Assembly (NCBI GenBank): GCA_030684395.1
Contig: JAUXTT010000011.1
Location: 1 to 64,000, forward strand
Reading direction: 5' to 3'
DNA: 64,000 nt
Source: Bacteroidota bacterium
Lineage (GTDB): Bacteria > Bacteroidota > Bacteroidia > B-17B0 > Aurantibacillaceae
The notes below the pieces were generated by a model. The model searched no databases, was not told the DNA's origin, and saw nothing but the letters and a program-made list of their open reading frames with translations. Below, piece after piece: positions 1 through 64,000 of this stretch. Both the position numbers and the translations under genes were made by a program. The stretch's first letter is position 1; each line of letters opens with the position of its first letter.

Positions 1-132
1 TTACATGTAAAACGTCGTCGCTGGCTCAATGAGGATACCGGGCAAGTAGTTTATCGTAATTGGGATGTTATTGCAAAAGGGACACGAATCACAAAGGACT
101 TCGCCGCTTTTTTAAAAGAAATCAGCAGATAA
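1..132 (+). CDS. Insertion-sequence orfA, C-terminal fragment (ISAon1 N-terminal region protein)
   Basis: Frame 1 is open from the window edge to a TAA at 130-132. It encodes the last 43 residues of a basic protein (motifs VKRRRW, NWDVIAKGTRITKDFAAFL). In ISAon1-type elements a short separate protein corresponds to the N-terminal DNA-binding part of the transposase, and this fragment fits that role. The start is outside the window. It overlaps the open orfB frame (116 onward) by 17 bp, as expected for a two-frame transposase whose parts act together. Confidence 0.6.
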   Translation, partial: LHVKRRRWLNEDTGQVVYRNWDVIAKGTRITKDFAAFLKEISR

Positions 133-1108
133 TCAAGCGCAGAGTCTTCAAACAATAGGATCTTTTTATGGTATTGGTGGAAAGAAATTACAGAGATATT
201 ATCGTAAAAAGTTAAGTGAATTTAAGGACTGGGAATATCGTAGCACTGCCTATCAAGGCTTGATATTCCCGGAAAACATCGGTCCGCATCTTTCTCTTGA
301 TGAGACTTGTCTTTCTCACGGTGAGTTGTATACTATTTTGACAAATAAGGCAGCAAAGGGTAAGAAAAAAAGTATAGTCGCTATTTTAAAAGGCACACAG
401 TCAGAAACTCTAATCCCTTTGATAGAGAAGATTCCATGGCGTTTGAGGAAAGGGGTCCAGGAAATTACTCTTGATTTGGCGGGCAACATGTCATTAATTG
501 TTAAGCGTTGTTTTCCTCATGCGAAAATGGTTATAGATCGCTTTCATGTACAACAACTGGCTACAGAAGCTCTTCAGGAAATCAGGATCCATCATCGATG
601 GCAGGCTATAGAAGTTGATAATCAAGCAATAGAAGAAGCTCGCAGAAACAAAAAAGCATATGTGCCTGAATTATTAAGTAATGGTGAAACCCTTAAACAA
701 CTGTTAGCCAGAAGTCGTCATCTACTCTACAAAGCAGAGCACAACTGGACATTTGAACAAAAGAACAGGGCAGATATTCTTTTTTTGAAGTATCCGGATT
801 TAAGGAAAGCACATGATCTTTCACAGAAACTATCCTGGATCTATAATAATACACAGAATAAAATTTACGCCATGACAAGATTAGCAAAATGGCACGAAGC
901 TGTTGCGCAGTCTGGATTTAAAACCTTCAATACTATATCCCGAACAATAGAATTAAATTACAAAAGAATACTAAATTACTTTGATAACAGAAGTACAAAC
1001 GCATCGGCCGAATCATTTAATGCCAAAATCAAAGCATTTAGGGCGCAATACAGAGGTGTAACGGATGTCAATTTCTTCCTCTTTAGACTTACTAAATTAT
1101 TTGCTTAA
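116..1108 (+). CDS. ISAon1-like transposase, DDE domain (orfB)
   Basis: This is the catalytic part of an ISL3-group DDE transposase. The acidic triad is visible as LSLDET near the start of the core, LDLAGNM in the middle and ASAESFNAKIK near the C-terminus. The frame is open from 116. The conserved-looking segment QTIGSFYGIGGKK is encoded upstream of the first usable start (TTG at 260), and no ATG, GTG or TTG occurs between 116 and 259. Translation therefore probably depends on a frameshift from orfA within 116-132, or on an unusual start codon. The C-terminus appears intact. Cutting and joining of IS ends is the known family role; whether this copy is active cannot be judged. Confidence 0.75.
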   Translation, partial: KKSADNQAQSLQTIGSFYGIGGKKLQRYYRKKLSEFKDWEYRSTAYQGLIFPENIGPHLSLDETCLSHGELYTILTNKAAKGKKKSIVAILKGTQSETLIPLIEKIPWRLRKGVQEITLDLAGNMSLIVKRCFPHAKMVIDRFHVQQLATEALQEIRIHHRWQAIEVDNQAIEEARRNKKAYVPELLSNGETLKQLLARSRHLLYKAEHNWTFEQKNRADILFLKYPDLRKAHDLSQKLSWIYNNTQNKIYAMTRLAKWHEAVAQSGFKTFNTISRTIELNYKRILNYFDNRSTNASAESFNAKIKAFRAQYRGVTDVNFFLFRLTKLFA

Positions 1109-1201
1109 AAAAAGCTCCCCCACAGGTTTTGTGCTTGATCCTGTAATACTTATTTTTTAAAAATGAAGAAGTATGTAAAAATAAAACTGCATAAAATAAA
1201 T

Positions 1202-1227
1202 AAAGCCTTACATTTCTGTAAGGCTTT
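1202..1227 (-). terminator. Rho-independent terminator of tRNA-Val
   Basis: A perfect 11-bp stem (1202-1212 with 1217-1227) closes a 4-nt loop. On the minus strand a T-rich tract follows. It begins at the encoded 3' CCA of the tRNA and shares its final base with the stem. Confidence 0.8.
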
Positions 1228-1229
1228 GG

Positions 1230-1304
1230 TGGGAATTACTGGGTTCGAACCAGTGACCCCCTGCTTGTAAGGCAGGTGCTCTGAACCAGCTGAGCTAAAC
1301 TCCC
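1230..1304 (-). tRNA. tRNA-Val, anticodon TAC
   Basis: The minus strand folds as a full cloverleaf. The acceptor GGGAGTT pairs with AATTCCC (one G-T pair), the D arm contains GCTCAG, and the anticodon stem CCTGC/GCAGG encloses loop CTTACAA. The T arm is CTGG-TTCGAAC-CCAG. The anticodon TAC lies at 1267-1269 and reads GUA/GUG valine codons. Discriminator A is at 1230, and CCA is encoded at 1227-1229. The gene stands alone with its own promoter and terminator. Confidence 0.96.
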
Positions 1305-1319
1305 TTTTTTTTAGGAGTG

Positions 1320-1349
1320 CAAATTTAATATGTTTTTAAATAACAACAA
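1320..1349 (-). promoter_or_regulatory. Bacteroidota-type promoter of tRNA-Val
   Basis: On the minus strand TTG (1349-1347) is followed after 19 nt by TAAATTTG (1327-1320), an exact match to the TAnnTTTG -7 consensus. The tRNA 5' end lies 16 nt downstream. The spacing and match make this one of the clearest promoters in the window. Confidence 0.7.
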
Positions 1350-1556
1350 ATATTTTTGTCTACCAAAGTTCGATTATTCTATAACTAACTCAAATTCAAA
1401 TGAATTAAATTCAAAAAACATATTTCAAAACCAAATAGTAGGTCATAATCTGATTTTAAAATAGTTTTAAGCCCTTTTTATAATGGATAAAATTCGCTAA
1501 GTTCGTAGTATCTGTAATTCAGATACTTGAGCAAACTCCCTTTAATCATTTAGTAA

Positions 1557-4500
1557 ATGAAAAAAAAATTACTTTTTTTATCGTTTTTATTTTCAATAGT
1601 TTATTGCACTATTGGTCTTTCTCAAACAATAACATCACCCTCATCATCATATAGTACCCCAACAGTTTATACCAACGGAAGCCCTAATGATGTTATTTAT
1701 GGTTTTTGTACCCCAAATGCTGCCGGAGCTGCTGTAACGGGCTCATTAACAGCTACAGCAGGTGTTCCAAATTGTACTTTTGTATGGACTATTTATGATC
1801 CTGCAACGAACACTTATAACCCATTTACTACACAAGCCGGCCTTACAACTTCTACTATAACAGGATTAGCAAGTGGGGGTTATCATGTTACCATTACAAA
1901 TGGAGCAGGTACCGTTGTTGCCTGTGATCTTGCCTGGGTTTGGGTTAACCAAACAACAGCAACTGTTGGAGCTATTGCCGCAGGATGCTCGCCTTTTAGT
2001 TTAAATGGTACCGCCAGCGCAGTTAGTAATTTCACTTATTATAATCCACCACCCGAGCCATTTACTATTAATGCAGCAACCAGTGTTAATGTGTGTGTTA
2101 GTGCTACACATACTTTTGTTTCCGATTTAGGTTTTTTTCTTGTAGGACCAGCTTCTTGCGGTAGCCCAACAGTAACTTTATCACCAAACCCGGGGGCTAA
2201 TGGTCAAGGATCCGTTTGTAATAGTGGTGATAATGTAAATAATCTTTGCTTCACTACCACTGCTTCTCCCAATTTTGATCCATGCGCTGCAGCTGCACCC
2301 TACACCGGAACTTATGATTCTTACGGACCAGCTGGAACACCTACAATAATTAACTGGACCGGTATTTATGGATGCGACGCTTCTGAAGGCGGATGGAGTG
2401 TTCAGATTTATGATTGTATAGGTTCAGATGTTGGGGCCTTAACGAGTGCTTCCATCAACTTCAGTGGGAACTCCGGTTGTGGTGCCTCAACAGTTAGTTA
2501 TAACTCCGGAGCTATTAATTCGGCTATCGATGATAACTCCTGTACATCAGGAACTGCCTCTATTTTTACTGTACCAAACTCTGTTTCAGTTCCAATTGTT
2601 TTAACCGGAGGTAATACCATAACTTACCAATGGACATCAAATCCACCAAGTGCCATTCCAAACTCAACTACCAGTTTAACTCCTAACATTAATCCGGTTC
2701 CAACTGTTGACACCTGGTATTATTTAACAGTAACCGACAACTACGGTTGTGTAAAAAAAGATTCTGCCTTTTTTGATTACTCTCCACCGGGATTACCCAT
2801 TGTTACTCCAGCCGGACCTTTTTGTGTAAATGCAGCAGCTTCAAATTTAACGGCAGATGTTGCCGGTGGAACATGGTCAGGAACTGGTATAACTAATGCT
2901 ACAAACGGAACCTTTAACCCAGCAACCGCTGGAACAGGCACTTTCACTATAACATACACCACTCCCGGAGTATGTGGTGGTTCAGGTACAATCGATATTA
3001 TCGTTAATCCTTTACCAACCGTTACTGTTCCTGCCAACACAACCGTGTGTAATGGGGCGAATGTTCCTGCTGCAAACTTTACTTCAACTCCTGCGGGTGG
3101 AACATTTGACTGGACAAACACAGATGCAACTATCGGTCTTGCTGCCAGTGGAAGTGGGAATATTGCTTCTTTTACTGCAACAAATACTGGATCAACAGTA
3201 TTAACAGCAGTAGTTACAGTAACACCAACTTTAAACGGCTGTACCGGCATACCTTCGAGTTATACCATTACCGTGAATCCAACTCCAACATTAAATCCTG
3301 CTACAAGTCAAACTGTTTGTAATAGCATTTCTACTGCAGCCATTAATTTTGTTTCTGTTCCGGCAGGAGCAACAATTAACTGGACCAACTCAAACACAGC
3401 TATTGGAATTGGCGCGGGTGCAGCTGGTAATATTGCATCCTTTGCTGGAACGAATGCCACCTCGTCACAGATAAGTGGTAATTTTTCGGCGACACCAACT
3501 TTAGCAACCTGTATTGGAAGCCCGATTACTTTTACAATTTCAGTTGACCCAACACCTGTTCTCACAGCAGTTCCAAGTGAAACGTTATGCGCAGGTGCCT
3601 CAACAACTGCTGTTAATTTTGTTACTAATCCAACAGGAGGAACTGTTGCCTGGACCAATTCAAATGCTGCAATCGGCGCAGCTTTAAATGGAAGTGGCAA
3701 TATCGCATCGTATACAGCAACAAATGGAACAGCAGGGCAGATCGCTGGAAATTTTTCTGCAACACCAACATTAAATACTTGTGTGGGAACTCCAATAACA
3801 TTTACAATAACAGTTAATCCAATTCCGGTTTTAAATACAGTAACAAGTCAAACCGTGTGTGAAGGAACATCTACAGCTGCCGTTAATTTTATTAGTAATC
3901 CCGCAGGAGCTACTGTTGGGTGGGGTAATACAATAACTACAACAGGTTTAGCAGCAAATGGGGCTGGAAATATTTCTGCATTTACCGGACTCAATGGAAC
4001 CGCTGCTTTAATGAGTTCAGTTGTTACCGCAATACCTACTCTAAATACATGTATAGGCAGTCCTATAACGTTTACTATTTCAATAGCTCCAACACCAACA
4101 TTAGCTGCAGTTCCAAGCCAAACAGTTTGCGAAGGTTCATCTACAAATACAATTACTTTCAATCCAACGCCAGCGGGAGTAACAACTATTAACTGGACCA
4201 ACTCTGCAACTTCTATTGGATTACCTGCTGCAGGTTCCGGAGACATTGCATCATATAATGCTTCTAATGGGACTGGTGCAGTAGTTAATGCTGCTTTTGT
4301 TGCGACACCCATTATAGGAACTTGTTCAGGAACTCCTGTTAATTATACTATTACTGTAAATCCTGCAGTCACTTTAAGCGCTATTGCAAATCAAACGATT
4401 TGTGAGGGTGCTACTACTGCTGCTGTGAATTTTGTCAGCAATCCGGTTGGAGCAACGGTTAACTGGACCAACACCGTTACCGGAACAGGTTTAGCTGCTT

Positions 4501-7500
4501 CAGGCGCAGGCGATATTGCTTCTTTTACAGGACTTAATGGAGGAGCTACTTCATTGAGTTCGGTTGTTACAGCAACTCCAACTTTAAATACTTGTACTTA
4601 TCCACCCATAACATTTACTATCACTGTTGACCCAACTCCTTCTTTATCGGCAGTTACAAGCCAAACAGTTTGTGAAGGTTCACCAATAGCAGCAATAATA
4701 TTCAATCCAACACCAGCCGGAGTAACAACTATTAATTGGACGAACTCAGTAACTTCTATTGGACTGCCTGCTGCAGGCTCAGGAGACATTGCATCTTACA
4801 ATACTACTAATGGAACAGGAGCTATTGTTAACGCTGCATTTGTTGCTACACCTGTAATTGGAACATGCTCAGGGACATCAGTTAATTATACTATTACTGT
4901 AAATCCTGCGGTCACTTTAAACGCTGTTGCAAATCAAACGATTTGTGAAGGAACAGCTACTGCTGCTGTGAACTTTGTCAGTAACCCGCTTGGGGCAACC
5001 GTTAACTGGACCAACAGTGTTACAGGAACAGGTTTAGCTGCTTCAGGCGCAAGTGATATCGTTTCTTTTACCGGACTTAATGGCGGAGCTACTTCATTAA
5101 GCTCAGTTGTTACAGCAACTCCAACTTTAAATACTTGTACTTATCCACCTATTACATTTACTATCACTGTTGATCCAACCCCTTCTTTATCGGCAGTTCC
5201 AAACCAAACAGTTTGCGAAGGTTTACCTACAACAGCTATCACTTTCATTCCAACCCCTGCAGGTGTTACAACTATTAACTGGACGAACTCTGCTACTTCA
5301 ATTGGATTACCGGCAACTGGTTCAGGTGACATCGCTTCATACAATGCGGCAAATGGAACAGGAACTATTGTTAATGCAGCTTTTGTGGCTACACCCGTAA
5401 TTGGAACATGTTCAGGAACCCCGGTTAATTATACAATTACAGTAAACCCTGCTGTAACTGCAAATCCTGTTGCAAGTTTCACTGTTTGTAATACCGCAAT
5501 TATTCCTGCTTCTGCTTTCGCAAGTACCCCTGCCGGGGCTACATTTGGTTGGACAAATTCCGATAACTCTATTGGACTTGCATCTAATGGTACAGGTGAT
5601 TATACATCATTTACCGCTAATAATTTAATTACCAATCCAATTATTTCAACAATAAGTATTACACCAACATTAAACGGTTGCGTTGGTCCATCTATTAGTT
5701 ATAACATAACTGTTAACCCAACTCCTGCCCCCCCTGTTGTTGGAAATGTGGCTTATTGTTTAAATGATAATTCTGTTGCATTAACAGCAGTACAATCAAC
5801 AGGCGGTACATTAAATTGGTGGGGAACAAGTGCTGCCGGTGGTGTATCAACTCCTACAGGTGATATTCCTTCTACAGGTGTAGTATCAACTACAAATTAT
5901 TATGTTTCACAAACCGTACTTGGCTGTGAAAGCCCTAGAGCTCAAATTCAGGTGGTCATTAATGTTCTTCCATCTATTACTGCCCCTGCTGATATTATTG
6001 TTTGCTCAGGTGATGTTATTCCATTACAAATATTTGTAAGTAATCCTGTTGGAGCTACTATTAATTGGGCGAATGACAATATTAATACAGGTCTTGCAGG
6101 TTCAGGTGTTGGAGACGTTCCTTCTTTTGCTTCGGCAAATTCAGGATTAAGCTCAATTGTTTCTGCTATAACCGTAATACCAACTATTGGTTCATGCGTT
6201 GGCGCTTCAATTACTTATTCCATTACAGTAAAACCTTTGCCAAGTGTATCGGTTAACAATATTACAGCTTGTAATACAGAGTCTGTTCCTTTAACAACAT
6301 GGACAAGCTCGCCCGCTGGTTCCGCTTTTAACTGGACAAACACAGACCCTTCCATTGGTGTTGCAGCAACCGGAAATACAGACATACCTGCATTTAATGC
6401 AATAAACTCCGGCGCAACTGCAGCTAATGCAATTATTACTGTTACTCCGATATTGAATACATGCACCGGACCTTCTTCGAGTTTTACGATAACTGTTAAT
6501 CCAACCCCTACGGCTCCTTTGGGAACAAATCCCACTTATTGTTTAAATGATCCTGCTTCTCCATTAACTGCCACGGGCTCAAACTTACTTTGGTACTCAA
6601 CATTAACCGGTGGAGTAGGTTCCGGAACTCCTCCAACACCTTCAACCGCAGTTGTTGGAATAAGTTCATCATTTGTTTCACAAACTATACTAAGCTGTGA
6701 AAGCCCGAAAACTCAAATAACAACTACCGTTAATGGTCTTCCTGTAGGAACACTGCTGCCTGTTGCAAGCAAATGCCCACCTTTGTATACTGATCTCATC
6801 TTATCATCTGGCAGTAATTTGGTTACTTATAATTGGGATTTGGGTGACGGAACTGTTTTTTCAGGAAATGACACAGTTCCTAACCATGGTTATGTGAGTA
6901 CAGGCACTTATACTGTTTCTGTAGTTATTGAAGACAACAATACTTGTTCAAAAACATTAACTTTCCCTAATGCAGTTACTGTATTTTCCGTGCCTGATGC
7001 CCAATTTATTTTTGGGCCTCAGCCAACTTCAATTTTAGATCCTGTAATTACATTCAACAGTTATTCTACCGGATCTGCCCCACTTATAAATAATTGGGAT
7101 TTTGGAGATAATACAGGAGTTGTACTTGACCAAGACAATCCTGTTTATACTTACCTCAATGCGGGAACTTATAGTGTACAATTAACGACGATTAATTCGT
7201 ACGGGTGCATAGATAGTATAACAAGCACTTTAGTAATAGATAATGATTTCACCTTGTATGTTCCTGATGGTTTTTCTCCTAATGAAGATGGTTTAAATGA
7301 TGAGTTCTCTGCTAAGAGTATTGGAATTTCGGAAAAGGACTTCAAAATGTTTATTTATGACAGATGGGGTAATCTCATTTATTATTCGGATGATATAACA
7401 AAAGGATGGTCAGGAAAAGTTCAGGGGAAAGATAATATTAGTCAGGAAGATACGTTCGCATGGAAAATCTATTGCAGGAGTGAATCAGGCCAAAAGATTG

Positions 7501-7532
7501 AAAAATCAGGTCATGTAACTATTGTCAGATAA
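1557..7532 (+). CDS. Giant secreted PKD/Ig-like repeat protein with T9SS type B sorting domain
   Basis: A 1991-residue surface or secreted protein. A signal peptide occupies residues 1-23 (KKKLLFL, ending GLSQ). Residues about 130-305 resemble a proprotein-convertase P-like beta domain. From about 415 to 1720 run roughly a dozen PKD/Ig-like modules of about 90 residues, each built around a TVC motif, a WTN motif and a TPTLN-C motif and ending TITVNP. Two canonical PKD domains follow (YNWDLGDG, NNWDFGDN). The last 90 residues (VPDGFSPNEDGLNDEF, YDRWGN) are the gliding-motility-type C-terminal domain of T9SS type B cargo. Family knowledge suggests outer-membrane translocation and surface display, possibly adhesion; the ligand is unknown. 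Modules between about 4100 and 5460 are nearly identical, indicating recent internal duplication. Confidence 0.9.
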   Translation: MKKKLLFLSFLFSIVYCTIGLSQTITSPSSSYSTPTVYTNGSPNDVIYGFCTPNAAGAAVTGSLTATAGVPNCTFVWTIYDPATNTYNPFTTQAGLTTSTITGLASGGYHVTITNGAGTVVACDLAWVWVNQTTATVGAIAAGCSPFSLNGTASAVSNFTYYNPPPEPFTINAATSVNVCVSATHTFVSDLGFFLVGPASCGSPTVTLSPNPGANGQGSVCNSGDNVNNLCFTTTASPNFDPCAAAAPYTGTYDSYGPAGTPTIINWTGIYGCDASEGGWSVQIYDCIGSDVGALTSASINFSGNSGCGASTVSYNSGAINSAIDDNSCTSGTASIFTVPNSVSVPIVLTGGNTITYQWTSNPPSAIPNSTTSLTPNINPVPTVDTWYYLTVTDNYGCVKKDSAFFDYSPPGLPIVTPAGPFCVNAAASNLTADVAGGTWSGTGITNATNGTFNPATAGTGTFTITYTTPGVCGGSGTIDIIVNPLPTVTVPANTTVCNGANVPAANFTSTPAGGTFDWTNTDATIGLAASGSGNIASFTATNTGSTVLTAVVTVTPTLNGCTGIPSSYTITVNPTPTLNPATSQTVCNSISTAAINFVSVPAGATINWTNSNTAIGIGAGAAGNIASFAGTNATSSQISGNFSATPTLATCIGSPITFTISVDPTPVLTAVPSETLCAGASTTAVNFVTNPTGGTVAWTNSNAAIGAALNGSGNIASYTATNGTAGQIAGNFSATPTLNTCVGTPITFTITVNPIPVLNTVTSQTVCEGTSTAAVNFISNPAGATVGWGNTITTTGLAANGAGNISAFTGLNGTAALMSSVVTAIPTLNTCIGSPITFTISIAPTPTLAAVPSQTVCEGSSTNTITFNPTPAGVTTINWTNSATSIGLPAAGSGDIASYNASNGTGAVVNAAFVATPIIGTCSGTPVNYTITVNPAVTLSAIANQTICEGATTAAVNFVSNPVGATVNWTNTVTGTGLAASGAGDIASFTGLNGGATSLSSVVTATPTLNTCTYPPITFTITVDPTPSLSAVTSQTVCEGSPIAAIIFNPTPAGVTTINWTNSVTSIGLPAAGSGDIASYNTTNGTGAIVNAAFVATPVIGTCSGTSVNYTITVNPAVTLNAVANQTICEGTATAAVNFVSNPLGATVNWTNSVTGTGLAASGASDIVSFTGLNGGATSLSSVVTATPTLNTCTYPPITFTITVDPTPSLSAVPNQTVCEGLPTTAITFIPTPAGVTTINWTNSATSIGLPATGSGDIASYNAANGTGTIVNAAFVATPVIGTCSGTPVNYTITVNPAVTANPVASFTVCNTAIIPASAFASTPAGATFGWTNSDNSIGLASNGTGDYTSFTANNLITNPIISTISITPTLNGCVGPSISYNITVNPTPAPPVVGNVAYCLNDNSVALTAVQSTGGTLNWWGTSAAGGVSTPTGDIPSTGVVSTTNYYVSQTVLGCESPRAQIQVVINVLPSITAPADIIVCSGDVIPLQIFVSNPVGATINWANDNINTGLAGSGVGDVPSFASANSGLSSIVSAITVIPTIGSCVGASITYSITVKPLPSVSVNNITACNTESVPLTTWTSSPAGSAFNWTNTDPSIGVAATGNTDIPAFNAINSGATAANAIITVTPILNTCTGPSSSFTITVNPTPTAPLGTNPTYCLNDPASPLTATGSNLLWYSTLTGGVGSGTPPTPSTAVVGISSSFVSQTILSCESPKTQITTTVNGLPVGTLLPVASKCPPLYTDLILSSGSNLVTYNWDLGDGTVFSGNDTVPNHGYVSTGTYTVSVVIEDNNTCSKTLTFPNAVTVFSVPDAQFIFGPQPTSILDPVITFNSYSTGSAPLINNWDFGDNTGVVLDQDNPVYTYLNAGTYSVQLTTINSYGCIDSITSTLVIDNDFTLYVPDGFSPNEDGLNDEFSAKSIGISEKDFKMFIYDRWGNLIYYSDDITKGWSGKVQGKDNISQEDTFAWKIYCRSESGQKIEKSGHVTIVR
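4086..5455 (+). repeat. Higher-order tandem repeat of 543 nt (181 residues) inside the T9SS protein gene
   Basis: Two alternating PKD-like modules, A (PAGVTTINWTNS, GSGDIASYN) and B (NPAVTL, GLNGGATSLSSVVTATP), occur in order A-B-A-B-A. The shared string AACAGTTTG starts at 4121, 4664 and 5207, giving exactly 543 nt between copies. The copies differ mostly by single substitutions, so the two-module unit, not the single module, was duplicated. Confidence 0.85.
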
Positions 7533-7552
7533 TTTGATAGTTCGTACCTTTG
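7522..7552 (+). promoter_or_regulatory. Predicted hpd promoter (TTG-N20-TACCTTTG)
   Basis: TTG at 7522-7524 and TACCTTTG at 7545-7552 are separated by 20 nt and match the Bacteroidota promoter pattern. The -33 element lies within the last codons of the upstream giant gene. Transcription would start near 7559, leaving a leader of roughly 120 nt before hpd. Confidence 0.55.
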
Positions 7553-7681
7553 CGTATAATTATGACAACAGTTTTGATATATACCAACGATCAAACACAG
7601 GCTCAACACATGGCTCAATTGTAATTAGCTGTCTCCCGAACCGTATATTATTTTACCCTTTAATTTTAAAACTATTATAAA

Positions 7682-8824
7682 ATGGAAACAAAAGATATTG
7701 CACCTACATTAGAAAAAATTTATCCTGAAGCAGGTGATTTTTTACCTCTTAACGGAACTGATTATGTTGAATTTTATGTTGGAAATGCCAAGCAAGCCGC
7801 CCATTATTATAAAACAGCATTTGGATTTCAAAATCTGGCTTACAGTGGTTTGGAAACCGGAAACAAAGAAACTGCTTCTTACGTTCTTCAACAAGGAAAA
7901 ATCCGCTTGGTTTTAACTACTCCGCTTGGATCAGCTAATCCAATAAATCAACATATTTCAAAACATGGTGATGGCGTTAAAGTTATTGCACTTTGGGTTG
8001 ATGATGCCACAAAAAGCTTTGAAGAAACTACCAAGCGTGGTGCTAAACCTTTTATGCAGCCAACAAAAGAGGAAGACGCGAATGGATATGTTATACGTAG
8101 CGGCATATACACTTATGGTGAAACTGTTCACATATTTGTTGAGCGCAAAAACTACAGTGGTTTGTTTTTACCGGGCTATCAGGAATGGAAAAGTGAATAC
8201 AATCCTGAACCTACCGGATTAAAATATATTGACCATATGGTTGGAAATGTAGGTTGGAATGAAATGAACGTATGGGTTGATTGGTATGAGAAAACTATGG
8301 GTTTCATTAACCTTCTTACTTTCGATGATAAACAGATCCATACTGAATACAGTGCTTTAATGAGTAAGGTTATGAGTAATGGAAATGGTCGTATCAAATT
8401 TCCAATCAATGAACCTGCTGAAGGAAAGAAAAAGTCTCAAATTGAAGAATATATTCAGTTCTATGAGGGTTCAGGCGTGCAACACATTGCCGTGGCTACG
8501 GATGATATTTTAACAACTGTGAAAGCTTTACGCACAAGAGGTGTTGAGTTTTTATCAGCTCCACCCAATGCTTATTATGAAGATGTAAGAATTCGTGTTC
8601 CAAATGTGAAGGAAGACATGGATCTTTTGGCAAAAGAAGGTATTTTGATCGATTGTGACGAAGATGGATATTTACTGCAGATTTTCACCAAACCAATTGA
8701 GGATCGTCCTACCTTGTTTTTTGAGATCATTCAAAGAATGGGTGCAAAAGGGTTTGGAGCCGGTAATTTTAAGGCTTTGTTCGAATCAATAGAAAGAGAG
8801 CAGGCAAAAAGAGGCACACTCTAG
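7682..8824 (+). CDS. hpd: 4-hydroxyphenylpyruvate dioxygenase
   Basis: This non-haem iron enzyme converts 4-hydroxyphenylpyruvate and O2 to homogentisate in tyrosine catabolism. Its 380 residues match the usual family length. Two vicinal-oxygen-chelate domains are visible. The predicted iron ligands are His185 (IDHMVGN), His268 (GVQHIAVATDDI) and Glu348 (FFEIIQR), with spacing like the characterised enzymes. The C-terminal GAKGFGAGNFKALFE helix is also typical. There is no signal peptide, so it is cytosolic. No homogentisate dioxygenase or other tyrosine-degradation gene is nearby; it appears to be a single-gene transcription unit with its own promoter and terminator. Confidence 0.96.
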   Translation: METKDIAPTLEKIYPEAGDFLPLNGTDYVEFYVGNAKQAAHYYKTAFGFQNLAYSGLETGNKETASYVLQQGKIRLVLTTPLGSANPINQHISKHGDGVKVIALWVDDATKSFEETTKRGAKPFMQPTKEEDANGYVIRSGIYTYGETVHIFVERKNYSGLFLPGYQEWKSEYNPEPTGLKYIDHMVGNVGWNEMNVWVDWYEKTMGFINLLTFDDKQIHTEYSALMSKVMSNGNGRIKFPINEPAEGKKKSQIEEYIQFYEGSGVQHIAVATDDILTTVKALRTRGVEFLSAPPNAYYEDVRIRVPNVKEDMDLLAKEGILIDCDEDGYLLQIFTKPIEDRPTLFFEIIQRMGAKGFGAGNFKALFESIEREQAKRGTL

Positions 8825-8847
8825 ATAAAATTAATACAATTAACACT

Positions 8848-8893
8848 AAAACGCCCCGTTCTTCGACAAGCTCAGAATGACGGGCGTTTTTTG
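8848..8893 (+). terminator. Terminator of hpd containing a repeat-like loop
   Basis: AAAACGCCC (8848-8856) pairs with GGGCGTTTT (8882-8890) and is followed by further T residues. The large loop holds CTTCGACAAGCTCAGAATGA, a string I recall as a common dispersed element of Bacteroidota genomes. The remaining space to 9104 is AT-rich and has no other gene. Confidence 0.7.
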
Positions 8894-9104
8894 TTTTTAA
8901 TACCTAAACCGTGTCAGCCCTCGACTAATTGAGTATTTATGTAAAAAACTGCAAATCTGATATTTAGAAAAAAGTAAGCGTTAAAATAAGTTAAGAAATA
9001 TTTGTACACCCCCTTATTTTGTTTTAGCTTAGCTATAGCTAAATCCTTATTAACAAGGCAGATATTAGATTTTTTTACTACCCTTAACTCTAACAAAAAA
9101 GTAA

Positions 9105-12100
9105 ATGAAAAAAACAACTACCCCACTCGTTTTCTTGTTCGTTTTTTTGTTCTTCCAAATTGGCTTTTCGCAGTCTAAATCTGTTGTAAAACAGATTTCA
9201 GAAAACACTCATAATCACGAGAAGGATCTGGAAGAAATACTCCCCTTCGAAAAGTACTTTTCTATTATTTCTTCTATTGAAAATGCTAATGGTATTTATG
9301 GGGAAGAAAAAAATTATTTCTTCCGTTACATCAACAATGAAATTCGTTCACTTAGGAAACTAGCAATAGAAGCGCATAAGGCTAAGAAGGAAAATAATAA
9401 AATCCTTCTAACCGATTTTGAAAAAATCATTTTGGCAAAAGCAAAATCATTTGCCGATAATAAAACGCAAATAATTGATCAAATTCAAAATCCATTAAAA
9501 TATTCGGGGTATAATTTCAGGATCCCAAATCCGCATGATGAAATTAATACCCCGGGAGTAGCATGTACAAATGAAGGTTTTGAAAGCGGTAACTTAAATG
9601 CCTGGGCAGGTTCTTATGAAGATCAATCGGTTTGTACCGGCGGTACATTTTTGGGACTTTGTTTAGGCTACTCTGCTAACGATCCATATAGTGTCAACGG
9701 TTTTAACCAAGGAGCAAATAATGCAACAAGCCCACGACACACTTTGTGTACTCCGGGGGCAGACCCTAATATACCAGCCTTACAGCGTGTAAGACCAGGT
9801 GGCGGAAATTTCTCCATTAGAATTAATAATACGGAATATAGCGATTACAGTGCTGCACGATTAATTCAAACATTCAGAGTTACCCCGGCCAATGTTAATT
9901 TTACTTATTATTATGCTGTAGTTTTAGAAGATGGTGGTGCCGGACATACTGTTGCTGATCAACCCTATTTTACAATCCGGATGTATGACCAATTTGGTGC
10001 TGTTATCAATTGTGCCACTTTTGATGTAAATGGTTCAAATGCTGCGGGTATTGGAAACTTCATCACTTCAGGTACATTTACTTATAGAGACTGGAGTGCG
10101 GTTTTTGTTCCTCTACAGGCATATGTTGGACAAGATGTTACGATTGAATTTATAACTAATGATTGTACCCAAGGTGGTCATTTAGGGTACGCCTATATCG
10201 ACGCAGATTGTCAACCTTTTCAATTGATATCCCAGGCTCCTTTGATCTGTAACGGCCTAAATAACATACTTACCGCCCCTGCAGGTGCCGCAACCTATAC
10301 CTGGACAACGGCGGGAGGAAATATTGTTAGCGGAGGAAATACAAATGCGGCTACAGTAAATGCAGCCGGATCTTATTCAGTAACCATGACCGCTTTTGGC
10401 TCCGGATGCTCCTACACTATTGATACTGTTCTTAACGCAGCGCCGGTATCTCCAAATGCTGATTTTACAAGTAATAGTCCGTGTGTGGGCGGAACAACTG
10501 TTTTCACCGACCAATCAACCGGAGGTATCACATCCTGGAACTGGGACTTTGGTGATGGTAATACGGACGTAGCTCAAAGTCCAAACCACGTGTATGCAAC
10601 TGCGGGAACGTATACTGTTACTTTACAGGCAACCAATGGTTGTATTGACACTTACTCAACAACAGTTACAGTTCCGGCCTCTTCCACCGCAGCATTTACT
10701 GCTGCGCCTGTATGTGAAGGAGCAGCTACAAGTTTTGTAAACACCTCGGTAGCTCCGGCAGGATCAACATTTGACTGGGTGTTTGGAGATACACAAACCG
10801 CATCTAATACCGGAGGTAATGTCTCACACTTATACTCTGCGGCAAATACTTATAATGTTACTTTAAATATAACGGCTCCAGGTGGTTGCAATGGAACAGT
10901 AACTCAGGCTATTACTGTTAATGCCAACCCGGTTCCGGCATTTACTGCAAACTCGGTTTGTTTAACATCGTGTACTCAATTTACAAATACAACTCCGGCA
11001 GCACCGGCTATTACAACATGGTCGTGGGATTTTACCAATAATGCTTCTGGTGATGATGCAACTGCAGCCCCTTGTTTTACTTATCCAACAGCAGGGACAT
11101 TCACTGCTTCTTTAACTGCAACAACTGCTGGAAGTTGTGTAGGTACTTACACTACAACAGTTACTGTAAACCCTAATCCGGTTGCAAGTTTTACCGCCTC
11201 AACAGAATGCGTTGGAACTGCTACTCAATTTGATAACGGTACAAGTACAATTGCTGCACCCGATAATATTGCATTTTACAACTGGACTTTTGGTGATGGT
11301 CTCAATGCAAGCGGAGCCAACACAACACATACTTACGCAACTTGTGGAACCTATACAAGTAACTTAGTTCTTGTTTCTAACAACAACTGTACTAGCACAA
11401 GTAGTTATACTGTTACTGTAAAATGCAGTCCAACTGTTACTGTACCTACAAATACAGTGGTTTGTCCGGCAACAGCAATAGCGGCAACTAATTTTGTAAG
11501 TAATCCTGTTGGGGCCACTTTCGGATGGGCCAACTCTGAGACATTGATTGGGTTAGGAGGAAGTGGTTCAAACGACATCCCTGCATTCAACACAACCAAT
11601 ACAGGATCAACACAACTTGACGGAACTATTTCTGTAACACCAACCCTAAACGGTTGTATTGGAACACCAAGTACTTATACTATATCTGTAAAACCAACAC
11701 CTGTTATGGATCCTGTGTCAAGTGCCACTTATTGTCCGGGAAATGCTGTAGCTGCTGCTAACTTTACAACCATTCCAACAGGTTCAACATTTGCATGGAC
11801 AAACACTGACGCTACTATTGGGTTAGCGGTGAGTGGTGCAACACCGTATTCCGGCTTTAATGCAACTAATATCGGATCAACTACTTTAACAGGAATAATA
11901 AGTGTTACACCAACTTTAGCATCGTGCGTAGGTTTGCCAATAAATTATTCCATCACTGTAAACCCTACTCCTGTTGTAACAGTTCCTGCAACTGCAACTT
12001 ATTGCCCCAATGATCTTGTGCCGGCTTCTAACTTTACAAGTGTGCCGGCGGGAGCGAGTTTTGCATGGACAAATTCTGATGCAACAATTGGAATTACATC

Positions 12101-14189
12101 TACCAGTCCAGGGCAGATAACAGCTTTTAATGCAGTTAATACATCATCTTTTGTACATAACGGAACTATAATTGTAACTCCAACACTTAATAATTGCCCG
12201 GGTTTGCCTGTTACTTATACTATAACTGTTAAACCTACTCCATACGTAAATGCAATTTCAGATGAACTTGTTTGTCCTGCAACAAATATTGCTGCAAACA
12301 ATTTCAGTAGTACGCCTGCAAACGCTACTATGAACTGGACACAAACAAATATGAATGTTGGTTTAGCAACTGCATCCGGCATTAATTCTGTTCCGGCATT
12401 TACAAGTACAAATGCTTCCAGCGTTAATGAAGTGTCAACAATAACTATCACGCCTACATTAAACGGTTGTATTGGCCCGGATTCAACATATACAGTTACG
12501 GTTAAACCTACCCCTGTTCTCCTGCCAATTTTAAACGATTCATTATGCCCTGCGGTTACAAATGTAGCTGCATCCAATTTCACAACTGTTCCCACAGGTT
12601 CTACTATTAACTGGCTAAATGACAATACGAGTATTGGTTTGTCGGCAAACGGAATTGATAACTATACTAGTTTTACCCCGATCAATAATGGAAGTACTAA
12701 TCAAGTTGCAACAATAACTGCCACACCAACTTTAAATGGGTGTATAGGTTTAGCTCAATCTTACTTTATTAAGGTATTCCCTAAACCAATTGCAGTTGTT
12801 CCGGCAAACAGTGAGGCATGTCCGGGTGCTACTGTAAATAGTATTGTTTTCTCAAGTATTCCTACTGACCCTGCAACTACTTTTAGCTGGGCTCATAGTA
12901 ATGCCAATGTAGGTTTAAGTCAGGGAAGTGCTTCTATTGTAAACTCTTCTTCAACTAATAGTTTCACAGCAACCAATACCAACTCGGTGGATATTTCTTC
13001 TGTCTTCACAGTCTCCACTTCTTTAAATGGATGCTTAAGCACTCCTGTGAACTATACTTTCACAACGAATCCGTTGCCTACTCCAATTTTTGCTTCCAGC
13101 CACACCTGCGAAGGTGACCCTACAAATTTTGCGAGTAGTTCGAGTGTAGGAACCGGAAGTATTACCACTCATCAATGGGATTTTGATAATAATGGTACTT
13201 ATGAAATTTCGGGTACCGATGCAAGTCCAACTTATACATTATTAACCCCGGGAACACATTCCATTCACTTAAACACCATTACCGACAAAGGTTGTAACGA
13301 TGATATTGTTTTACCATTATACATTTACCCTAAACCTATTCCTACAATTTCCGTTGATGAACCAAATGGCTGCGCAGATCACGATGTAGTTTTATCAGCC
13401 GGTGTTGTTGCTTCCAGTACTGATCATAACAATAGTATTCTAACCTGGGAATGGGATATTCAAACAAATGGGGTTAATGATTTCACCACTACCACTTCGG
13501 GCTCAATAGTTGATACTATTCAATTTACTTACGAAAACTCTTCGGCGGTGCAATCACAATTTTATCAGGTAACTGTAACTGCAACAACTGATGACGGATG
13601 TATCGGAAGTTATTCGAGTACACCAACATTTATTGAAGTTTATGCAAATCCAATAGCAGATTTCACTTACAATACAGATCCTGAACCGGATGTTCAAAAC
13701 CCTTTGGTTCAATTTATAGATCAATCTCAGGGTGCCTCTAACTGGGCGTGGGAATTTAATGACCCATATAGTTCTGCCGGAGCAAATGCCTCCACATTTC
13801 AAAATCCACAACACTATTATGAAAATTACCAAGCCACTTCTTACGATGTTACTCTTGTAGTAGATAATGGTCAATGTTGGGATACAATCACTAAACCTGT
13901 TACCATTAAACCTGAATGGACCTTTTACATTCCAAATGCTTTTTCGCCAAACGACGATGGATTTAATGATGGATTCAGAGGTACAGGAGTTGGCATAAAA
14001 GAATACTCCTTAAGTATTTATGATCGTTGGGGTGAACTTATATGGACCTCCGGAGATCTGGAAGAATACTGGAATGGAAGCGTTAATTCCCGGACTGTTC
14101 AGGAAGATGTGTATGTTTGGAAAGTAAAACTGAAAGATGGGAAAGGCTTTAAGCATGCTTTAGAAGGAACAGTAAGTGTTGTCAGGTAA
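9105..14189 (+). CDS. Giant secreted PKD-repeat protein with T9SS type B sorting domain
   Basis: A 1694-residue surface or secreted protein. Residues 1-23 form a signal peptide (KKTTTPLVFLF, ending GFSQ). Residues about 25-145 are charged and likely helical. Residues about 150-375 (FESGNLNAWAG, ADCQPF) look like a MAM or carbohydrate-binding-like beta-sandwich. Canonical PKD domains follow (WNWDFGDGN, YNWTFGDG). About six Ig/PKD-like modules related to those of the gene at 1557 come next, then further PKD domains. The final 90 residues (IPNAFSPNDDGFNDGF, YDRWGE) form the T9SS type B C-terminal domain. The role is probably surface adhesion or structure; the ligand is unknown. It lacks the near-identical 181-residue duplication of its paralogue. 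Confidence 0.9.
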   Translation: MKKTTTPLVFLFVFLFFQIGFSQSKSVVKQISENTHNHEKDLEEILPFEKYFSIISSIENANGIYGEEKNYFFRYINNEIRSLRKLAIEAHKAKKENNKILLTDFEKIILAKAKSFADNKTQIIDQIQNPLKYSGYNFRIPNPHDEINTPGVACTNEGFESGNLNAWAGSYEDQSVCTGGTFLGLCLGYSANDPYSVNGFNQGANNATSPRHTLCTPGADPNIPALQRVRPGGGNFSIRINNTEYSDYSAARLIQTFRVTPANVNFTYYYAVVLEDGGAGHTVADQPYFTIRMYDQFGAVINCATFDVNGSNAAGIGNFITSGTFTYRDWSAVFVPLQAYVGQDVTIEFITNDCTQGGHLGYAYIDADCQPFQLISQAPLICNGLNNILTAPAGAATYTWTTAGGNIVSGGNTNAATVNAAGSYSVTMTAFGSGCSYTIDTVLNAAPVSPNADFTSNSPCVGGTTVFTDQSTGGITSWNWDFGDGNTDVAQSPNHVYATAGTYTVTLQATNGCIDTYSTTVTVPASSTAAFTAAPVCEGAATSFVNTSVAPAGSTFDWVFGDTQTASNTGGNVSHLYSAANTYNVTLNITAPGGCNGTVTQAITVNANPVPAFTANSVCLTSCTQFTNTTPAAPAITTWSWDFTNNASGDDATAAPCFTYPTAGTFTASLTATTAGSCVGTYTTTVTVNPNPVASFTASTECVGTATQFDNGTSTIAAPDNIAFYNWTFGDGLNASGANTTHTYATCGTYTSNLVLVSNNNCTSTSSYTVTVKCSPTVTVPTNTVVCPATAIAATNFVSNPVGATFGWANSETLIGLGGSGSNDIPAFNTTNTGSTQLDGTISVTPTLNGCIGTPSTYTISVKPTPVMDPVSSATYCPGNAVAAANFTTIPTGSTFAWTNTDATIGLAVSGATPYSGFNATNIGSTTLTGIISVTPTLASCVGLPINYSITVNPTPVVTVPATATYCPNDLVPASNFTSVPAGASFAWTNSDATIGITSTSPGQITAFNAVNTSSFVHNGTIIVTPTLNNCPGLPVTYTITVKPTPYVNAISDELVCPATNIAANNFSSTPANATMNWTQTNMNVGLATASGINSVPAFTSTNASSVNEVSTITITPTLNGCIGPDSTYTVTVKPTPVLLPILNDSLCPAVTNVAASNFTTVPTGSTINWLNDNTSIGLSANGIDNYTSFTPINNGSTNQVATITATPTLNGCIGLAQSYFIKVFPKPIAVVPANSEACPGATVNSIVFSSIPTDPATTFSWAHSNANVGLSQGSASIVNSSSTNSFTATNTNSVDISSVFTVSTSLNGCLSTPVNYTFTTNPLPTPIFASSHTCEGDPTNFASSSSVGTGSITTHQWDFDNNGTYEISGTDASPTYTLLTPGTHSIHLNTITDKGCNDDIVLPLYIYPKPIPTISVDEPNGCADHDVVLSAGVVASSTDHNNSILTWEWDIQTNGVNDFTTTTSGSIVDTIQFTYENSSAVQSQFYQVTVTATTDDGCIGSYSSTPTFIEVYANPIADFTYNTDPEPDVQNPLVQFIDQSQGASNWAWEFNDPYSSAGANASTFQNPQHYYENYQATSYDVTLVVDNGQCWDTITKPVTIKPEWTFYIPNAFSPNDDGFNDGFRGTGVGIKEYSLSIYDRWGELIWTSGDLEEYWNGSVNSRTVQEDVYVWKVKLKDGKGFKHALEGTVSVVR

Positions 14190-14315
14190 GATTTTTAAAA
14201 ATCAGTTACAAATTTGCCTTTGTTAACCACCACCATTTAGTTATCGTTCACCAATTTACTTTATAATTTAGTATATTTATAGTTAATATTGAATTAAATA
14301 AAAAAAACAAATTAA

Positions 14316-14453
14316 ATGAAACGTATCTTAAAAATTACTGTAGTACTATCATTACTTACATCATTAGTTATATTGGAATCATGCAGCAGCAGAGCCAGAG
14401 ATTGTAAAGGGCGTAGAAAAACCGCTAAAACAAATATGGGCGGTTGGTTATAG
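14316..14453 (+). CDS. Small putative lipoprotein (45 residues)
   Basis: An ATG-started frame encodes a basic N-terminus, a hydrophobic stretch (ITVVLSLLTSLVIL) and a lipobox-like LESC with Cys23. The mature tail is short and basic (SSRARDCKGRRKTAKTNMG) and ends GGWL. The mature form would be a lipidated peptide of about 23 residues with one further cysteine. It lies in the gap between the giant T9SS gene and the gene at 14487, 33 bp before the latter. I recall similar short lipoproteins ending NMGGWL-like in Bacteroidota, but cannot confirm it here. Function unknown. Confidence 0.55.
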   Translation: MKRILKITVVLSLLTSLVILESCSSRARDCKGRRKTAKTNMGGWL

Positions 14454-14486
14454 GAATCATTAATTTATTAAACCTAAAATTAGCAC

Positions 14487-14921
14487 ATGGAAATTACTTA
14501 TGAGTCTATCAAGTCACTTATAAAAAGTGAGGTTTGGGAGGGTAATCAGGTTAAACTTAAATTTCAATCGAACGATCAGGCTCAAGCTATTGAAACAATT
14601 GGGATGGCGATGCCGGATCAGGAGGAGATGATGAAAAAAATAATGGCAGAGGTTGCAAAAAGTACTGCATCCAGTATGGCAATTAATACCGGAGCCAACG
14701 CATTGGGTAGTATGATGGGCGGAATGGGTTCTACAGTTGCCGGTATGGCAGTTTCCGGAGCTCAGGCTGCAGGTTTAGGATACCAAATGGATCCTACAAA
14801 AATGATGCAGGTTGAGCTAACCGATGAAGTAAAACAAAAAACAATATTAGCTGCATTTATGAACCTGCAAATGTTCTACGAGTTCAGGGAAAACAACTGG
14901 CATTATAAGCAGCCAGCATAA
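14487..14921 (+). CDS. Hypothetical protein, Gly/Met/Ala-rich centre
   Basis: A 144-residue protein not recognised as a named family. The N-terminal third is polar and mixed. Residues about 62-98 are rich in Gly, Met, Ala and Ser (SSMAINTGANALGSMMGGMG), like glycine-zipper or helical membrane-associated segments. The last 40 residues are amphipathic and aromatic (NLQMFYEFRENNWHYK). There is no signal peptide. A strong terminator follows immediately, closing a short unit that probably starts at the small lipoprotein gene. Function unknown. Confidence 0.75.
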   Translation: MEITYESIKSLIKSEVWEGNQVKLKFQSNDQAQAIETIGMAMPDQEEMMKKIMAEVAKSTASSMAINTGANALGSMMGGMGSTVAGMAVSGAQAAGLGYQMDPTKMMQVELTDEVKQKTILAAFMNLQMFYEFRENNWHYKQPA

Positions 14922-14928
14922 AAACATC

Positions 14929-14957
14929 AAAAACACCATTTTTTGGTGTTTTTTTTT
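14929..14957 (+). terminator. Rho-independent terminator after the gene at 14487
   Basis: AAAAACACCA (14929-14938) pairs with TGGTGTTTTT (14944-14953) around a T5 loop and runs into a T-tract. Confidence 0.85.
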
Positions 14958-15012
14958 GCACCTCATTAAACCTTCAATAAATAATCAGGTCTTACTCCAA
15001 AACATCTAAATT

Positions 15013-15921
15013 ATGAAAACATCACATTTTTTAAAATTGTTAACTGCAACTGCAGTAATAATAGGTTTCACATTTACATCTTGTAAAAAGGATAAAAAAG
15101 AAGAAGAACCTGATAAAGACACTGTTGCCGCATCTGATAATTCTTATGTAGAAAACCTATCGAATGATATTGATAATATTGGTGATCAGGCAGGTAATTC
15201 GCAAACAGGCGGTTCACTTAGCACTTATAAATTAATAAATCCTCAAAACTCTATATTAAGTACCTGTGCAACCATTACTTTATTCAAAGCAGATAGCCTG
15301 AATGTAGATTCGGTTTTAGTAGATTTCGGAACCACTAACTGTGTATGTAATGATGGTAAAATCAGAAACGGGCAACTATTGTATACATACAGTGGTGGCA
15401 AACACTACAGAGATTCAGGAATAGTTATAACTTGTACACCTATAAACTACAATGTAGAAGGCAACCAGGTTTCGGGTAACAGAACTATTACCAATAAGGG
15501 AAGAATAAATGGTAATTTTAACTGGGAGATCAATGCTAACATTACGGTTATAAAAGCAAACAACGGCGGAACTGTGACCTGGAATTGTACCCGGACAAAA
15601 ATTCTTTTAAATACTTCCACTGTTTATTCCGGGCCTGCAAATCCAATCAATTGGCCGCAAGCCAAAATTGGGATTACCGGCAGTGCAAACGGAACTACGG
15701 CAGCCGGTAACGCATATACTGTAACTGTAACCAATCAACTGGTTCGCGATTTCACTTGTACTCCAAATACAGCGCAACCTCACAGGCATCCATTTATTCA
15801 GGGTAGTATGGAATTTGCTCCAAGCGGAAAACCTATTCGGTATATTGACTTCGGTTCAGGTACATGTGATCTAAATGCTACGGTTACCATTAATGGCGTT
15901 AGTCATCCGATAGTATTATAA
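15013..15921 (+). CDS. Putative lipoprotein of unknown function
   Basis: A 302-residue protein with a lipoprotein signal (KTSHFLKLL, hydrophobic core, TFTSC with Cys24), then a highly charged linker (KKDKKEEEPDKD) typical of Bacteroidota lipoproteins. The rest is rich in Asn, Thr and Gly with beta-type alternation and several cysteines (STCATIT, TNCVC, IVITCTP, VTWNCTRT, FTCTPN, GTCDLN), which could form disulfides in the periplasm or on the surface. I recognise no enzymatic motif. A very strong terminator follows between it and the convergent mscS-like gene. Confidence 0.8.
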   Translation: MKTSHFLKLLTATAVIIGFTFTSCKKDKKEEEPDKDTVAASDNSYVENLSNDIDNIGDQAGNSQTGGSLSTYKLINPQNSILSTCATITLFKADSLNVDSVLVDFGTTNCVCNDGKIRNGQLLYTYSGGKHYRDSGIVITCTPINYNVEGNQVSGNRTITNKGRINGNFNWEINANITVIKANNGGTVTWNCTRTKILLNTSTVYSGPANPINWPQAKIGITGSANGTTAAGNAYTVTVTNQLVRDFTCTPNTAQPHRHPFIQGSMEFAPSGKPIRYIDFGSGTCDLNATVTINGVSHPIVL

Positions 15922-15933
15922 AGATTACTTAAA

Positions 15934-15977
15934 AAAAAATTACCCCCTACAATGATGTTTGTAGGGGGTAATTTTTT
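15934..15977. terminator. Bidirectional terminator between convergent genes
   Basis: A perfect 19-bp stem (15934-15952 with 15959-15977) carries the core TTACCCCCTACA, A residues on the left and T residues on the right. It can therefore end transcription from both the lipoprotein gene and the minus-strand mscS-like gene. Confidence 0.9.
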
Positions 15978-15995
15978 AAACACTACGAAGAAAAA

Positions 15996-16847
15996 TCACA
16001 TCTGTTTTACAAACTGAACAGCACGTGGTCCTTCAATTTTTTTAAGATCAAAAGCCTTTTTTATTTCTTCCATTAAAGCTCCCTTAACCGGAGAAGTATC
16101 GGATGGATGAGTAAATACCTTTATCGAAATAATATATCCTCCGGGGCAATAACTTCCAAAACTAACACTTGCAAGCGGAGCCGACAAAATCCTTTTTTCA
16201 GCGGTTACAATATTATTTAAAAGAGCTTTCACCTCGTCAATATTGTGATGATCTGCAATACTCATATCAATATCCACACGCAAACTTCCCATTTTGGTAT
16301 GGTTAATAATAAATCCATTTGATACTGCACCGTTTGGTAGAATAATAGTTCTATGATCACCCGTAATTAAGATCGTATTAAATATCTGAATTTCTTTTAC
16401 TTCGCCTTTTTGGTTTAATGCTTCTATGGTATCCCCAACCTTATACGGTTTAAAGATCAAAATGAGAACGCCTCCCGCAAAGTTGGCCAAACTACCCTGC
16501 AACGCCAAGCCTATTGCCAAACCTGCCGCTCCAAGTATTGCTACAAATGAGGTGGTTTGAACACCAAGCATCCCGGCAACCATAATGAATAAAATAACTT
16601 TTAATCCGATCCCGATCAAACTCTTTAAAAAGGTACGCAACGAAACTTCTACGTTTCTTCTTTCCATTCCTTTTACTGCGAGGTAGGCAATTTTTTTAAT
16701 CAGCCACAAACCAACGAATAACGTTATTGAAGCAAATATTAATTGTGGCACAAAATCTTTAACCCAATCAATAATTTTATCCGTGTATTCTTCAATTAAT
16801 CCCACTTTGTGGATCACATGATCCTTAATATTATCCGGAGCTGCCAT
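15996..16847 (-). CDS. Small-conductance mechanosensitive channel, MscS family
   Basis: A 283-residue inner-membrane channel protein, close to the length of the basic MscS. Three membrane segments are visible: about 35-55 (LIFASITLFVGLWLIKKIA), 73-97 (LIGIGLKVILFIMVAGMLG) and the pore-lining segment at about 103-125 (AILGAAGLAIGLALQGSLAN), with the Gly/Ala packing pattern and GGV turn of MscS TM3. The beta domain (FKPYKVGDTIEA, ILPNGAVSNGFIIN) follows, then the cytoplasmic domain. The family releases solutes on hypo-osmotic shock. It starts 13 bp after the SpoIIE-phosphatase gene on the same strand, so the two are probably co-transcribed. Confidence 0.93.
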   Translation of the reverse strand: MAAPDNIKDHVIHKVGLIEEYTDKIIDWVKDFVPQLIFASITLFVGLWLIKKIAYLAVKGMERRNVEVSLRTFLKSLIGIGLKVILFIMVAGMLGVQTTSFVAILGAAGLAIGLALQGSLANFAGGVLILIFKPYKVGDTIEALNQKGEVKEIQIFNTILITGDHRTIILPNGAVSNGFIINHTKMGSLRVDIDMSIADHHNIDEVKALLNNIVTAEKRILSAPLASVSFGSYCPGGYIISIKVFTHPSDTSPVKGALMEEIKKAFDLKKIEGPRAVQFVKQM

Positions 16848-16860
16848 CGTTAATTATTAT

Positions 16861-19800
16861 TTAAAATTTTACACCTATCACCAAAATATCATCAACCTGT
16901 TCATAGTTTGCTTTCCAGTTATTGATATGATTTGATGCCAGATCACCTTGCTTGTCTATAGCCTGGTCTTTAATAGAGAGCAAAAATTGTTTGAAGCTTT
17001 TTGTCATTAATTTTTTTCCTTCCGGTCCGCCAAACTGATCTCCATATCCATCCGTGCTCATATAAGCAATATCTTCTGTATTAAACTGGATCTCATGGCA
17101 CATAAAATCCTGAGTGTCTTCCGTATATCCGCCAATTCCCGCTTTCGTAGGCCTTATTTCTTCTACTTCAGAACTTCCTTTTCTTATGATCCACAGAAAA
17201 CGGTTTGCTCCGGCATATTTTACCTTTTTGGTTTCGGTGTTCACCTTTAGCAAAGCTATTTCCATTCCGTCTTTGGTAGATCCTTCTTTGTTATCTTGTC
17301 TTAAAGATTGTTTAATGCGTCGGTTGACCATTTTCAAAATCTCATCAGGTTCGTAAGAATGATTTACCGCTTCGTTTAACTTATCGCTACACACCATACT
17401 CATAAAGCCACCTGGCACACCGTGACCTGTACAATCGGCGGAGGCAATCAAAAATTCGGTATCATCTATTTTATGATACCAATAAAAATCACCGCTCACA
17501 ATATCCTTAGGCTGAAAGAAAATAAAGGTATCTTTCCAGGAAGAGTGAATATCATTTAGCGGTGGTAATATTGCATTTTGGATTCGTTTCGCATAATTGA
17601 TACTATCCGTAATTTCCTGCTTTTGGTGAAGGATTTCTTCGTTCTGTTCTTTCAAAACTTCATTCTTATGTTCAATTTCCTTGGTCCTAAGTTTCACTAA
17701 TTCATCCAGTTGTTTATTTTGTTGTTTTAATCTATATGACGCAATTCGAATAGCAAGAAAAACGATCACAATGAACCCAACAACATAAAGTATATATGCA
17801 AGTGTGGTTCTATACCATGGTGGTAAAATTTTAAATTCAACTACGGCATCTTTACCAATGGTCTCATAAACATTTTTTGATTGAATGATCAGTTTATAAG
17901 ATCCTTCGTGCAGGTTATTGAACTTTACCTTACGCTCAGCTTGCCATGCCGAAAAACTTGTATCCGCCCCTTCCAACTTATACCGGAACAGGGTTTTATC
18001 TTCACAATTCAGGTAATTGGAACTAAACTCAAATGTGAGTTCGTTATAACCATAAGTTAATTCCTTTTTAAAATTTATTACACCAATGGATGCACCATCA
18101 AATAAAACAGAATCTGCTTTTGTAGTGACTTTTCTTAGCACTACATTAAACTCATTTGCAGCAGAAGGAAGGGCTCTTGTTTCATCATATAACACCAGGC
18201 CTTCTTCTAAACATATATACAAATCGTTTTTATCACTGTATAATACATGCTCCTTACCTAAGTCTATCGGAAGAAACGTTTGATAAACCTCTCTGTTATC
18301 TTTCTTATAAATTATGTGTGGCTTATTATCAATGATAGCAAGAGTTTTATCTTTAAGGTCCTTTAGAAAATCGAAGCTCAATTGACTCGTTTCAAATTTA
18401 TAGAAAGGCGTTGGTTCAAATATTTCACCTTTAGCATCTTTTTGAAGCTCAAATAAACCTGAACGGTTTCCTACAACAAGTTTATCATTAAATAAAAAGG
18501 GATATTTCCAGTCATCCGTAAGCCCGAAGTCTACACCATAAACATCTACTTTAAACACCTGCGATCCATCATCAATAATTTTATAAAGCGCGGGAGTTGT
18601 AGAAACCCAATAATAATCTCTTCCGTTTTCCGGTTTTTCTTCTATACCCCATATTTCCCCTACTATTTCAAACGCGAAATTGTATTCCTCTTTAAAATCC
18701 CTATTAAGAAGTGATAATCCCAGATCGCCCGTTGCCGCCAAAAGAATCTTCCCATTCTTTAAAAATTTAATCCGCTTAAAACTACCTTCCTTGATCTTGC
18801 TATATGCCTTACCATCGTATTGAAATAATCCGGCATCAGTAACTATATATAATTTATCATTATTTTCTGCAAGCTGCCAAACAGTTTTATTTTGGAAACC
18901 CGGTTCAGGTAAAAAATCAGGGGCTTTCTGATCCCTTATAAACATGCCTTTTGATGTGGCGGCAAAAACCCTGTCATGAAATTCCAGAACATTGTAAACG
19001 CTTGCATCCATAGAAGTGAAACTCTGAAGATCTGATCTTAGGTTCACCTTTGCCAAACCGCTGTTAAGGGTAAGCCACAAATTTCCTGTTTTATCTTCAA
19101 ACTGTGAGGTAACATTATCATCCTGCAGGCCTATCACCGAATTCACAAAACTCATTTGTCCCGATTTTATATCTAACAAAATTGTTCCATATGTTTGAGA
19201 GTTAAAAGCATAATTCCCGTTCTTTAAACGAATACCTCCCAATATTCTTACAGTATTCAAAAAAGCATCATCGCTTGTAGGGAATTCTTTAAATTCATCG
19301 GTTGTTTTGTTATAAACAAACAATCCCTTTTCCTGTGTAATGATCAGGTATTCACTTTTAGAATCTTTGAAGGGAAGTATTCCAAAAAAACCATACTCGG
19401 CAAACAACTGACTATTTGGAATAAGTAGCAGTTTATCATTTACACATCTCATCAACCCTTTATTTCTCTCCCTCACATACAAAGTATTGTCTATAAAAGC
19501 GGAAACATGAAAGCTGTTGCCTTCTGAAGGCAGGATGATTTTTATGGTTTTATGATCATACACATAGATGCAATCATTTGTTTGAAAATAAACTTTATCA
19601 GTTCCGGCAAAGGTGCGCCACACCCTTGCTACTTTTTGCAGATCCTGAGGCAGCAGTTTTTCACTCAATGGTTCGTAAAAAAGTCTGCCAACAGAGTCCT
19701 TCAAATAACAACCAAAATAATTTTCGCCCCCTATATACAATACATTACTGCTATCGTTAGCTAAAGAATATACAAAACCTGTACGAGCCTTAAGAAAATC

Positions 19801-20019
19801 CCACTTGTAACCATCAAATTCAATAACGCCATTACTGCTTCCTGAATAAATTAATCCTTCCTTAGATTGGGTTATGCTCCAGTTTTGCGCATTTTGATTC
19901 TCACCATAATCTTTTCGGGTATAGTTAACGATGGGGTACTTATAAAACGATTGTGCAAACGAAATTTGCAGCGTTAGGAAGAAAAATAAAAGTAGATAGA
20001 ATATTTTTGCTGGTCTCAA
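16861..20019 (-). CDS. Membrane sensor: beta-propeller, Y_Y_Y domain and SpoIIE-type phosphatase
   Basis: A 1052-residue signalling protein. A signal segment at 1-23 (ending ISFAQ) leads to two-component-regulator-type propeller repeats (about 30-600; WSITQSKEGLIYSGSSNG, EDKTGNLWLTLNSGL). A Y_Y_Y domain follows (about 645-720; YGYNELTFEFSS), then one membrane helix (about 735-757), a coiled coil (KNEVLKEQNEEILHQKQE) and a PP2C/SpoIIE phosphatase domain. Metal-binding motifs are GDFYWY, SADCTGHGVPGGFMS and MSTDGYGDQFGG. Family knowledge suggests a periplasmic or extracellular stimulus controls a cytoplasmic serine phosphatase, often in partner-switching with an anti-sigma-like system; none is present here. 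The start is TTG: it directly precedes a good signal peptide, and an in-frame stop lies 12 bp upstream. Confidence 0.92.
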   Translation of the reverse strand: MRPAKIFYLLLFFFLTLQISFAQSFYKYPIVNYTRKDYGENQNAQNWSITQSKEGLIYSGSSNGVIEFDGYKWDFLKARTGFVYSLANDSSNVLYIGGENYFGCYLKDSVGRLFYEPLSEKLLPQDLQKVARVWRTFAGTDKVYFQTNDCIYVYDHKTIKIILPSEGNSFHVSAFIDNTLYVRERNKGLMRCVNDKLLLIPNSQLFAEYGFFGILPFKDSKSEYLIITQEKGLFVYNKTTDEFKEFPTSDDAFLNTVRILGGIRLKNGNYAFNSQTYGTILLDIKSGQMSFVNSVIGLQDDNVTSQFEDKTGNLWLTLNSGLAKVNLRSDLQSFTSMDASVYNVLEFHDRVFAATSKGMFIRDQKAPDFLPEPGFQNKTVWQLAENNDKLYIVTDAGLFQYDGKAYSKIKEGSFKRIKFLKNGKILLAATGDLGLSLLNRDFKEEYNFAFEIVGEIWGIEEKPENGRDYYWVSTTPALYKIIDDGSQVFKVDVYGVDFGLTDDWKYPFLFNDKLVVGNRSGLFELQKDAKGEIFEPTPFYKFETSQLSFDFLKDLKDKTLAIIDNKPHIIYKKDNREVYQTFLPIDLGKEHVLYSDKNDLYICLEEGLVLYDETRALPSAANEFNVVLRKVTTKADSVLFDGASIGVINFKKELTYGYNELTFEFSSNYLNCEDKTLFRYKLEGADTSFSAWQAERKVKFNNLHEGSYKLIIQSKNVYETIGKDAVVEFKILPPWYRTTLAYILYVVGFIVIVFLAIRIASYRLKQQNKQLDELVKLRTKEIEHKNEVLKEQNEEILHQKQEITDSINYAKRIQNAILPPLNDIHSSWKDTFIFFQPKDIVSGDFYWYHKIDDTEFLIASADCTGHGVPGGFMSMVCSDKLNEAVNHSYEPDEILKMVNRRIKQSLRQDNKEGSTKDGMEIALLKVNTETKKVKYAGANRFLWIIRKGSSEVEEIRPTKAGIGGYTEDTQDFMCHEIQFNTEDIAYMSTDGYGDQFGGPEGKKLMTKSFKQFLLSIKDQAIDKQGDLASNHINNWKANYEQVDDILVIGVKF

Positions 20020-20102
20020 GCTTCGAAATATTTAAAATTTACAAACTGCTTTACATGATGCATCTTTCGCTCAATTCAGGCCCTGAACAGATGAATGTTT
20101 GC

Positions 20103-21062
20103 CTAGTCCAAATTAATCTTTTTTTCCAACAAATAATTATTTCTTACCGAACTGTTCCTGAGAATCAATTCACTTATAAACCCTGCTAAAAACAGCATGG
20201 TTCCAAGTATCATAGCAGTTAAAGAAATAAAGAACAAAGGGTTTTCCGCCACCTTTGGAGCGCGGCTATCTGTAAATACATGATATAATTTATTCCCTAA
20301 TAACCAACCTACTCCAATAAAACCAAGTGCAAACATAAAAGTGCCGAGTAATCCAAACAAATGCATTGGACGTTTACCAAATCTCGAAATAAAAGTAATG
20401 GTAAGAAGATCTAAAAAGCCATTGATAAAACGTTCCCAGCCGAATTTAGACACTCCGTACTTACGCGCCTGATGTTGCACCACTTTTTCCCCAATGTTGG
20501 TGAAGCCGGCATTTTTTGCTAACACCGGAATAAAACGGTGCATCTCGCCATACACTTCGATGCACTTTACCACATCTTTTCTGTATGCCTTTAAACCACA
20601 GTTCATATCATGCAGTTTAATACCACTGATTTTTCTGTTGGTCCAGTTATATAATTTGCTTGGCAGGTTTTTAGTGAAAGCGTTATCATAACGTTTTTGT
20701 TTCCAACCACTCACCAGGTCAAAACCGCCTTCTCTGATCATGCTGTATAATTCAGGGATTTCATCAGGACTATCCTGTAAGTCAGCGTCCATAGTAATTA
20801 CCACATCCCCTTCGGCAGCTTCAAAGCCAACATAAAGCGCGGGAGATTTGCCATAATTTCTTCTGAATTTAATTGCTTTTACATTTGGATCTTTAGCTGC
20901 CAGTTCACAAACAACCTTCCAACTGCCATCTTTACTACCATCATCTACAAAAATCACTTCGTAAGAATAGTTATTGGCGTTCATCACCTTCACGATCCAC
21001 TGGTGCAATTCGGGCAATGATTCCTCTTCATTAAAAAGAGGTATAACTAATGATATATCCAT
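20103..21062 (-). CDS. Family 2 glycosyltransferase with two C-terminal membrane helices
   Basis: A 319-residue enzyme of the dolichol-phosphate-mannose-synthase/ArnC-like GT2 type. The GT-A fold begins at residue 2 (ISLVIPLFNEEESL), with VIFVDDGSKDGS, the DXD motif MDADLQD and the acceptor motif SGWKQKRYD. Two membrane helices follow, at about 232-258 and 272-298. Such enzymes usually transfer a sugar from a nucleotide donor to a polyprenyl phosphate at the inner face of the membrane. Donor and acceptor cannot be told from sequence. It lies 83 bp upstream of the SpoIIE gene on the same strand; a shared transcript is possible but not shown. Confidence 0.92.
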   Translation of the reverse strand: MDISLVIPLFNEEESLPELHQWIVKVMNANNYSYEVIFVDDGSKDGSWKVVCELAAKDPNVKAIKFRRNYGKSPALYVGFEAAEGDVVITMDADLQDSPDEIPELYSMIREGGFDLVSGWKQKRYDNAFTKNLPSKLYNWTNRKISGIKLHDMNCGLKAYRKDVVKCIEVYGEMHRFIPVLAKNAGFTNIGEKVVQHQARKYGVSKFGWERFINGFLDLLTITFISRFGKRPMHLFGLLGTFMFALGFIGVGWLLGNKLYHVFTDSRAPKVAENPLFFISLTAMILGTMLFLAGFISELILRNSSVRNNYLLEKKINLD

Positions 21063-21190
21063 AAAAACGATTTGGCCTTACAAGGTTTTAAGGCAGTACA
21101 AATTTTACAAAATTTATTGGATTTGGGAAGGATTTAAGCTAAAAATTGTGAAATGTTTTACGATTCCCAAAAGCCCTGCGGTTCCAATGG

Positions 21191-21299
21191 TTTAGCCGCA
21201 GATTCACACAGATTACACGGGTGTGTGAACACAGATAATCTGGTTTTACAATAAAGCATAATTTAACCAAGATTTAATCTGCGTTAATCTGCTGCTAAA
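21191..21299. repeat. Dispersed-type inverted repeat (AATCTG family)
   Basis: Arms 21191-21215 and 21275-21299 are inverted copies with 22 of 25 positions matching (TTTAGCCGCAGATT and AATCTGCTGCTAAA ends). The space between holds further partial copies. I recall such CAGATT..AATCTG elements as recurrent intergenic repeats in many bacterial genomes. It fills most of the gap between the GT2 gene and the next minus-strand gene. Confidence 0.7.
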
Positions 21300-21301
21300 A
21301 A

Positions 21302-21661
21302 CTATATCTGCTGCAACAGGATATTCATTCTTATCAATTCATTCTTCACCTGATTCATACCAACCAAACCTCCCGACATACCTGAGGTCTGTTTAGAGAA
21401 ATTCACTGTAATGGTTTGATCCGGATTAAGTGTGATGGTACGATTGAATTTGAAGTATTTTACAAATGCCCCAAACAGAATACGCATTACACGGTTCCCT
21501 TTTTCGTAGGTTGCGTTGTTTGCTTGTCCTTCAACAAGTACATAACCATCAGTTTTGAACATCGCATCAAGTTTTTCTGCAAGTTCCATTGGTTGAATAC
21601 CAGCATACAAATTAGAAGTTAAATCATTGGTGTTCGTAAGATTTTTTACAAAATAAGCCAT
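21302..21661 (-). CDS. Conserved-looking small protein of unknown function
   Basis: A 119-residue soluble protein without signal peptide or membrane helix. It starts MAYFVKNLTNTNDL and contains a mixed alpha/beta stretch (AEKLDAMFKTDGYVLVEGQ, FGAFVKYFKFNRTITLNPDQ). It resembles small beta-rich domains with a flexible Gly/Ser/Met tail (KQTSGMSGGLVGMNQ). I do not recognise the family. Its stop is two bases from the repeat element and 66 bp separate it from the prmA end upstream. Function unknown. Confidence 0.72.
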   Translation of the reverse strand: MAYFVKNLTNTNDLTSNLYAGIQPMELAEKLDAMFKTDGYVLVEGQANNATYEKGNRVMRILFGAFVKYFKFNRTITLNPDQTITVNFSKQTSGMSGGLVGMNQVKNELIRMNILLQQI

Positions 21662-21727
21662 AATTCGTTGTTTTATTTGTTTAACACTAAGTAAAGAGAA
21701 ATTTAGTAGAAAAGCAAGTTGAATTTA

Positions 21728-22549
21728 TCAGACTTTACGATACTTCAACAAAGCCCAACCATTTCTTCCCACTTTACTATCAAATACATAACCACAAGCA
21801 ACTGCTTTTTTGTTCAATTCATCAAAATCATTTTCGAAAAAACCACTTAGTAAAAGTTGCCCTCCGCTATTAGTGCTTTTAAAATACTGGGGCATATCTG
21901 TCAGCAGAACATTGCGATTAATGTTTGCCAATATTATATCGAAATTTTTACCTTCAAGATCAGTTGCGTTTCCTTTGAAGAAAGAAATGCCTTCCGCATT
22001 ATTTAACTGAGCGTTTTCTATGCTATTCTCAATACTCCAGTCGTCAATATCAATTCCCACAACTTTTTCAGCACCTAATTTCTTAGCAATAATTGCAAGT
22101 ACTCCTGTTCCACACCCCATGTCCAACACATTTTTACCTTTCATATCCAGATCAAACAATGCCCTTGACATCATCCAGGTAGTATCGTGGTGCCCGGTAC
22201 CAAATGACATTTTTGGATTGATGATAATATCCAATTGTACCTTTTGAACTTCATGAAAAGATGCGCGGATACAACATTTATCTTCCACCAAAACAGGAGG
22301 AAAATTCTTTTCCCATTCCTCGTTCCAGTTTTCCTGTTTTATATTTTGTACTGACCATTGATACTTAAAATCAAATTCTCCTAATGACTCTAACACTTCT
22401 TCATTAAAAAAATCTTTTTGAATAAAAGCTTCAAAACCTGCATCGTTTTGAACAAACGATTCGTATTCAAGGTCGCCCAACAAAGCTATCAACACATCAC
22501 TTCCGGGCTGCACAGGCTCAACGGTAAATTCTACACCAACATAATCCAT
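21728..22549 (-). CDS. prmA: Ribosomal protein L11 methyltransferase
   Basis: A 273-residue class I SAM-dependent methyltransferase. The characteristic PrmA segments are visible: PKMSFGTGHHDTTWMM before the cofactor site, motif I DMGCGTGVLAIIAKKLGA, the acidic GIDIDDW, and the NPPY-equivalent IILANINRNVL. The enzyme trimethylates amino groups of ribosomal protein L11 in the cytosol. The start is 5 bp after the tpiA stop, so the two genes form an operon with tpiA first. Confidence 0.95.
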   Translation of the reverse strand: MDYVGVEFTVEPVQPGSDVLIALLGDLEYESFVQNDAGFEAFIQKDFFNEEVLESLGEFDFKYQWSVQNIKQENWNEEWEKNFPPVLVEDKCCIRASFHEVQKVQLDIIINPKMSFGTGHHDTTWMMSRALFDLDMKGKNVLDMGCGTGVLAIIAKKLGAEKVVGIDIDDWSIENSIENAQLNNAEGISFFKGNATDLEGKNFDIILANINRNVLLTDMPQYFKSTNSGGQLLLSGFFENDFDELNKKAVACGYVFDSKVGRNGWALLKYRKV

Positions 22550-22554
22550 ATCTC

Positions 22555-23313
22555 TTAAAACGAATTTATGATACTTACAAAATCACTGGCCTGCAAAGAA
22601 GCGCCACCTATTAAACCACCATCAATATCTTTTGTAGCAAACAATGCTTTGGCATTTTGTGCATTGCAACTGCCACCATATAAAATAGAAATAGCATTAG
22701 CTATTTCTTCATTGTAATGATGAGCTATTCTGTTTCTTATGAACGAATGCATTTCTCCTGCTTCTTCAGGAGAAGCTGTTTTTCCGGTTCCTATTGCCCA
22801 TACAGGTTCGTAAGCCACCACTATCTTTCTCACATCGTCGACCGAAAAATTAAACATCACCTCTTCCAACTGCCTTTCAACGATCCCAAAATGTTTATTT
22901 GCTTCTCTCCCCGGTAACATTTCTCCAATACAATAAACCGGGACAAGATTATTTTCAAGACATCTACTGATCTTCAGCTTCAAAAATTCGGGGCCTTCCT
23001 TATGCATAATTCTTCTTTCCGAATGGCCAATTAATACATAGCGTGCCCCAACTGAAGCAGCTGCCTTAGCAGACACTTCTCCGGTAAATGCCCCACTATC
23101 GTTGTAGTGGCAATTTTGCGCCCCACAATGAAAACCATTTTGATAATCATATATAAGGTTGCTTACACTGTTTATATAAGGGAAAGGTGGAAAAAAAATC
23201 TTAACCACATCACCCGGAGTTTCTGAACTCAACACTTCTTTTACCAAAGCTTCAGCTTCCTGAAGCGTTTTATTCATTTTCCAATTTCCTGCAACAATTT
23301 TTTTACGACTCAT
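22555..23313 (-). CDS. tpiA: Triosephosphate isomerase
   Basis: A 252-residue glycolytic/gluconeogenic enzyme interconverting glyceraldehyde 3-phosphate and dihydroxyacetone phosphate. All active-site elements are present: Asn10 and Lys12 in GNWKMN, His97 in LIGHSERR, Glu169 in AYEPVWAIGTG, and the phosphate-binding LYGGS and GGLIGGASL loops. The length is normal. It is the first gene of a two-gene unit with prmA. A near-consensus -7 element (TACATTTA, minus strand, 23340-23333) sits about 20 bp upstream of the ATG. Confidence 0.98.
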   Translation of the reverse strand: MSRKKIVAGNWKMNKTLQEAEALVKEVLSSETPGDVVKIFFPPFPYINSVSNLIYDYQNGFHCGAQNCHYNDSGAFTGEVSAKAAASVGARYVLIGHSERRIMHKEGPEFLKLKISRCLENNLVPVYCIGEMLPGREANKHFGIVERQLEEVMFNFSVDDVRKIVVAYEPVWAIGTGKTASPEEAGEMHSFIRNRIAHHYNEEIANAISILYGGSCNAQNAKALFATKDIDGGLIGGASLQASDFVSIINSF

Positions 23314-23624
23314 GCTTTTTAGTATAAACCGATAAATGTACGAAATATAAACCGTAAAAAAATACCCCGTTGTTCTTTCAAAAACAGTGTATTTCTATTC
23401 TGAAAATCCGGTGTTTTAACAACATGGGGTGTTACATTCAAAAGTCTCATCCTGCCATCAAGCCCTCAATGGATAACCTATCAATTTCCGACTTCCCGAA
23501 GATTGGTACTTACATTAAAATAGAGTTTTGGTTTATCGTGGACTTAAAGAGAAAATAGAATAAACTGATCAGGAAATACAATCTTATTTCTAACTTTGAT
23601 TGCTTCTATTCGGCAACCTGGCTT
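23314..23624. other. Intergenic region between divergent genes
   Basis: About 310 bp between the divergent tpiA and lipoprotein genes. Beyond the tpiA -7-like box at 23333-23340 I see nothing convincing. A 62-codon frame at 23370-23558 has no recognisable product and is probably chance. Confidence 0.5.
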
Positions 23625-23648
23625 CTGAAAAAAATTACTCCTATACTA

Positions 23649-24638
23649 GTGGTTATCATTTGGATTGCTTCCTGCACTTCAAAAAAACAGGAGGCCTCTT
23701 TCTATTATTGGAAAACAAACTTCAAACTTTCTGAAACGGAAAGTCAAACATTGAATGAAACGAATACTTCAAGTATTTACATTCGTTTTTTTGATGTAGA
23801 TAAAAAAAATGATTCCATCGTTCCACTTGGGCTCGTTTCCGGACTGAAAAACATACCTGATAGTCTGCAGATAATTCCTACCATATTTATTACAAACCGA
23901 ACTCTATTGGGTGCAACAAAAAAAGATGTATGTGTTTTAGCTCAAAACCTCAGCAGCAAAATCAACAAAATGGCTACGATCAACAATATCAACTTTAATG
24001 AATTTCAGATTGATTGCGATTGGAGCGAAAAAACAAAGACAGTTTATTTTGATCTCTTACAACAGCTACAAGCACAAACCTCTGATAAAACTCTTTCTGT
24101 CACTATCAGATTGCATCAAATAAAATATCCCTTACGTAGTGGAATACCCCCGGTGAAAAAAGGGGTACTTATGTTTTACAATATGGGAAAACTCAATGAT
24201 ACACAAAGTAAAAATTCAATCTATAATGCTGAAGACGCAAGCAAATATATCAGCTATATTAAAGCATATCCAATACAACTTGATTATGCCTTACCCATCT
24301 TCAGCTGGCAAGTCCATAAACGAAACGACAAAGTAATTGGTCTTGTTTCCAAAGATGAAATTCCAGACACCACAAACAATGAAATCTTGTTAAAATTAAA
24401 CCCGGGTACTTTCAAAATAAAATCACCATTTTTGCATAAAGGAAGGTATTTTATGCAGGGAGATGAGCTTCAAACAGAACAGATAAATAAAGCCACTTTA
24501 GTTGAAGCCGCAAAACTACTTTCTGAAAATATTGACAAAACAAAACCACATAAAATTATTTTTTTCGACCTCGACGAAACACATTTTAAACATATCACAC
24601 ATGAAACTATCAAAGAAGTACTGGATATTCTTAACTAA
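23649..24638 (+). CDS. Putative lipoprotein, TIM-barrel-like hypothetical
   Basis: A 329-residue lipoprotein. Its body contains motifs typical of a beta/alpha barrel resembling glycosidase-like hypotheticals: EFQIDCDWSEKT, LSVTIRLHQ, KKGVLMFYNMG and YPIQLDYALPIFSW. No catalytic pair can be assigned. The lipobox is ASC (Cys9 from the GTG start). From GTG the signal peptide would lack its basic n-region. The frame extends upstream to a CTG at 23625, giving LKKITPILVVIIWIASC, a far better lipoprotein signal. No ATG, GTG or TTG lies between the preceding in-frame stop (23556) and 23649. The true start is therefore probably CTG at 23625. It overlaps the next gene by 38 bp. Confidence 0.75.
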   Translation: MVIIWIASCTSKKQEASFYYWKTNFKLSETESQTLNETNTSSIYIRFFDVDKKNDSIVPLGLVSGLKNIPDSLQIIPTIFITNRTLLGATKKDVCVLAQNLSSKINKMATINNINFNEFQIDCDWSEKTKTVYFDLLQQLQAQTSDKTLSVTIRLHQIKYPLRSGIPPVKKGVLMFYNMGKLNDTQSKNSIYNAEDASKYISYIKAYPIQLDYALPIFSWQVHKRNDKVIGLVSKDEIPDTTNNEILLKLNPGTFKIKSPFLHKGRYFMQGDELQTEQINKATLVEAAKLLSENIDKTKPHKIIFFDLDETHFKHITHETIKEVLDILN

Positions 24639-26853
24639 TTTTTTCGGGCTTAGTATTGTTATTGCTCTCGCGTGTGCCGGTGGCGATTGGGACGGAACGG
24701 AAGGCTCTATGTTTGCCCCGGAAATCATTAACAAACCTGCCAACACTGCATTTTTCAGATCGCAATACAGCCCGTTTTACACTGGTAATTATAGCGGCGG
24801 ATATTGCGACGACCATAATACAGCTTGCAACGATGTTAATGTAGATGAGTGGAGTAAATATTTTGATGGAAAAGTAACAAAGGAAGCTTTACAATATTGG
24901 CTTTACAAAGCTGAGCCGAAAGAAGTGAATAATATGATCTTCACAATTAAAGGAACAACCAAAGCTGTCCCTGTTTTGAGTGAAGAGTCTAAAAAAAATA
25001 CACTCTTAGGTATTCAACCGTCTGACAAAACGGTTCCGTTTTTATATTATGTTGGATTTGCAAAGCGTAATGAAAAATTTGCAGTAAAAACATATAACTA
25101 CTGGGACGATACTCCAAAAGAAACAAGTACAGCTACCGAAGATATTACCAAACAAATTGAAGGCGGAATAAAATTAATGGGGAATGTAAAAAATACCTTT
25201 TTAAAAGAGCGTTATATTTTTCAGGTAACCCGTCTTTATTATTACAACACTCAATATAAAGAAGCCATTGATTTCTACACAAAAAACGAAAATTCACTTA
25301 GCAAAGACTACAGCATGAAATGGCGTGCAATGGGCTACGTAGCAGGATCACACTACAAACAAAAAGAATATTCGAAAGCCAATTATTTATATTCGCTTAT
25401 TTACGACAATTTTGTTCCTCATAAAAAAGCGGTATATCTTTCTTTCCATCCTCAGGAAAATGCAGATTGGGAGCAAAGTTTGGCATTAACAAAATCTGTT
25501 CGCGAAAAAACTGTTTTATGGCAAATGTTTGGCATATACGCTGATCCGAAACGGGCAATCAACGAAATCTATAAACTTGATCCAAAATCAGATCAATTAG
25601 ATCTGCTTTTGGTTCGTTTGGTGAACATAGAAGAGGAACGTTTTAGCGAAACACTAATGCGTAAGCCGGGAATGAAAGTAGAAGAAGAAGGCACAAACAA
25701 CGAAGCTGCAAAAGCAGTTAGCCTGATAGCATCCCAAAACAAAACTTCTAATCCACAGATCTGGAACCTGGCCGCTGCTTATTTAAATTATGCTTCAAAA
25801 GATTTTACAGAAGGAGATAAATTTCTGAAAGCGGCTGAAAAGCAAAAAGCGAGCAATGAATTAATTGAAGCCCAATATCACATGATCTCCTTATTTGGGA
25901 AACTACACCGTGCAAAATACATTGACGCAAAACTGGAGAAGGACATTTTGCCGGATGTAAAAAAAATATTCGATAAAAAAACATTGAGTATTGCTTCTGT
26001 GCGGGTTGATTTTTCCAAACAGTGGGTACGCAATGTATTAGCCGTATTGTTTGCAGGTAATGAAGAATTTGAGAAAGCAGAAATGATCCAGCCACGTACT
26101 ATAGAAAACAGGTATAATAACACCGCAAATATTAAAAAGATGATCGCTTATTTTGAAGATCCAAAACACAGTGAATTGGAGGAATTCTTTATTAAAGAAA
26201 CTTTTTATGATAAAGCTGATTACCAGCAATTGCTTGGTATAAGATACGCACAGGAAGACAAATTAGACTCTTCCCTTGTATATTTTAAATCTGCTGCAGG
26301 AAGAAACACGGAATTATTGGGAAACCCGTTTACTATTCACATCAACGATTGCCATGATTGTGACCATGCTGCCACTCAAAAAACAAAATATACAAATACA
26401 AGCTTTATTGAAAAAATGATTGAGATGAAAAATAAAGCAAAATCAACTAAATCTGAAACTGCTCAAAATTATTTTTTGATTGCCAATGGTTTTTATAATA
26501 TGACTTATTTTGGGAATGCCCGTTACTTCTATGTAAATAATGTAAGCACTTACGATTTTTATTTTGATTACAACAAGCAGGCATTGGTTCCGGAAAATGA
26601 TTGCAGTCTTGCCTTGAAATACTATTTGTTAGCGAAAGAGAGCTCCTCCGACAAGGAGTTTAAAGCCAAATGCACCTTTATGGCAGCCAAGTGTGAACAA
26701 AATGCATGGTTCATGAACAAACCTAAAGATTATGTGGGCGACTTTAAAGCAGGGAAATATTTGAAGCAACTAAAATCAGAATACTCCAACACAAAGTATT
26801 ATGGTGAAGTAGTTAAGGAATGTGGGTATTTTTCGACTTATGTAAATCAATGA
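24601..26853 (+). CDS. Large putative lipoprotein with helical repeats, unknown function
   Basis: The ATG at 24601 gives MKLSKKYWIFL, a hydrophobic core and ALACAGG with a lipobox cysteine; longer starts would bury this signal, so they are rejected. The 750-residue product carries an N-terminal aromatic and cysteine-rich part (GGDWDGTEGSMFAPE, GGYCDDHNTACND). A long helical region with TPR-like spacing follows (YNTQYKEAIDFYTKNE, YKQKEYSKANYLYSLIY, NLAAAYLNYASKDF). The start lies inside the preceding gene, implying translational coupling, so the two lipoproteins probably work together. I recognise no enzymatic motif. A scaffold or binding role at the outer membrane is inference. Confidence 0.8.
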   Translation: MKLSKKYWIFLTNFFGLSIVIALACAGGDWDGTEGSMFAPEIINKPANTAFFRSQYSPFYTGNYSGGYCDDHNTACNDVNVDEWSKYFDGKVTKEALQYWLYKAEPKEVNNMIFTIKGTTKAVPVLSEESKKNTLLGIQPSDKTVPFLYYVGFAKRNEKFAVKTYNYWDDTPKETSTATEDITKQIEGGIKLMGNVKNTFLKERYIFQVTRLYYYNTQYKEAIDFYTKNENSLSKDYSMKWRAMGYVAGSHYKQKEYSKANYLYSLIYDNFVPHKKAVYLSFHPQENADWEQSLALTKSVREKTVLWQMFGIYADPKRAINEIYKLDPKSDQLDLLLVRLVNIEEERFSETLMRKPGMKVEEEGTNNEAAKAVSLIASQNKTSNPQIWNLAAAYLNYASKDFTEGDKFLKAAEKQKASNELIEAQYHMISLFGKLHRAKYIDAKLEKDILPDVKKIFDKKTLSIASVRVDFSKQWVRNVLAVLFAGNEEFEKAEMIQPRTIENRYNNTANIKKMIAYFEDPKHSELEEFFIKETFYDKADYQQLLGIRYAQEDKLDSSLVYFKSAAGRNTELLGNPFTIHINDCHDCDHAATQKTKYTNTSFIEKMIEMKNKAKSTKSETAQNYFLIANGFYNMTYFGNARYFYVNNVSTYDFYFDYNKQALVPENDCSLALKYYLLAKESSSDKEFKAKCTFMAAKCEQNAWFMNKPKDYVGDFKAGKYLKQLKSEYSNTKYYGEVVKECGYFSTYVNQ

Positions 26854-26944
26854 CAAATAATTAACAAGAAGGGGAGTTTATTGTCCGCACAATACTTTCC
26901 AAATAAATCCGTTTAAATTCATAATTTTACAGAAAGCAGACCAC

Positions 26945-27913
26945 ATGTCTAAAACCAACGCACATTTTTTTTTACTGATAAGCTTCCTGTTTATTACTCA
27001 TACGTTTTTGGCTCAAAAAGATTCAACTAAAGCGGGTAAAGAAAATATCTGGTGGAAAAAAGGAAAACAATATGTAATCGTTACCAATGATGGCACCGAA
27101 TATATCGGGGAAATTGTTGGAGATAATGATCGTGAAATTCTCATTATGACCAAAACAATGGGGAAGCTTTATATCCCTAAATATTCTGTAAAAAGTGTTA
27201 CCATCATTGATAAAAGCAATTTTGAGAATGGCGAGTTTTTGGATGAAAACAGACACAAGAATTTTTACATGTTAGGCACCAATGCCCTTCCCTTCAAAAA
27301 AAGGGAATTTAGAGTAAGCCATGCGTATTTCTTTGGATTTAGCGGAACATATACCATTAACGAAAATGTTGCTGTTGGTATACAAACTTCTATCATTGGA
27401 ACGCCAATGGGCTTAGTACTTAAAACCAGTTTCCCCATATCCGATAAAAATTATGTAGGTACTGATTTTAATATAGCTTCGATGACCTACATTGAAAGTG
27501 GTTCATACATTGGAAATATCTCTGCCAAATATACCCACGGAGATGAAAAAACAAATGTTACAATTGCAGGCGGGGTTGGGTTTTCCTCTTTTCTGCAGCA
27601 ATTGTATACATACAATGGTTCCAGTAATGTCAGGAAAAGCGAGAACGAATATTATTTCAACGCCGGAATCTTTCACCGCTTAACTAAAAATGCAGGTTTC
27701 ACGGCAGAGGGCTGGTTAATTCCACGACAAAACTTTGGTTTGATCGGATTAGGAATCAGAACGCTAAGAAGAAAAGATGTATCCTGGTCGTTTGGTTTTT
27801 ATAACGCTATTTATCAGGGGTACAGTAATACCGGTTATAATCCATACGGCCCGGCTCCCAAAACCACTAAATTTACTCCCATACCGTTTTTTGGAGCAAC
27901 TTACACTTTGTAA
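26945..27913 (+). CDS. Putative outer-membrane protein of unknown function
   Basis: A 322-residue protein with a signal peptide (about 1-24, ending TFLAQ). Residues about 30-75 form a small beta domain (KQYVIVTNDGTEYIGEIVG). The remainder shows alternating aromatic and polar residues (FRVSHAYFFGFSGTYTI, VSWSFGFYNAIYQGYSN), suggesting membrane beta strands, but the last residue is Leu rather than the usual Phe. It follows the lipoprotein pair by 91 bp without an obvious terminator. Function unknown. Confidence 0.78.
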   Translation: MSKTNAHFFLLISFLFITHTFLAQKDSTKAGKENIWWKKGKQYVIVTNDGTEYIGEIVGDNDREILIMTKTMGKLYIPKYSVKSVTIIDKSNFENGEFLDENRHKNFYMLGTNALPFKKREFRVSHAYFFGFSGTYTINENVAVGIQTSIIGTPMGLVLKTSFPISDKNYVGTDFNIASMTYIESGSYIGNISAKYTHGDEKTNVTIAGGVGFSSFLQQLYTYNGSSNVRKSENEYYFNAGIFHRLTKNAGFTAEGWLIPRQNFGLIGLGIRTLRRKDVSWSFGFYNAIYQGYSNTGYNPYGPAPKTTKFTPIPFFGATYTL

Positions 27914-27928
27914 TTCTCTTTAAGAATT

Positions 27929-30613
27929 TTATTTAAATACTGTTACAGGTTCAACTCTTGCATACTGTTTCCCCGCAAGATCGGTGTATATAATTTTACA
28001 TATATAAGTTCCTTCAATAATGTTTCCTCCCGAATTATTTTTTGTCCCGTTCCAATTATCGGAGTAATCGTGAGTTTCAAATATTTTTTCACCCCACCGG
28101 TCATAAACCTGAAGAATAAACCCCCGCTTTGTATCCACTCCCGAAGATTGAACAACAAACACATCATTCTTTCCATCATTATTAGGAGTAAAAGCACTAG
28201 GTATATAAAACACCTGGTCGTTCATCAATTGTATATTTTGTGTGATCGAATCAGCACAACCAAATGCATTGGTAGCTTTTAATGTAATAGGATACGATCC
28301 TAATTCGCCAAACATAAATTGCATGTGTGTATCATCCGTAGTGAAAACTCCTGAAACGCTCCATTCATAAGTATTAGTTCCTTGCGTTGCATTTATAAAA
28401 TCAACAATAGGTTCTATTACAGTTGGATTTTCGTTCGAAATATAAAACATCGGCCCAGGTTGAGGATGAACAGTAATGTATGCAACCGCTGTTGTATCAT
28501 CGAGGCAGCCATTTACATCAGTATAAACCAACTTAACCGTAAAGGAGCCGGGTACAGAATAAAAATGTACGGGATCCTGCAATGACGATGTTGAGCCTCC
28601 ATCTCCAAACAACCAGGAATAAACACCGGTAGTTGTTCCGGATGTAACCTGAGAAGTAAATGAAAAAGAATTTCCACCCACCAAACATCCTTCGGTTACC
28701 GGTACACTAAAAGTGACTTCAGGTTTTGGATTCACAGTAATTGTATGAGTTGTAACATCAGGACAAGTTGTTCCACCTGTTTCGTATGTAATTTGATATG
28801 TACCTACTCCTTGTGAAGGATCAAAATCACCTGTAGGAATTCCTATGCCGTTCAAAAACCAATTACCGGGCGTGTTTTGCGGGGCAATAGTAAACGGGGC
28901 ATCATAAACACATTTTGCAACAGGTAAACTAAATGCGGAAGAAGCGAATTGATTTACAGTAACAGTAAAATCCTGAGTGGTTGTACAACTGCCTTCTCCT
29001 GCATTATAGGTTAAAACAGTTTGTCCTACCGGCAATGCAGATGGATCAAATGTAGCCTGCCCGCCACCAATGTTATTAATTCCGATTAAACCGTTCCAAA
29101 AACCATTAACAACAGGTACTGTAGAAGCAGATACAATTGCTGTAGTTGCATTTGAGCAATACTGATCCTGCTGGGCAGGTATTGAAAGTACAAAAGGTGG
29201 CACCACTGTAACGTTACTTATAGCTGTAACCGGAGCTGTACCAACACAATTATCATCTATTGTTACTGTATACTGTGTGGTAGTTGCAGGACTCACATTA
29301 ACTGTTTGTGTGGTTCCTGCACCTGCGCTCCATGTGTAAGTATAATTTCCTGAACCACCTGTTGGAGTTGCAGTGATATCAACATTACCTCCCGGGCAAA
29401 CAATTCCGTCGGAAGCTATTGCCGAAATGGGCATCATATCATCAATGGTAAAATTATAGTCAACTGAAGTTATGATTCCACAAACATTCACATTGTTAAC
29501 GGTAAGGATGATCGTTTCCTGCCCTTCATTAATTCCATCCAATACCGGTGAAAAATCAAAAGTAACCGTATCAACACCAATTGGAAAAGTAATAGTGGTA
29601 GGGATAGTAACATAATCTGAACCACCGGATGCTGTTCCTCCAACATTGATATTAAATGATTGAGCAGTTCCTGTTTGAGCAGTTGGCCTTACAAAACTTA
29701 CCTGCAAATCATCGCAGCCTTCAACAGCATTGGTAATTCCTGTTGTTCCGTTAACCGAAGATGCAACAGTAAAAGGTGCTGAAGACGAGAAAGATCCTGC
29801 TTCTAAAAATACACCTGAATCATAAGTAGCATCACCACCATCCGCAATTGCAATTTTTATGTGATAGGTTTCTCCACAAATTACGGGATGTCTGGCAGTC
29901 AGGATTACAGTTAGACCATCATACGTCACATCTATCAACTCATTCCAGTTATCTCTAAAATAAGCGCAGTTTTCACAAGTACCATCCGATTGTCCTGTTC
30001 CAGCGATCCAGTCCTCCCCTCCATTATTAACAGTATTAATAGATACAGGAGTGGTTGTCCCTGGAATTAAAGCAATATTTGTGGCAGTTAATGGTGTAGA
30101 AACACCTGACAGAATAAAAGCAAAAGCATCGTTAACAGTACCGTTAACAAAATCGTTATATTCTTCTGATCCAAATACATACCTAAACTTAACTGTATCA
30201 GACTGGGGAATAAAATCAAACTCTAAAACTGCCGCATTGTATGTATCGTCCCCGGAAATATTATCAAGATCCGGATCACCAGGTGTTTCTACATCAAGAC
30301 TTTGATGATTGGAAGCTGGACCAAACGGACCAGTTTCACTGAAAGGAAAAAACAAGGGATTAGGGTCTGGTTCTATTATCGAACCAGTAGTCAATATAAC
30401 TCCACTTGTCAATCCAAGGTTACCTGATCCAGGCGAGCTAAACTCACCAATAGAATTCACATAACCAGTATAATTTATATTAGTAGCCGTAATACCTGCT
30501 CCCAATAAAACATTCTGAACCAAATTAGCGGGAGTAGAGGCCGTTGTGGTTAATTGCCCGAAACTAACAGAAGACAAAAACATTAATACAATAGCACTGA
30601 AAATTTTCTTCAT
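27929..30613 (-). CDS. Choice-of-anchor L protein with Calx-beta-like and PKD domains, T9SS type B
   Basis: An 894-residue secreted protein. After a signal peptide (1-20, ending SFGQ), residues about 25-280 match the choice-of-anchor L module (NLVQNVLLGAGITATN, GLTSGVILTTGS, EFDFIPQSDTVKFRYVFGSEEY). A Calx-beta-like segment follows (about 295-390; INEGQETIILTVNN), then Ig-like modules and a PKD domain (YSWLFGDGGSTSSLQ). The T9SS type B C-terminal domain comes last (IPSAFTPNNDGKNDVF, YDRWGEKIF). Family knowledge predicts export through T9SS and surface attachment; the ligand is unknown. It is transcribed towards the gene at 26945, and their stops are 15 bp apart. Confidence 0.9.
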   Translation of the reverse strand: MKKIFSAIVLMFLSSVSFGQLTTTASTPANLVQNVLLGAGITATNINYTGYVNSIGEFSSPGSGNLGLTSGVILTTGSIIEPDPNPLFFPFSETGPFGPASNHQSLDVETPGDPDLDNISGDDTYNAAVLEFDFIPQSDTVKFRYVFGSEEYNDFVNGTVNDAFAFILSGVSTPLTATNIALIPGTTTPVSINTVNNGGEDWIAGTGQSDGTCENCAYFRDNWNELIDVTYDGLTVILTARHPVICGETYHIKIAIADGGDATYDSGVFLEAGSFSSSAPFTVASSVNGTTGITNAVEGCDDLQVSFVRPTAQTGTAQSFNINVGGTASGGSDYVTIPTTITFPIGVDTVTFDFSPVLDGINEGQETIILTVNNVNVCGIITSVDYNFTIDDMMPISAIASDGIVCPGGNVDITATPTGGSGNYTYTWSAGAGTTQTVNVSPATTTQYTVTIDDNCVGTAPVTAISNVTVVPPFVLSIPAQQDQYCSNATTAIVSASTVPVVNGFWNGLIGINNIGGGQATFDPSALPVGQTVLTYNAGEGSCTTTQDFTVTVNQFASSAFSLPVAKCVYDAPFTIAPQNTPGNWFLNGIGIPTGDFDPSQGVGTYQITYETGGTTCPDVTTHTITVNPKPEVTFSVPVTEGCLVGGNSFSFTSQVTSGTTTGVYSWLFGDGGSTSSLQDPVHFYSVPGSFTVKLVYTDVNGCLDDTTAVAYITVHPQPGPMFYISNENPTVIEPIVDFINATQGTNTYEWSVSGVFTTDDTHMQFMFGELGSYPITLKATNAFGCADSITQNIQLMNDQVFYIPSAFTPNNDGKNDVFVVQSSGVDTKRGFILQVYDRWGEKIFETHDYSDNWNGTKNNSGGNIIEGTYICKIIYTDLAGKQYARVEPVTVFK

Positions 30614-30747
30614 GGACCTAATCTTATGATTTATAGACGATTATTCGAAATTAATCCTTTTCCAGCTACAAACAAAAGAAATTAAATGCCTTATAAAAGC
30701 TTAATAATAAGATGAAATTAGACTTCGGAAACCCCTCCGGTTCAAAT

Positions 30748-31422
30748 CTACCATTCTACTGGTCCCAACCGTTTATTGACGAGTTTATTTTTAGGAAAAA
30801 CAGCAAGTGCCAACTGATCCCAATAAATAATCACGCCTCCGGAATAAATGGGAGAATTGAGTTTTTTACCCAGAAATTTATTGTTTTTAAAAACCATTCG
30901 GTATCCTATGTTTCCTCCCAAACCCAGCCAGGTAAATATCTTAAATTTAACATTTACCCCGGGCTCGTACAAAAAAACCATGAATTTATCCTTGGTTTTT
31001 TCCCCGGTTACAAAATTATGATCGAATTTCGCAAAGCCTGTACCGAACTGGGTTGGTATACTATATTGCCAGCGCTTATTTTTGTAAAAAATATAATCTA
31101 CATAATAACAAATGTAATTCAGTCTTAACCACCTGTTGATGGTAACCGTAGATTTTAACTCGTTATCATAAAAAGTATATTTCTCATACAATTTGGTTTT
31201 CAACCATGAATATCCACCACCAACACTTATTTTCCTTCCAAAGGTCACTCCCAGTTTTAAACTTTGAACTTCAACTCTATCATGATCTACAAAAGAATTT
31301 CTCGACTCAAAACGAAAATCAAAAGTTTTACTTCCGGTAAATGCCACGTGCAATGAATCCAGAAATTGTGCGTTTAAAATTCCTGCAAAAAATAAAAATG
31401 CTATGAGGTATATTTTTAGCAT
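30748..31422 (-). CDS. Small putative outer-membrane beta-barrel protein
   Basis: A 224-residue protein with a signal peptide (about 1-18, ending GILNAQ). Alternating strands rich in aromatic residues (KTFDFRFESRNSF, ISVGGGYSWLKTKLYEKYTF, FTWLGLGGNIGYRMVF) suggest an 8- to 10-stranded barrel. A TATTTTTG -7-like box (minus strand, 31443-31436) lies 14 bp upstream of the ATG. It faces the gene at 27929 on the same strand across 134 bp. No specific family recognised. Confidence 0.72.
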   Translation of the reverse strand: MLKIYLIAFLFFAGILNAQFLDSLHVAFTGSKTFDFRFESRNSFVDHDRVEVQSLKLGVTFGRKISVGGGYSWLKTKLYEKYTFYDNELKSTVTINRWLRLNYICYYVDYIFYKNKRWQYSIPTQFGTGFAKFDHNFVTGEKTKDKFMVFLYEPGVNVKFKIFTWLGLGGNIGYRMVFKNNKFLGKKLNSPIYSGGVIIYWDQLALAVFPKNKLVNKRLGPVEW

Positions 31423-31533
31423 TAAAGAGACAACGCAAAAATACCACTATCAATACAGAACTGTTTATATATTTTCACTCTTTTATGAATATTCACGTGT
31501 TCATTAAGTATTTTTATCATTCATTATGTAAGT

Positions 31534-33639
31534 ATGCGCAACGATTTTTTACTCACCCCAATAGAATATCTCAAGGGAGTTGGCCCTCAGAGAGGTGAAG
31601 CATTGCGTAAAGAATTGGGAATTTTTAATTTTCAACATCTTCTTACCTTTTATCCTTACCGTTATGTTGACCGCACCAAATTTCACAAAGTAGCGGAAAT
31701 AAATGAAGAACTGTCTTTTGTTCAACTCTGTGGTTACATTACACGTACTGAGTTATTAGGAGAAAAAAGATCCAAACGCCTGGTTGCGCATTTCAGAGAC
31801 TCGAGTGGAACCATTGAACTGATTTGGTTTCAGGGGATCAAATGGCTGGAAGGAAAATTCAGGGGCGATGTAGAATATGTTGTATTCGGAAAACCAAATG
31901 AGTTTAAAGGACGCTATTCTATTCCACATCCTGAAGTAGATATTGTTAACGAAGACAGCATCAAACTGCAATCCTCCATGCAGGCAATGTACAACAGTAC
32001 CGAAAGTCTTAAACACAGAGGCCTTGACAGTAAAGGTGTTTTAAAGTTACAGGAAAACCTTCATGCACTCATTAATAAAAATATTCCTGAAATATTAAGT
32101 GAAGAAATTATTCAATCGAATCATTTTATTAGCAGAGAAGAAGCTTCAAAACAAATTCATTTTCCTCACTCCGCTAACCTATTAAAAGCCGCAGAAACAC
32201 GCCTAAAATTTGACGAGTTATTTTTTATACAATTAAGATTATTAAGACAAAAATCGCATCACAAAACAGTTACGCATAGTTTTGTTTTTTCAAAAGTAGG
32301 TGAGTATTTTAATAAATTTTACAAAGAATGCTTACCTTTTGAATTAACCAATGCACAAAAACGGGTAATAAAAGAAATCAGAACAGATGTAGCAAGTGGC
32401 AAACAAATGAACCGCTTGGTACAGGGAGACGTTGGAAGTGGAAAAACAATTGTAGCATTAATGAGTATGCTTCTGGCAATTGACAATGGTTTTCAAGCTT
32501 GCTTAATGGCCCCGACAGAAATACTTGCAGGACAACATTACGATGGACTTGCAAAAATGGTTGAGCCATTAGGAATAAAAATAGCCCTACTCACGGGCTC
32601 TGTAAAAGGTAAAGCAAGAAAACAAATTCTGAGTGAATTAGAAGATGGTACAATGCACATAGTTATTGGAACACATGCTTTGATAGAAGATACAGTAAAA
32701 TTTAAAAATATAGGCTTTGTTGTTATTGACGAGCAACATCGGTTTGGTGTTGAGCAAAGAAGCAGGTTGCACAAAAAAAATCACATCCCGCCTCATGTAT
32801 TGATAATGACAGCAACTCCTATTCCGCGAACATTAGCAATGACCTTGTATGGAGACCTTGATACTTCTGTGATCGATGAGTTGCCTCCGGGAAGGAAACC
32901 GGTTAAAACCATGCATATGACGGATGATAAACGCTTGCGAATGTTTGGGTTTATTCGCGAACAAATCAAATTAGGTCGACAAGTATATGTTGTATACCCT
33001 CTGATAAAAGAATCTGAAAAATTAGACCTGAAGAATTTGGAAGAAGGATTTGAATCTCTGGAACGTGAATTTCCTTTACCTGATTTTAAAATTAGCATAG
33101 TACACGGAAAACAAAAAAGTGATCGCAAGGATTTCGAAATGCAGCGCTTTGTAAAAGGTGAAACGCATATAATGGTTGCTACAACTGTAATTGAAGTAGG
33201 TGTTAATGTTCCGAATGCTAGTATTATGGTGATAGAAAATGCAGAACGATTCGGGCTTTCACAATTACACCAGTTACGCGGAAGAGTTGGCAGGGGTGCG
33301 GATCAATCATATTGCATTTTAATGTCTTCTCATAAATTAAGCAGAGAAAGTAAGATTCGCATGGAAACCATGTGTAGAACAAATGACGGATTTGAGATTA
33401 GTGAAGTGGATATGAAGTTACGCGGTCCCGGAGATATTGAAGGGACACAGCAAAGTGGTATTCTTGACTTAAAAATTGCTGATCTGGTAAAGGATCAACA
33501 ATTATTAATGATGGCCAGAGATATTGCCCAGAGAGTGGTTGACGAAGACCAAAATCTTGACCTGCCAAAAAATTTACCAATGAAGAACTTTTTAATTCAA
33601 AGATCCATTGCAAAAACAGACTGGAGTAAGGTGGCTTAA
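31534..33639 (+). CDS. recG: ATP-dependent DNA helicase RecG
   Basis: A 701-residue helicase that remodels stalled replication forks and branched DNA. The N-terminal wedge/OB domain (about 1-190) is followed by superfamily 2 motifs: NAQKRVIKEI (Q-like), VQGDVGSGKT (Walker A), VVIDEQHRFGVEQR (DEEH-type box II), TATPIPRTLAMT (motif III), VATTVIEVGVNVPNA (motif V) and QLRGRVGRG (motif VI). The RecG-specific C-terminal segment (MKLRGPGDIEGTQQSG) is present. The length is normal. It stands alone on the plus strand and starts 111 bp from the divergent barrel-protein gene. Confidence 0.98.
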   Translation: MRNDFLLTPIEYLKGVGPQRGEALRKELGIFNFQHLLTFYPYRYVDRTKFHKVAEINEELSFVQLCGYITRTELLGEKRSKRLVAHFRDSSGTIELIWFQGIKWLEGKFRGDVEYVVFGKPNEFKGRYSIPHPEVDIVNEDSIKLQSSMQAMYNSTESLKHRGLDSKGVLKLQENLHALINKNIPEILSEEIIQSNHFISREEASKQIHFPHSANLLKAAETRLKFDELFFIQLRLLRQKSHHKTVTHSFVFSKVGEYFNKFYKECLPFELTNAQKRVIKEIRTDVASGKQMNRLVQGDVGSGKTIVALMSMLLAIDNGFQACLMAPTEILAGQHYDGLAKMVEPLGIKIALLTGSVKGKARKQILSELEDGTMHIVIGTHALIEDTVKFKNIGFVVIDEQHRFGVEQRSRLHKKNHIPPHVLIMTATPIPRTLAMTLYGDLDTSVIDELPPGRKPVKTMHMTDDKRLRMFGFIREQIKLGRQVYVVYPLIKESEKLDLKNLEEGFESLEREFPLPDFKISIVHGKQKSDRKDFEMQRFVKGETHIMVATTVIEVGVNVPNASIMVIENAERFGLSQLHQLRGRVGRGADQSYCILMSSHKLSRESKIRMETMCRTNDGFEISEVDMKLRGPGDIEGTQQSGILDLKIADLVKDQQLLMMARDIAQRVVDEDQNLDLPKNLPMKNFLIQRSIAKTDWSKVA

Positions 33640-33651
33640 TCATTGCTTTCT

Positions 33652-33772
33652 AACACAGAGGCTCAGAGGACTCGGAGTTGCGCAGAGAAAAAAAAGATTT
33701 TAAAGCGTTTATTTGAAAACCCATATTAAGAACTCTGTGTAACTCTTTTTGCTCAGTGAACTCTGTGTTGAG
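33652..33772. repeat. Intergenic inverted repeat (ACACAGAG family)
   Basis: Left arm 33652-33687 begins AACACAGAGGCTCAGAGG and right arm 33731-33772 ends CTCTGTGTTGAG. Nine bases at the outer ends match exactly and GAGTT..CAGAG blocks match further in. I recall this kind of element as a dispersed intergenic repeat of Bacteroidota. It occupies most of the gap after recG. Confidence 0.6.
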
Positions 33773-33816
33773 AATTAAAAGACTATGATTATCTTTATAG
33801 GAAGAATAAAACTGGA

Positions 33817-34770
33817 TTGATCAGCAAGTATAAAATATATTTTACCATCGCATTTCTTTTTGCGTCTTTCTTATCATTTGCACAACCCGATGATTTAAAG
33901 AAGGTGGACTATACTTTGGCCGATAAAATCGCCACTGAATTCCCGAAGAAAAAAAAATACAAAACAGTTTCTGATATTGCAGGTCCACTTACTGAAAATC
34001 TGAAGACGGAACATGAAAAATTCAGGGCTATTTTCAGATGGATCACCGAAAATATTGAATACAACAAATCTGCCGCCAATGCTGCAGATGCGGATAAAGT
34101 GATCAGAAAAAACAAGGCCGTTTGTCAGGGCTTTTCAAATCTATTAAAAGAAATGTGTGAAAGCGTGAAGATCCCATGCGAAATGGTGGTTGGATATACC
34201 AAAACAGATGTAAAGGACATTAACCGTAAACTCAAAAAAACAGATCATGCATGGAACATTGTAACACTCTACAATAAAAAGTATTTGGTGGATGTTACCT
34301 GGGCAACGAGTAAATTTAATGTGAATACACGTAAATTTGAAAAGGCATTTGATGAGCATTATTTTCTTACACCTCCCGAAAAATTTATTCTAGACCATTT
34401 ACCCGAAAATAAAAAAGATCAACTTCTCGAAAAACCGCTCAGCAAAAAACGTTTCTCCTCTACCCCACTTTTATATGCCGACTATTTTCATGTAGGTATT
34501 GGAGATATTTTTCCAAATAAAGGAAAGTTGAAACAACGACAATCAGAACCTTTTGTGTTTAAATTTAACTGTACCGGAGAGTTTCCAATAAACGAAGCGT
34601 CTATTCTGGCAGATAATGACAAGTACTTCACACCCGTTAAGTTAACAAAAAGCATTACACCGGGTTTTACACATGAATTCTTATATACTTTTGAAAAAGA
34701 GGGCGACCACGATCTCACTATATTCTTAAATGGAAAACCTATTGTAGAATATCTAATAAAGGTGAAGTAA
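33817..34770 (+). CDS. Secreted transglutaminase-like protein
   Basis: A 317-residue protein with a signal peptide (about 1-23, ending SFAQ). The transglutaminase-like papain fold occupies about 55-165. The putative catalytic triad is Cys103 (KAVCQGFSNLL), His144 (KTDHAWNIVTL) and Asp159 (YLVDVTWA), all in the usual context. The C-terminal 140 residues form a beta-rich domain (FNCTGEFPINEASI, HDLTIFLNGKP). Bacterial members act as peptidases or cross-linking enzymes in the periplasm or at the surface; the substrate is unknown. The start is TTG: it gives a basic n-region (ISKYK) and no better start is near. The 200 bp downstream to rnpB hold only AT-rich sequence and a small hairpin. Confidence 0.88.
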   Translation: MISKYKIYFTIAFLFASFLSFAQPDDLKKVDYTLADKIATEFPKKKKYKTVSDIAGPLTENLKTEHEKFRAIFRWITENIEYNKSAANAADADKVIRKNKAVCQGFSNLLKEMCESVKIPCEMVVGYTKTDVKDINRKLKKTDHAWNIVTLYNKKYLVDVTWATSKFNVNTRKFEKAFDEHYFLTPPEKFILDHLPENKKDQLLEKPLSKKRFSSTPLLYADYFHVGIGDIFPNKGKLKQRQSEPFVFKFNCTGEFPINEASILADNDKYFTPVKLTKSITPGFTHEFLYTFEKEGDHDLTIFLNGKPIVEYLIKVK

Positions 34771-34958
34771 TTTGAAGATTTGGTAATTACAATAGTTGAT
34801 ACTCTATTCATATTTATAATAGGTAAATGTATCTCCATACCAAATGAAAGTAAAAAATCCGCGAAAAGAATTGATATCTATACGATTCAAAAACAACATT
34901 ACATCTTCGAATTAAACCATTATCATCCCGATAACTATCGGGACTCAAATTAATACCG

Positions 34959-34966
34959 TACATTTG
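34959..34966 (+). promoter_or_regulatory. -7 element of rnpB
   Basis: TACATTTG matches TAnnTTTG exactly and lies 4 bp before the mature 5' end of RNase P RNA. I see no TTG at the usual -33 position. Confidence 0.55.
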
Positions 34967-34970
34967 CAGC

Positions 34971-35342
34971 GAGGCTGTTCTATCGCTCCACGCAAGTGGG
35001 GAGGAAAGTCCGGGCAACATAGAGCGTTCCGCCTTGTGATAAGCAAGGGATCCTGATTGAAACGTCAGGAGACAGAAAGTACCGCAGAGAATATACCGCC
35101 TTCGGGTAAGGGTGAAAACGTGAGGTAAGAGCTCACGGCTGCTTTGGTAACAAAGTTTGCAGGAAAACCTCGGAAGTTGAAAGACCAAATAGGCTGTATT
35201 AGTGGGGCTGCTCGCTCCCTTCGTTGCAAAACGATGATACAGTGGGTAGGTCGATTGATCCTGACTTTCAAAATCAGGACAGATAAATGATAGAAATTCT
35301 TATGCTTCGGTATAAGAAAACAGAACCCGGCTTACAGGCCTC
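34971..35342 (+). ncRNA. rnpB: RNase P RNA, catalytic subunit (bacterial type A)
   Basis: The universally conserved 5' segment GAGGAAAGTCCGGGC and the conserved 3' segment ACAGAACCCGGCTTA (about 35320-35334) are both present at the expected distance. The outer ends GAGGC (34971-34975) and GCCTC (35338-35342) form helix P1. The total length of about 372 nt is typical. The RNA, with the RnpA protein, removes 5' leaders from tRNA precursors. A T-run directly after P1 (35344-35351) would end transcription. Confidence 0.96.
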
Positions 35343-35455
35343 ATTTTTTTTATTTCCCTTCTTAAACGTAGTTAATCTGCCGCATTTTGCCATTGGTCGC
35401 AGAGTGTTTTTTTCTATAAAAATTATTTTTATCTTGTTCTCAACAAAACAATTCT

Positions 35456-37861
35456 ATGCAGCAAACATTGGTACGTGCTATTGCCGTTTTTATATATTTA
35501 ACCCTCCCGTTATTTTCCTTTTCTCAAACTAATGGGTTCGTTAAAGGTGTTGTTACCGATAAAACTACCGGAGAATTACTACCCGGTACAACCGTTTCAG
35601 TTTCCAAAAACGCCGGCGTCATAACAGATGTCGATGGAATGTTCTTTATTTCTCTTATTGAAGGCGATTATACACTTGAAATAAATTTATTAGGTTATAA
35701 AAACTCCAACCAAAAGGTAAGTGTAAAACCCAATGACACCTTAACTATCTCTGTAACACTTGAGCCTGCAAATCAGGTATTGGACGAAGTAGTAATAAGT
35801 GCAGGAAAATTTGAGCAAAAACTTTCAGACGTTACTGTTTCCATGGAAGTTATAAAACCGGCATTGATACAAAATAAAAATGCTGTTCAATTGGATCAGA
35901 TCATGAACCAGGTTCCCAGTGTAAACATTAGTGATTCACAGGTCAGTATTCGTTCAGGCAGCGGGTTCAGTTATGGAGCAGGAAGCAGGGTTTTGATGAT
36001 GGTAGATGAAATGCCTATGATTAGCGCCGACGCTGCAGATATTAAATGGAATTTTATTCCAATAGAAAATATTGAACAGGTAGAAGTAATAAAAGGAGCA
36101 GCTTCTGCTTTATTTGGTTCCTCGGCTCTCAATGGTGTAATTAATTTCAGAACTGCTTATCCAAAAGATAAACCTCAAACCGCAATTACAACTTTTTACG
36201 GCGTATATGGAAATCCAAGAAGCAATCAATACAATTATTACAAAAACACCAAGAAACCGGAATACAAAGGCACCAATTTCTTTCACTCTCAAAAAATTGG
36301 ACAATTGGACTTTGTTTTAGGTGGCCAACTATACGATACAGAAGGATTCCGACAATTTGAAACAGAAACCAGAGGAAGAGCCAATATGAACCTTCGTTAC
36401 AATTTTCTAAAAATAAAAGGATTGTCGGTAGGTGTAAATTCCAATTACATGTCGACACGTGGCGGTTTATTCTTTTTGTGGGCTGCAGCCGACTCCGCTT
36501 TTTTACCACAGTATTCAGCTGATTCTCCCACGAAGTCGATACAAGTATACGACAACCGTCGTTTTAGTATAGATCCGTTTATTGTTTACAATACAGAAAA
36601 AACCGGACGAATCTCGTTACGTACACGTTACTTCCATACACAAAATACCAACAACAAAAACCAGGAATCAACTTCCAATCTTTTTTACAGTGACTTACAA
36701 TGGCAAAAACGGTTCAAAAAAAATCTCACCTTCAGTATGGGTTATGTTCAGATGCGCCAGGAGGTGTTTTCTGACTCTTTGTATGGAAGACATAACGGGA
36801 TCAATCATGCAGGATATTTACAAGTAGATAAAAAAATTAAAAAACTTACACTTTCTTTAGGCTTAAGAGGAGAATATTTTAAGGTAGATACAGCGCAAAC
36901 AAAAGGAACACTTTTCAACGATAAAATTAAAGACTTACCTTTTCAACCTGTAATGCGAGCTGGAGCAAACTATCAGTTATTTGAATACACTTTTATACGT
37001 TCATCTTTCGGACAAGGGTATCGTTTTCCTTCCATTGCTGAAAAATATATCAGCACTTTTGTAAGTTCAATAAATCTTTATCCAAACAATCAATTGCAGC
37101 CTGAAAAGGGATGGAGTGCAGAAATAGGAATTAAACAAGGATTTAAACTTGGCGGGTTCAAAGGATTTGTGGATGCCGCTTATTATTGGTCAGAATACCG
37201 TAACATGATGGATTTTGTTTATACCCGTATGTTATCAGATTCACTTATTAAAGAAGGTTATTACACACTTCCTGAAATTGTTGCCAACAGTGGCTTTCAA
37301 TCTCAAAATATCGGAAGAGCAAAAATAACAGGTGTCGATTTTTCTGTAACAGGTACTGGTAAAATTGGCAAATTCGACATTACACTTCTCACAGGTTACA
37401 CTTACAGCAACCCTATTGACCCCGATTTTGATCCAAAAAAAGACACAACCGGTTCTTTCAAAGGCAGCAACCTTCTTAAATACAGAAGTCAGCACATGTT
37501 TAAAAATGATATTCAGATAGACTACAAAGGTTTTTCTGTTGGCTTTAGTTCACGTTTTGTCAGCCACATGGAAAACATTGACTTACGTTTCGAAGAACCA
37601 ATTATTTATGACCTTTTAGACCCGAAATACCCGCAGTTATACAATAATCCTGCCTTTTACGTTTTACCCGGTTTAAAGGAATACCGCAAAAAACATAAGA
37701 ACGACGGGTGGATGCACGACCTTCGTATTTCTTATCAATTAAGCAAAAACATTAAAATCTCTTATCTGGTAAATAATTTCTTCAATCAGGAGTATATGTC
37801 GAGACCCGGATACGTGGAAGCCCCAAAGACAAGAGTGGTGCAATTTGTGATGAAATTTTAA
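35456..37861 (+). CDS. TonB-dependent outer-membrane receptor
   Basis: An 801-residue receptor. The signal peptide (about 1-23, ending FSFSQ) is followed by a carboxypeptidase-regulatory-like domain (about 27-110; GVVTDKTTGELLPGTTVSV). The plug domain comes next (about 125-240; QLDQIMNQVPSVNISDSQVSIRSG, VEVIKGAASALFGSSALNGVINF), then a 22-strand-type barrel ending VVQFVMKF with the terminal Phe. TonB-energised uptake of a large substrate is the family role. It lacks the length and the SusD partner of SusC proteins. The mannosidase gene 36 bp downstream suggests a glycan-related substrate, but this is inference. Confidence 0.94.
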   Translation: MQQTLVRAIAVFIYLTLPLFSFSQTNGFVKGVVTDKTTGELLPGTTVSVSKNAGVITDVDGMFFISLIEGDYTLEINLLGYKNSNQKVSVKPNDTLTISVTLEPANQVLDEVVISAGKFEQKLSDVTVSMEVIKPALIQNKNAVQLDQIMNQVPSVNISDSQVSIRSGSGFSYGAGSRVLMMVDEMPMISADAADIKWNFIPIENIEQVEVIKGAASALFGSSALNGVINFRTAYPKDKPQTAITTFYGVYGNPRSNQYNYYKNTKKPEYKGTNFFHSQKIGQLDFVLGGQLYDTEGFRQFETETRGRANMNLRYNFLKIKGLSVGVNSNYMSTRGGLFFLWAAADSAFLPQYSADSPTKSIQVYDNRRFSIDPFIVYNTEKTGRISLRTRYFHTQNTNNKNQESTSNLFYSDLQWQKRFKKNLTFSMGYVQMRQEVFSDSLYGRHNGINHAGYLQVDKKIKKLTLSLGLRGEYFKVDTAQTKGTLFNDKIKDLPFQPVMRAGANYQLFEYTFIRSSFGQGYRFPSIAEKYISTFVSSINLYPNNQLQPEKGWSAEIGIKQGFKLGGFKGFVDAAYYWSEYRNMMDFVYTRMLSDSLIKEGYYTLPEIVANSGFQSQNIGRAKITGVDFSVTGTGKIGKFDITLLTGYTYSNPIDPDFDPKKDTTGSFKGSNLLKYRSQHMFKNDIQIDYKGFSVGFSSRFVSHMENIDLRFEEPIIYDLLDPKYPQLYNNPAFYVLPGLKEYRKKHKNDGWMHDLRISYQLSKNIKISYLVNNFFNQEYMSRPGYVEAPKTRVVQFVMKF

Positions 37862-37897
37862 TTGGTTTCTGTATATATTTACAGAAAAAAAATTAAA

Positions 37898-40819
37898 ATG
37901 AGATCATTTATCATTTGCTTATTTATTTCTTTCAACATAGTAGCACAGATTAGTCCCTTGCTATTCGTAAACCCTTTTATTGGAACAGGCGGACACGGTC
38001 ATACTTTTCCCGGAGCTACGGTTCCATTTGGAATGGTTCAGTTAAGTCCTGACACACGTATTGATGGAAGCTGGGACGGGTGCAGTGGTTATCATTATAG
38101 TGATTCAATCATTTATGGTTTTTCCCATACACATTTAAGCGGAACCGGTTGTAGCGATTTTGGCGACATTATGTTAATGCCAATGAAAGGAAATGGAAGC
38201 ATTGAAAAAGAAAAATACTCTTCACAATTCTCTCATAAAAAAGAAAAAGCAAGTGCAGGATATTATGCAGTTGATTTAAACAATGGAATAAAAGCTGAAT
38301 TAACAAGCACAACCCGCGTTGGAATCCACCAGTATACGTTTCCTAAAAAAGAAAACGCAAACATCATTTTGGACCTTACCCATCGCGATGAAACTGTTAG
38401 CTCCTATGTAAAGGTAACGGGCGACAAAACAATCGAAGGATCGCGTTCGAGCAAAGCCTGGGCAAGTATGCAGCATATTTATTATGCGATTGAATTTTCC
38501 GAACCAATAGAGTGGGAAATATTTTTAAATGAGAAAAGTCAAAAAGATGTTCGCTTAAAAGATAATTATTATGGCGGAAAAAATGTAAAAGCGGTATTCA
38601 ATTTCAAAAAACTCAGCAAACCACTGATCATTAAAGTTGGAATATCAAATGTAAGTGCTGAAGGAGCAAAGAAAAATCTGCAAGCTGAAGGGGCATCTTG
38701 GGATTTTGAAACATACAAAAAAGCTGCTGAAAAACTCTGGACAACCGAACTTAATAAAATTCAGATCAGCTTTAGCAATGATGATAAGCCTTTCAATTTT
38801 TATACCGCATTGTATCATTGTATGATACATCCTTCCATTGCCAACGATATAGATGGTAATTACCGCGGAAGAGATCAGAAGATCCACAAAGCCGAAGGAC
38901 ATGACTATTACTCCGTATTTTCTTTGTGGGACACTTACAGATCCTTGCATCCGCTGCTTACATTGATCGATAAAAAACGTACAGAAGATATTATTAAAAC
39001 ATTTATTCTGCAGTACGAACAAGGTGGTCGTTTACCAGTATGGGAATTAGCAAGTAATGAAACTGAGTGTATGATTGGTTACCATTCCGTTTCGGTAATT
39101 TCGGATGCTTATGTAAAAGGAATCACTGGCTATGATGTTGAAAAAGCATTTACAGCAATGAAGGCAAGTGCAATGCAAGATCATTTTGGATTAAATGCTT
39201 ACAAAAAAAACAATGTGATCACAATAGACGACGAATCGGAATCTGTTTCAAGAACCTTAGAGTACGCTTATGATGACTGGTGTATAGCTCAGGTAGCAAA
39301 AAAACTAAAAAAAGATGATGATTATAAAACATTCATAAAACGTTCGCAATCCTGGAAAAATGTATTTGACACTCAATCTCATTTTATGAGGGCACGCAAA
39401 AATGGAGACTGGCAAAATCCTTTTGATCCGCGAGAAGTCAATAATAATTTTACTGAAGCGAACTCTTGGCAGTATTCCTTTTACGTCCCTCACGATATAC
39501 AAAGTTTGATTGCAGAGTATGGAAGTACTTCACTGTTTGAAAAACAATTAGACAAGTTGTTTACCGTAAGTTCCAAAACAACAGGCAGAACGCAAAGTGA
39601 TATAACCGGCTTGATAGGTCAGTATGCGCATGGTAATGAACCGAGTCATCACATGGCATATTTGTATAATTATACAGGAAGCTATAATAAAACGGTAAAA
39701 TATATAGATTCGATTTGCAAGCATTTTTACAAGAATGATCCTGATGGATTAATAGGCAATGAAGATTGTGGTCAAATGAGTGCATGGTATGTACTTTCAT
39801 CATTAGGAATTTATCAGGTATGTCCGGGCTCAACAGATTTTATTTTAGGAAAGCCACAGTTCAATGAAGCAACAATAACAACTTATGACAACACGAAATT
39901 TAAAATAACAAAAAACAAAGAGTATAATTTCAATAACGCATCGGGAACAACATTTACACTTAATAATGTTCCTTATAATAAACTATACGTTGATCACGCC
40001 GATATATTAAAAGGAGGAAACTTAAACTTTATTGCTCCGGCACTAAACAATGTTCCTGATAGCTTAAGTACACATTTTATTTCCCCAAAATCAAAGGTTG
40101 ATGGCAATCCTTTAACACCAATGCCAATAATTCATTCGACCAGTAAACTTTTCAGTGATTCATTGCGGGTAGTATTGATCAATACTTCTAAAAAAGCTGA
40201 ACTATATTATAGAACTGACAGTACTCAAAACTTTAAGAAATATGAAAAACCCTTTAATATAAACACAAGCAGTTGTGTGGAAGCTTATTCCATAATAAAA
40301 GAAAACAAAAGCGGAATTGCAAAAGGATTCTTTGTAAAAAGACCCCACAATTGGAAAATAAACATTACCAATAAATACAACAAACAATACGATGCTGATG
40401 GTGACATTGGAATCATTGACGGACTAAGAGGCGATACGAATTGGAAAAAAGGAAATTGGCAAGGTTATCAATCAACAAATTTTGAAGCTATTGTTGACAT
40501 GAATGAAGTCAAAGAAATTTCATTTGTAGGTGCCGGTTTTTTACAAGACACCCGTGCCTGGATAATTTTCCCTACCCAACTGGAAGTGTATACCTCAATT
40601 GATGGAATCGATTTTGAAAAAGCAGGTGTTTTTGAAAACAAAATCGACGCAGACAATTATGAAGTACAACTAACAGAATTAGGTGGAAACATAAACACAA
40701 AAAATAAAAAAGTACGTTACATTAAATTTCTTGCAAAGAATTTCGGAAAACTACCTGACTGGCACGCCGGTAAAGGAGATGATGCTTTTATTTTTGTGGA
40801 TGAGCTTATTATTAAGTAA
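37898..40819 (+). CDS. GH92 alpha-mannosidase with C-terminal chitobiase-like and discoidin-like domains
   Basis: The chosen ATG gives MRSFIICLFISFNIVAQ, a clean signal peptide, and 973 residues; an upstream TTG start is less likely. Signature GH92 segments are present: FIGTGGHGHTFPGATVPFGM, GYHYSD..GFSHTHLSGTG, YSVFSLWDTYRSLHPLL, WELASNETECMIGYH, GNEPSHHMAYLYNYTG and GNEDCGQMSAWYVLSSLG, the last holding the expected catalytic acid. After about residue 720 come a chitobiase-like segment and a discoidin (F5/8 type C)-like domain (WQGYQSTNFEAIVDMNEVKEI, YIKFLAKNFG). GH92 enzymes are calcium-dependent exo-mannosidases, usually alpha-1,2; the linkage is not decided here. Placement after the TonB receptor suggests a small mannoside-use operon. 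Confidence 0.95.
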   Translation: MRSFIICLFISFNIVAQISPLLFVNPFIGTGGHGHTFPGATVPFGMVQLSPDTRIDGSWDGCSGYHYSDSIIYGFSHTHLSGTGCSDFGDIMLMPMKGNGSIEKEKYSSQFSHKKEKASAGYYAVDLNNGIKAELTSTTRVGIHQYTFPKKENANIILDLTHRDETVSSYVKVTGDKTIEGSRSSKAWASMQHIYYAIEFSEPIEWEIFLNEKSQKDVRLKDNYYGGKNVKAVFNFKKLSKPLIIKVGISNVSAEGAKKNLQAEGASWDFETYKKAAEKLWTTELNKIQISFSNDDKPFNFYTALYHCMIHPSIANDIDGNYRGRDQKIHKAEGHDYYSVFSLWDTYRSLHPLLTLIDKKRTEDIIKTFILQYEQGGRLPVWELASNETECMIGYHSVSVISDAYVKGITGYDVEKAFTAMKASAMQDHFGLNAYKKNNVITIDDESESVSRTLEYAYDDWCIAQVAKKLKKDDDYKTFIKRSQSWKNVFDTQSHFMRARKNGDWQNPFDPREVNNNFTEANSWQYSFYVPHDIQSLIAEYGSTSLFEKQLDKLFTVSSKTTGRTQSDITGLIGQYAHGNEPSHHMAYLYNYTGSYNKTVKYIDSICKHFYKNDPDGLIGNEDCGQMSAWYVLSSLGIYQVCPGSTDFILGKPQFNEATITTYDNTKFKITKNKEYNFNNASGTTFTLNNVPYNKLYVDHADILKGGNLNFIAPALNNVPDSLSTHFISPKSKVDGNPLTPMPIIHSTSKLFSDSLRVVLINTSKKAELYYRTDSTQNFKKYEKPFNINTSSCVEAYSIIKENKSGIAKGFFVKRPHNWKINITNKYNKQYDADGDIGIIDGLRGDTNWKKGNWQGYQSTNFEAIVDMNEVKEISFVGAGFLQDTRAWIIFPTQLEVYTSIDGIDFEKAGVFENKIDADNYEVQLTELGGNINTKNKKVRYIKFLAKNFGKLPDWHAGKGDDAFIFVDELIIK

Positions 40820-40871
40820 GTAGTATTGAGTTGGGAGTTTTGAGATAGAAGTGAGAAATTTAAACTCAAAA

Positions 40872-41489
40872 CTACTTCGCGTATTTCCAATGCCTGTGTT
40901 TTCCTTCAGCAATCCATTCTAAAGCCGTTTCCAATCTTTTCTCACGTGTAGCTTCGGTTTTCGCATCAACCAACCATTCTATATATTCTTTTCTTTTACC
41001 GGGAGTGAATGCATCAAATTGGTTTTTTGCTTTAGTATCTCGTTTAAGAACTGTTGCAAACCATGTTGGGATTTCCATTTCCGTTTTTACTACGGCCTTT
41101 ACTTTTGATGGCAATTTAACGCCATCGTTATTCAGTTTCATGGCCTCTTTTATATAGGCAATCATTTTTTTATCCGATGGGAGATCTTTAACGGAAGTTA
41201 TTCTACCCAAATGCCCCATCGACACCTCAGTTTTTGCCATCCCAACCAATTTGTCTGCATCCTTCATCAAAGAGGCTTTCCAAAAACTGAAAGCGCAATG
41301 TTGTTTAAAGGAAGCCATGCTACACATCATTGTGCCTTTATAATCGAAATGCGGAAAACTCCACTTCATTGTTTCTTCTACCTCTGGACATGCAGTATGA
41401 ATGAGTCCTCTAATATGCGTTAAAATTGGTTTTGCAAAGTCTGCAGACTTTGCAATATATGCATCTATACGTTTATCCTTTTTTGTCAT
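40872..41489 (-). CDS. YdeI/OmpD-associated family protein (DUF1801-type)
   Basis: A 205-residue cytosolic protein. The N-terminal DUF1801-like fold (about 10-110) is visible as ILTHIRGLIHTACPEVEETMKWSFPHFDYKG and CAFSFWKASL. The C-terminal YdeI segment (about 145-200) is WFATVLKRDTKAKNQFDAFTPGKRKEYIEWL and TREKRLETALEWIAEGK. The family is widespread and has no established enzymatic role. It starts 35 bp after the kinase gene stop on the same strand, so read-through from the kinase gene is possible. Confidence 0.88.
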   Translation of the reverse strand: MTKKDKRIDAYIAKSADFAKPILTHIRGLIHTACPEVEETMKWSFPHFDYKGTMMCSMASFKQHCAFSFWKASLMKDADKLVGMAKTEVSMGHLGRITSVKDLPSDKKMIAYIKEAMKLNNDGVKLPSKVKAVVKTEMEIPTWFATVLKRDTKAKNQFDAFTPGKRKEYIEWLVDAKTEATREKRLETALEWIAEGKHRHWKYAK

Positions 41490-41524
41490 GAAAAATAAAT
41501 TATCAGTTCTATAAAAATTACAAT

Positions 41525-42961
41525 TTAAAATTCCTTCTCAAAGATCAGAGAGATCGAAGTGCCTTTTTCCCGCTCAACCAATACTTCCGCATCAATCTGG
41601 TCGGCTAACAAATAAACCAATTGCATTCCAAAACTTGACTTAGTTTTTGTTTTGTAGTTTTTGGGCAACCCCACTCCATCATCAGAAATGATTAATTTAT
41701 TACCCGAGGTGCTTATGGTAATTTGCCCTTTATCGTGTTCAAATGCGTATTTAAATGAATTACTAATCACTTCGTTCATGATCAATCCAATCGGGATCAT
41801 TTTATCAATTTCAAATGAAAAATCCGGCGGAACTTCAAGGTTCAGTTTTACGAACCCGTTATTATATGAACTCTGCAATTTACTGAATAAATGCCGCGAG
41901 TATTTAGCAAGGTTTATATTACTCAAATCAGAACTTGCGTAAAGCATTTCATGTATCAAAGCCATGGAAACAATTCTGTTTTGACTTTCTGCAACCACTT
42001 CTGAGAAATTTTTATTATTTGCTTTATCGGCATGTAACTTCAAAAGGCTTGTAATTATTTGAAGATTATTTTTTACCCTATGGTGAATTTCTTTTAGGAG
42101 TGTTTCCTTTTCTTTAAGAGTGGAAGCAATTTTTTCTTCCGTTTTTTTTCTTTCAAAAAACAAAGGGATATCATACTTTTTTTCTACTTTTCGTTTTTGG
42201 TCCTTTTTATGAAGGTACTCACTGATCCTGCTTGGTGGAGCCATTATAAAGGTGCAGGTCTTATCTCCTTTAGCTCTACAGCTAATCTCAACAGAGGTAA
42301 GTTCAATCCCAAAACTCTCTTCACACCAACCTGACGAATATCCTGCATTCATTGAACATACAGGGAAATTTGTTTTCTCCTTTGCCTTGATCCACGAATC
42401 CGCCTCAAAAGAAAAAGGGTGATTATACTTTATAAAAAAATTCTCATCAGGACTGGGTTTACTCTCAGGTAAAATCTCTACAAAGGCCCAACCTGTATAT
42501 GCAAAATGAACTGGTCCGGCAGAAAGTTTAGAAATAGGATCCTTCAACTTCATTTTAGTGTGAAAATTTTTAGCGTCCTGCTTCCCAATTAAATGAGACA
42601 TGTCAAACAACATGTTTCTTCCGATCTTTATTGCTTCCGGAGTTGGACGATCAGAATATAATTGAATAATATTTTTAAGAAAATCATTTGCAAGTGACTC
42701 GGCTCTCATTAACACATAACGCTGTCCGTTTACTTCTATCTTTGACAAACTTGGGTTTGCCTTAAATGATTGAAAATACTTTTTTACTGTTTCAGAAGCC
42801 TTATCAAATATGGGTTCAAAAGCCTTAGGAGTTTTAACCGTCCTTTTATTGGTATAAAACACATTCTTCTTTTTCCGTAAAACATCATTTTCCTTCTCCA
42901 GTTCAGAAATACGTTTTTTAAGACTTTGAATACTCTCCCGGGATTTCATTTTTGGTACCAT
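41525..42961 (-). CDS. Cytoplasmic sensor histidine kinase with XylR_N/V4R sensory domain
   Basis: A 478-residue soluble kinase without membrane helices. An N-terminal coiled coil (about 8-35) precedes an XylR_N-like segment (about 50-170). A V4R domain follows (about 180-245; CSMNAGYSSGWCEESFG, VEISCRAKGDKTCTF) with Cys202, Cys213, Cys228 and Cys236 as possible metal or ligand positions. The HisKA_2 dimerisation box is EIHHRVKNNLQ (phosphoacceptor His293 or His294), and the ATPase domain has NEVISNSFKYAF, ISDDGVGLP and GMQLVYLLADQ. V4R domains bind small hydrophobic effectors in XylR-type regulators; the ligand here is unknown. No response regulator is adjacent. It begins 28 bp after the symporter gene stop on the same strand. 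Confidence 0.92.
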   Translation of the reverse strand: MVPKMKSRESIQSLKKRISELEKENDVLRKKKNVFYTNKRTVKTPKAFEPIFDKASETVKKYFQSFKANPSLSKIEVNGQRYVLMRAESLANDFLKNIIQLYSDRPTPEAIKIGRNMLFDMSHLIGKQDAKNFHTKMKLKDPISKLSAGPVHFAYTGWAFVEILPESKPSPDENFFIKYNHPFSFEADSWIKAKEKTNFPVCSMNAGYSSGWCEESFGIELTSVEISCRAKGDKTCTFIMAPPSRISEYLHKKDQKRKVEKKYDIPLFFERKKTEEKIASTLKEKETLLKEIHHRVKNNLQIITSLLKLHADKANNKNFSEVVAESQNRIVSMALIHEMLYASSDLSNINLAKYSRHLFSKLQSSYNNGFVKLNLEVPPDFSFEIDKMIPIGLIMNEVISNSFKYAFEHDKGQITISTSGNKLIISDDGVGLPKNYKTKTKSSFGMQLVYLLADQIDAEVLVEREKGTSISLIFEKEF

Positions 42962-42989
42962 TTATTCTTAGTAAAGGTATACAAAGCAT

Positions 42990-44486
42990 TTAATGTTTTA
43001 TACTTTTTGCGGTGAATTTAGTTATCGCTAAAAGGCCCGCTAATGTTATCAATCCATTCCATATGATTAATTCATTACCGACCTCATATCCACCAAACCA
43101 TGCTTTGGAATTAGTACTTAAGGTGTAACAAAAAATGGGAGCAACAACGCATACCAGAGGAACTAATTTATCGCGCAAATTCATTTTAAAGATCAAGCCA
43201 TAAGAGAACAAGCCTAATAACGGTCCATATGTATATCCTGCAATTTTCAATATAGTATCAATAATTGCACTATTATTCAATGCTTCAAAGATTAAAATTA
43301 CAGCCCACAACACAACTGCAAAACCAATATGTATAACATGTCTGTAATTCGCCTTTTTCTTATCACTTAGTTTTTCTTTTTTATCCAGTTCAAACATATC
43401 CACGTACATGGATGTAGTAAGTGTGGTAAGTACCGAATCTGCGCTACTAAAAGTTGCTGCAGTTAATCCAATAATAAAAACTAAACCCGCGAAAATTCCT
43501 AAATGATTAAGGGCGAGATTTGGGAATACTTTATCCGTAATTACTTTACCCGTTTCAGCGTTCATTGGAAGAGCAACTCCCGTTTGATTGTAGTACAAGT
43601 ACAACATAGCTCCTAAGGCAAGAAAAAATATATTCACAATTATTAATACTATACTAAACCAAAACATATTTTTCTGAGCTTCTCCGAGTGATTTCATACT
43701 CAGGTTTTTCTGCATCATGTTCTGATCGAGACCTGTCATAGTAACCGCAATAAATATTCCTCCCAAAAATTGCTTCGGAAAAAATGAAGTTGCCTTCCAG
43801 TCCCAGAAAAACATTTTAGAATAGCCCGAATCCGAGATCTTCGTTATTGAATCTCCAACAGACCAACCGGTATGATTCATAATGGCTACAATAGAGAGGA
43901 TGACACCCAAAATCAAAAACAAAGATTGAAAAGTATCCGTCCAAACCAGGGTTTTAATTCCGCCCTTGTAAGTATATAAAAGCATGAGTGCTATAATAAC
44001 CGAAACACTCACCGCAAAAGGCACATGCATTCCATCTATTCTATCAAAAACAAAATACTGTATAACTCCGGCTGCTAAAAATAAACGGCCGGCTGCTCCC
44101 AATATTCTTGACAAAATAAAAAAACTAGCTCCCGTTTTTTGAGTAATTCTCCCGAACCTCTTTTCGAGATAGGTATAAATTGAAAGTAAATTCATTTTAT
44201 AATACAAAGGAAGCAGCACATGAGAAATAATCAGATAGCCAAAAAAGTATCCCAGCACTAATTGCATATAGGAAAAACCCGAACTATTCACCGCTCCGGG
44301 CACTGAAATATATGTTACTCCCGAAAGCGAATCTCCCAACATTCCAAATGCCACTGCATACCATGGAGACGATTTATTTCCAATAAAGTAAGAATCGGCA
44401 TTACTATTTCTCGACGTAAACCAAGCAATGAGCAACAAAAAACCAAAATAACCGAGAATGCATAAAATAATGAGGGTACTTGACAT
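42990..44486 (-). CDS. Sodium:solute symporter (SSS family)
   Basis: A 498-residue inner-membrane transporter with about 13 hydrophobic helices. Family features are visible: YFIGNKSSPWYAVAFGMLGDSLSGVTYISVPG near helix 1, YLEKRFG in the first loop, YTYKGGIKTLVWTDTFQ, and TAATFSSADSVLTTLTTSMYVD in helix 8, which carries the Ser residues of the second sodium site. The substrate cannot be read from sequence. The order symporter, V4R kinase, YdeI on one strand with short gaps suggests an operon in which the kinase could sense the transported compound or a product; this is inference. Confidence 0.93.
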   Translation of the reverse strand: MSSTLIILCILGYFGFLLLIAWFTSRNSNADSYFIGNKSSPWYAVAFGMLGDSLSGVTYISVPGAVNSSGFSYMQLVLGYFFGYLIISHVLLPLYYKMNLLSIYTYLEKRFGRITQKTGASFFILSRILGAAGRLFLAAGVIQYFVFDRIDGMHVPFAVSVSVIIALMLLYTYKGGIKTLVWTDTFQSLFLILGVILSIVAIMNHTGWSVGDSITKISDSGYSKMFFWDWKATSFFPKQFLGGIFIAVTMTGLDQNMMQKNLSMKSLGEAQKNMFWFSIVLIIVNIFFLALGAMLYLYYNQTGVALPMNAETGKVITDKVFPNLALNHLGIFAGLVFIIGLTAATFSSADSVLTTLTTSMYVDMFELDKKEKLSDKKKANYRHVIHIGFAVVLWAVILIFEALNNSAIIDTILKIAGYTYGPLLGLFSYGLIFKMNLRDKLVPLVCVVAPIFCYTLSTNSKAWFGGYEVGNELIIWNGLITLAGLLAITKFTAKSIKH

Positions 44487-44609
44487 AGGGCTAATTTCGC
44501 CTTTATATCAATTAAAATTGAGCCTGGTCAGCTTAGTTCTTCACAGAAAAATGTTTACTAAAAGAGTATAAATTTATTGCCCAAATTCTAAAGTCGAATG
44601 TAATTGATT

Positions 44610-44617
44610 TACCTTTG
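44610..44617 (+). promoter_or_regulatory. -7-like element at recR
   Basis: TACCTTTG matches TAnnTTTG and ends only 4 bp before the recR ATG at 44622. A start site at normal spacing would fall at the start codon. No TTG is at the expected upstream distance, so support is moderate. Confidence 0.4.
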
Positions 44618-44621
44618 CAGG

Positions 44622-45239
44622 ATGGATTTTTCTTCCAAATTAATAGAACGGGCTGTAAACGAATTTGCGCAATTACCTGGTGTAGGAAAAAAAACTGCTT
44701 TGCGTTTTGTTTTACACATGCTAAAAAAAGAAGCTTCGGAGGTTGAGAATTTTTCCGAGGCCATTCTAAGGTTAAAAAATGAGATCTGTTTTTGTAAAAA
44801 TTGTTTTAATATCTCAGACAAAGAACTATGCGATATTTGCTCTAACCCAACCAGGGATGCTAAAATAATTTGTGTAGTGCAGGATATACGTGATGTGATG
44901 GCTATTGAAAACACCGGGCTTTTCCGTGGGCACTACCATATTTTAGGAGGGATCATTTCTCCAATGGACGGGATTGGTCCTGCTAATTTAACTGTAGAAC
45001 CATTAGTTAAAAAAATTGAAGCAACAGGAGTTCAGGAAATCATTATGGCCCTTCCGGCAACTATGGAAGGGGAAACAACGAACTTCTATATCTATAAAAA
45101 AATAGCTCCTTTTAATATTGCGGTATCAACCATTGCCAGGGGGATTGCTATTGGAGATGAGCTGGAATACGCTGATGAAGTGACCCTTGGAAGATCTATC
45201 CAATTCCGGATTCCTTATTCCAACCAAATTCTAAAGTAG
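44622..45239 (+). CDS. recR: Recombination mediator protein RecR
   Basis: A 205-residue protein acting with RecO/RecF to load RecA at single-strand gaps. The helix-hairpin-helix ([17 protein letters not shown]), the four-cysteine zinc finger ([18 protein letters not shown]) and the Toprim domain ([32 protein letters not shown]) are in the normal order, and the C-terminal Walker-like [18 protein letters not shown] is present. The ATG at 44622 is preferred to one six codons upstream, because family members start with a DFSSKLIE-like sequence and the -7-like box lies between the two. Confidence 0.97.
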
Positions 45240-45247
45240 AATTAAAG

Positions 45248-45271
45248 AAGTTTCAGGAAACTTGCTTTTTT
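45248..45271 (+). terminator. Probable terminator of recR
   Basis: A short stem AAGTTT/AAACTT with loop CAGG is followed by GC and six T residues. The stem is only 6 bp, so confidence is limited. Confidence 0.4.
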
Positions 45272-45410
45272 GTCGTTAACCTCCTATTTAATCCCGGAAT
45301 CTATCGGGAATTGCTCGCCTAAAAAATCAATTTTCCAGAAGTTTCCTAACAACCCTTTGATTTTGTTTAGCGATTGCGTACTTTAGGATGTACTCTATTG
45401 TAAAAATAGT

Positions 45411-46031
45411 ATGGGAAAGAGTGTAAAAAGCAAAGGTATTTATTGTTTGGAAGGACTCTGGGATCATAGCAACATCCAGGACAAAACTTCTGTACAACCT
45501 GTATTGGAATTATTAAAGAGAACAGGTCATTGCGATTACATGTATCATGATTGCGCTACCCGGGAAGAGTTGGATTTCTTTCTAAAAAAATGGCAATCAA
45601 AAAAGATCAATAGTAAATTCCCAATCTTGTACCTTGCTTTTCATGGAGAAGAAGGCTGCATATTTGTGGAAAACAATTCCAGGTACACTCTTTTAGAACT
45701 GGCAGAAATACTGGCTGATCAATGCATGGGAAAAGTAATTTATTTCGGTTCCTGTTCTACTTTGAACATTGATAAACGAAAAATAAAATCCTTTCTGCAA
45801 AAAACAAAAGCTATTGCTGCCATTGGGTACAAAATAGAAATAGACTGGATCCAATCTACAGCTTGCGACCTGTTTGTGTTTGAAGCATTACAACAAGATA
45901 AATTGGATTCACAGGGAATTAATAAGATCCATAAAAAAATAGTCCATGATTATGGCGATCTGCATAAAAAACTTGATCTAAGAATAGTAGTAAATGACCG
46001 CCAGAATTTTCCCCGCAAAAGGAACACTTAA
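45411..46031 (+). CDS. Caspase/CHAT-like stand-alone protein (DUF6642-like), putative peptidase
   Basis: A 206-residue soluble protein. Two motifs have the layout of clan CD (caspase/CHAT) peptidases: His78 in ILYLAFHGEEG after a hydrophobic strand, and Cys115 in VIYFGSCSTL after the next one, 37 residues later. The N-terminus (KGIYCLEGLWDH) and C-terminus show no extra domain. I believe it matches the family called DUF6642, from memory. Unlike most CHAT effectors it has no fused sensor and no partner gene. It converges with recQ, with stops 2 bp apart. A proteolytic or stress/defence role is a hypothesis; it could equally be a non-catalytic relative. Confidence 0.62.
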   Translation: MGKSVKSKGIYCLEGLWDHSNIQDKTSVQPVLELLKRTGHCDYMYHDCATREELDFFLKKWQSKKINSKFPILYLAFHGEEGCIFVENNSRYTLLELAEILADQCMGKVIYFGSCSTLNIDKRKIKSFLQKTKAIAAIGYKIEIDWIQSTACDLFVFEALQQDKLDSQGINKIHKKIVHDYGDLHKKLDLRIVVNDRQNFPRKRNT

Positions 46032-46033
46032 TT

Positions 46034-47935
46034 CTATTTGATCTTCACCATTTTGTTTTTATCAATCTTTATTTCATTCGCTTCTGCCAACTCATTAATG
46101 GATTCAACTACCAAAGCCTTATCAAATCTGTAGAATAAACTCACCAAATCATCCAGTTTATGCGGATGATTATGCAGTACATTTAGTATCTGCGTACTCA
46201 GGCTGTGAAGCTCAACATTGTGAACATCCCTCTTTCTTTTCAGGCAAACATCACAGTTTCCGCAATCTTCAATAGTTGTTTCATCAAAATAAGTCAATAA
46301 CAATCGATTCCGGCAAACATTTTTATCCGTTGCGTATCTTATTACTGAATCTGCCCGTTCTTGCGCTGTTTTTTTGAGAAGCTTATAATTTTCGGGCGAC
46401 AATTCCAATCTTTTAGCATCAACCCTGTTAGCTGTAAAAATAAGTTTTGGCAATTGCGACTTCGGAATGTATTCTATTACTTCCAGTTTTGTTAAACGCC
46501 TTAACTGATCTTCCAGTTCAGGAACCGAGATCAATAAACGTTTCGCTAATACAAATTCATTAATATGAACATGCTCTTCAAAAAGCCCACCATAGTTTCG
46601 CAGCAAACCTTTTAGTACTTTTTCAAATTTGGGATGCTTAATTTCAAAATTATAAAGATCTTGTTTATGAAAAAGTATCATCACCTTTGATTGCTCGTAA
46701 CCATTATCCTGTAAAGACAGGTATCCTTCTTTCTCCAGAAACCTAATGGAATTAAACATAGTTACAGGTTTCAGCTTGTAATTATTGCAAATCACCTCCA
46801 GATTAAAATCAAAAGACATTCCATTTCCTGCTCCTATAGCAATCTGAAAATAGTTCGCAATGGCCTGATAACTTTGTTTGACCTCATCAAATTGTGGAAA
46901 AGACTGTTCAACTGATTGAAGCAAATTCTCCGCATCCATCTGCTGAAATAAAAGGACTGCATAAGAAACATTTCCATCCCTTCCTCCCCTACCTGCCTCT
47001 TGGAAGTATGCTTCTAAACTGTCCGGAAGATCCATGTGAACAACAAAACGAACATCGGGTTTATCTATTCCCATTCCAAAAGCATTGGTAGAAACTATGA
47101 TCCGGGTTTTATTATTGATCCAGTCAGCCTGCTTTCTTTGTCTTTCATCAGCTTTTAAACCTGCATGGTAAAAATCAGCTTTAATATTATACTGTTTCAA
47201 TATTTCAGCAATCTCAACGGTTTTTCTTCTGTTTCGAACATAAACTATTCCCGTTCCTTCTATCTTATTACATATGGAAAACAGCCTTCCAATTTTATCA
47301 TCTTCGTATTGCACAATATAATGAAGGTTTTTTCGGGCGAACGTTGATTTAAAAACACTTGGTTTCACAAACTCCAAACGTTGTTGAATGTCTTCAATTA
47401 CTTTATCAGTTGCGCTCGCAGTTAAAGCAATAATCGGAACTTTTGGCAATAAATCTCTCAGCTCAGCAATCTTTAAATAACTTGGTCTGAAATCATAGCC
47501 CCACTGGGAAATACAATGTGCTTCATCAACTGCGATCATTGATATTTTAAGATCGTGTAAATTTTTCAAAAAAACCTCGGTATGCAAACGCTCAGGAGAA
47601 ATATACAAGAATTTGTATTCTCCATTTATACAATTCATAAAAGCGATTCGGATTTCGTGCCAGTTCATGGCAGAAGTAATAGCCATCGCTTTTATTCCTC
47701 TTTGTTTGAGATTTTCAACCTGATCATTCATCAAGGCAATCAATGGAGAAATAACCAGGCACAAACCCTTTTGTGCAAGCGCCGGTACCTGAAAACAAAT
47801 AGATTTTCCACCACCTGTAGGCAATAAAGCAAGAGTATCTTTTCCGGCTAAAACAGAATTAATAATTTCTTCCTGTCCGGGTCGGAAAGCAGTATGTCGC
47901 CAATATTTAGCAAGTATTTCGAGGGTATTCGCCAT
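46034..47935 (-). CDS. recQ: ATP-dependent DNA helicase, RecQ family
   Basis: A 633-residue 3'-5' helicase. RecQ motifs are FRPGQEEII (motif 0), LLPTGGGKS (Walker A, residues 38-45), VDEAHCISQWGYDFRPSY (DEAH and aromatic-rich loop), VSTNAFGMGIDKPDVRFVVH (V) and QEAGRGGRDG (VI). The C-terminal zinc module is CRNRLLLTYFDE plus CGNCDVC, followed by a winged-helix-like region. I see no clear HRDC domain at the end, as in shorter RecQ forms. The family unwinds branched DNA in recombination and repair. Its 5' end faces the T9SS type A gene across a 60-bp divergent region with TACTTTTG (minus strand, 47956-47949) as likely -7 element. Confidence 0.95.
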   Translation of the reverse strand: MANTLEILAKYWRHTAFRPGQEEIINSVLAGKDTLALLPTGGGKSICFQVPALAQKGLCLVISPLIALMNDQVENLKQRGIKAMAITSAMNWHEIRIAFMNCINGEYKFLYISPERLHTEVFLKNLHDLKISMIAVDEAHCISQWGYDFRPSYLKIAELRDLLPKVPIIALTASATDKVIEDIQQRLEFVKPSVFKSTFARKNLHYIVQYEDDKIGRLFSICNKIEGTGIVYVRNRRKTVEIAEILKQYNIKADFYHAGLKADERQRKQADWINNKTRIIVSTNAFGMGIDKPDVRFVVHMDLPDSLEAYFQEAGRGGRDGNVSYAVLLFQQMDAENLLQSVEQSFPQFDEVKQSYQAIANYFQIAIGAGNGMSFDFNLEVICNNYKLKPVTMFNSIRFLEKEGYLSLQDNGYEQSKVMILFHKQDLYNFEIKHPKFEKVLKGLLRNYGGLFEEHVHINEFVLAKRLLISVPELEDQLRRLTKLEVIEYIPKSQLPKLIFTANRVDAKRLELSPENYKLLKKTAQERADSVIRYATDKNVCRNRLLLTYFDETTIEDCGNCDVCLKRKRDVHNVELHSLSTQILNVLHNHPHKLDDLVSLFYRFDKALVVESINELAEANEIKIDKNKMVKIK

Positions 47936-47971
47936 TTGTCTATTAATTCAAAAGTATAAAAAATATTTGGC

Positions 47972-47979
47972 TACATTTG
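47972..47979 (+). promoter_or_regulatory. -7-like element of the gene at 47996
   Basis: TACATTTG matches TAnnTTTG, 16 bp upstream of the ATG. It shares a 60-bp region with the divergent recQ promoter. Confidence 0.5.
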
Positions 47980-47995
47980 GCCAAACCTCAAGAAT

Positions 47996-49591
47996 ATGCT
48001 AAAAAACATTTTCGTCGCACTAATGGCACTATCCGGTGTTTTTGCAAAAGCACAAAATATAAATGTAGTTCAGCGTGGTAGCCTTTCTTACCCGGGAAAA
48101 GAATGCGCAAACATTTGCGGCTACGTTGATAGTACCGGCAAAGAATATGCACTTATTGGGGTGGAAACGGGAATGTCTGTTGTAGACGTGAGCGATCCGG
48201 ACAATCCATTTCAGGTAAAAAGCATTCCGTGGCCCGCAGGCCCAAGTCAGATTTGGAAAGAAATAAAAGTATACAAACATTACGCATACGTTACCTCAGA
48301 AGCCGGCGGCGGACTTCAAATCTGTGATCTTAAGTTTTTACCTTTGGATTCTGTTCCTTATTATCATTGGGAACCAACCATCTTAAGCCAAACACTTAAT
48401 ACCATACACGCTTTACATGTTGATACCACTTTGGGGAATATTTATTTGTATGGCTCTAATATTGGAAACGGCGGTGCAATTTGTGCAAGCTTGGCTGATC
48501 CATGGATTCCTGTTTATTTAGGAATGTATGATCCTTTGTATGTTCACGATGGCTACGTAGACAATGACACTTTATATGCCGGAGAAATTTTAAACGGAAC
48601 TTGTTCGATTATAGATTTTACAAACAAAAATAGCCCTCAAATACTTACTTCCTTTCCAACAACCGGAAACTTCACACACAACACATGGCCTTCTTTTGAC
48701 AAAAAAACTTTATTTACAACAGATGAAGTAAATAACTCCTACATCACATCCTATGATATTAGTGATCTTGGAAACATTATTGAATTAGACAAAATAAAAA
48801 CCAACCCCGGAAGCAATTCAATTGTACATAATGTACACGTAAGAAAAGATAGTTTTGCCGTTACTTCGTGGTACACCGAAGGCTTTACTATTGTTGATGT
48901 AAGCCGGCCTCATAACTTAATTGAAGTCGGAAAATATGATACCTACAGTGGCTCCTTGGGAGATGGATTTCACGGCGCATGGGGTGTTTATCCGTTTCTT
49001 CCATCGGGAACAATCGTAGTTTCAAATATTGAAGATGGTTTACATGTATTTACTCCAACTTATGTTCATGCCTGTTGGCTCGAAGGGAATGTTAAAGACT
49101 CTGTTACACTTGCTAACCTTAACGGAGTTCAAATTCAGATCATAAGCCAAACACAGGCAACCACAACAACTGCAAACGGAGGAAACTATGCTACCGGAAC
49201 TGTAAATACAGGAACATACAGTATACAGCTATCCAGAAGCGGGTATCAGACTTTGGTTGTAAATAATGTAACGCTTACAAATGGGGTACTATCTGTTCTA
49301 AATAGAAAGCTTTTACCAAATGGGGTTGGAATAAATGATTACAGCAATAATTCAAATAATATAATGATCGGGAAAAATCCATTTAGTGACCATGCAATTG
49401 TTTATTACTCATTAAGTAGTTTAACGGAAACACATACACTAAAAGTTTTTGATAATATTGGAAGACTTGCGGAAGAACATACACTTAAATCTGCTTCAGG
49501 CGAAATTCAAATAGGAGACTTGTTAGAAGCAGGAGTATATTATGTTTCTATTGATAATAATATGCCTATACGAATTCTTAAGACAAACTAA
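47996..49591 (+). CDS. Choice-of-anchor B protein with T9SS type A sorting domain
   Basis: A 531-residue secreted protein. The signal peptide (1-19, ending FAKAQ) precedes LVIVD-type propeller repeats of the choice-of-anchor B kind (GMSVVDVSDPDNPFQVKSIPW, HDGYVDNDTLYAGEILNGTCSIIDF, NVHVRKDSFAVTSWYTEGFTIVDVSRP). A carboxypeptidase-regulatory-like beta domain follows (about 358-440; WLEGNVKDSVTLANLNG). The last 80 residues (IMIGKNPFSDHAIVYYSL, LKVFDNIGR, AGVYYVSI) are a T9SS type A sorting domain. Surface exposure is therefore likely, but the function is unknown. Its last 4 bp overlap the 3' end of the PIN toxin gene on the other strand. Confidence 0.88.
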   Translation: MLKNIFVALMALSGVFAKAQNINVVQRGSLSYPGKECANICGYVDSTGKEYALIGVETGMSVVDVSDPDNPFQVKSIPWPAGPSQIWKEIKVYKHYAYVTSEAGGGLQICDLKFLPLDSVPYYHWEPTILSQTLNTIHALHVDTTLGNIYLYGSNIGNGGAICASLADPWIPVYLGMYDPLYVHDGYVDNDTLYAGEILNGTCSIIDFTNKNSPQILTSFPTTGNFTHNTWPSFDKKTLFTTDEVNNSYITSYDISDLGNIIELDKIKTNPGSNSIVHNVHVRKDSFAVTSWYTEGFTIVDVSRPHNLIEVGKYDTYSGSLGDGFHGAWGVYPFLPSGTIVVSNIEDGLHVFTPTYVHACWLEGNVKDSVTLANLNGVQIQIISQTQATTTTANGGNYATGTVNTGTYSIQLSRSGYQTLVVNNVTLTNGVLSVLNRKLLPNGVGINDYSNNSNNIMIGKNPFSDHAIVYYSLSSLTETHTLKVFDNIGRLAEEHTLKSASGEIQIGDLLEAGVYYVSIDNNMPIRILKTN

Positions 49592-50004
49592 AATGCATAT
49601 TTCTCTAAGTAGTTTCTACTGGATAAAATCTCAATGTCTGAAAAATAAAAATCGTTTTTATCTTCGGTAACAATACACTTACAACCTGCATCAATAGCTG
49701 AGTAGTACTGCAATTCATCTTCCACATCATGGATTTTTCTATTCTTTCTAACCCATTCAACTGCTTTTGGGCCGATAGTAGTGAATAACAATTTTTCAGA
49801 AAGAATATTTATTCTGGCTCTTGCATTTGTACTATCCGTTTTTTTCTCCGCAAAATAAAAAGCAATTGCCAAACACAAAGGTGAAGTATATACTTTGAAC
49901 TTATTATTATCAGCCAGGCTCATAACCCTCGAACTATAGGAAAAAACCGGGTATTCTTTATTCAAAACGGAAACAAGGACATTAGCGTCTAAAAAAATCT
50001 TCAT
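49588..50004 (-). CDS. PIN-domain toxin (VapC-like)
   Basis: A 138-residue PIN-fold ribonuclease candidate. Acidic residues typical of the metal site are Asp6 (MKIFLDANVLV), the acidic EDEL in the middle (HDVEDELQYYSAIDAGC) and Asp residues in TEDKNDFYFSD. VapC-like toxins cleave RNA when freed from the antitoxin. Its start overlaps the antitoxin stop by 4 bp, the classical coupled arrangement of a type II module. Confidence 0.85.
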   Translation of the reverse strand: MKIFLDANVLVSVLNKEYPVFSYSSRVMSLADNNKFKVYTSPLCLAIAFYFAEKKTDSTNARARINILSEKLLFTTIGPKAVEWVRKNRKIHDVEDELQYYSAIDAGCKCIVTEDKNDFYFSDIEILSSRNYLEKYAF

Positions 50005-50258
50005 TTTTTGCGGGTGTAATATTCATCCTTCATTTTTTTGCGGGTTTTTTGGGCTGTTTTGTATTCAGCTTTTCCTTCTGCAATGGTATTTACCCAATCG
50101 GAAATAGGGAAATCCTCCAAAGAATCGTATTGCTTGGTGGTTATTTTGTCCAAAATAAGCTCCATCATACGGGATAAACTCATATTTTGAGCTTCCGCAT
50201 ATTTTTTGGCTCTTTCGATAATTGCTTGATCAAAAGAAAGTGTGATTTTCGCATCCAT
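50001..50258 (-). CDS. Ribbon-helix-helix antitoxin partner (DUF6364-like)
   Basis: An 85-residue protein starting MDAKITLSFDQAIIERAKKYAEAQNMSLSRMME, the beta-strand plus two helices of ribbon-helix-helix repressors. A charged, probably flexible C-terminus (KTRKKMKDEYYTRKK) would wrap the toxin. The DUF6364-like assignment is from memory. It precedes the PIN toxin, as usual for these modules. A palindrome lies inside its promoter, consistent with autoregulation. Confidence 0.82.
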   Translation of the reverse strand: MDAKITLSFDQAIIERAKKYAEAQNMSLSRMMELILDKITTKQYDSLEDFPISDWVNTIAEGKAEYKTAQKTRKKMKDEYYTRKK

Positions 50259-50643
50259 GACTTTGGCATTTTATACGACAAATATAATAATTCTATACGT
50301 ATAAAACAAGTTTCATAAAACGAGGCACGTTTCTATTTTCATTCCCAACTCTCAAATAGAATATCTTTCGATTTATAAATTACTTTCCTACTACTATTTA
50401 CAGCTCCCGGTTAGGAATCTAAAACACAACCCCTATCACAATATATAGTTGAATTTATGATTAATAGTTCTTTTCATTTTCTTGTATGTTACCCGAAATT
50501 TCCAATTATTATACAAATAATACCGCCATGTATATTATTAATCTCATTAATATACCTATTCATCGAATCTTTTTCAGTTTCTTATTCTTTGCAAAAAAAA
50601 CTATTAATTTTGCTTCAACACTAACCGATCACTTATTTAGCCT
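50259..50643. other. Intergenic region between divergent units
   Basis: About 385 bp between the antitoxin gene and the protease operon. The first 50 bp hold the toxin-antitoxin promoter and palindrome. The right end holds TAATTTTG at 50605-50612 as a -7-like element of the protease operon, without a matched -33. The middle is AT-rich without a feature I can name. Confidence 0.6.
50279..50309 (-). promoter_or_regulatory. Toxin-antitoxin promoter with palindromic operator
   Basis: On the minus strand TTG (50309-50307), a 20-nt spacer and TATATTTG (50286-50279) match the Bacteroidota promoter pattern, 21 bp before the antitoxin ATG. A perfect 10-bp palindrome TATACGTATA (50294-50303) sits inside the spacer, where a bound antitoxin would block RNA polymerase. 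Confidence 0.7.
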
Positions 50644-52287
50644 ATGAAAACTTACCTGTATTTGGGAGGATTATTTTTGTTTTTCTCTTTTTTCACTTTT
50701 GGTCAATCAACCAAAACATACTTTGATCGAACAGGTAAGTCGGCAAGTGAAACTTCAGCTTATTATTATCGGGAAAAACTTGATGGAGAAAACCAATATA
50801 AATGCACTTACATTAGTAATAACGCAGTATACTTCGAAGGTAATATTATAAGCGCAAGTAATTCTGATGAAAACCTAAACAAATATCAGGGACCTTGTAG
50901 TTGGTATTACAGAAACGGCAAGAAAAAATTCTCCAAAAATTTTAACACCGAAGGGAAGGAAGATGGAACCTCCACCTATTTTTATGAAAGCGGTAAGATC
51001 TGGAAAGAGATTGAATTAAAAAACGGAAAAATCGTAGATAATCGCTATAAAGAATACAGCGAGGATGGTCAGATGGCACGAATTTTTGAAGAGAATTTTA
51101 ATGATAATTCAAACGACTGGGATCTGTATAAAAGTGATAAGAATTTCGTTTCTATGAAGAACGGAAAACTGGAACTTTTATCCTTTGTAAAAGAGGGAAC
51201 TTCGAGGTACATAAACATTTCCACTGAATCAGATGAGTTCGCGGTTGAAGCAGTAATAGATATCAAAGTTTTAAAGGATGGGGATAAAACCGGGCTACTA
51301 TATGGTTTCAAAGACTGGCAAAACTATAATTTCTTCTACATCACTAATTCTTCATTCTATATAGGATTTGTGTATGAAGGTATTATCTCCATGAAATCGG
51401 AAGGCATGTATTCGAATGCCATTACGAAGGAAACCCCTAACACAATTAAGGTAATAAGTAATGGTGAAAAAAATGTATACTCTATTAATGGTGAAATACA
51501 ATACAGTACAGATAGAAGCCGCAATTTCGGAAATAATCTTGGAATAATGGTCAGTGGAAAGTCCTCCGTTTCTGTAGACAAAATTATTTTTAAAGAGTTC
51601 AATTTTAATAAGGGATCAAACTCAAACAACTCAACTACATCAAATTCTGACCTTGATGTAAAGGCAAGTGGTTCAGGAATTGTTTTTGGAGCCAACGGAT
51701 ATATCCTGACAAATTATCATGTAGTTGAAAATGCAAACAAAGTTCTTGTAGAATTTACCATTAATGGCGAAAAGAAAAGTTATTCGGCCACTGTTGCTCA
51801 AAAGGATATAGACAATGATTTGGCAATATTAAAAATAAATGATGAATCATTTAAACCTTATTCAGGCATTAATTATTCTTTCAAGGAAAATGGCCAAATT
51901 GACATTGGAGCCTCTGTATTTACAATTGGTTACCCCTTTGCTCTTTCAGGTATGGGTAAAGATGCAAAATTCACAGATGGGAAAGTAAGTTCTAAAACAG
52001 GATACAATGGTGCTATAAATGCCTTCCAAACATCAATCCCTGTTCAACCCGGAAATAGTGGTGGGGCCGTTTTTAACGAGAAAGGTGAATTGGTTGGAGT
52101 TATTAATTCTAAAGTTGTTGGTGCTGATAATGTTTCCTACGCAATTAAATTAAACTACATTAAAAACCTGGTAGAAGTACTTCCTGAAACCGTTAATTCC
52201 CCAAGCAGTCAAAGCGTCATTAATTTGTCGTTGGAAGAAAAGATAAAAGCATTAATGAATTACGTGGTACTAATCAAAATAAAGTAA
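50644..52287 (+). CDS. Secreted trypsin-like serine protease with MORN-like and beta-sandwich domains
   Basis: A 547-residue protein. The signal peptide (1-20, ending FFTFG) precedes MORN/toxin-antitoxin-like repeats (about 60-145; GPCSWYYRNGKKKFSKNF, EDGTSTYFYESGKIWKEIEL). A concanavalin-like beta-sandwich follows (about 150-320; NFNDNSNDWDLYK, GLLYGFKDWQNYNFFYI), then a Ser/Asn linker. The chymotrypsin-fold domain is at about 340-515. The triad is His359 (YILTNYHVVE), Asp392 (DNDLAILKI) and Ser472 (PGNSGGAVF), all in good context. No PDZ domain follows. It heads a three-gene unit with 6- and 20-bp gaps. Confidence 0.9.
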   Translation: MKTYLYLGGLFLFFSFFTFGQSTKTYFDRTGKSASETSAYYYREKLDGENQYKCTYISNNAVYFEGNIISASNSDENLNKYQGPCSWYYRNGKKKFSKNFNTEGKEDGTSTYFYESGKIWKEIELKNGKIVDNRYKEYSEDGQMARIFEENFNDNSNDWDLYKSDKNFVSMKNGKLELLSFVKEGTSRYINISTESDEFAVEAVIDIKVLKDGDKTGLLYGFKDWQNYNFFYITNSSFYIGFVYEGIISMKSEGMYSNAITKETPNTIKVISNGEKNVYSINGEIQYSTDRSRNFGNNLGIMVSGKSSVSVDKIIFKEFNFNKGSNSNNSTTSNSDLDVKASGSGIVFGANGYILTNYHVVENANKVLVEFTINGEKKSYSATVAQKDIDNDLAILKINDESFKPYSGINYSFKENGQIDIGASVFTIGYPFALSGMGKDAKFTDGKVSSKTGYNGAINAFQTSIPVQPGNSGGAVFNEKGELVGVINSKVVGADNVSYAIKLNYIKNLVEVLPETVNSPSSQSVINLSLEEKIKALMNYVVLIKIK

Positions 52288-52293
52288 AAGCAT

Positions 52294-53133
52294 ATGAAAT
52301 TTCGTTTACAAATAATACTGCTTTTCTTTCTATTTACTATAGTTGGTTTAGCTCAGGAAAAGGAAATTAAACCCGGCAAGCCCAATGAGCTGGATAAGCA
52401 ATATACTCCCGACAAAAACTCTTCCAGCGTTTCAAATGGATCTTCATCAGGCGGAACCTGGGCAGGGAAAAGCAATTTTGTGAAATTTAATTTTGCATTA
52501 TTAGCTCGCAGCACTTTTGCGGTTTTCTATGAACGAAAAATCACAGATGGCATTTCATTACAAGGCGGTTTGGGTTATTGTTATAATAAAGACAAAGCAC
52601 AGATCCTTTTTAGCGATGGCGAATCCATCTATTTATCAGATAATAAATCCTCTATTCAACTTAGTGAGATCATGTATAAGGGTACATTTAAGCATGGAGC
52701 TAATCCCTTTCTTTCTGCATCTGTTCGCTTTTCTTATAACGGACTTTATTCAGGATGGGGTGGTTACATGAATGAGGACAGAAATAGTTATATTGAACTT
52801 GGGATGCGTTATTATTCTCATCATTATAATTTAACCAGCCTGAATAATAATGATTACGAAAAGGTAAGCGGTGGATCTAACCTTGGCATTCGTAATACCT
52901 GTTATATGATAACCTGGGGATATCAGATCGAAACTGACTCCAAACTTGTTACCAGCCATGAATTTTATACCGGATTTGGCATAAGAAGATCAAATTATAA
53001 TGAATTCATTTCATCGCAAACACAAGACCCAATTACCAGTGCAACAATAATTACCCATACAAAATCAAGTGTAAGAGAAACTGCAGTTTCTCCAATTGTC
53101 ACTATTGGTTATGTATTAGGCTTTGGATTTTAA
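52294..53133 (+). CDS. Putative outer-membrane protein of the protease operon
   Basis: A 279-residue protein with a signal peptide (about 1-21, ending VGLAQ) and a polar Ser/Gly-rich segment (SSSVSNGSSSGGTW). The body has alternating beta strands (FAVFYERKITDGISLQGGLGY, ASVRFSYNGLYSGWGGYM, AVSPIVTIGYVLGFGF). It ends in Phe, as outer-membrane barrels do. The gap from the protease gene is 6 bp, so the two are co-transcribed. Function unknown; a platform for the protease or its product is one possibility. Confidence 0.8.
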   Translation: MKFRLQIILLFFLFTIVGLAQEKEIKPGKPNELDKQYTPDKNSSSVSNGSSSGGTWAGKSNFVKFNFALLARSTFAVFYERKITDGISLQGGLGYCYNKDKAQILFSDGESIYLSDNKSSIQLSEIMYKGTFKHGANPFLSASVRFSYNGLYSGWGGYMNEDRNSYIELGMRYYSHHYNLTSLNNNDYEKVSGGSNLGIRNTCYMITWGYQIETDSKLVTSHEFYTGFGIRRSNYNEFISSQTQDPITSATIITHTKSSVRETAVSPIVTIGYVLGFGF

Positions 53134-53153
53134 ACACTAACAAAAAAACATAT

Positions 53154-54920
53154 ATGAAAAAAACAATTCTTTTATTTTTTGCAATCCTCCTAACAGGAGC
53201 AATTTCCCAGGCACAGGATCTGGATGTTAAATGGGCTGATAAGATGATGTATGATAATAAAATGGAAGGATTCTTCAACCATTTTATTGATGCAAATTCT
53301 AAATATATCTATGCTCAATATACTAACCTTGCTTTACGTCCTAAAAAGGCGGAGCGTAAAATGAAAATTGTAGCTTATGATAAAACCACCATGAAAAAAG
53401 TAGCCGATGTACCTCTAAGAGGTTTTAGAGAAAACCAGGCTTCTGTAAAAAAATATGAAGGCCTATCATACTACAAGACACTTGTTTTCGAAAATGTGAT
53501 ATACATATTCTGGAGAAAAGAAGGTAAAAAGAAGGAAGAATTGTATGTAGAAAGTTTCGATTCGAAATTAAAATCCATAGCAAAAATCAAAAAGATCTAC
53601 GAATTACCAAATCCTGATTCTAAAAAAGCTCGCGCACGTCAATCACTGGTAGTTATGGGAAATACTAAGGCTGGCGAAAAAGTATTGATTGGTGGGGAAA
53701 TGCCAACTGAAAAGGATCAAAATGTGAAATTCGAGTATAAGTTAATGAATAGCGACTTAAGCTTTGCTAACGCAAGTCAAATCGAACTACCTATTAAACT
53801 AACTAATAAAAGTTATGGTTTAACCTCCTCGTATGAATATGGCGATGATGGGAAATTGTATATAAAAAGTACCGTCTCAATGGATAAAGAAGAAAGAAAA
53901 AAAGCTGCGAAAGGCGAAATGACTTCTTACACTATATTCTCTGTTGTAGATTTAACATCAGGTAGCATTACCCCATTTACTTTTAAGTTTGACAATAAAA
54001 ACATATTTAACCTTGGTTTTACTGTAACAGATAAAGGAGTAAAAGTATATGGCTTTTTCTGCGATTTAGTTAAAGATCCTCGTGGAACCGATATGCACGG
54101 TATATTTTACTCAATCCTGGATAGCAAAAATATGACTATGACTGCAACCAATTTTTCTTTTTTTGACAAGGCAACATTGGATAAACTTTTTGCAAGAGAC
54201 AAAGAAGATCAGAAGTCAGGTGGAAAAGGAAAGGGAAAAAAATCTAAAGGAAAAAAATCGGATGAAGAATCCTTAGACTCCAGGTATGAAATTGAATCAG
54301 CACAAATATCAGAAAATGATAACCTTGTATTGTTTTGCTCCAAAATGTACAACTGGTCTGTTACTACATGTAATGACAAAGGAGGCTGTGTAACCAGTTA
54401 TTATTGCCAACGAGATAACATTACCGCATTTAAAGTGAATAAAGAAGGAAATATTGTATGGGCATCCAACCTCGACAGAAAAATCATTTACAACAGATGG
54501 TATGTTTTTGACGTTAGGGTTGTTGCAAAAAACAACAAATACTATGTTATCTATGGTTCCAGCTATGATACTGACGCCACAAAAAAGAACAGAAAGAGCA
54601 GAAAATCTAAAGCAGAGGTTCGTGATAAATTTGAATATGGAGTATTTGAAGATTCAAACGGAAATTACAAAAAAGGTGAGGTTGTAATTAATAGCCCGGG
54701 CACCGAAAAGAAAGAAAGAAAATTTGTTGTTCCTGAGAAAATATCAGTTATCGACAACAACTTTTATGTAAACTCAGAAAGAATTAAATTTAAACCATTA
54801 GGAACAACGCTATACTGTGTTGGATCCTCAATTTGCCCACTCTTATTGTGGCCTATGATGTCAGATGGAAACATTAGAAGAGGTGTCGGAAATTTAGGGA
54901 AGATCACCCCACTAAAATAA
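53154..54920 (+). CDS. Secreted hypothetical protein of the protease operon
   Basis: A 588-residue protein with a signal peptide (1-20, ending ISQAQ). The body looks like a large beta-propeller or beta-rich fold (YKTLVFENVIYIFWRKEGKK, KVLIGGEMPTEKDQN, NNKYYVIYGSSYDTD). A very lysine-rich insertion at about 350-380 (SGGKGKGKKSKGKKSDEES) and an isolated cysteine cluster (CNDKGGCVTSYYCQ) stand out. Family not recognised. It follows the barrel-like gene by 20 bp, and its stop is 1 bp from the stop of the convergent gene. The terminator for this operon lies inside that convergent gene. Confidence 0.78.
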   Translation: MKKTILLFFAILLTGAISQAQDLDVKWADKMMYDNKMEGFFNHFIDANSKYIYAQYTNLALRPKKAERKMKIVAYDKTTMKKVADVPLRGFRENQASVKKYEGLSYYKTLVFENVIYIFWRKEGKKKEELYVESFDSKLKSIAKIKKIYELPNPDSKKARARQSLVVMGNTKAGEKVLIGGEMPTEKDQNVKFEYKLMNSDLSFANASQIELPIKLTNKSYGLTSSYEYGDDGKLYIKSTVSMDKEERKKAAKGEMTSYTIFSVVDLTSGSITPFTFKFDNKNIFNLGFTVTDKGVKVYGFFCDLVKDPRGTDMHGIFYSILDSKNMTMTATNFSFFDKATLDKLFARDKEDQKSGGKGKGKKSKGKKSDEESLDSRYEIESAQISENDNLVLFCSKMYNWSVTTCNDKGGCVTSYYCQRDNITAFKVNKEGNIVWASNLDRKIIYNRWYVFDVRVVAKNNKYYVIYGSSYDTDATKKNRKSRKSKAEVRDKFEYGVFEDSNGNYKKGEVVINSPGTEKKERKFVVPEKISVIDNNFYVNSERIKFKPLGTTLYCVGSSICPLLLWPMMSDGNIRRGVGNLGKITPLK

Positions 54921-54921
54921 T

Positions 54922-55737
54922 TCACTTCAATAGTAAAGGATATTTGACTAATATGTTTTTATAACTGAGCTCACATTTTTTTGTGAGCTCAGTTTTTTTA
55001 CGACCTTCCTTTTCGTTAACCAGTTTATTTGTCAACCTTATATTTCCGGTATAAAATTTATACCCGAATGTAACACCCAATCCAACAAAATTAAAATAAC
55101 ACTTGTTTTGAAGCAGGTAATAACTCAACAGAACACTGGAACCTGTTAACGCCAAACTGGTAAATCCCTTAAGTACATTTCCGTTAAGCATTGATCCCAA
55201 TCCCGGTAATATCGCAGAGGCATTAACAAGCAACTTTTTTCCTTTGAGTTCATAGTTGTTGATCTCAACCAAACACGATAAACAAGAAAAACCGGAATCA
55301 TATTGACCCAATTTTTTCAAGGTAGATGAGGCCAACGCTGTATCAATCTTTGAAACAATAAGTGTTTTAAGCAACAGAAATTCAATACTCGAATCTGCTT
55401 TAAAATCTTCATATTTAGAAACATAATGATAAGCCGAAGTACTTTCTTTATTGATGTATAAAATTACAGCGGCATTCCAATAAAACTCAGGCAAAACAGA
55501 ATCATTCAGGAGCAAATAATCAATTCTGTTTATCTCGTTCAAAGTTTGTGAACCTGTTATTCCAGATCTCAATAAACAGTTCAACTTATCATAAATGTAT
55601 TCAGTTTTAACTGTGTCGTTTTTGCACAAATAGATCTTATGCTCTAAACGTAAAAGTTCAGAACTTAAAGAATCCTGCGAAAACAGTTTAAGGGTACAAA
55701 CTGTTACCAGTATCCATATATAAATAATCCGAACCAT
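54922..55737 (-). CDS. PGLG-motif membrane protein, second of a pair
   Basis: A 271-residue protein with a signal peptide (about 1-20, ending KLFSQ), a helical periplasmic region, then ASAILPGLGSMLNGNVLKGF and hydrophobic segments (ALTGSSVLLSYYLLQ, FVGLGVTFGYKFYTG). The PGLG segment is shared with the gene at 55688. Its start overlaps that gene by 50 bp, implying translational coupling. The C-terminal codons (ELTKKCEL) coincide with a strong terminator hairpin, so the natural end of the protein may have been extended through it. Function unknown; the cassette with the YidD-like gene suggests an envelope role. Confidence 0.75.
   Translation of the reverse strand: MVRIIYIWILVTVCTLKLFSQDSLSSELLRLEHKIYLCKNDTVKTEYIYDKLNCLLRSGITGSQTLNEINRIDYLLLNDSVLPEFYWNAAVILYINKESTSAYHYVSKYEDFKADSSIEFLLLKTLIVSKIDTALASSTLKKLGQYDSGFSCLSCLVEINNYELKGKKLLVNASAILPGLGSMLNGNVLKGFTSLALTGSSVLLSYYLLQNKCYFNFVGLGVTFGYKFYTGNIRLTNKLVNEKEGRKKTELTKKCELSYKNILVKYPLLLK
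54963..54999. terminator. Terminator hairpin inside the 3' end of a convergent gene
   Basis: AACTGAGCTCACA (54963-54975) pairs perfectly with TGTGAGCTCAGTT (54982-54994), and T residues follow. It would end the plus-strand protease operon. It is read as coding sequence of the minus-strand gene ending at 54922. Confidence 0.85.
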
Positions 55738-56470
55738 GATTTAGTAATTGGTGATACTTTTCTTTCTTGTTTTTCTTTGTTTCAATAAAGCTACCGTAAA
55801 TATTTGCCGAATACATTAAACCCAACATCCCGATATTAAAAATGCTCACCGGATTCTTTATTCCCAAACGTTTAATACTCTCATATGTTTGCACGCCATA
55901 TAACAAGTGTGCTGCCAGGGTAATGCCAAACGCCCGTTTCCTTCCAATATAAGCTTTCCCTAATCCCGGAACAACAGCCGACATGGTTGCAGCTAATAGT
56001 GGTTTTTTCTTCAATGCCTTTTTATAATTACGCATATCGCTGTCTAATTGCAACGAAACAAATTCAAATGCTCCTGAATCTGCCTGTTTTAGTATAGTTA
56101 CAAACTGTTTGGATCTCCTTGTGCTATCAACATTTTGATCCACAAACTCTATCCATTTCCGGGTATATTGATCGCTCTGTTTAAAGTAATAAACCGTTGC
56201 TGCATTTACAAGTAAACAATCTCTTGACGAGAGATCAACAGATGAGTACAAGTGCTCAAAAAACAAACTATCATCATGGTATTGCAAATAGTACTTACAG
56301 GTTAAATAATGAAGACTATCAGAGGATGTAGTTGAAGAAGTGAGATAGGAAACATGTTCGTTCTTTAACCCGTTTGAACTAAGGTGCTTTACAAAATTAA
56401 GATCTACCTGCGAGCTTATCTTTAAACAAAAAAAGAGACAAACAACTAAATAAACTTTAATTTTCTTCAT
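55688..56470 (-). CDS. PGLG-motif membrane protein, first of a pair
   Basis: A 260-residue protein with a signal peptide (about 1-21, ending KISSQ), a helical region of about 130 residues and then AATMSAVVPGLGKAYIGRKRAFG. Hydrophobic segments follow (ITLAAHLLYGVQTY, IFNIGMLGLMYSANIYG). The PGLG...Y.G.R pattern resembles small DUF5683-like or TM2-like membrane modules, but I cannot assign it. The related gene at 54922 has the same order of parts. The start overlaps the YidD-like gene by 14 bp. Confidence 0.75.
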   Translation of the reverse strand: MKKIKVYLVVCLFFCLKISSQVDLNFVKHLSSNGLKNEHVSYLTSSTTSSDSLHYLTCKYYLQYHDDSLFFEHLYSSVDLSSRDCLLVNAATVYYFKQSDQYTRKWIEFVDQNVDSTRRSKQFVTILKQADSGAFEFVSLQLDSDMRNYKKALKKKPLLAATMSAVVPGLGKAYIGRKRAFGITLAAHLLYGVQTYESIKRLGIKNPVSIFNIGMLGLMYSANIYGSFIETKKNKKEKYHQLLNHGSDYLYMDTGNSLYP

Positions 56471-56888
56471 CCAGCACGTTATTTATTTTGCCATCAGAAT
56501 TGATAAGGTATTCGCTCCTCTCGTAGATAGATCCTGGGAAACAACTATACAACTGATTAAGTCCTTTCAGAGTTCCTTTAACAATACCCTTTTTCTCTAT
56601 TGATTTTTTAGTGAACTCAGAACAACTCATTTGGTAACCACAATCAGCTTGAATTTGCTCGGAAATTACATTTTGGTAAAAATACATGAGTCCTGCTCCC
56701 ACATACAAAAGCGGATTTACCTTAGCAACAAAACTCTTATCCTTTAATGAAAGAAACTTTCTTGGGTGCGTGTGAGTATCTTTACTTTCAGTAAATGTTG
56801 AAGAAAGCAATGCTGCATTAACTCCATTTTGGCAATGAGCTGAAAAGCATAACAGAAAAAATAGAAAAAAAACAGTTAGGTATTTCAT
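56457..56888 (-). CDS. YidD-like protein with an N-terminal export signal
   Basis: A 143-residue protein. Residues about 58-118 match the YidD family (membrane protein insertion efficiency factor): YFYQNVISEQIQADCGYQMSCSEF and IVKGTLKGLNQLYSCFPGS, with Cys83, Cys89 and Cys116 in the conserved positions. The usual C-terminal GYDPVP is absent. Ordinary YidD is a short cytoplasmic-face protein that assists YidC. This one begins with a strong signal peptide (FFLFFLLCFSAHC) and a 35-residue linker, so its domain should be exported. It leads a cassette with two signal-bearing PGLG proteins through overlapping starts. Confidence 0.78.
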   Translation of the reverse strand: MKYLTVFFLFFLLCFSAHCQNGVNAALLSSTFTESKDTHTHPRKFLSLKDKSFVAKVNPLLYVGAGLMYFYQNVISEQIQADCGYQMSCSEFTKKSIEKKGIVKGTLKGLNQLYSCFPGSIYERSEYLINSDGKINNVLDEEN

Positions 56889-56906
56889 ATTATAAAGCTT
56901 AATCGA

Positions 56907-57422
56907 TTATTTAGCGGCAAATGTGAACTTGATCTTTCTGACACTCTCTACTGTTTCTATTATGAGTTTTTCATTGGTGAGACACAGGATATTCCAACTT
57001 TGATAACTGCCATTCAATTTGAATGTATTTGTTTGCGTTTCGGAGTTTCTAAAAAAGAACATGAGTTTGTTCTTATCATCTGCAAATTCCCATGCTCCCG
57101 ACTGCCCACCTATAGTATATGGAGTAGTATGTATCACATGAAGATCAAAAAGAACACCCATATCCTCCGGCCATTTTCCGGCGTCGAACTTTACCTCAAC
57201 CTGTCCGAAATTATAATCAGTTGCCGGAGAAAAATAACCTTCATGATACATTTTTTGAGTACTATCTATACCATCTATGCTTAGTTGCTCAACCTTCCAT
57301 GTATGTTTGGTTAATCTTGCTTTAGGAGACTTAAACAAAAACCTCCTATCATCTTCAGGATATTTTTTACAAGCAAAAACAAAAACCAGTGCTAAAAAAA
57401 GAATTCCGCTCAATTTTTTCAT
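56907..57422 (-). CDS. Putative lipoprotein of unknown function
   Basis: A 171-residue lipoprotein from the ATG at 57422 (KKLSGILFLALVFVFAC, lipobox VFAC). An ATG three codons upstream is possible but weaker. The mature part is a small beta-rich domain (LTKHTWKVEQLSIDGID, YNFGQVEVKFDAGKW, KIKFTFAAK at the end), like lipocalin-type or DUF-type Bacteroidota lipoproteins. It starts 11 bp after the icmF stop and ends 18 bp before the YidD-like gene, so it may be part of the icmF-to-PGLG transcript. Confidence 0.75.
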   Translation of the reverse strand: MKKLSGILFLALVFVFACKKYPEDDRRFLFKSPKARLTKHTWKVEQLSIDGIDSTQKMYHEGYFSPATDYNFGQVEVKFDAGKWPEDMGVLFDLHVIHTTPYTIGGQSGAWEFADDKNKLMFFFRNSETQTNTFKLNGSYQSWNILCLTNEKLIIETVESVRKIKFTFAAK

Positions 57423-57433
57423 AAATACCATTC

Positions 57434-60400
57434 CTACATGTTTCTTCTATACTGCCCACCAACCTCAAACAAAGCTCTGGTGATCTGACCCAAAGAACAA
57501 TACTTCACCGTATCCATCAACGAATTAAAAATATTTCCATTTTTAATAGCTACTTGTTGAATATCCTTTAACATTTGCTCACCCGTTGAACCACTTGCCT
57601 TCCAAAGTGTTTGTACTGTATTTATCTGGAATTCTTTTTCATCAGTTGTGCTTCTAATAACCTCAGCAGGGATTACCGTTGGTGATCCTTTGCTCGATAA
57701 AAAAGTATTCACACCAATGATAGGGTATTCGCCTGTATGTTTTAATGTTTCGTAATACAAACTTTCTTCCTGGATCTTACCGCGTTGATACATAGTTTCC
57801 ATTGCGCCCAGCACACCACCACGCTCACTGATACGATCAAATTCAGTTAACACAGCTTCTTCCACTAAATCTGTCAACTCTTCTATAATGAATGAGCCTT
57901 GCAATGGGTTTTCATTTTTCGCTAATCCTAATTCGCGGTTAATGATCAACTGAATTGCCATAGCTCTACGAACGCTTTCCTCTGTAGGAGTTGTGATCGC
58001 TTCATCGTAAGCGTTTGTATGTAAACTGTTGCAGTTATCATAAATTGCGTATAATGCCTGAAGTGTTGTACGAATATCATTGAAATCAATTTCCTGTGCA
58101 TGCAAACTACGTCCGCTTGTTTGAATATGATACTTCAACATTTGAGAACGCTCGTTAGCATTGTACTTTAACTTCATTGCTTTTGCCCAAATACGACGGG
58201 CAACACGACCGATCACGCTGTATTCAGGATCGATACCGTTACTAAAAAAGAAAGATAAATTCGGAGCGAAACTATCAATATGCATTCCTCTGCTTAAATA
58301 ATATTCAACAAATGTAAATCCGTTAGCCAATGTAAATGCAAGCTGAGAGATAGGATTAGCACCCGCTTCAGCAATATGGTATCCACTTATGGAAACAGAA
58401 TAAAAATTACGTACGTTCTGATCAATGAAGTATTGCTGCACATCACCCATCACTTTCAAACTGAACTCTGTACTGAAAATACAAGTGTTCTGAGCCTGGT
58501 CTTCTTTCAAAATATCAGCCTGCACAGTACCACGCACTTGAGATAAGGTTTGTATTTTTATTTTTTCATACACCTCCTTTGGTAATACCTGATCTCCGGT
58601 AACACCCAACAACATCAAACCTAAACCATCATTCCCTTCCGGCAGATCACCATTGTATTTAGGGCGGGCAACACCTTTTGACTTATAGAGATCATTGATC
58701 CTTTTCTCAACTTCTTTTTCTAACCCATTTGCTTTGATGTAAAGCTCACATTGCTGATCAATAGCTGCATTCATAAAGAAAGCTGCAATAATAGCTGCAG
58801 GACCGTTGATGGTCATACTCACTGAAGTTGTAGGGGAAGCAAGATTAAAACCACTGTACAATTTTTTTGCATCGTCCAAACAGCAAACACTTACACCGCT
58901 ATTCCCAACCTTACCATAAATATCAGGGCGGTGATCAGGATCTTGTCCGTACAAAGTAACACTATCAAATGCCGTACTCAAACGAGCAGCAGGCAATCCT
59001 TTACTTACATAATGAAAACGTTTGTTTGTTCTTTCCGGTCCGCCTTCCCCGGCAAACATACGGGTAGGATCTTCTCCTTCGCGTTTAAATGGATAAATAC
59101 CCGCAGTATATGGAAATTCGCCCGGGAAATTTTCCTGCAGATTCCATGTCAATACATCACCCCAGGCTTTGAAACGAGGCACTGCAATTTTTGGTATTTG
59201 TGAATGAGATAAACTTTCGTAATGCGTTTTAATTTTAATTTCTTTGTCACGAACTTTAAAAATATAATATTCGTTTTGATATTGTTGTTTGCGATCGTGC
59301 CAGGTTTCCAATAGTTTTTTATTATGCCCTTCCAAATCCAGTTCAACCTGCTTATATTGTTCTTCCAGCGTTTTGATTAAACTATCCTTCTCCGGAAATT
59401 TACTTTCTTTAAAACAGGCAATGGTATTTTTAATGCTGTATAATTTCTCCGCTACTTCAGCCTGAGAAACCACGCGCTTATCATAACTGCGGTTATTTTC
59501 TGAGATCTCACTCAAATAACGTGTACGGGCGGGCGGGATGATAAAAATTTTCTCACTCATTTCGTCAGAAGTAGCAAATCCAGATTTTAAATTAGCGCCT
59601 GTTTTCTCAACCAATTTATCCATAACGGCTCTGTATAAACTGTTCATACCCGGATCGTTGAATTGAGAAGCAATAGAGCCATAAACAGGTAACTTCTCAT
59701 CCGATGTTTCCCACAAATTATGATTGCGTTTATATTGTTTCTTAACATCACGAATTGCATCCAATGCGCCACGTTTATCAAATTTATTCAATGCAATAAT
59801 ATCCGCAAATTCGATCATATCAATTTTCTCCAACTGAGTTGCGGCTCCATATTCAGGAGTCATTACATACAAACTCATGTCGCTATGTTCCGTTATCTCT
59901 GTATCACTTTGTCCAATACCCGCTGTTTCAAGAATTACTAAGTCGAAATTAGAAGCTTTTAAAATATCAATTGCTTGTTGAACGTGTTTTGATAAAGCTA
60001 AATTACTTTGACGTGTGGCCATTGAACGCATAAAAACCCTGTCGTTGCGAATAGAGTTCATACGAATTCTATCTCCTAACAAAGCTCCACCGGTTTTACG
60101 TTTACTAGGATCAACCGAAATAATTCCAATTTGTTTTTCCGGGAAATCAATTAAAAACCTACGTACCAATTCATCTACCAAACTTGATTTACCCGCACCG
60201 CCGGTGCCTGTAATTCCCAATACAGGTACTTTAGATGCAAGAGCCATCTCGTGAATTTTTTTCATCAAAACCTCACTTTCAGGATTTCCGTTCTCAGCTG
60301 CTGAAATTAATTTTGCTATTGATTTATGATCCTTTTCTTTGATATGATTTACTTCACCGTTCAAATTTACACCTGTAGGATAATCAGCCTGTTTCAACAG

Positions 60401-60811
60401 ATCATTGATCATTCCCTGTAAACCCATTGAACGACCATCATCCGGGCTATAAATCCGTGTAATACCATGCTTGTGTAATTCATCAATTTCAGTTGGAAGA
60501 ATAACGCCACCACCACCTCCAAAGATCTTGATATGCCCACATCCACGCTCTTTCAGCAAATCGTACATATATTTAAAATACTCTACATGTCCTCCCTGAT
60601 AACTGGTGATAGCAATTGCATTTGCATCTTCCTGAATAGCGCAATTAACAACATCTATAACGCTTCTATCGTGGCCTAAATGAATAACTTCAGCGCCACT
60701 GCTTTGCATAATACGACGCATGATATTGATAGCTGCATCGTGACCGTCGAACAAAGCTGCTGCGGTTACAATACGAATTTTATTTTTAGATTGATATGCT
60801 GTTGTTTCCAT
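57434..60811 (-). CDS. icmF: Fused isobutyryl-CoA mutase-type acyl-CoA mutase (IcmF)
   Basis: A 1125-residue B12 enzyme with three fused parts. Residues about 10-140 are the cobalamin-binding domain with the lower-ligand motif DGHDAA (His24) and FGGGGG. Residues about 160-460 are a MeaB-type G-protein chaperone (P-loop GTGGAGKSS, 202-210; NKFDKRG). The rest is the acyl-CoA mutase barrel ([48 protein letters not shown]). This order is that of IcmF, not of two-subunit methylmalonyl-CoA mutase. Known members interconvert isobutyryl- and butyryl-CoA or similar acyl-CoAs; the exact substrate is not decided here. The ATG at 60811 fits the promoter 24 bp upstream; the longer open frame to 60889 is not used. 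Confidence 0.95.
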
Positions 60812-60834
60812 AATGTAAATCAAATGAGAGAAGC

Positions 60835-60865
60835 CAAAAATAAGCATTCGTAAAGGGAAATACAA
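60835..60865 (-). promoter_or_regulatory. Promoter of icmF
   Basis: TTG (60865-60863), a 20-nt spacer and TATTTTTG (60842-60835) match the Bacteroidota promoter pattern on the minus strand. They lie 24 bp upstream of the preferred ATG and inside the longer open frame, which argues for the shorter start. Confidence 0.65.
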
Positions 60866-60934
60866 AAGAATCCGACGAATTTGGGTCATTTAAAAGCAGG
60901 AGACTGTATTGAAGGAAAATGACCAAATTTCTCT

Positions 60935-60942
60935 TACCTTTG
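60935..60942 (+). promoter_or_regulatory. -7-like element of the DUF2520-kdsC-ubiA-maf operon
   Basis: TACCTTTG matches TAnnTTTG, 16 bp before the first ATG. A TTG at 60909-60911 gives a 23-nt spacer, slightly long. Confidence 0.5.
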
Positions 60943-60958
60943 AGCCTCTTTTGTTATT

Positions 60959-61747
60959 ATGGAAAATGGAAAAAAAATTGTTTTAATCGGCTCAGGAAAT
61001 CTGGCTTTTCATCTGGCAGCATTACTGGTAAAAAAAGGTCATGAAATTATTCAGTTTGCTGGCAGAAACCTGGAAACTACGGCTGAGCTTGGAATGAAAT
61101 ATTTCACTTCCCATACCACCAACCTTGCTCAAATAAACACCAATGGTGACATTTACATCATTTGTGTAAACGACAGTGAAATTGCAAATGTTGCTAAACA
61201 ATTAAAACTGGGTAATAAACTGGTAGTTCATACTTCCGGAACGAGTAATATTTCTTTATTAAAAAGTGCTTCATCAAAAACAGGCGTACTTTACCCTTTA
61301 CAAACCTTCAGTAAAAATAGTAAAATTAAATGGAAGAAAACTCCCCTTCTTATAGAAGGAAATGATCTGGAGACCGGCAATGAACTTAAAGATTTTGCTT
61401 CTACACTAAGTAAAAAAATAGTGCCGCTTACTTCTGCCCAACGTTTAAAATTCCACTTAGCCGCCGTAATGGCTTGTAATTTCAGCAATCATCTTTATGC
61501 TCTTAGCAAAGACTTTTTAGCAAAAGAAAAGGTGAACCACTTTGAATTACTCCTTCCATTAATTGATCAAACTGTAAAAAAGATCAAAAAAATGAATCCC
61601 AATGAAGCTCAAACCGGGCCTGCAGCGCGTGGCGACAAAAACACCATTGAAGCGCATTTAAAGCTTCTGGGAAAATATCCTGAATCGAAAAAACTATACT
61701 CATTGTTTACACAAAGTATAATCAAGTACAAAAATGGAAAACTTTAA
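60959..61747 (+). CDS. Rossmann-fold oxidoreductase-like DUF2520 protein
   Basis: A 262-residue cytosolic protein. The N-terminal NAD(P)-binding fold (KIVLIGSGNLAFHLAALLVKKGHEI) resembles pyrroline-5-carboxylate reductase. The second domain is helical, with the DUF2520 signature GPAARGDKNTIEAHL. The substrate is unknown. It overlaps the KdsC-like gene by 14 bp and is the first of four tightly packed genes. I recall this gene order as common in Bacteroidota. Confidence 0.9.
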   Translation: MENGKKIVLIGSGNLAFHLAALLVKKGHEIIQFAGRNLETTAELGMKYFTSHTTNLAQINTNGDIYIICVNDSEIANVAKQLKLGNKLVVHTSGTSNISLLKSASSKTGVLYPLQTFSKNSKIKWKKTPLLIEGNDLETGNELKDFASTLSKKIVPLTSAQRLKFHLAAVMACNFSNHLYALSKDFLAKEKVNHFELLLPLIDQTVKKIKKMNPNEAQTGPAARGDKNTIEAHLKLLGKYPESKKLYSLFTQSIIKYKNGKL

Positions 61748-62246
61748 AACCAAACTCACTAAAATAACCACTTTTATGTTTGATATGGATGGTGTTCTTA
61801 CCAATGGACAAATAATGTTATTGGATGGGCATGAACCTATCAGAAATGTGAATAGTAAAGATGGTTACGCTATCCATTTGGCACAGGAAAAAAAATACAA
61901 CCTGTTCATTGTTTCAGGTGGCAAATCGCAGGCAATGGAAGCCATTTTTAAAAAATCCGGATACACAGCGGTTTTTATGAATCAACGTAATAAGCTTGAT
62001 TGCTACAACAATATTCTTTCTGAATATAAATTAAAAAACGAAGAGATACTATATATGGGCGATGACTTGCCCGACTGGAATACAATGAAACAAGCCGGAG
62101 TTGCTGCTTGCCCGGCAGATGCAGCTCAGGAGATCAAAGATATTTGTATTTATGTATCGCAAAAAAAAGGCGGAGAGGGTTGCGTGAGAGATATTATAGA
62201 GCAGGTAATGCGTGTACGCGGAGACTGGGAAATTGCTGATTGGTAG
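61734..62246 (+). CDS. KdsC-type HAD phosphatase (3-deoxy-D-manno-octulosonate 8-phosphate phosphatase)
   Basis: A 170-residue HAD-superfamily hydrolase without a cap domain. Motif I is FMFDMDGVLTNG, with the nucleophile Asp and acid/base Asp, motif II is IVSGG and motif III/IV is MGDDLPDWNTMKQAG. This is the KdsC/NeuA-linked small phosphatase type that removes phosphate from KDO 8-phosphate for lipopolysaccharide. Family members differ in substrate, so KDO-8-P is likely but not proven. It lies 73 bp upstream of the prenyltransferase start. Confidence 0.88.
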   Translation: MENFKTKLTKITTFMFDMDGVLTNGQIMLLDGHEPIRNVNSKDGYAIHLAQEKKYNLFIVSGGKSQAMEAIFKKSGYTAVFMNQRNKLDCYNNILSEYKLKNEEILYMGDDLPDWNTMKQAGVAACPADAAQEIKDICIYVSQKKGGEGCVRDIIEQVMRVRGDWEIADW

Positions 62247-62319
62247 TTTATAGCTGCATTTTTTTTAATCCATACGCAATTTATAGAAATCACTTAATTG
62301 TATATATATTTGTATCTGA

Positions 62320-63330
62320 GTGAATCAAACCAAAACTATACTGCAAAACCCTTTAATAGCGTTTTTAAAACTTATTCGTTTTGAGAACATACTGATTGTG
62401 GTTATCACACAATACCTTATTCGTTATTGTGTGATAGATAGTTTGCTTTTTTATAAAACAGATACCTATTTCCAGAAACTATCTCTTCAACTTACCCCTT
62501 TCACTTTTTTTTTATTAACTCTCAGCACTGCATTAATAGCCGCCGCCGGGTATATCATCAATGATTATTTTGATCTTAAAACCGACAAGATAAATCACCC
62601 GGATACAGTAGTGCTGGACAAAACCATTAAGCGCAGATGGGCTCTCGTTATTCATGTTTTATTCAGTGCTTTGGGAATACTTATTGCTCTGTATGTAGCT
62701 TATAAAGCAGGTAATGTTAAACTCGCATTGATACATGTATTAACTACGGGATTACTGTGGTATTACTCAACCAGTTTTAAAAAACAATTATTAATTGGCA
62801 ATATAATAGTTTCACTGCTTAGTGCAATGGTACCTCTTACCGTTATGCTCTTTGAAATGCCTAAAGTGATTGAGATTTACAGAGTGATGATGCCGTACGC
62901 TGAATTGGATTTCTCGGCTATCTATAAATTCATTTTAGCATTTAGTTTGTTCGCTTTCATATCTTCATTAATAAGAGAAATTATAAAAGACATGGAAGAT
63001 GTTGAAGGTGATCTGGAAACCGGCTGCAATACAGTTCCGATTGCCTGGGGCTTAAAAGCATCGAAAGCCATAGTAATTGGGCTTATTACAAACATGATAC
63101 TTATTCTGTTGTTTATAGTTTACAATCTTTATGGCCCAAAAGAAAAACTACCCTCATTCTATATTGTTTTTGGCCTCATTTTCCCATTGATATACTTAAT
63201 AACGAGAATTTATAAAGCTCAGGGTTCAAAAGATTTCCATTGGGCTAGTATTTTCATTAAATTTATCATGCTCATTGGAGTGTGCTTTTCATTCATCATT
63301 TATTACCTTGCAAAAGATGCATCATATTGA
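62320..63330 (+). CDS. UbiA-family prenyltransferase
   Basis: A 336-residue inner-membrane enzyme with about eight helices. The two aspartate-rich motifs of the family are present: NDYFDLKTDKINHPD (after helix 2) and KDMEDVEGDLETG (after helix 6). They bind the magnesium-diphosphate of the prenyl donor. Among UbiA proteins it most resembles geranylgeranylglycerol-phosphate geranylgeranyltransferase-like Bacteroidota members, but donor and acceptor are inferred. The start is GTG. A TATATTTG -7-like element at 62305-62312 ends 7 bp before it. It overlaps maf by 14 bp. Confidence 0.9.
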   Translation: MNQTKTILQNPLIAFLKLIRFENILIVVITQYLIRYCVIDSLLFYKTDTYFQKLSLQLTPFTFFLLTLSTALIAAAGYIINDYFDLKTDKINHPDTVVLDKTIKRRWALVIHVLFSALGILIALYVAYKAGNVKLALIHVLTTGLLWYYSTSFKKQLLIGNIIVSLLSAMVPLTVMLFEMPKVIEIYRVMMPYAELDFSAIYKFILAFSLFAFISSLIREIIKDMEDVEGDLETGCNTVPIAWGLKASKAIVIGLITNMILILLFIVYNLYGPKEKLPSFYIVFGLIFPLIYLITRIYKAQGSKDFHWASIFIKFIMLIGVCFSFIIYYLAKDASY

Positions 63331-63910
63331 AGAAACTATAAAGAATTTCCCTTATCAATTGATATTAGGATCTAATTCGCCGCGTCGTCAGGAGCTGCTA
63401 AAAAGCCTTGGGTTTACTTTTTTCATAAAGCCCATAAATGTGGACGAGTCATATCCTGCTGACCTTGTTGGAAGCGAGATCCCCGTTTACCTGGCAGAGA
63501 AAAAAGCAGACGAGTTTCCGGAAGAATTAAAAGAAACTGACATATTAATTACTGCCGATACCATTGTGTGGGTAGAAGGAAAAGTATTGAATAAGCCTGC
63601 TAAGTATGAAGAAGCTGTAAAAATGCTGGAAACCCTTTCCGGGAAAATGCATGAAGTATTTACCGGTGTATGCTTAAAGTCGGGAACCAAACATACTACC
63701 TTTTTCGACTCAACTAAAGTATATTTCAAAAAGCTGAAAAAGGAAGAGATCGAATACTATGTACACAACTTCAACGTGTATGATAAAGCGGGTGGATATG
63801 GCGTTCAGGACTGGATCGGTTATATCGGGATCGATAAGATTGAGGGGAGTTTTTACAATGTTATGGGATTACCGGTAAAAGAACTTTACGAGGAATTGGT
63901 GAAGTTTTAA
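63317..63910 (+). CDS. maf: Maf family nucleotide pyrophosphatase
   Basis: A 197-residue cytosolic enzyme that hydrolyses non-canonical or modified nucleoside triphosphates to monophosphates. Signature motifs are LILGSNSPRRQELLKSLG, LITADTIVWVEGKVLNKP and DKAGGYGVQDWIGYIGIDKIEGSFYNVMGLPV. The ATG at 63317 is preferred over one 14 codons upstream inside the prenyltransferase gene: it overlaps by only 14 bp and gives the family's usual N-terminus. Last gene of the operon. Confidence 0.95.
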   Translation: MHHIEETIKNFPYQLILGSNSPRRQELLKSLGFTFFIKPINVDESYPADLVGSEIPVYLAEKKADEFPEELKETDILITADTIVWVEGKVLNKPAKYEEAVKMLETLSGKMHEVFTGVCLKSGTKHTTFFDSTKVYFKKLKKEEIEYYVHNFNVYDKAGGYGVQDWIGYIGIDKIEGSFYNVMGLPVKELYEELVKF

Positions 63911-63927
63911 CCTAAATTATACATTTG
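63896..63927 (+). promoter_or_regulatory. Promoter of an unseen downstream unit
   Basis: TTG (63896-63898), a 21-nt spacer and TACATTTG (63920-63927) match the promoter pattern. It lies over the maf stop and points out of the window. The next 70 bp contain a hairpin ACCC-TTCG-GGTT and no start codon that I can support. Confidence 0.5.
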
Positions 63928-64000
63928 CATAATTTACCCTTCGGGTTGACGAAAGCGGAGCTTTGCCAAGGTTAAATCCTGACAAAAAATTGAATTCCTT

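Follow-up and report, generated by a model that had tools for sequence, protein, structure and literature searches.

The window, the whole stretch of 64,000 nucleotides analysed here, carries a variant of the YidD family within an undescribed operon. Its first gene, E, encodes a YidD domain behind a signal-like N-terminus, and it is followed by A and B, which encode a pair of homologous proteins. The three overlapping genes lie on the minus strand (56888-54922) and are confirmed as open reading frames, and the overlaps of 14 bp for E/A and 50 bp for A/B given in the first-pass annotation are exact. Its central claim, that an exported YidD is coupled to PGLG proteins, finds support in the relatives of the operon. 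The co-inheritance of a second, exported YidD with the paired partners A and B points to an undescribed envelope machine in many Bacteroidota. The features of the locus are as follows.

56457..56888, minus strand: E, exported YidD paralogue, 143 aa (PF01809 42.9 bits, TIGR00278 44.5 bits)
56832..56888, minus strand: signal peptide of E, residues 1-19 (MKYLTVFFLFFLLCFSAHC, then QNG), from the hydrophobic N-terminus and positive n-region
56535..56693, minus strand: YidD domain of E, residues 66-118, from the Pfam match
56640-56642, 56622-56624 and 56541-56543, minus strand: cysteines C83, C89 and C116 of E, from alignment columns
55688..56470, minus strand: A, 260 aa, with signal peptide, TPR-like helical domain and C-terminal PGxGKxYxG hairpin domain, from AlphaFold, the family profile and conservation next to E
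55943..55969, minus strand: PGLGKAYIG motif of A, conserved across 21 diverse A sequences
54922..55737, minus strand: B, paralogue of A, 271 aa, with co-conserved C155 and C255, from hhalign of A against B and cysteine columns
55180..55206, minus strand: PGLGSMLNG motif of B, conserved across 20 diverse B sequences

E is a YidD paralogue behind a signal peptide

E exceeds the cut-off of 27 bits for PF01809, which it matches over profile positions 6-58 of 67, and that of 40 bits for TIGR00278. Because the latter is passed, automatic annotation would name E the insertion factor YidD and hide the difference between the two. The genome also retains an ordinary YidD of 69 aa (G000:C16:344622), so that E is a paralogue. 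In a tree built from a short alignment, all 62 E sequences fall into a single clade (local support 0.86), apart from 35 canonical and five signal-less copies. A narrowed E alignment, used to scan named genomes, returned 31 exported relatives, mostly from uncultured Bacteroidota. All three cysteines of the family are kept in the E of the window, as the first pass had noted, and their columns are invariant in the E alignment A5; the third is missing in nine of 62 E sequences, in some remote families, and the first two are never lost. The C-terminal end of the family, (H/N)P...G.DPVP, is absent from E and replaced, the profile match ending at 58-59, which bears out the earlier description of a lost C-terminal motif behind a strong signal peptide and linker. 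The median net charge of the E core is 0, against +7 for canonical YidD (p 2e-15), a loss that a domain no longer exposed to the cytoplasm would be expected to show.

The N-terminus of E, MKYLTVFFLFFLLCFSAHCQNG, is signal-like. By a hydropathy heuristic, used here in place of SignalP, a hydrophobic signal-like segment is present in 99 of 102 E relatives; a positive n-region is likewise found in 99, with a Q near the cleavage site. The same heuristic is passed by 218 of 406 neighbouring genes, the neighbourhoods being rich in exported proteins. The possibility of a lipoprotein signal was weighed and discarded for each of the three protein families. The first cysteine lies at residue 64-102 in the 102 E proteins versus residue 24 in the canonical YidD of the genome, and the signal peptide is therefore an addition before a complete YidD N-terminus. 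The AlphaFold model of E is moderate (pLDDT 80.9, pTM 0.51) and places the family's own N-terminal helix at residues 59-79. E has no second membrane span: in none of the 102 proteins does a second segment, before or after the cysteines, reach a 19-residue hydropathy of 1.6 or more (median 0.84). Sequence searches found no solved relative of YidD, PDB structure searches with E and A gave no match with an E-value below 0.001, and repeat structure searches with E returned nothing useful.

Gene order, co-inheritance and fusion

The order E-A-B is kept across dozens of families and recurs in nearly all of about 100 relatives examined, far more than chance would give. E is followed by A and then B in 56 distinct relatives at the order level and beyond, and the genes nearly always overlap (E/A in 48 and A/B in 52 of 53 distinct loci). 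The exceptions are one locus with A on another contig (L088), one with an inserted gene of 477 aa (L066) and one with a broken E (L176). At the class level, E lies directly upstream in 60 and B downstream in 64 of the 69 loci anchored on A, and contig ends or the limits of the scoring windows cost these counts a few more. This is almost what the first-pass annotation had predicted, namely that the fusion of a signal to YidD would be widespread and always next to PGLG genes.

The presence of the second YidD follows that of A. At the order level, a long-frame second YidD is found in 28 of 29 A-positive genomes and in none of 58 A-negative ones. For the phylum, a search with the E profile cross-matched canonical YidD and was uninformative, and the A hairpin profile was used instead. 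Among 247 Bacteroidota genomes, all 30 that are A-positive have a second YidD, compared with five of 217 that are A-negative (Fisher p 9e-34, uncorrected for phylogeny). None of the second YidDs in these five genomes has a signal peptide; the signal peptide and the A gene therefore go together. Homologues lacking the signal in the same context, which would have spoken against the earlier proposal, were not found, and signal-less second YidDs were seen only in genomes without PGLG genes. Four class-level genomes have A without an adjacent E (G416, G517, G625 and G428), and each encodes a long-frame second YidD elsewhere; in G416 and G517 this detached E lies in an operon of a LolA-like gene, E and B. 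In two genomes from distant lineages and different families (G215 and G415), E and A are fused into one open reading frame of about 400 aa, which runs from the signal peptide through the YidD domain and a TPR-like region to the PGxG hairpin, with no membrane segment between YidD and TPR. These fusions place the YidD and TPR-like domains on the same membrane side, after the signal peptide and before any hairpin. That the exported YidD works with A and B is, in our view, very probable.

Some class members (L231-L234) carry a signal-less second YidD of the KCIFxKSCS type that overlaps a gene of 76-87 aa with the motif MEYKVxPFVASI; it is another, separate YidD offshoot. Pairs of operon copies, divergent or convergent, also occur within one genome (L236/L255, L247/L258 and L256), and in these pairs the LolA-like gene accompanies either one copy or both.

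A and B are paired TPR-hairpin proteins

A and B align as homologues from end to end (hhalign probability 99.7, E 2.6e-27) and share one domain plan of a signal peptide, TPR-like helices and a PGxG hairpin domain. The first pass had assigned both a common PGLG..Y.G segment. This is exact in A (PGLGKAYIG), but B has PGLGSMLNG and departs from it, its full-length homology to A notwithstanding. S164, P168, G171, K172 and Y174 are invariant and G169 is kept in at least 90% of the 21 diverse A sequences, and P178, G179 and G181 are invariant in the 20 of B.

The AlphaFold model of A is confident (mean pLDDT 91.9). It shows TPR-like helices and a helix-PGLG-helix element (157-174), followed by two further helices, one at 178-202 and a very long one at 207-254. 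The family profile A6 matches consensus TPR chains at 2e-19; the A of the window alone has no Pfam TPR match, and repeat structure searches with A gave generic TPR or helical matches only (best Z 6.1). For DUF5683 (PF18935), A scores 13.3 bits against a gathering score of 26.7 and B has no match, while weak matches are seen for ten of 20 B and five of 21 A members. Homology of the A hairpin to small TM2 proteins is unsupported (hhalign probability 4.9), and PHROGs gave no meaningful match. Both hairpins are weakly hydrophobic, so that membrane anchoring is not certain and export past the inner membrane would be allowed. In B, C155 and C255 are occupied together (28 sequences with both, two with neither; both in 29 of 56 in a wider set), a pair that is consistent with a disulphide in an oxidising compartment.

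Genes next to the operon

In 38 of the 60 class-level loci where E precedes A, the gene immediately before E is one of about 240 aa that resembles the LolA superfamily. Its likeness is below formal cut-offs: 16 of 32 members match PF17131 LolA_like (best E 2.6e-5), eight match DUF4292, and one member scores 15.8 bits for PF17131 against a cut-off of 30. The best PDB match by sequence is a LolA-superfamily protein (E 0.32). The gene is absent beside the triad of the window and was not found in the window genome, and it therefore cannot be essential to the module. Small exported TM2 or TM2-like hairpin proteins of two families (24 and 19 loci) flank the operon in many loci, their genes standing either before the LolA-like gene or, in convergent orientation, beyond B; the triad of the window has none beside it, nor have many E-A-B loci. 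The E-A-B core has outer neighbours that vary between lineages. The LolA-like and TM2 partners in relatives extend the first-pass annotation, as do the ordinary YidD elsewhere in the genome, the TPR-like domains of the paralogues A and B and the loss of the third cysteine in some lineages.

Convergent to the triad, on the plus strand at 50644-54920, the window contains a cluster of exported proteins (a 547-aa trypsin-like/MORN protein, one of 279 aa and a 588-aa repeat protein). These families recur beside E-A-B in relatives of the window: the 588-aa family in 29 loci, the 279-aa type in 20 and the 547-aa family in 11. E is preceded at a distance of 18 bp by a lipoprotein-like gene of 174 aa (56907-57431) and, 2 bp beyond that, by a large mutase-type gene (57434-60889). 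Both could be co-transcribed with the triad; this arrangement upstream of E was seen in none of the relatives examined. In two remote families, E is preceded by a lipoprotein-like gene with the motif SCSTIMNGS.. or SCATIMKGG.. (L133 3654-4124, L227 1807-2295). One lineage has a fourth overlapping gene after B (L064, L065, L067, L068 and L070), which in L070 resembles a signal-bearing WD40-repeat protein.

Proposed mechanism and alternatives

YidD was present in nearly every genome searched, and its molecular role is vague. Canonical YidD aids YidC in membrane protein insertion at the inner membrane of E. coli, according to Yu et al. 2011 as cited in PMC8082313 and PMC3573977. A literature search that covered mainly papers open without subscription found no description of an exported YidD or of an E-A-B operon, nor evidence for their function. 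An exported subfamily that is kept only with fixed partners offers a genetic handle on the YidD fold itself, apart from YidC and the ribosome.

The computation shows homology, gene order, co-inheritance, fusion, signal-like N-termini and the lack of a second membrane span in E; from there we infer a physical E-A-B complex, its membrane side and its handling of clients. E would be exported by Sec and its signal peptide then removed, leaving the amphipathic helix and the YidD domain at the periplasmic face of a membrane, where they would bind A and B. These two would each contribute a periplasmic TPR-like domain, with the weakly hydrophobic PGxG hairpin domain as a putative membrane anchor; either the inner or the outer membrane would be allowed. 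E may present to hydrophobic segments a surface of the kind used by canonical YidD, but on the periplasmic side. The complex would take in hydrophobic or lipidated envelope proteins as they emerge there and hand them on, in many relatives to the putative LolA-fold periplasmic carrier encoded just upstream, with the small exported TM2 proteins as possible clients or subunits. A periplasmic-face module that takes such proteins and passes them on is a tentative reading to which we give somewhat less than an even chance. The fuller version is more doubtful: an undescribed machine of envelope-protein biogenesis in Bacteroidota, in which a periplasmic YidD paralogue, a dedicated TPR-hairpin receptor pair and, in many lineages, a LolA-like carrier would act from outside the cytoplasm to insert hydrophobic or lipidated proteins or to transfer them. 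The "envelope assembly machine" of the first-pass annotation is plausible but unproven. At the class level, 87 of 395 genomes and 56 of 197 genera have strong matches to the A hairpin, so the module could fill a gap in the envelope biogenesis of a phylum dependent on lipoproteins of the outer membrane.

Alternatively, E-A-B could be an envelope scaffold or secretion platform at the periplasmic face of either the inner or the outer membrane, where it would assemble or export a surface structure. In that case the YidD fold would be a small membrane- or protein-binding domain only, with no role in insertion or passing on. In favour of this, TPR domains commonly act as general scaffolds, E has lost the basic character that marks canonical YidD, and in the clade of the window the triad adjoins the 588-aa repeat protein and the exported proteins of 279 and 547 aa. 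However, the extra partner found most widely is LolA-like, and that fold is associated with lipoprotein trafficking; the outer neighbours differ by lineage, so that no single surface structure is linked to the module. We consider a scaffold rather unlikely.

The adjacent small exported TM2 proteins could also be what the module serves, as secreted peptides or antagonistic factors for which E-A-B and the LolA-like protein would be a dedicated export or immunity partner. This proposal would fit the TM2 or TM2-like genes with signals that lie close to the operon in both sets of loci, as well as the patchy distribution of the operon and its tandem or divergent duplicates. It is nevertheless improbable, as the triad of the window and many other E-A-B loci have no TM2 gene and no variable or toxin-like features were seen.

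Least probable is that the N-terminus of E is an uncleaved first helix and residues 59-79 a second span, keeping the YidD domain in the cytoplasm with YidC, as the 19-residue hydropathy of this region in the E of the window (1.15, near the canonical YidD median of 1.23) would permit but as the hydropathy across the 102 relatives, the two E-A fusions, the lost positive charge and the covarying cysteine pair in B all disfavour.

Comparison with known systems

E resembles YidD (PF01809 / TIGR00278), the membrane protein insertion efficiency factor, in domain homology above curated cut-offs, in the three cysteines and in the amphipathic N-terminal helix before the first of them. Unlike canonical YidD, it has a signal peptide and a linker of about 40 residues in front and lacks the C-terminal HPWGGxGYDPVP end. 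It further differs in its core net charge of 0 rather than +7, in its operon and in being a paralogue beside a canonical copy. The short YidD of the cytoplasmic face has no signal peptide, whereas nearly all E proteins have a signal-like N-terminus (99/102). A and B share a PGxG..Y.G-type hairpin with the DUF5683 (PF18935) and TM2 (PF05154) proteins; in contrast to these, the A and B of the window stay below the cut-offs, have a TPR-like domain as well and accompany E. In most class-level relatives, the gene immediately before E resembles the LolA superfamily carriers (PF17131, PF03548, DUF4292), from which it differs in its sub-threshold scores and in its absence from the locus of the window.
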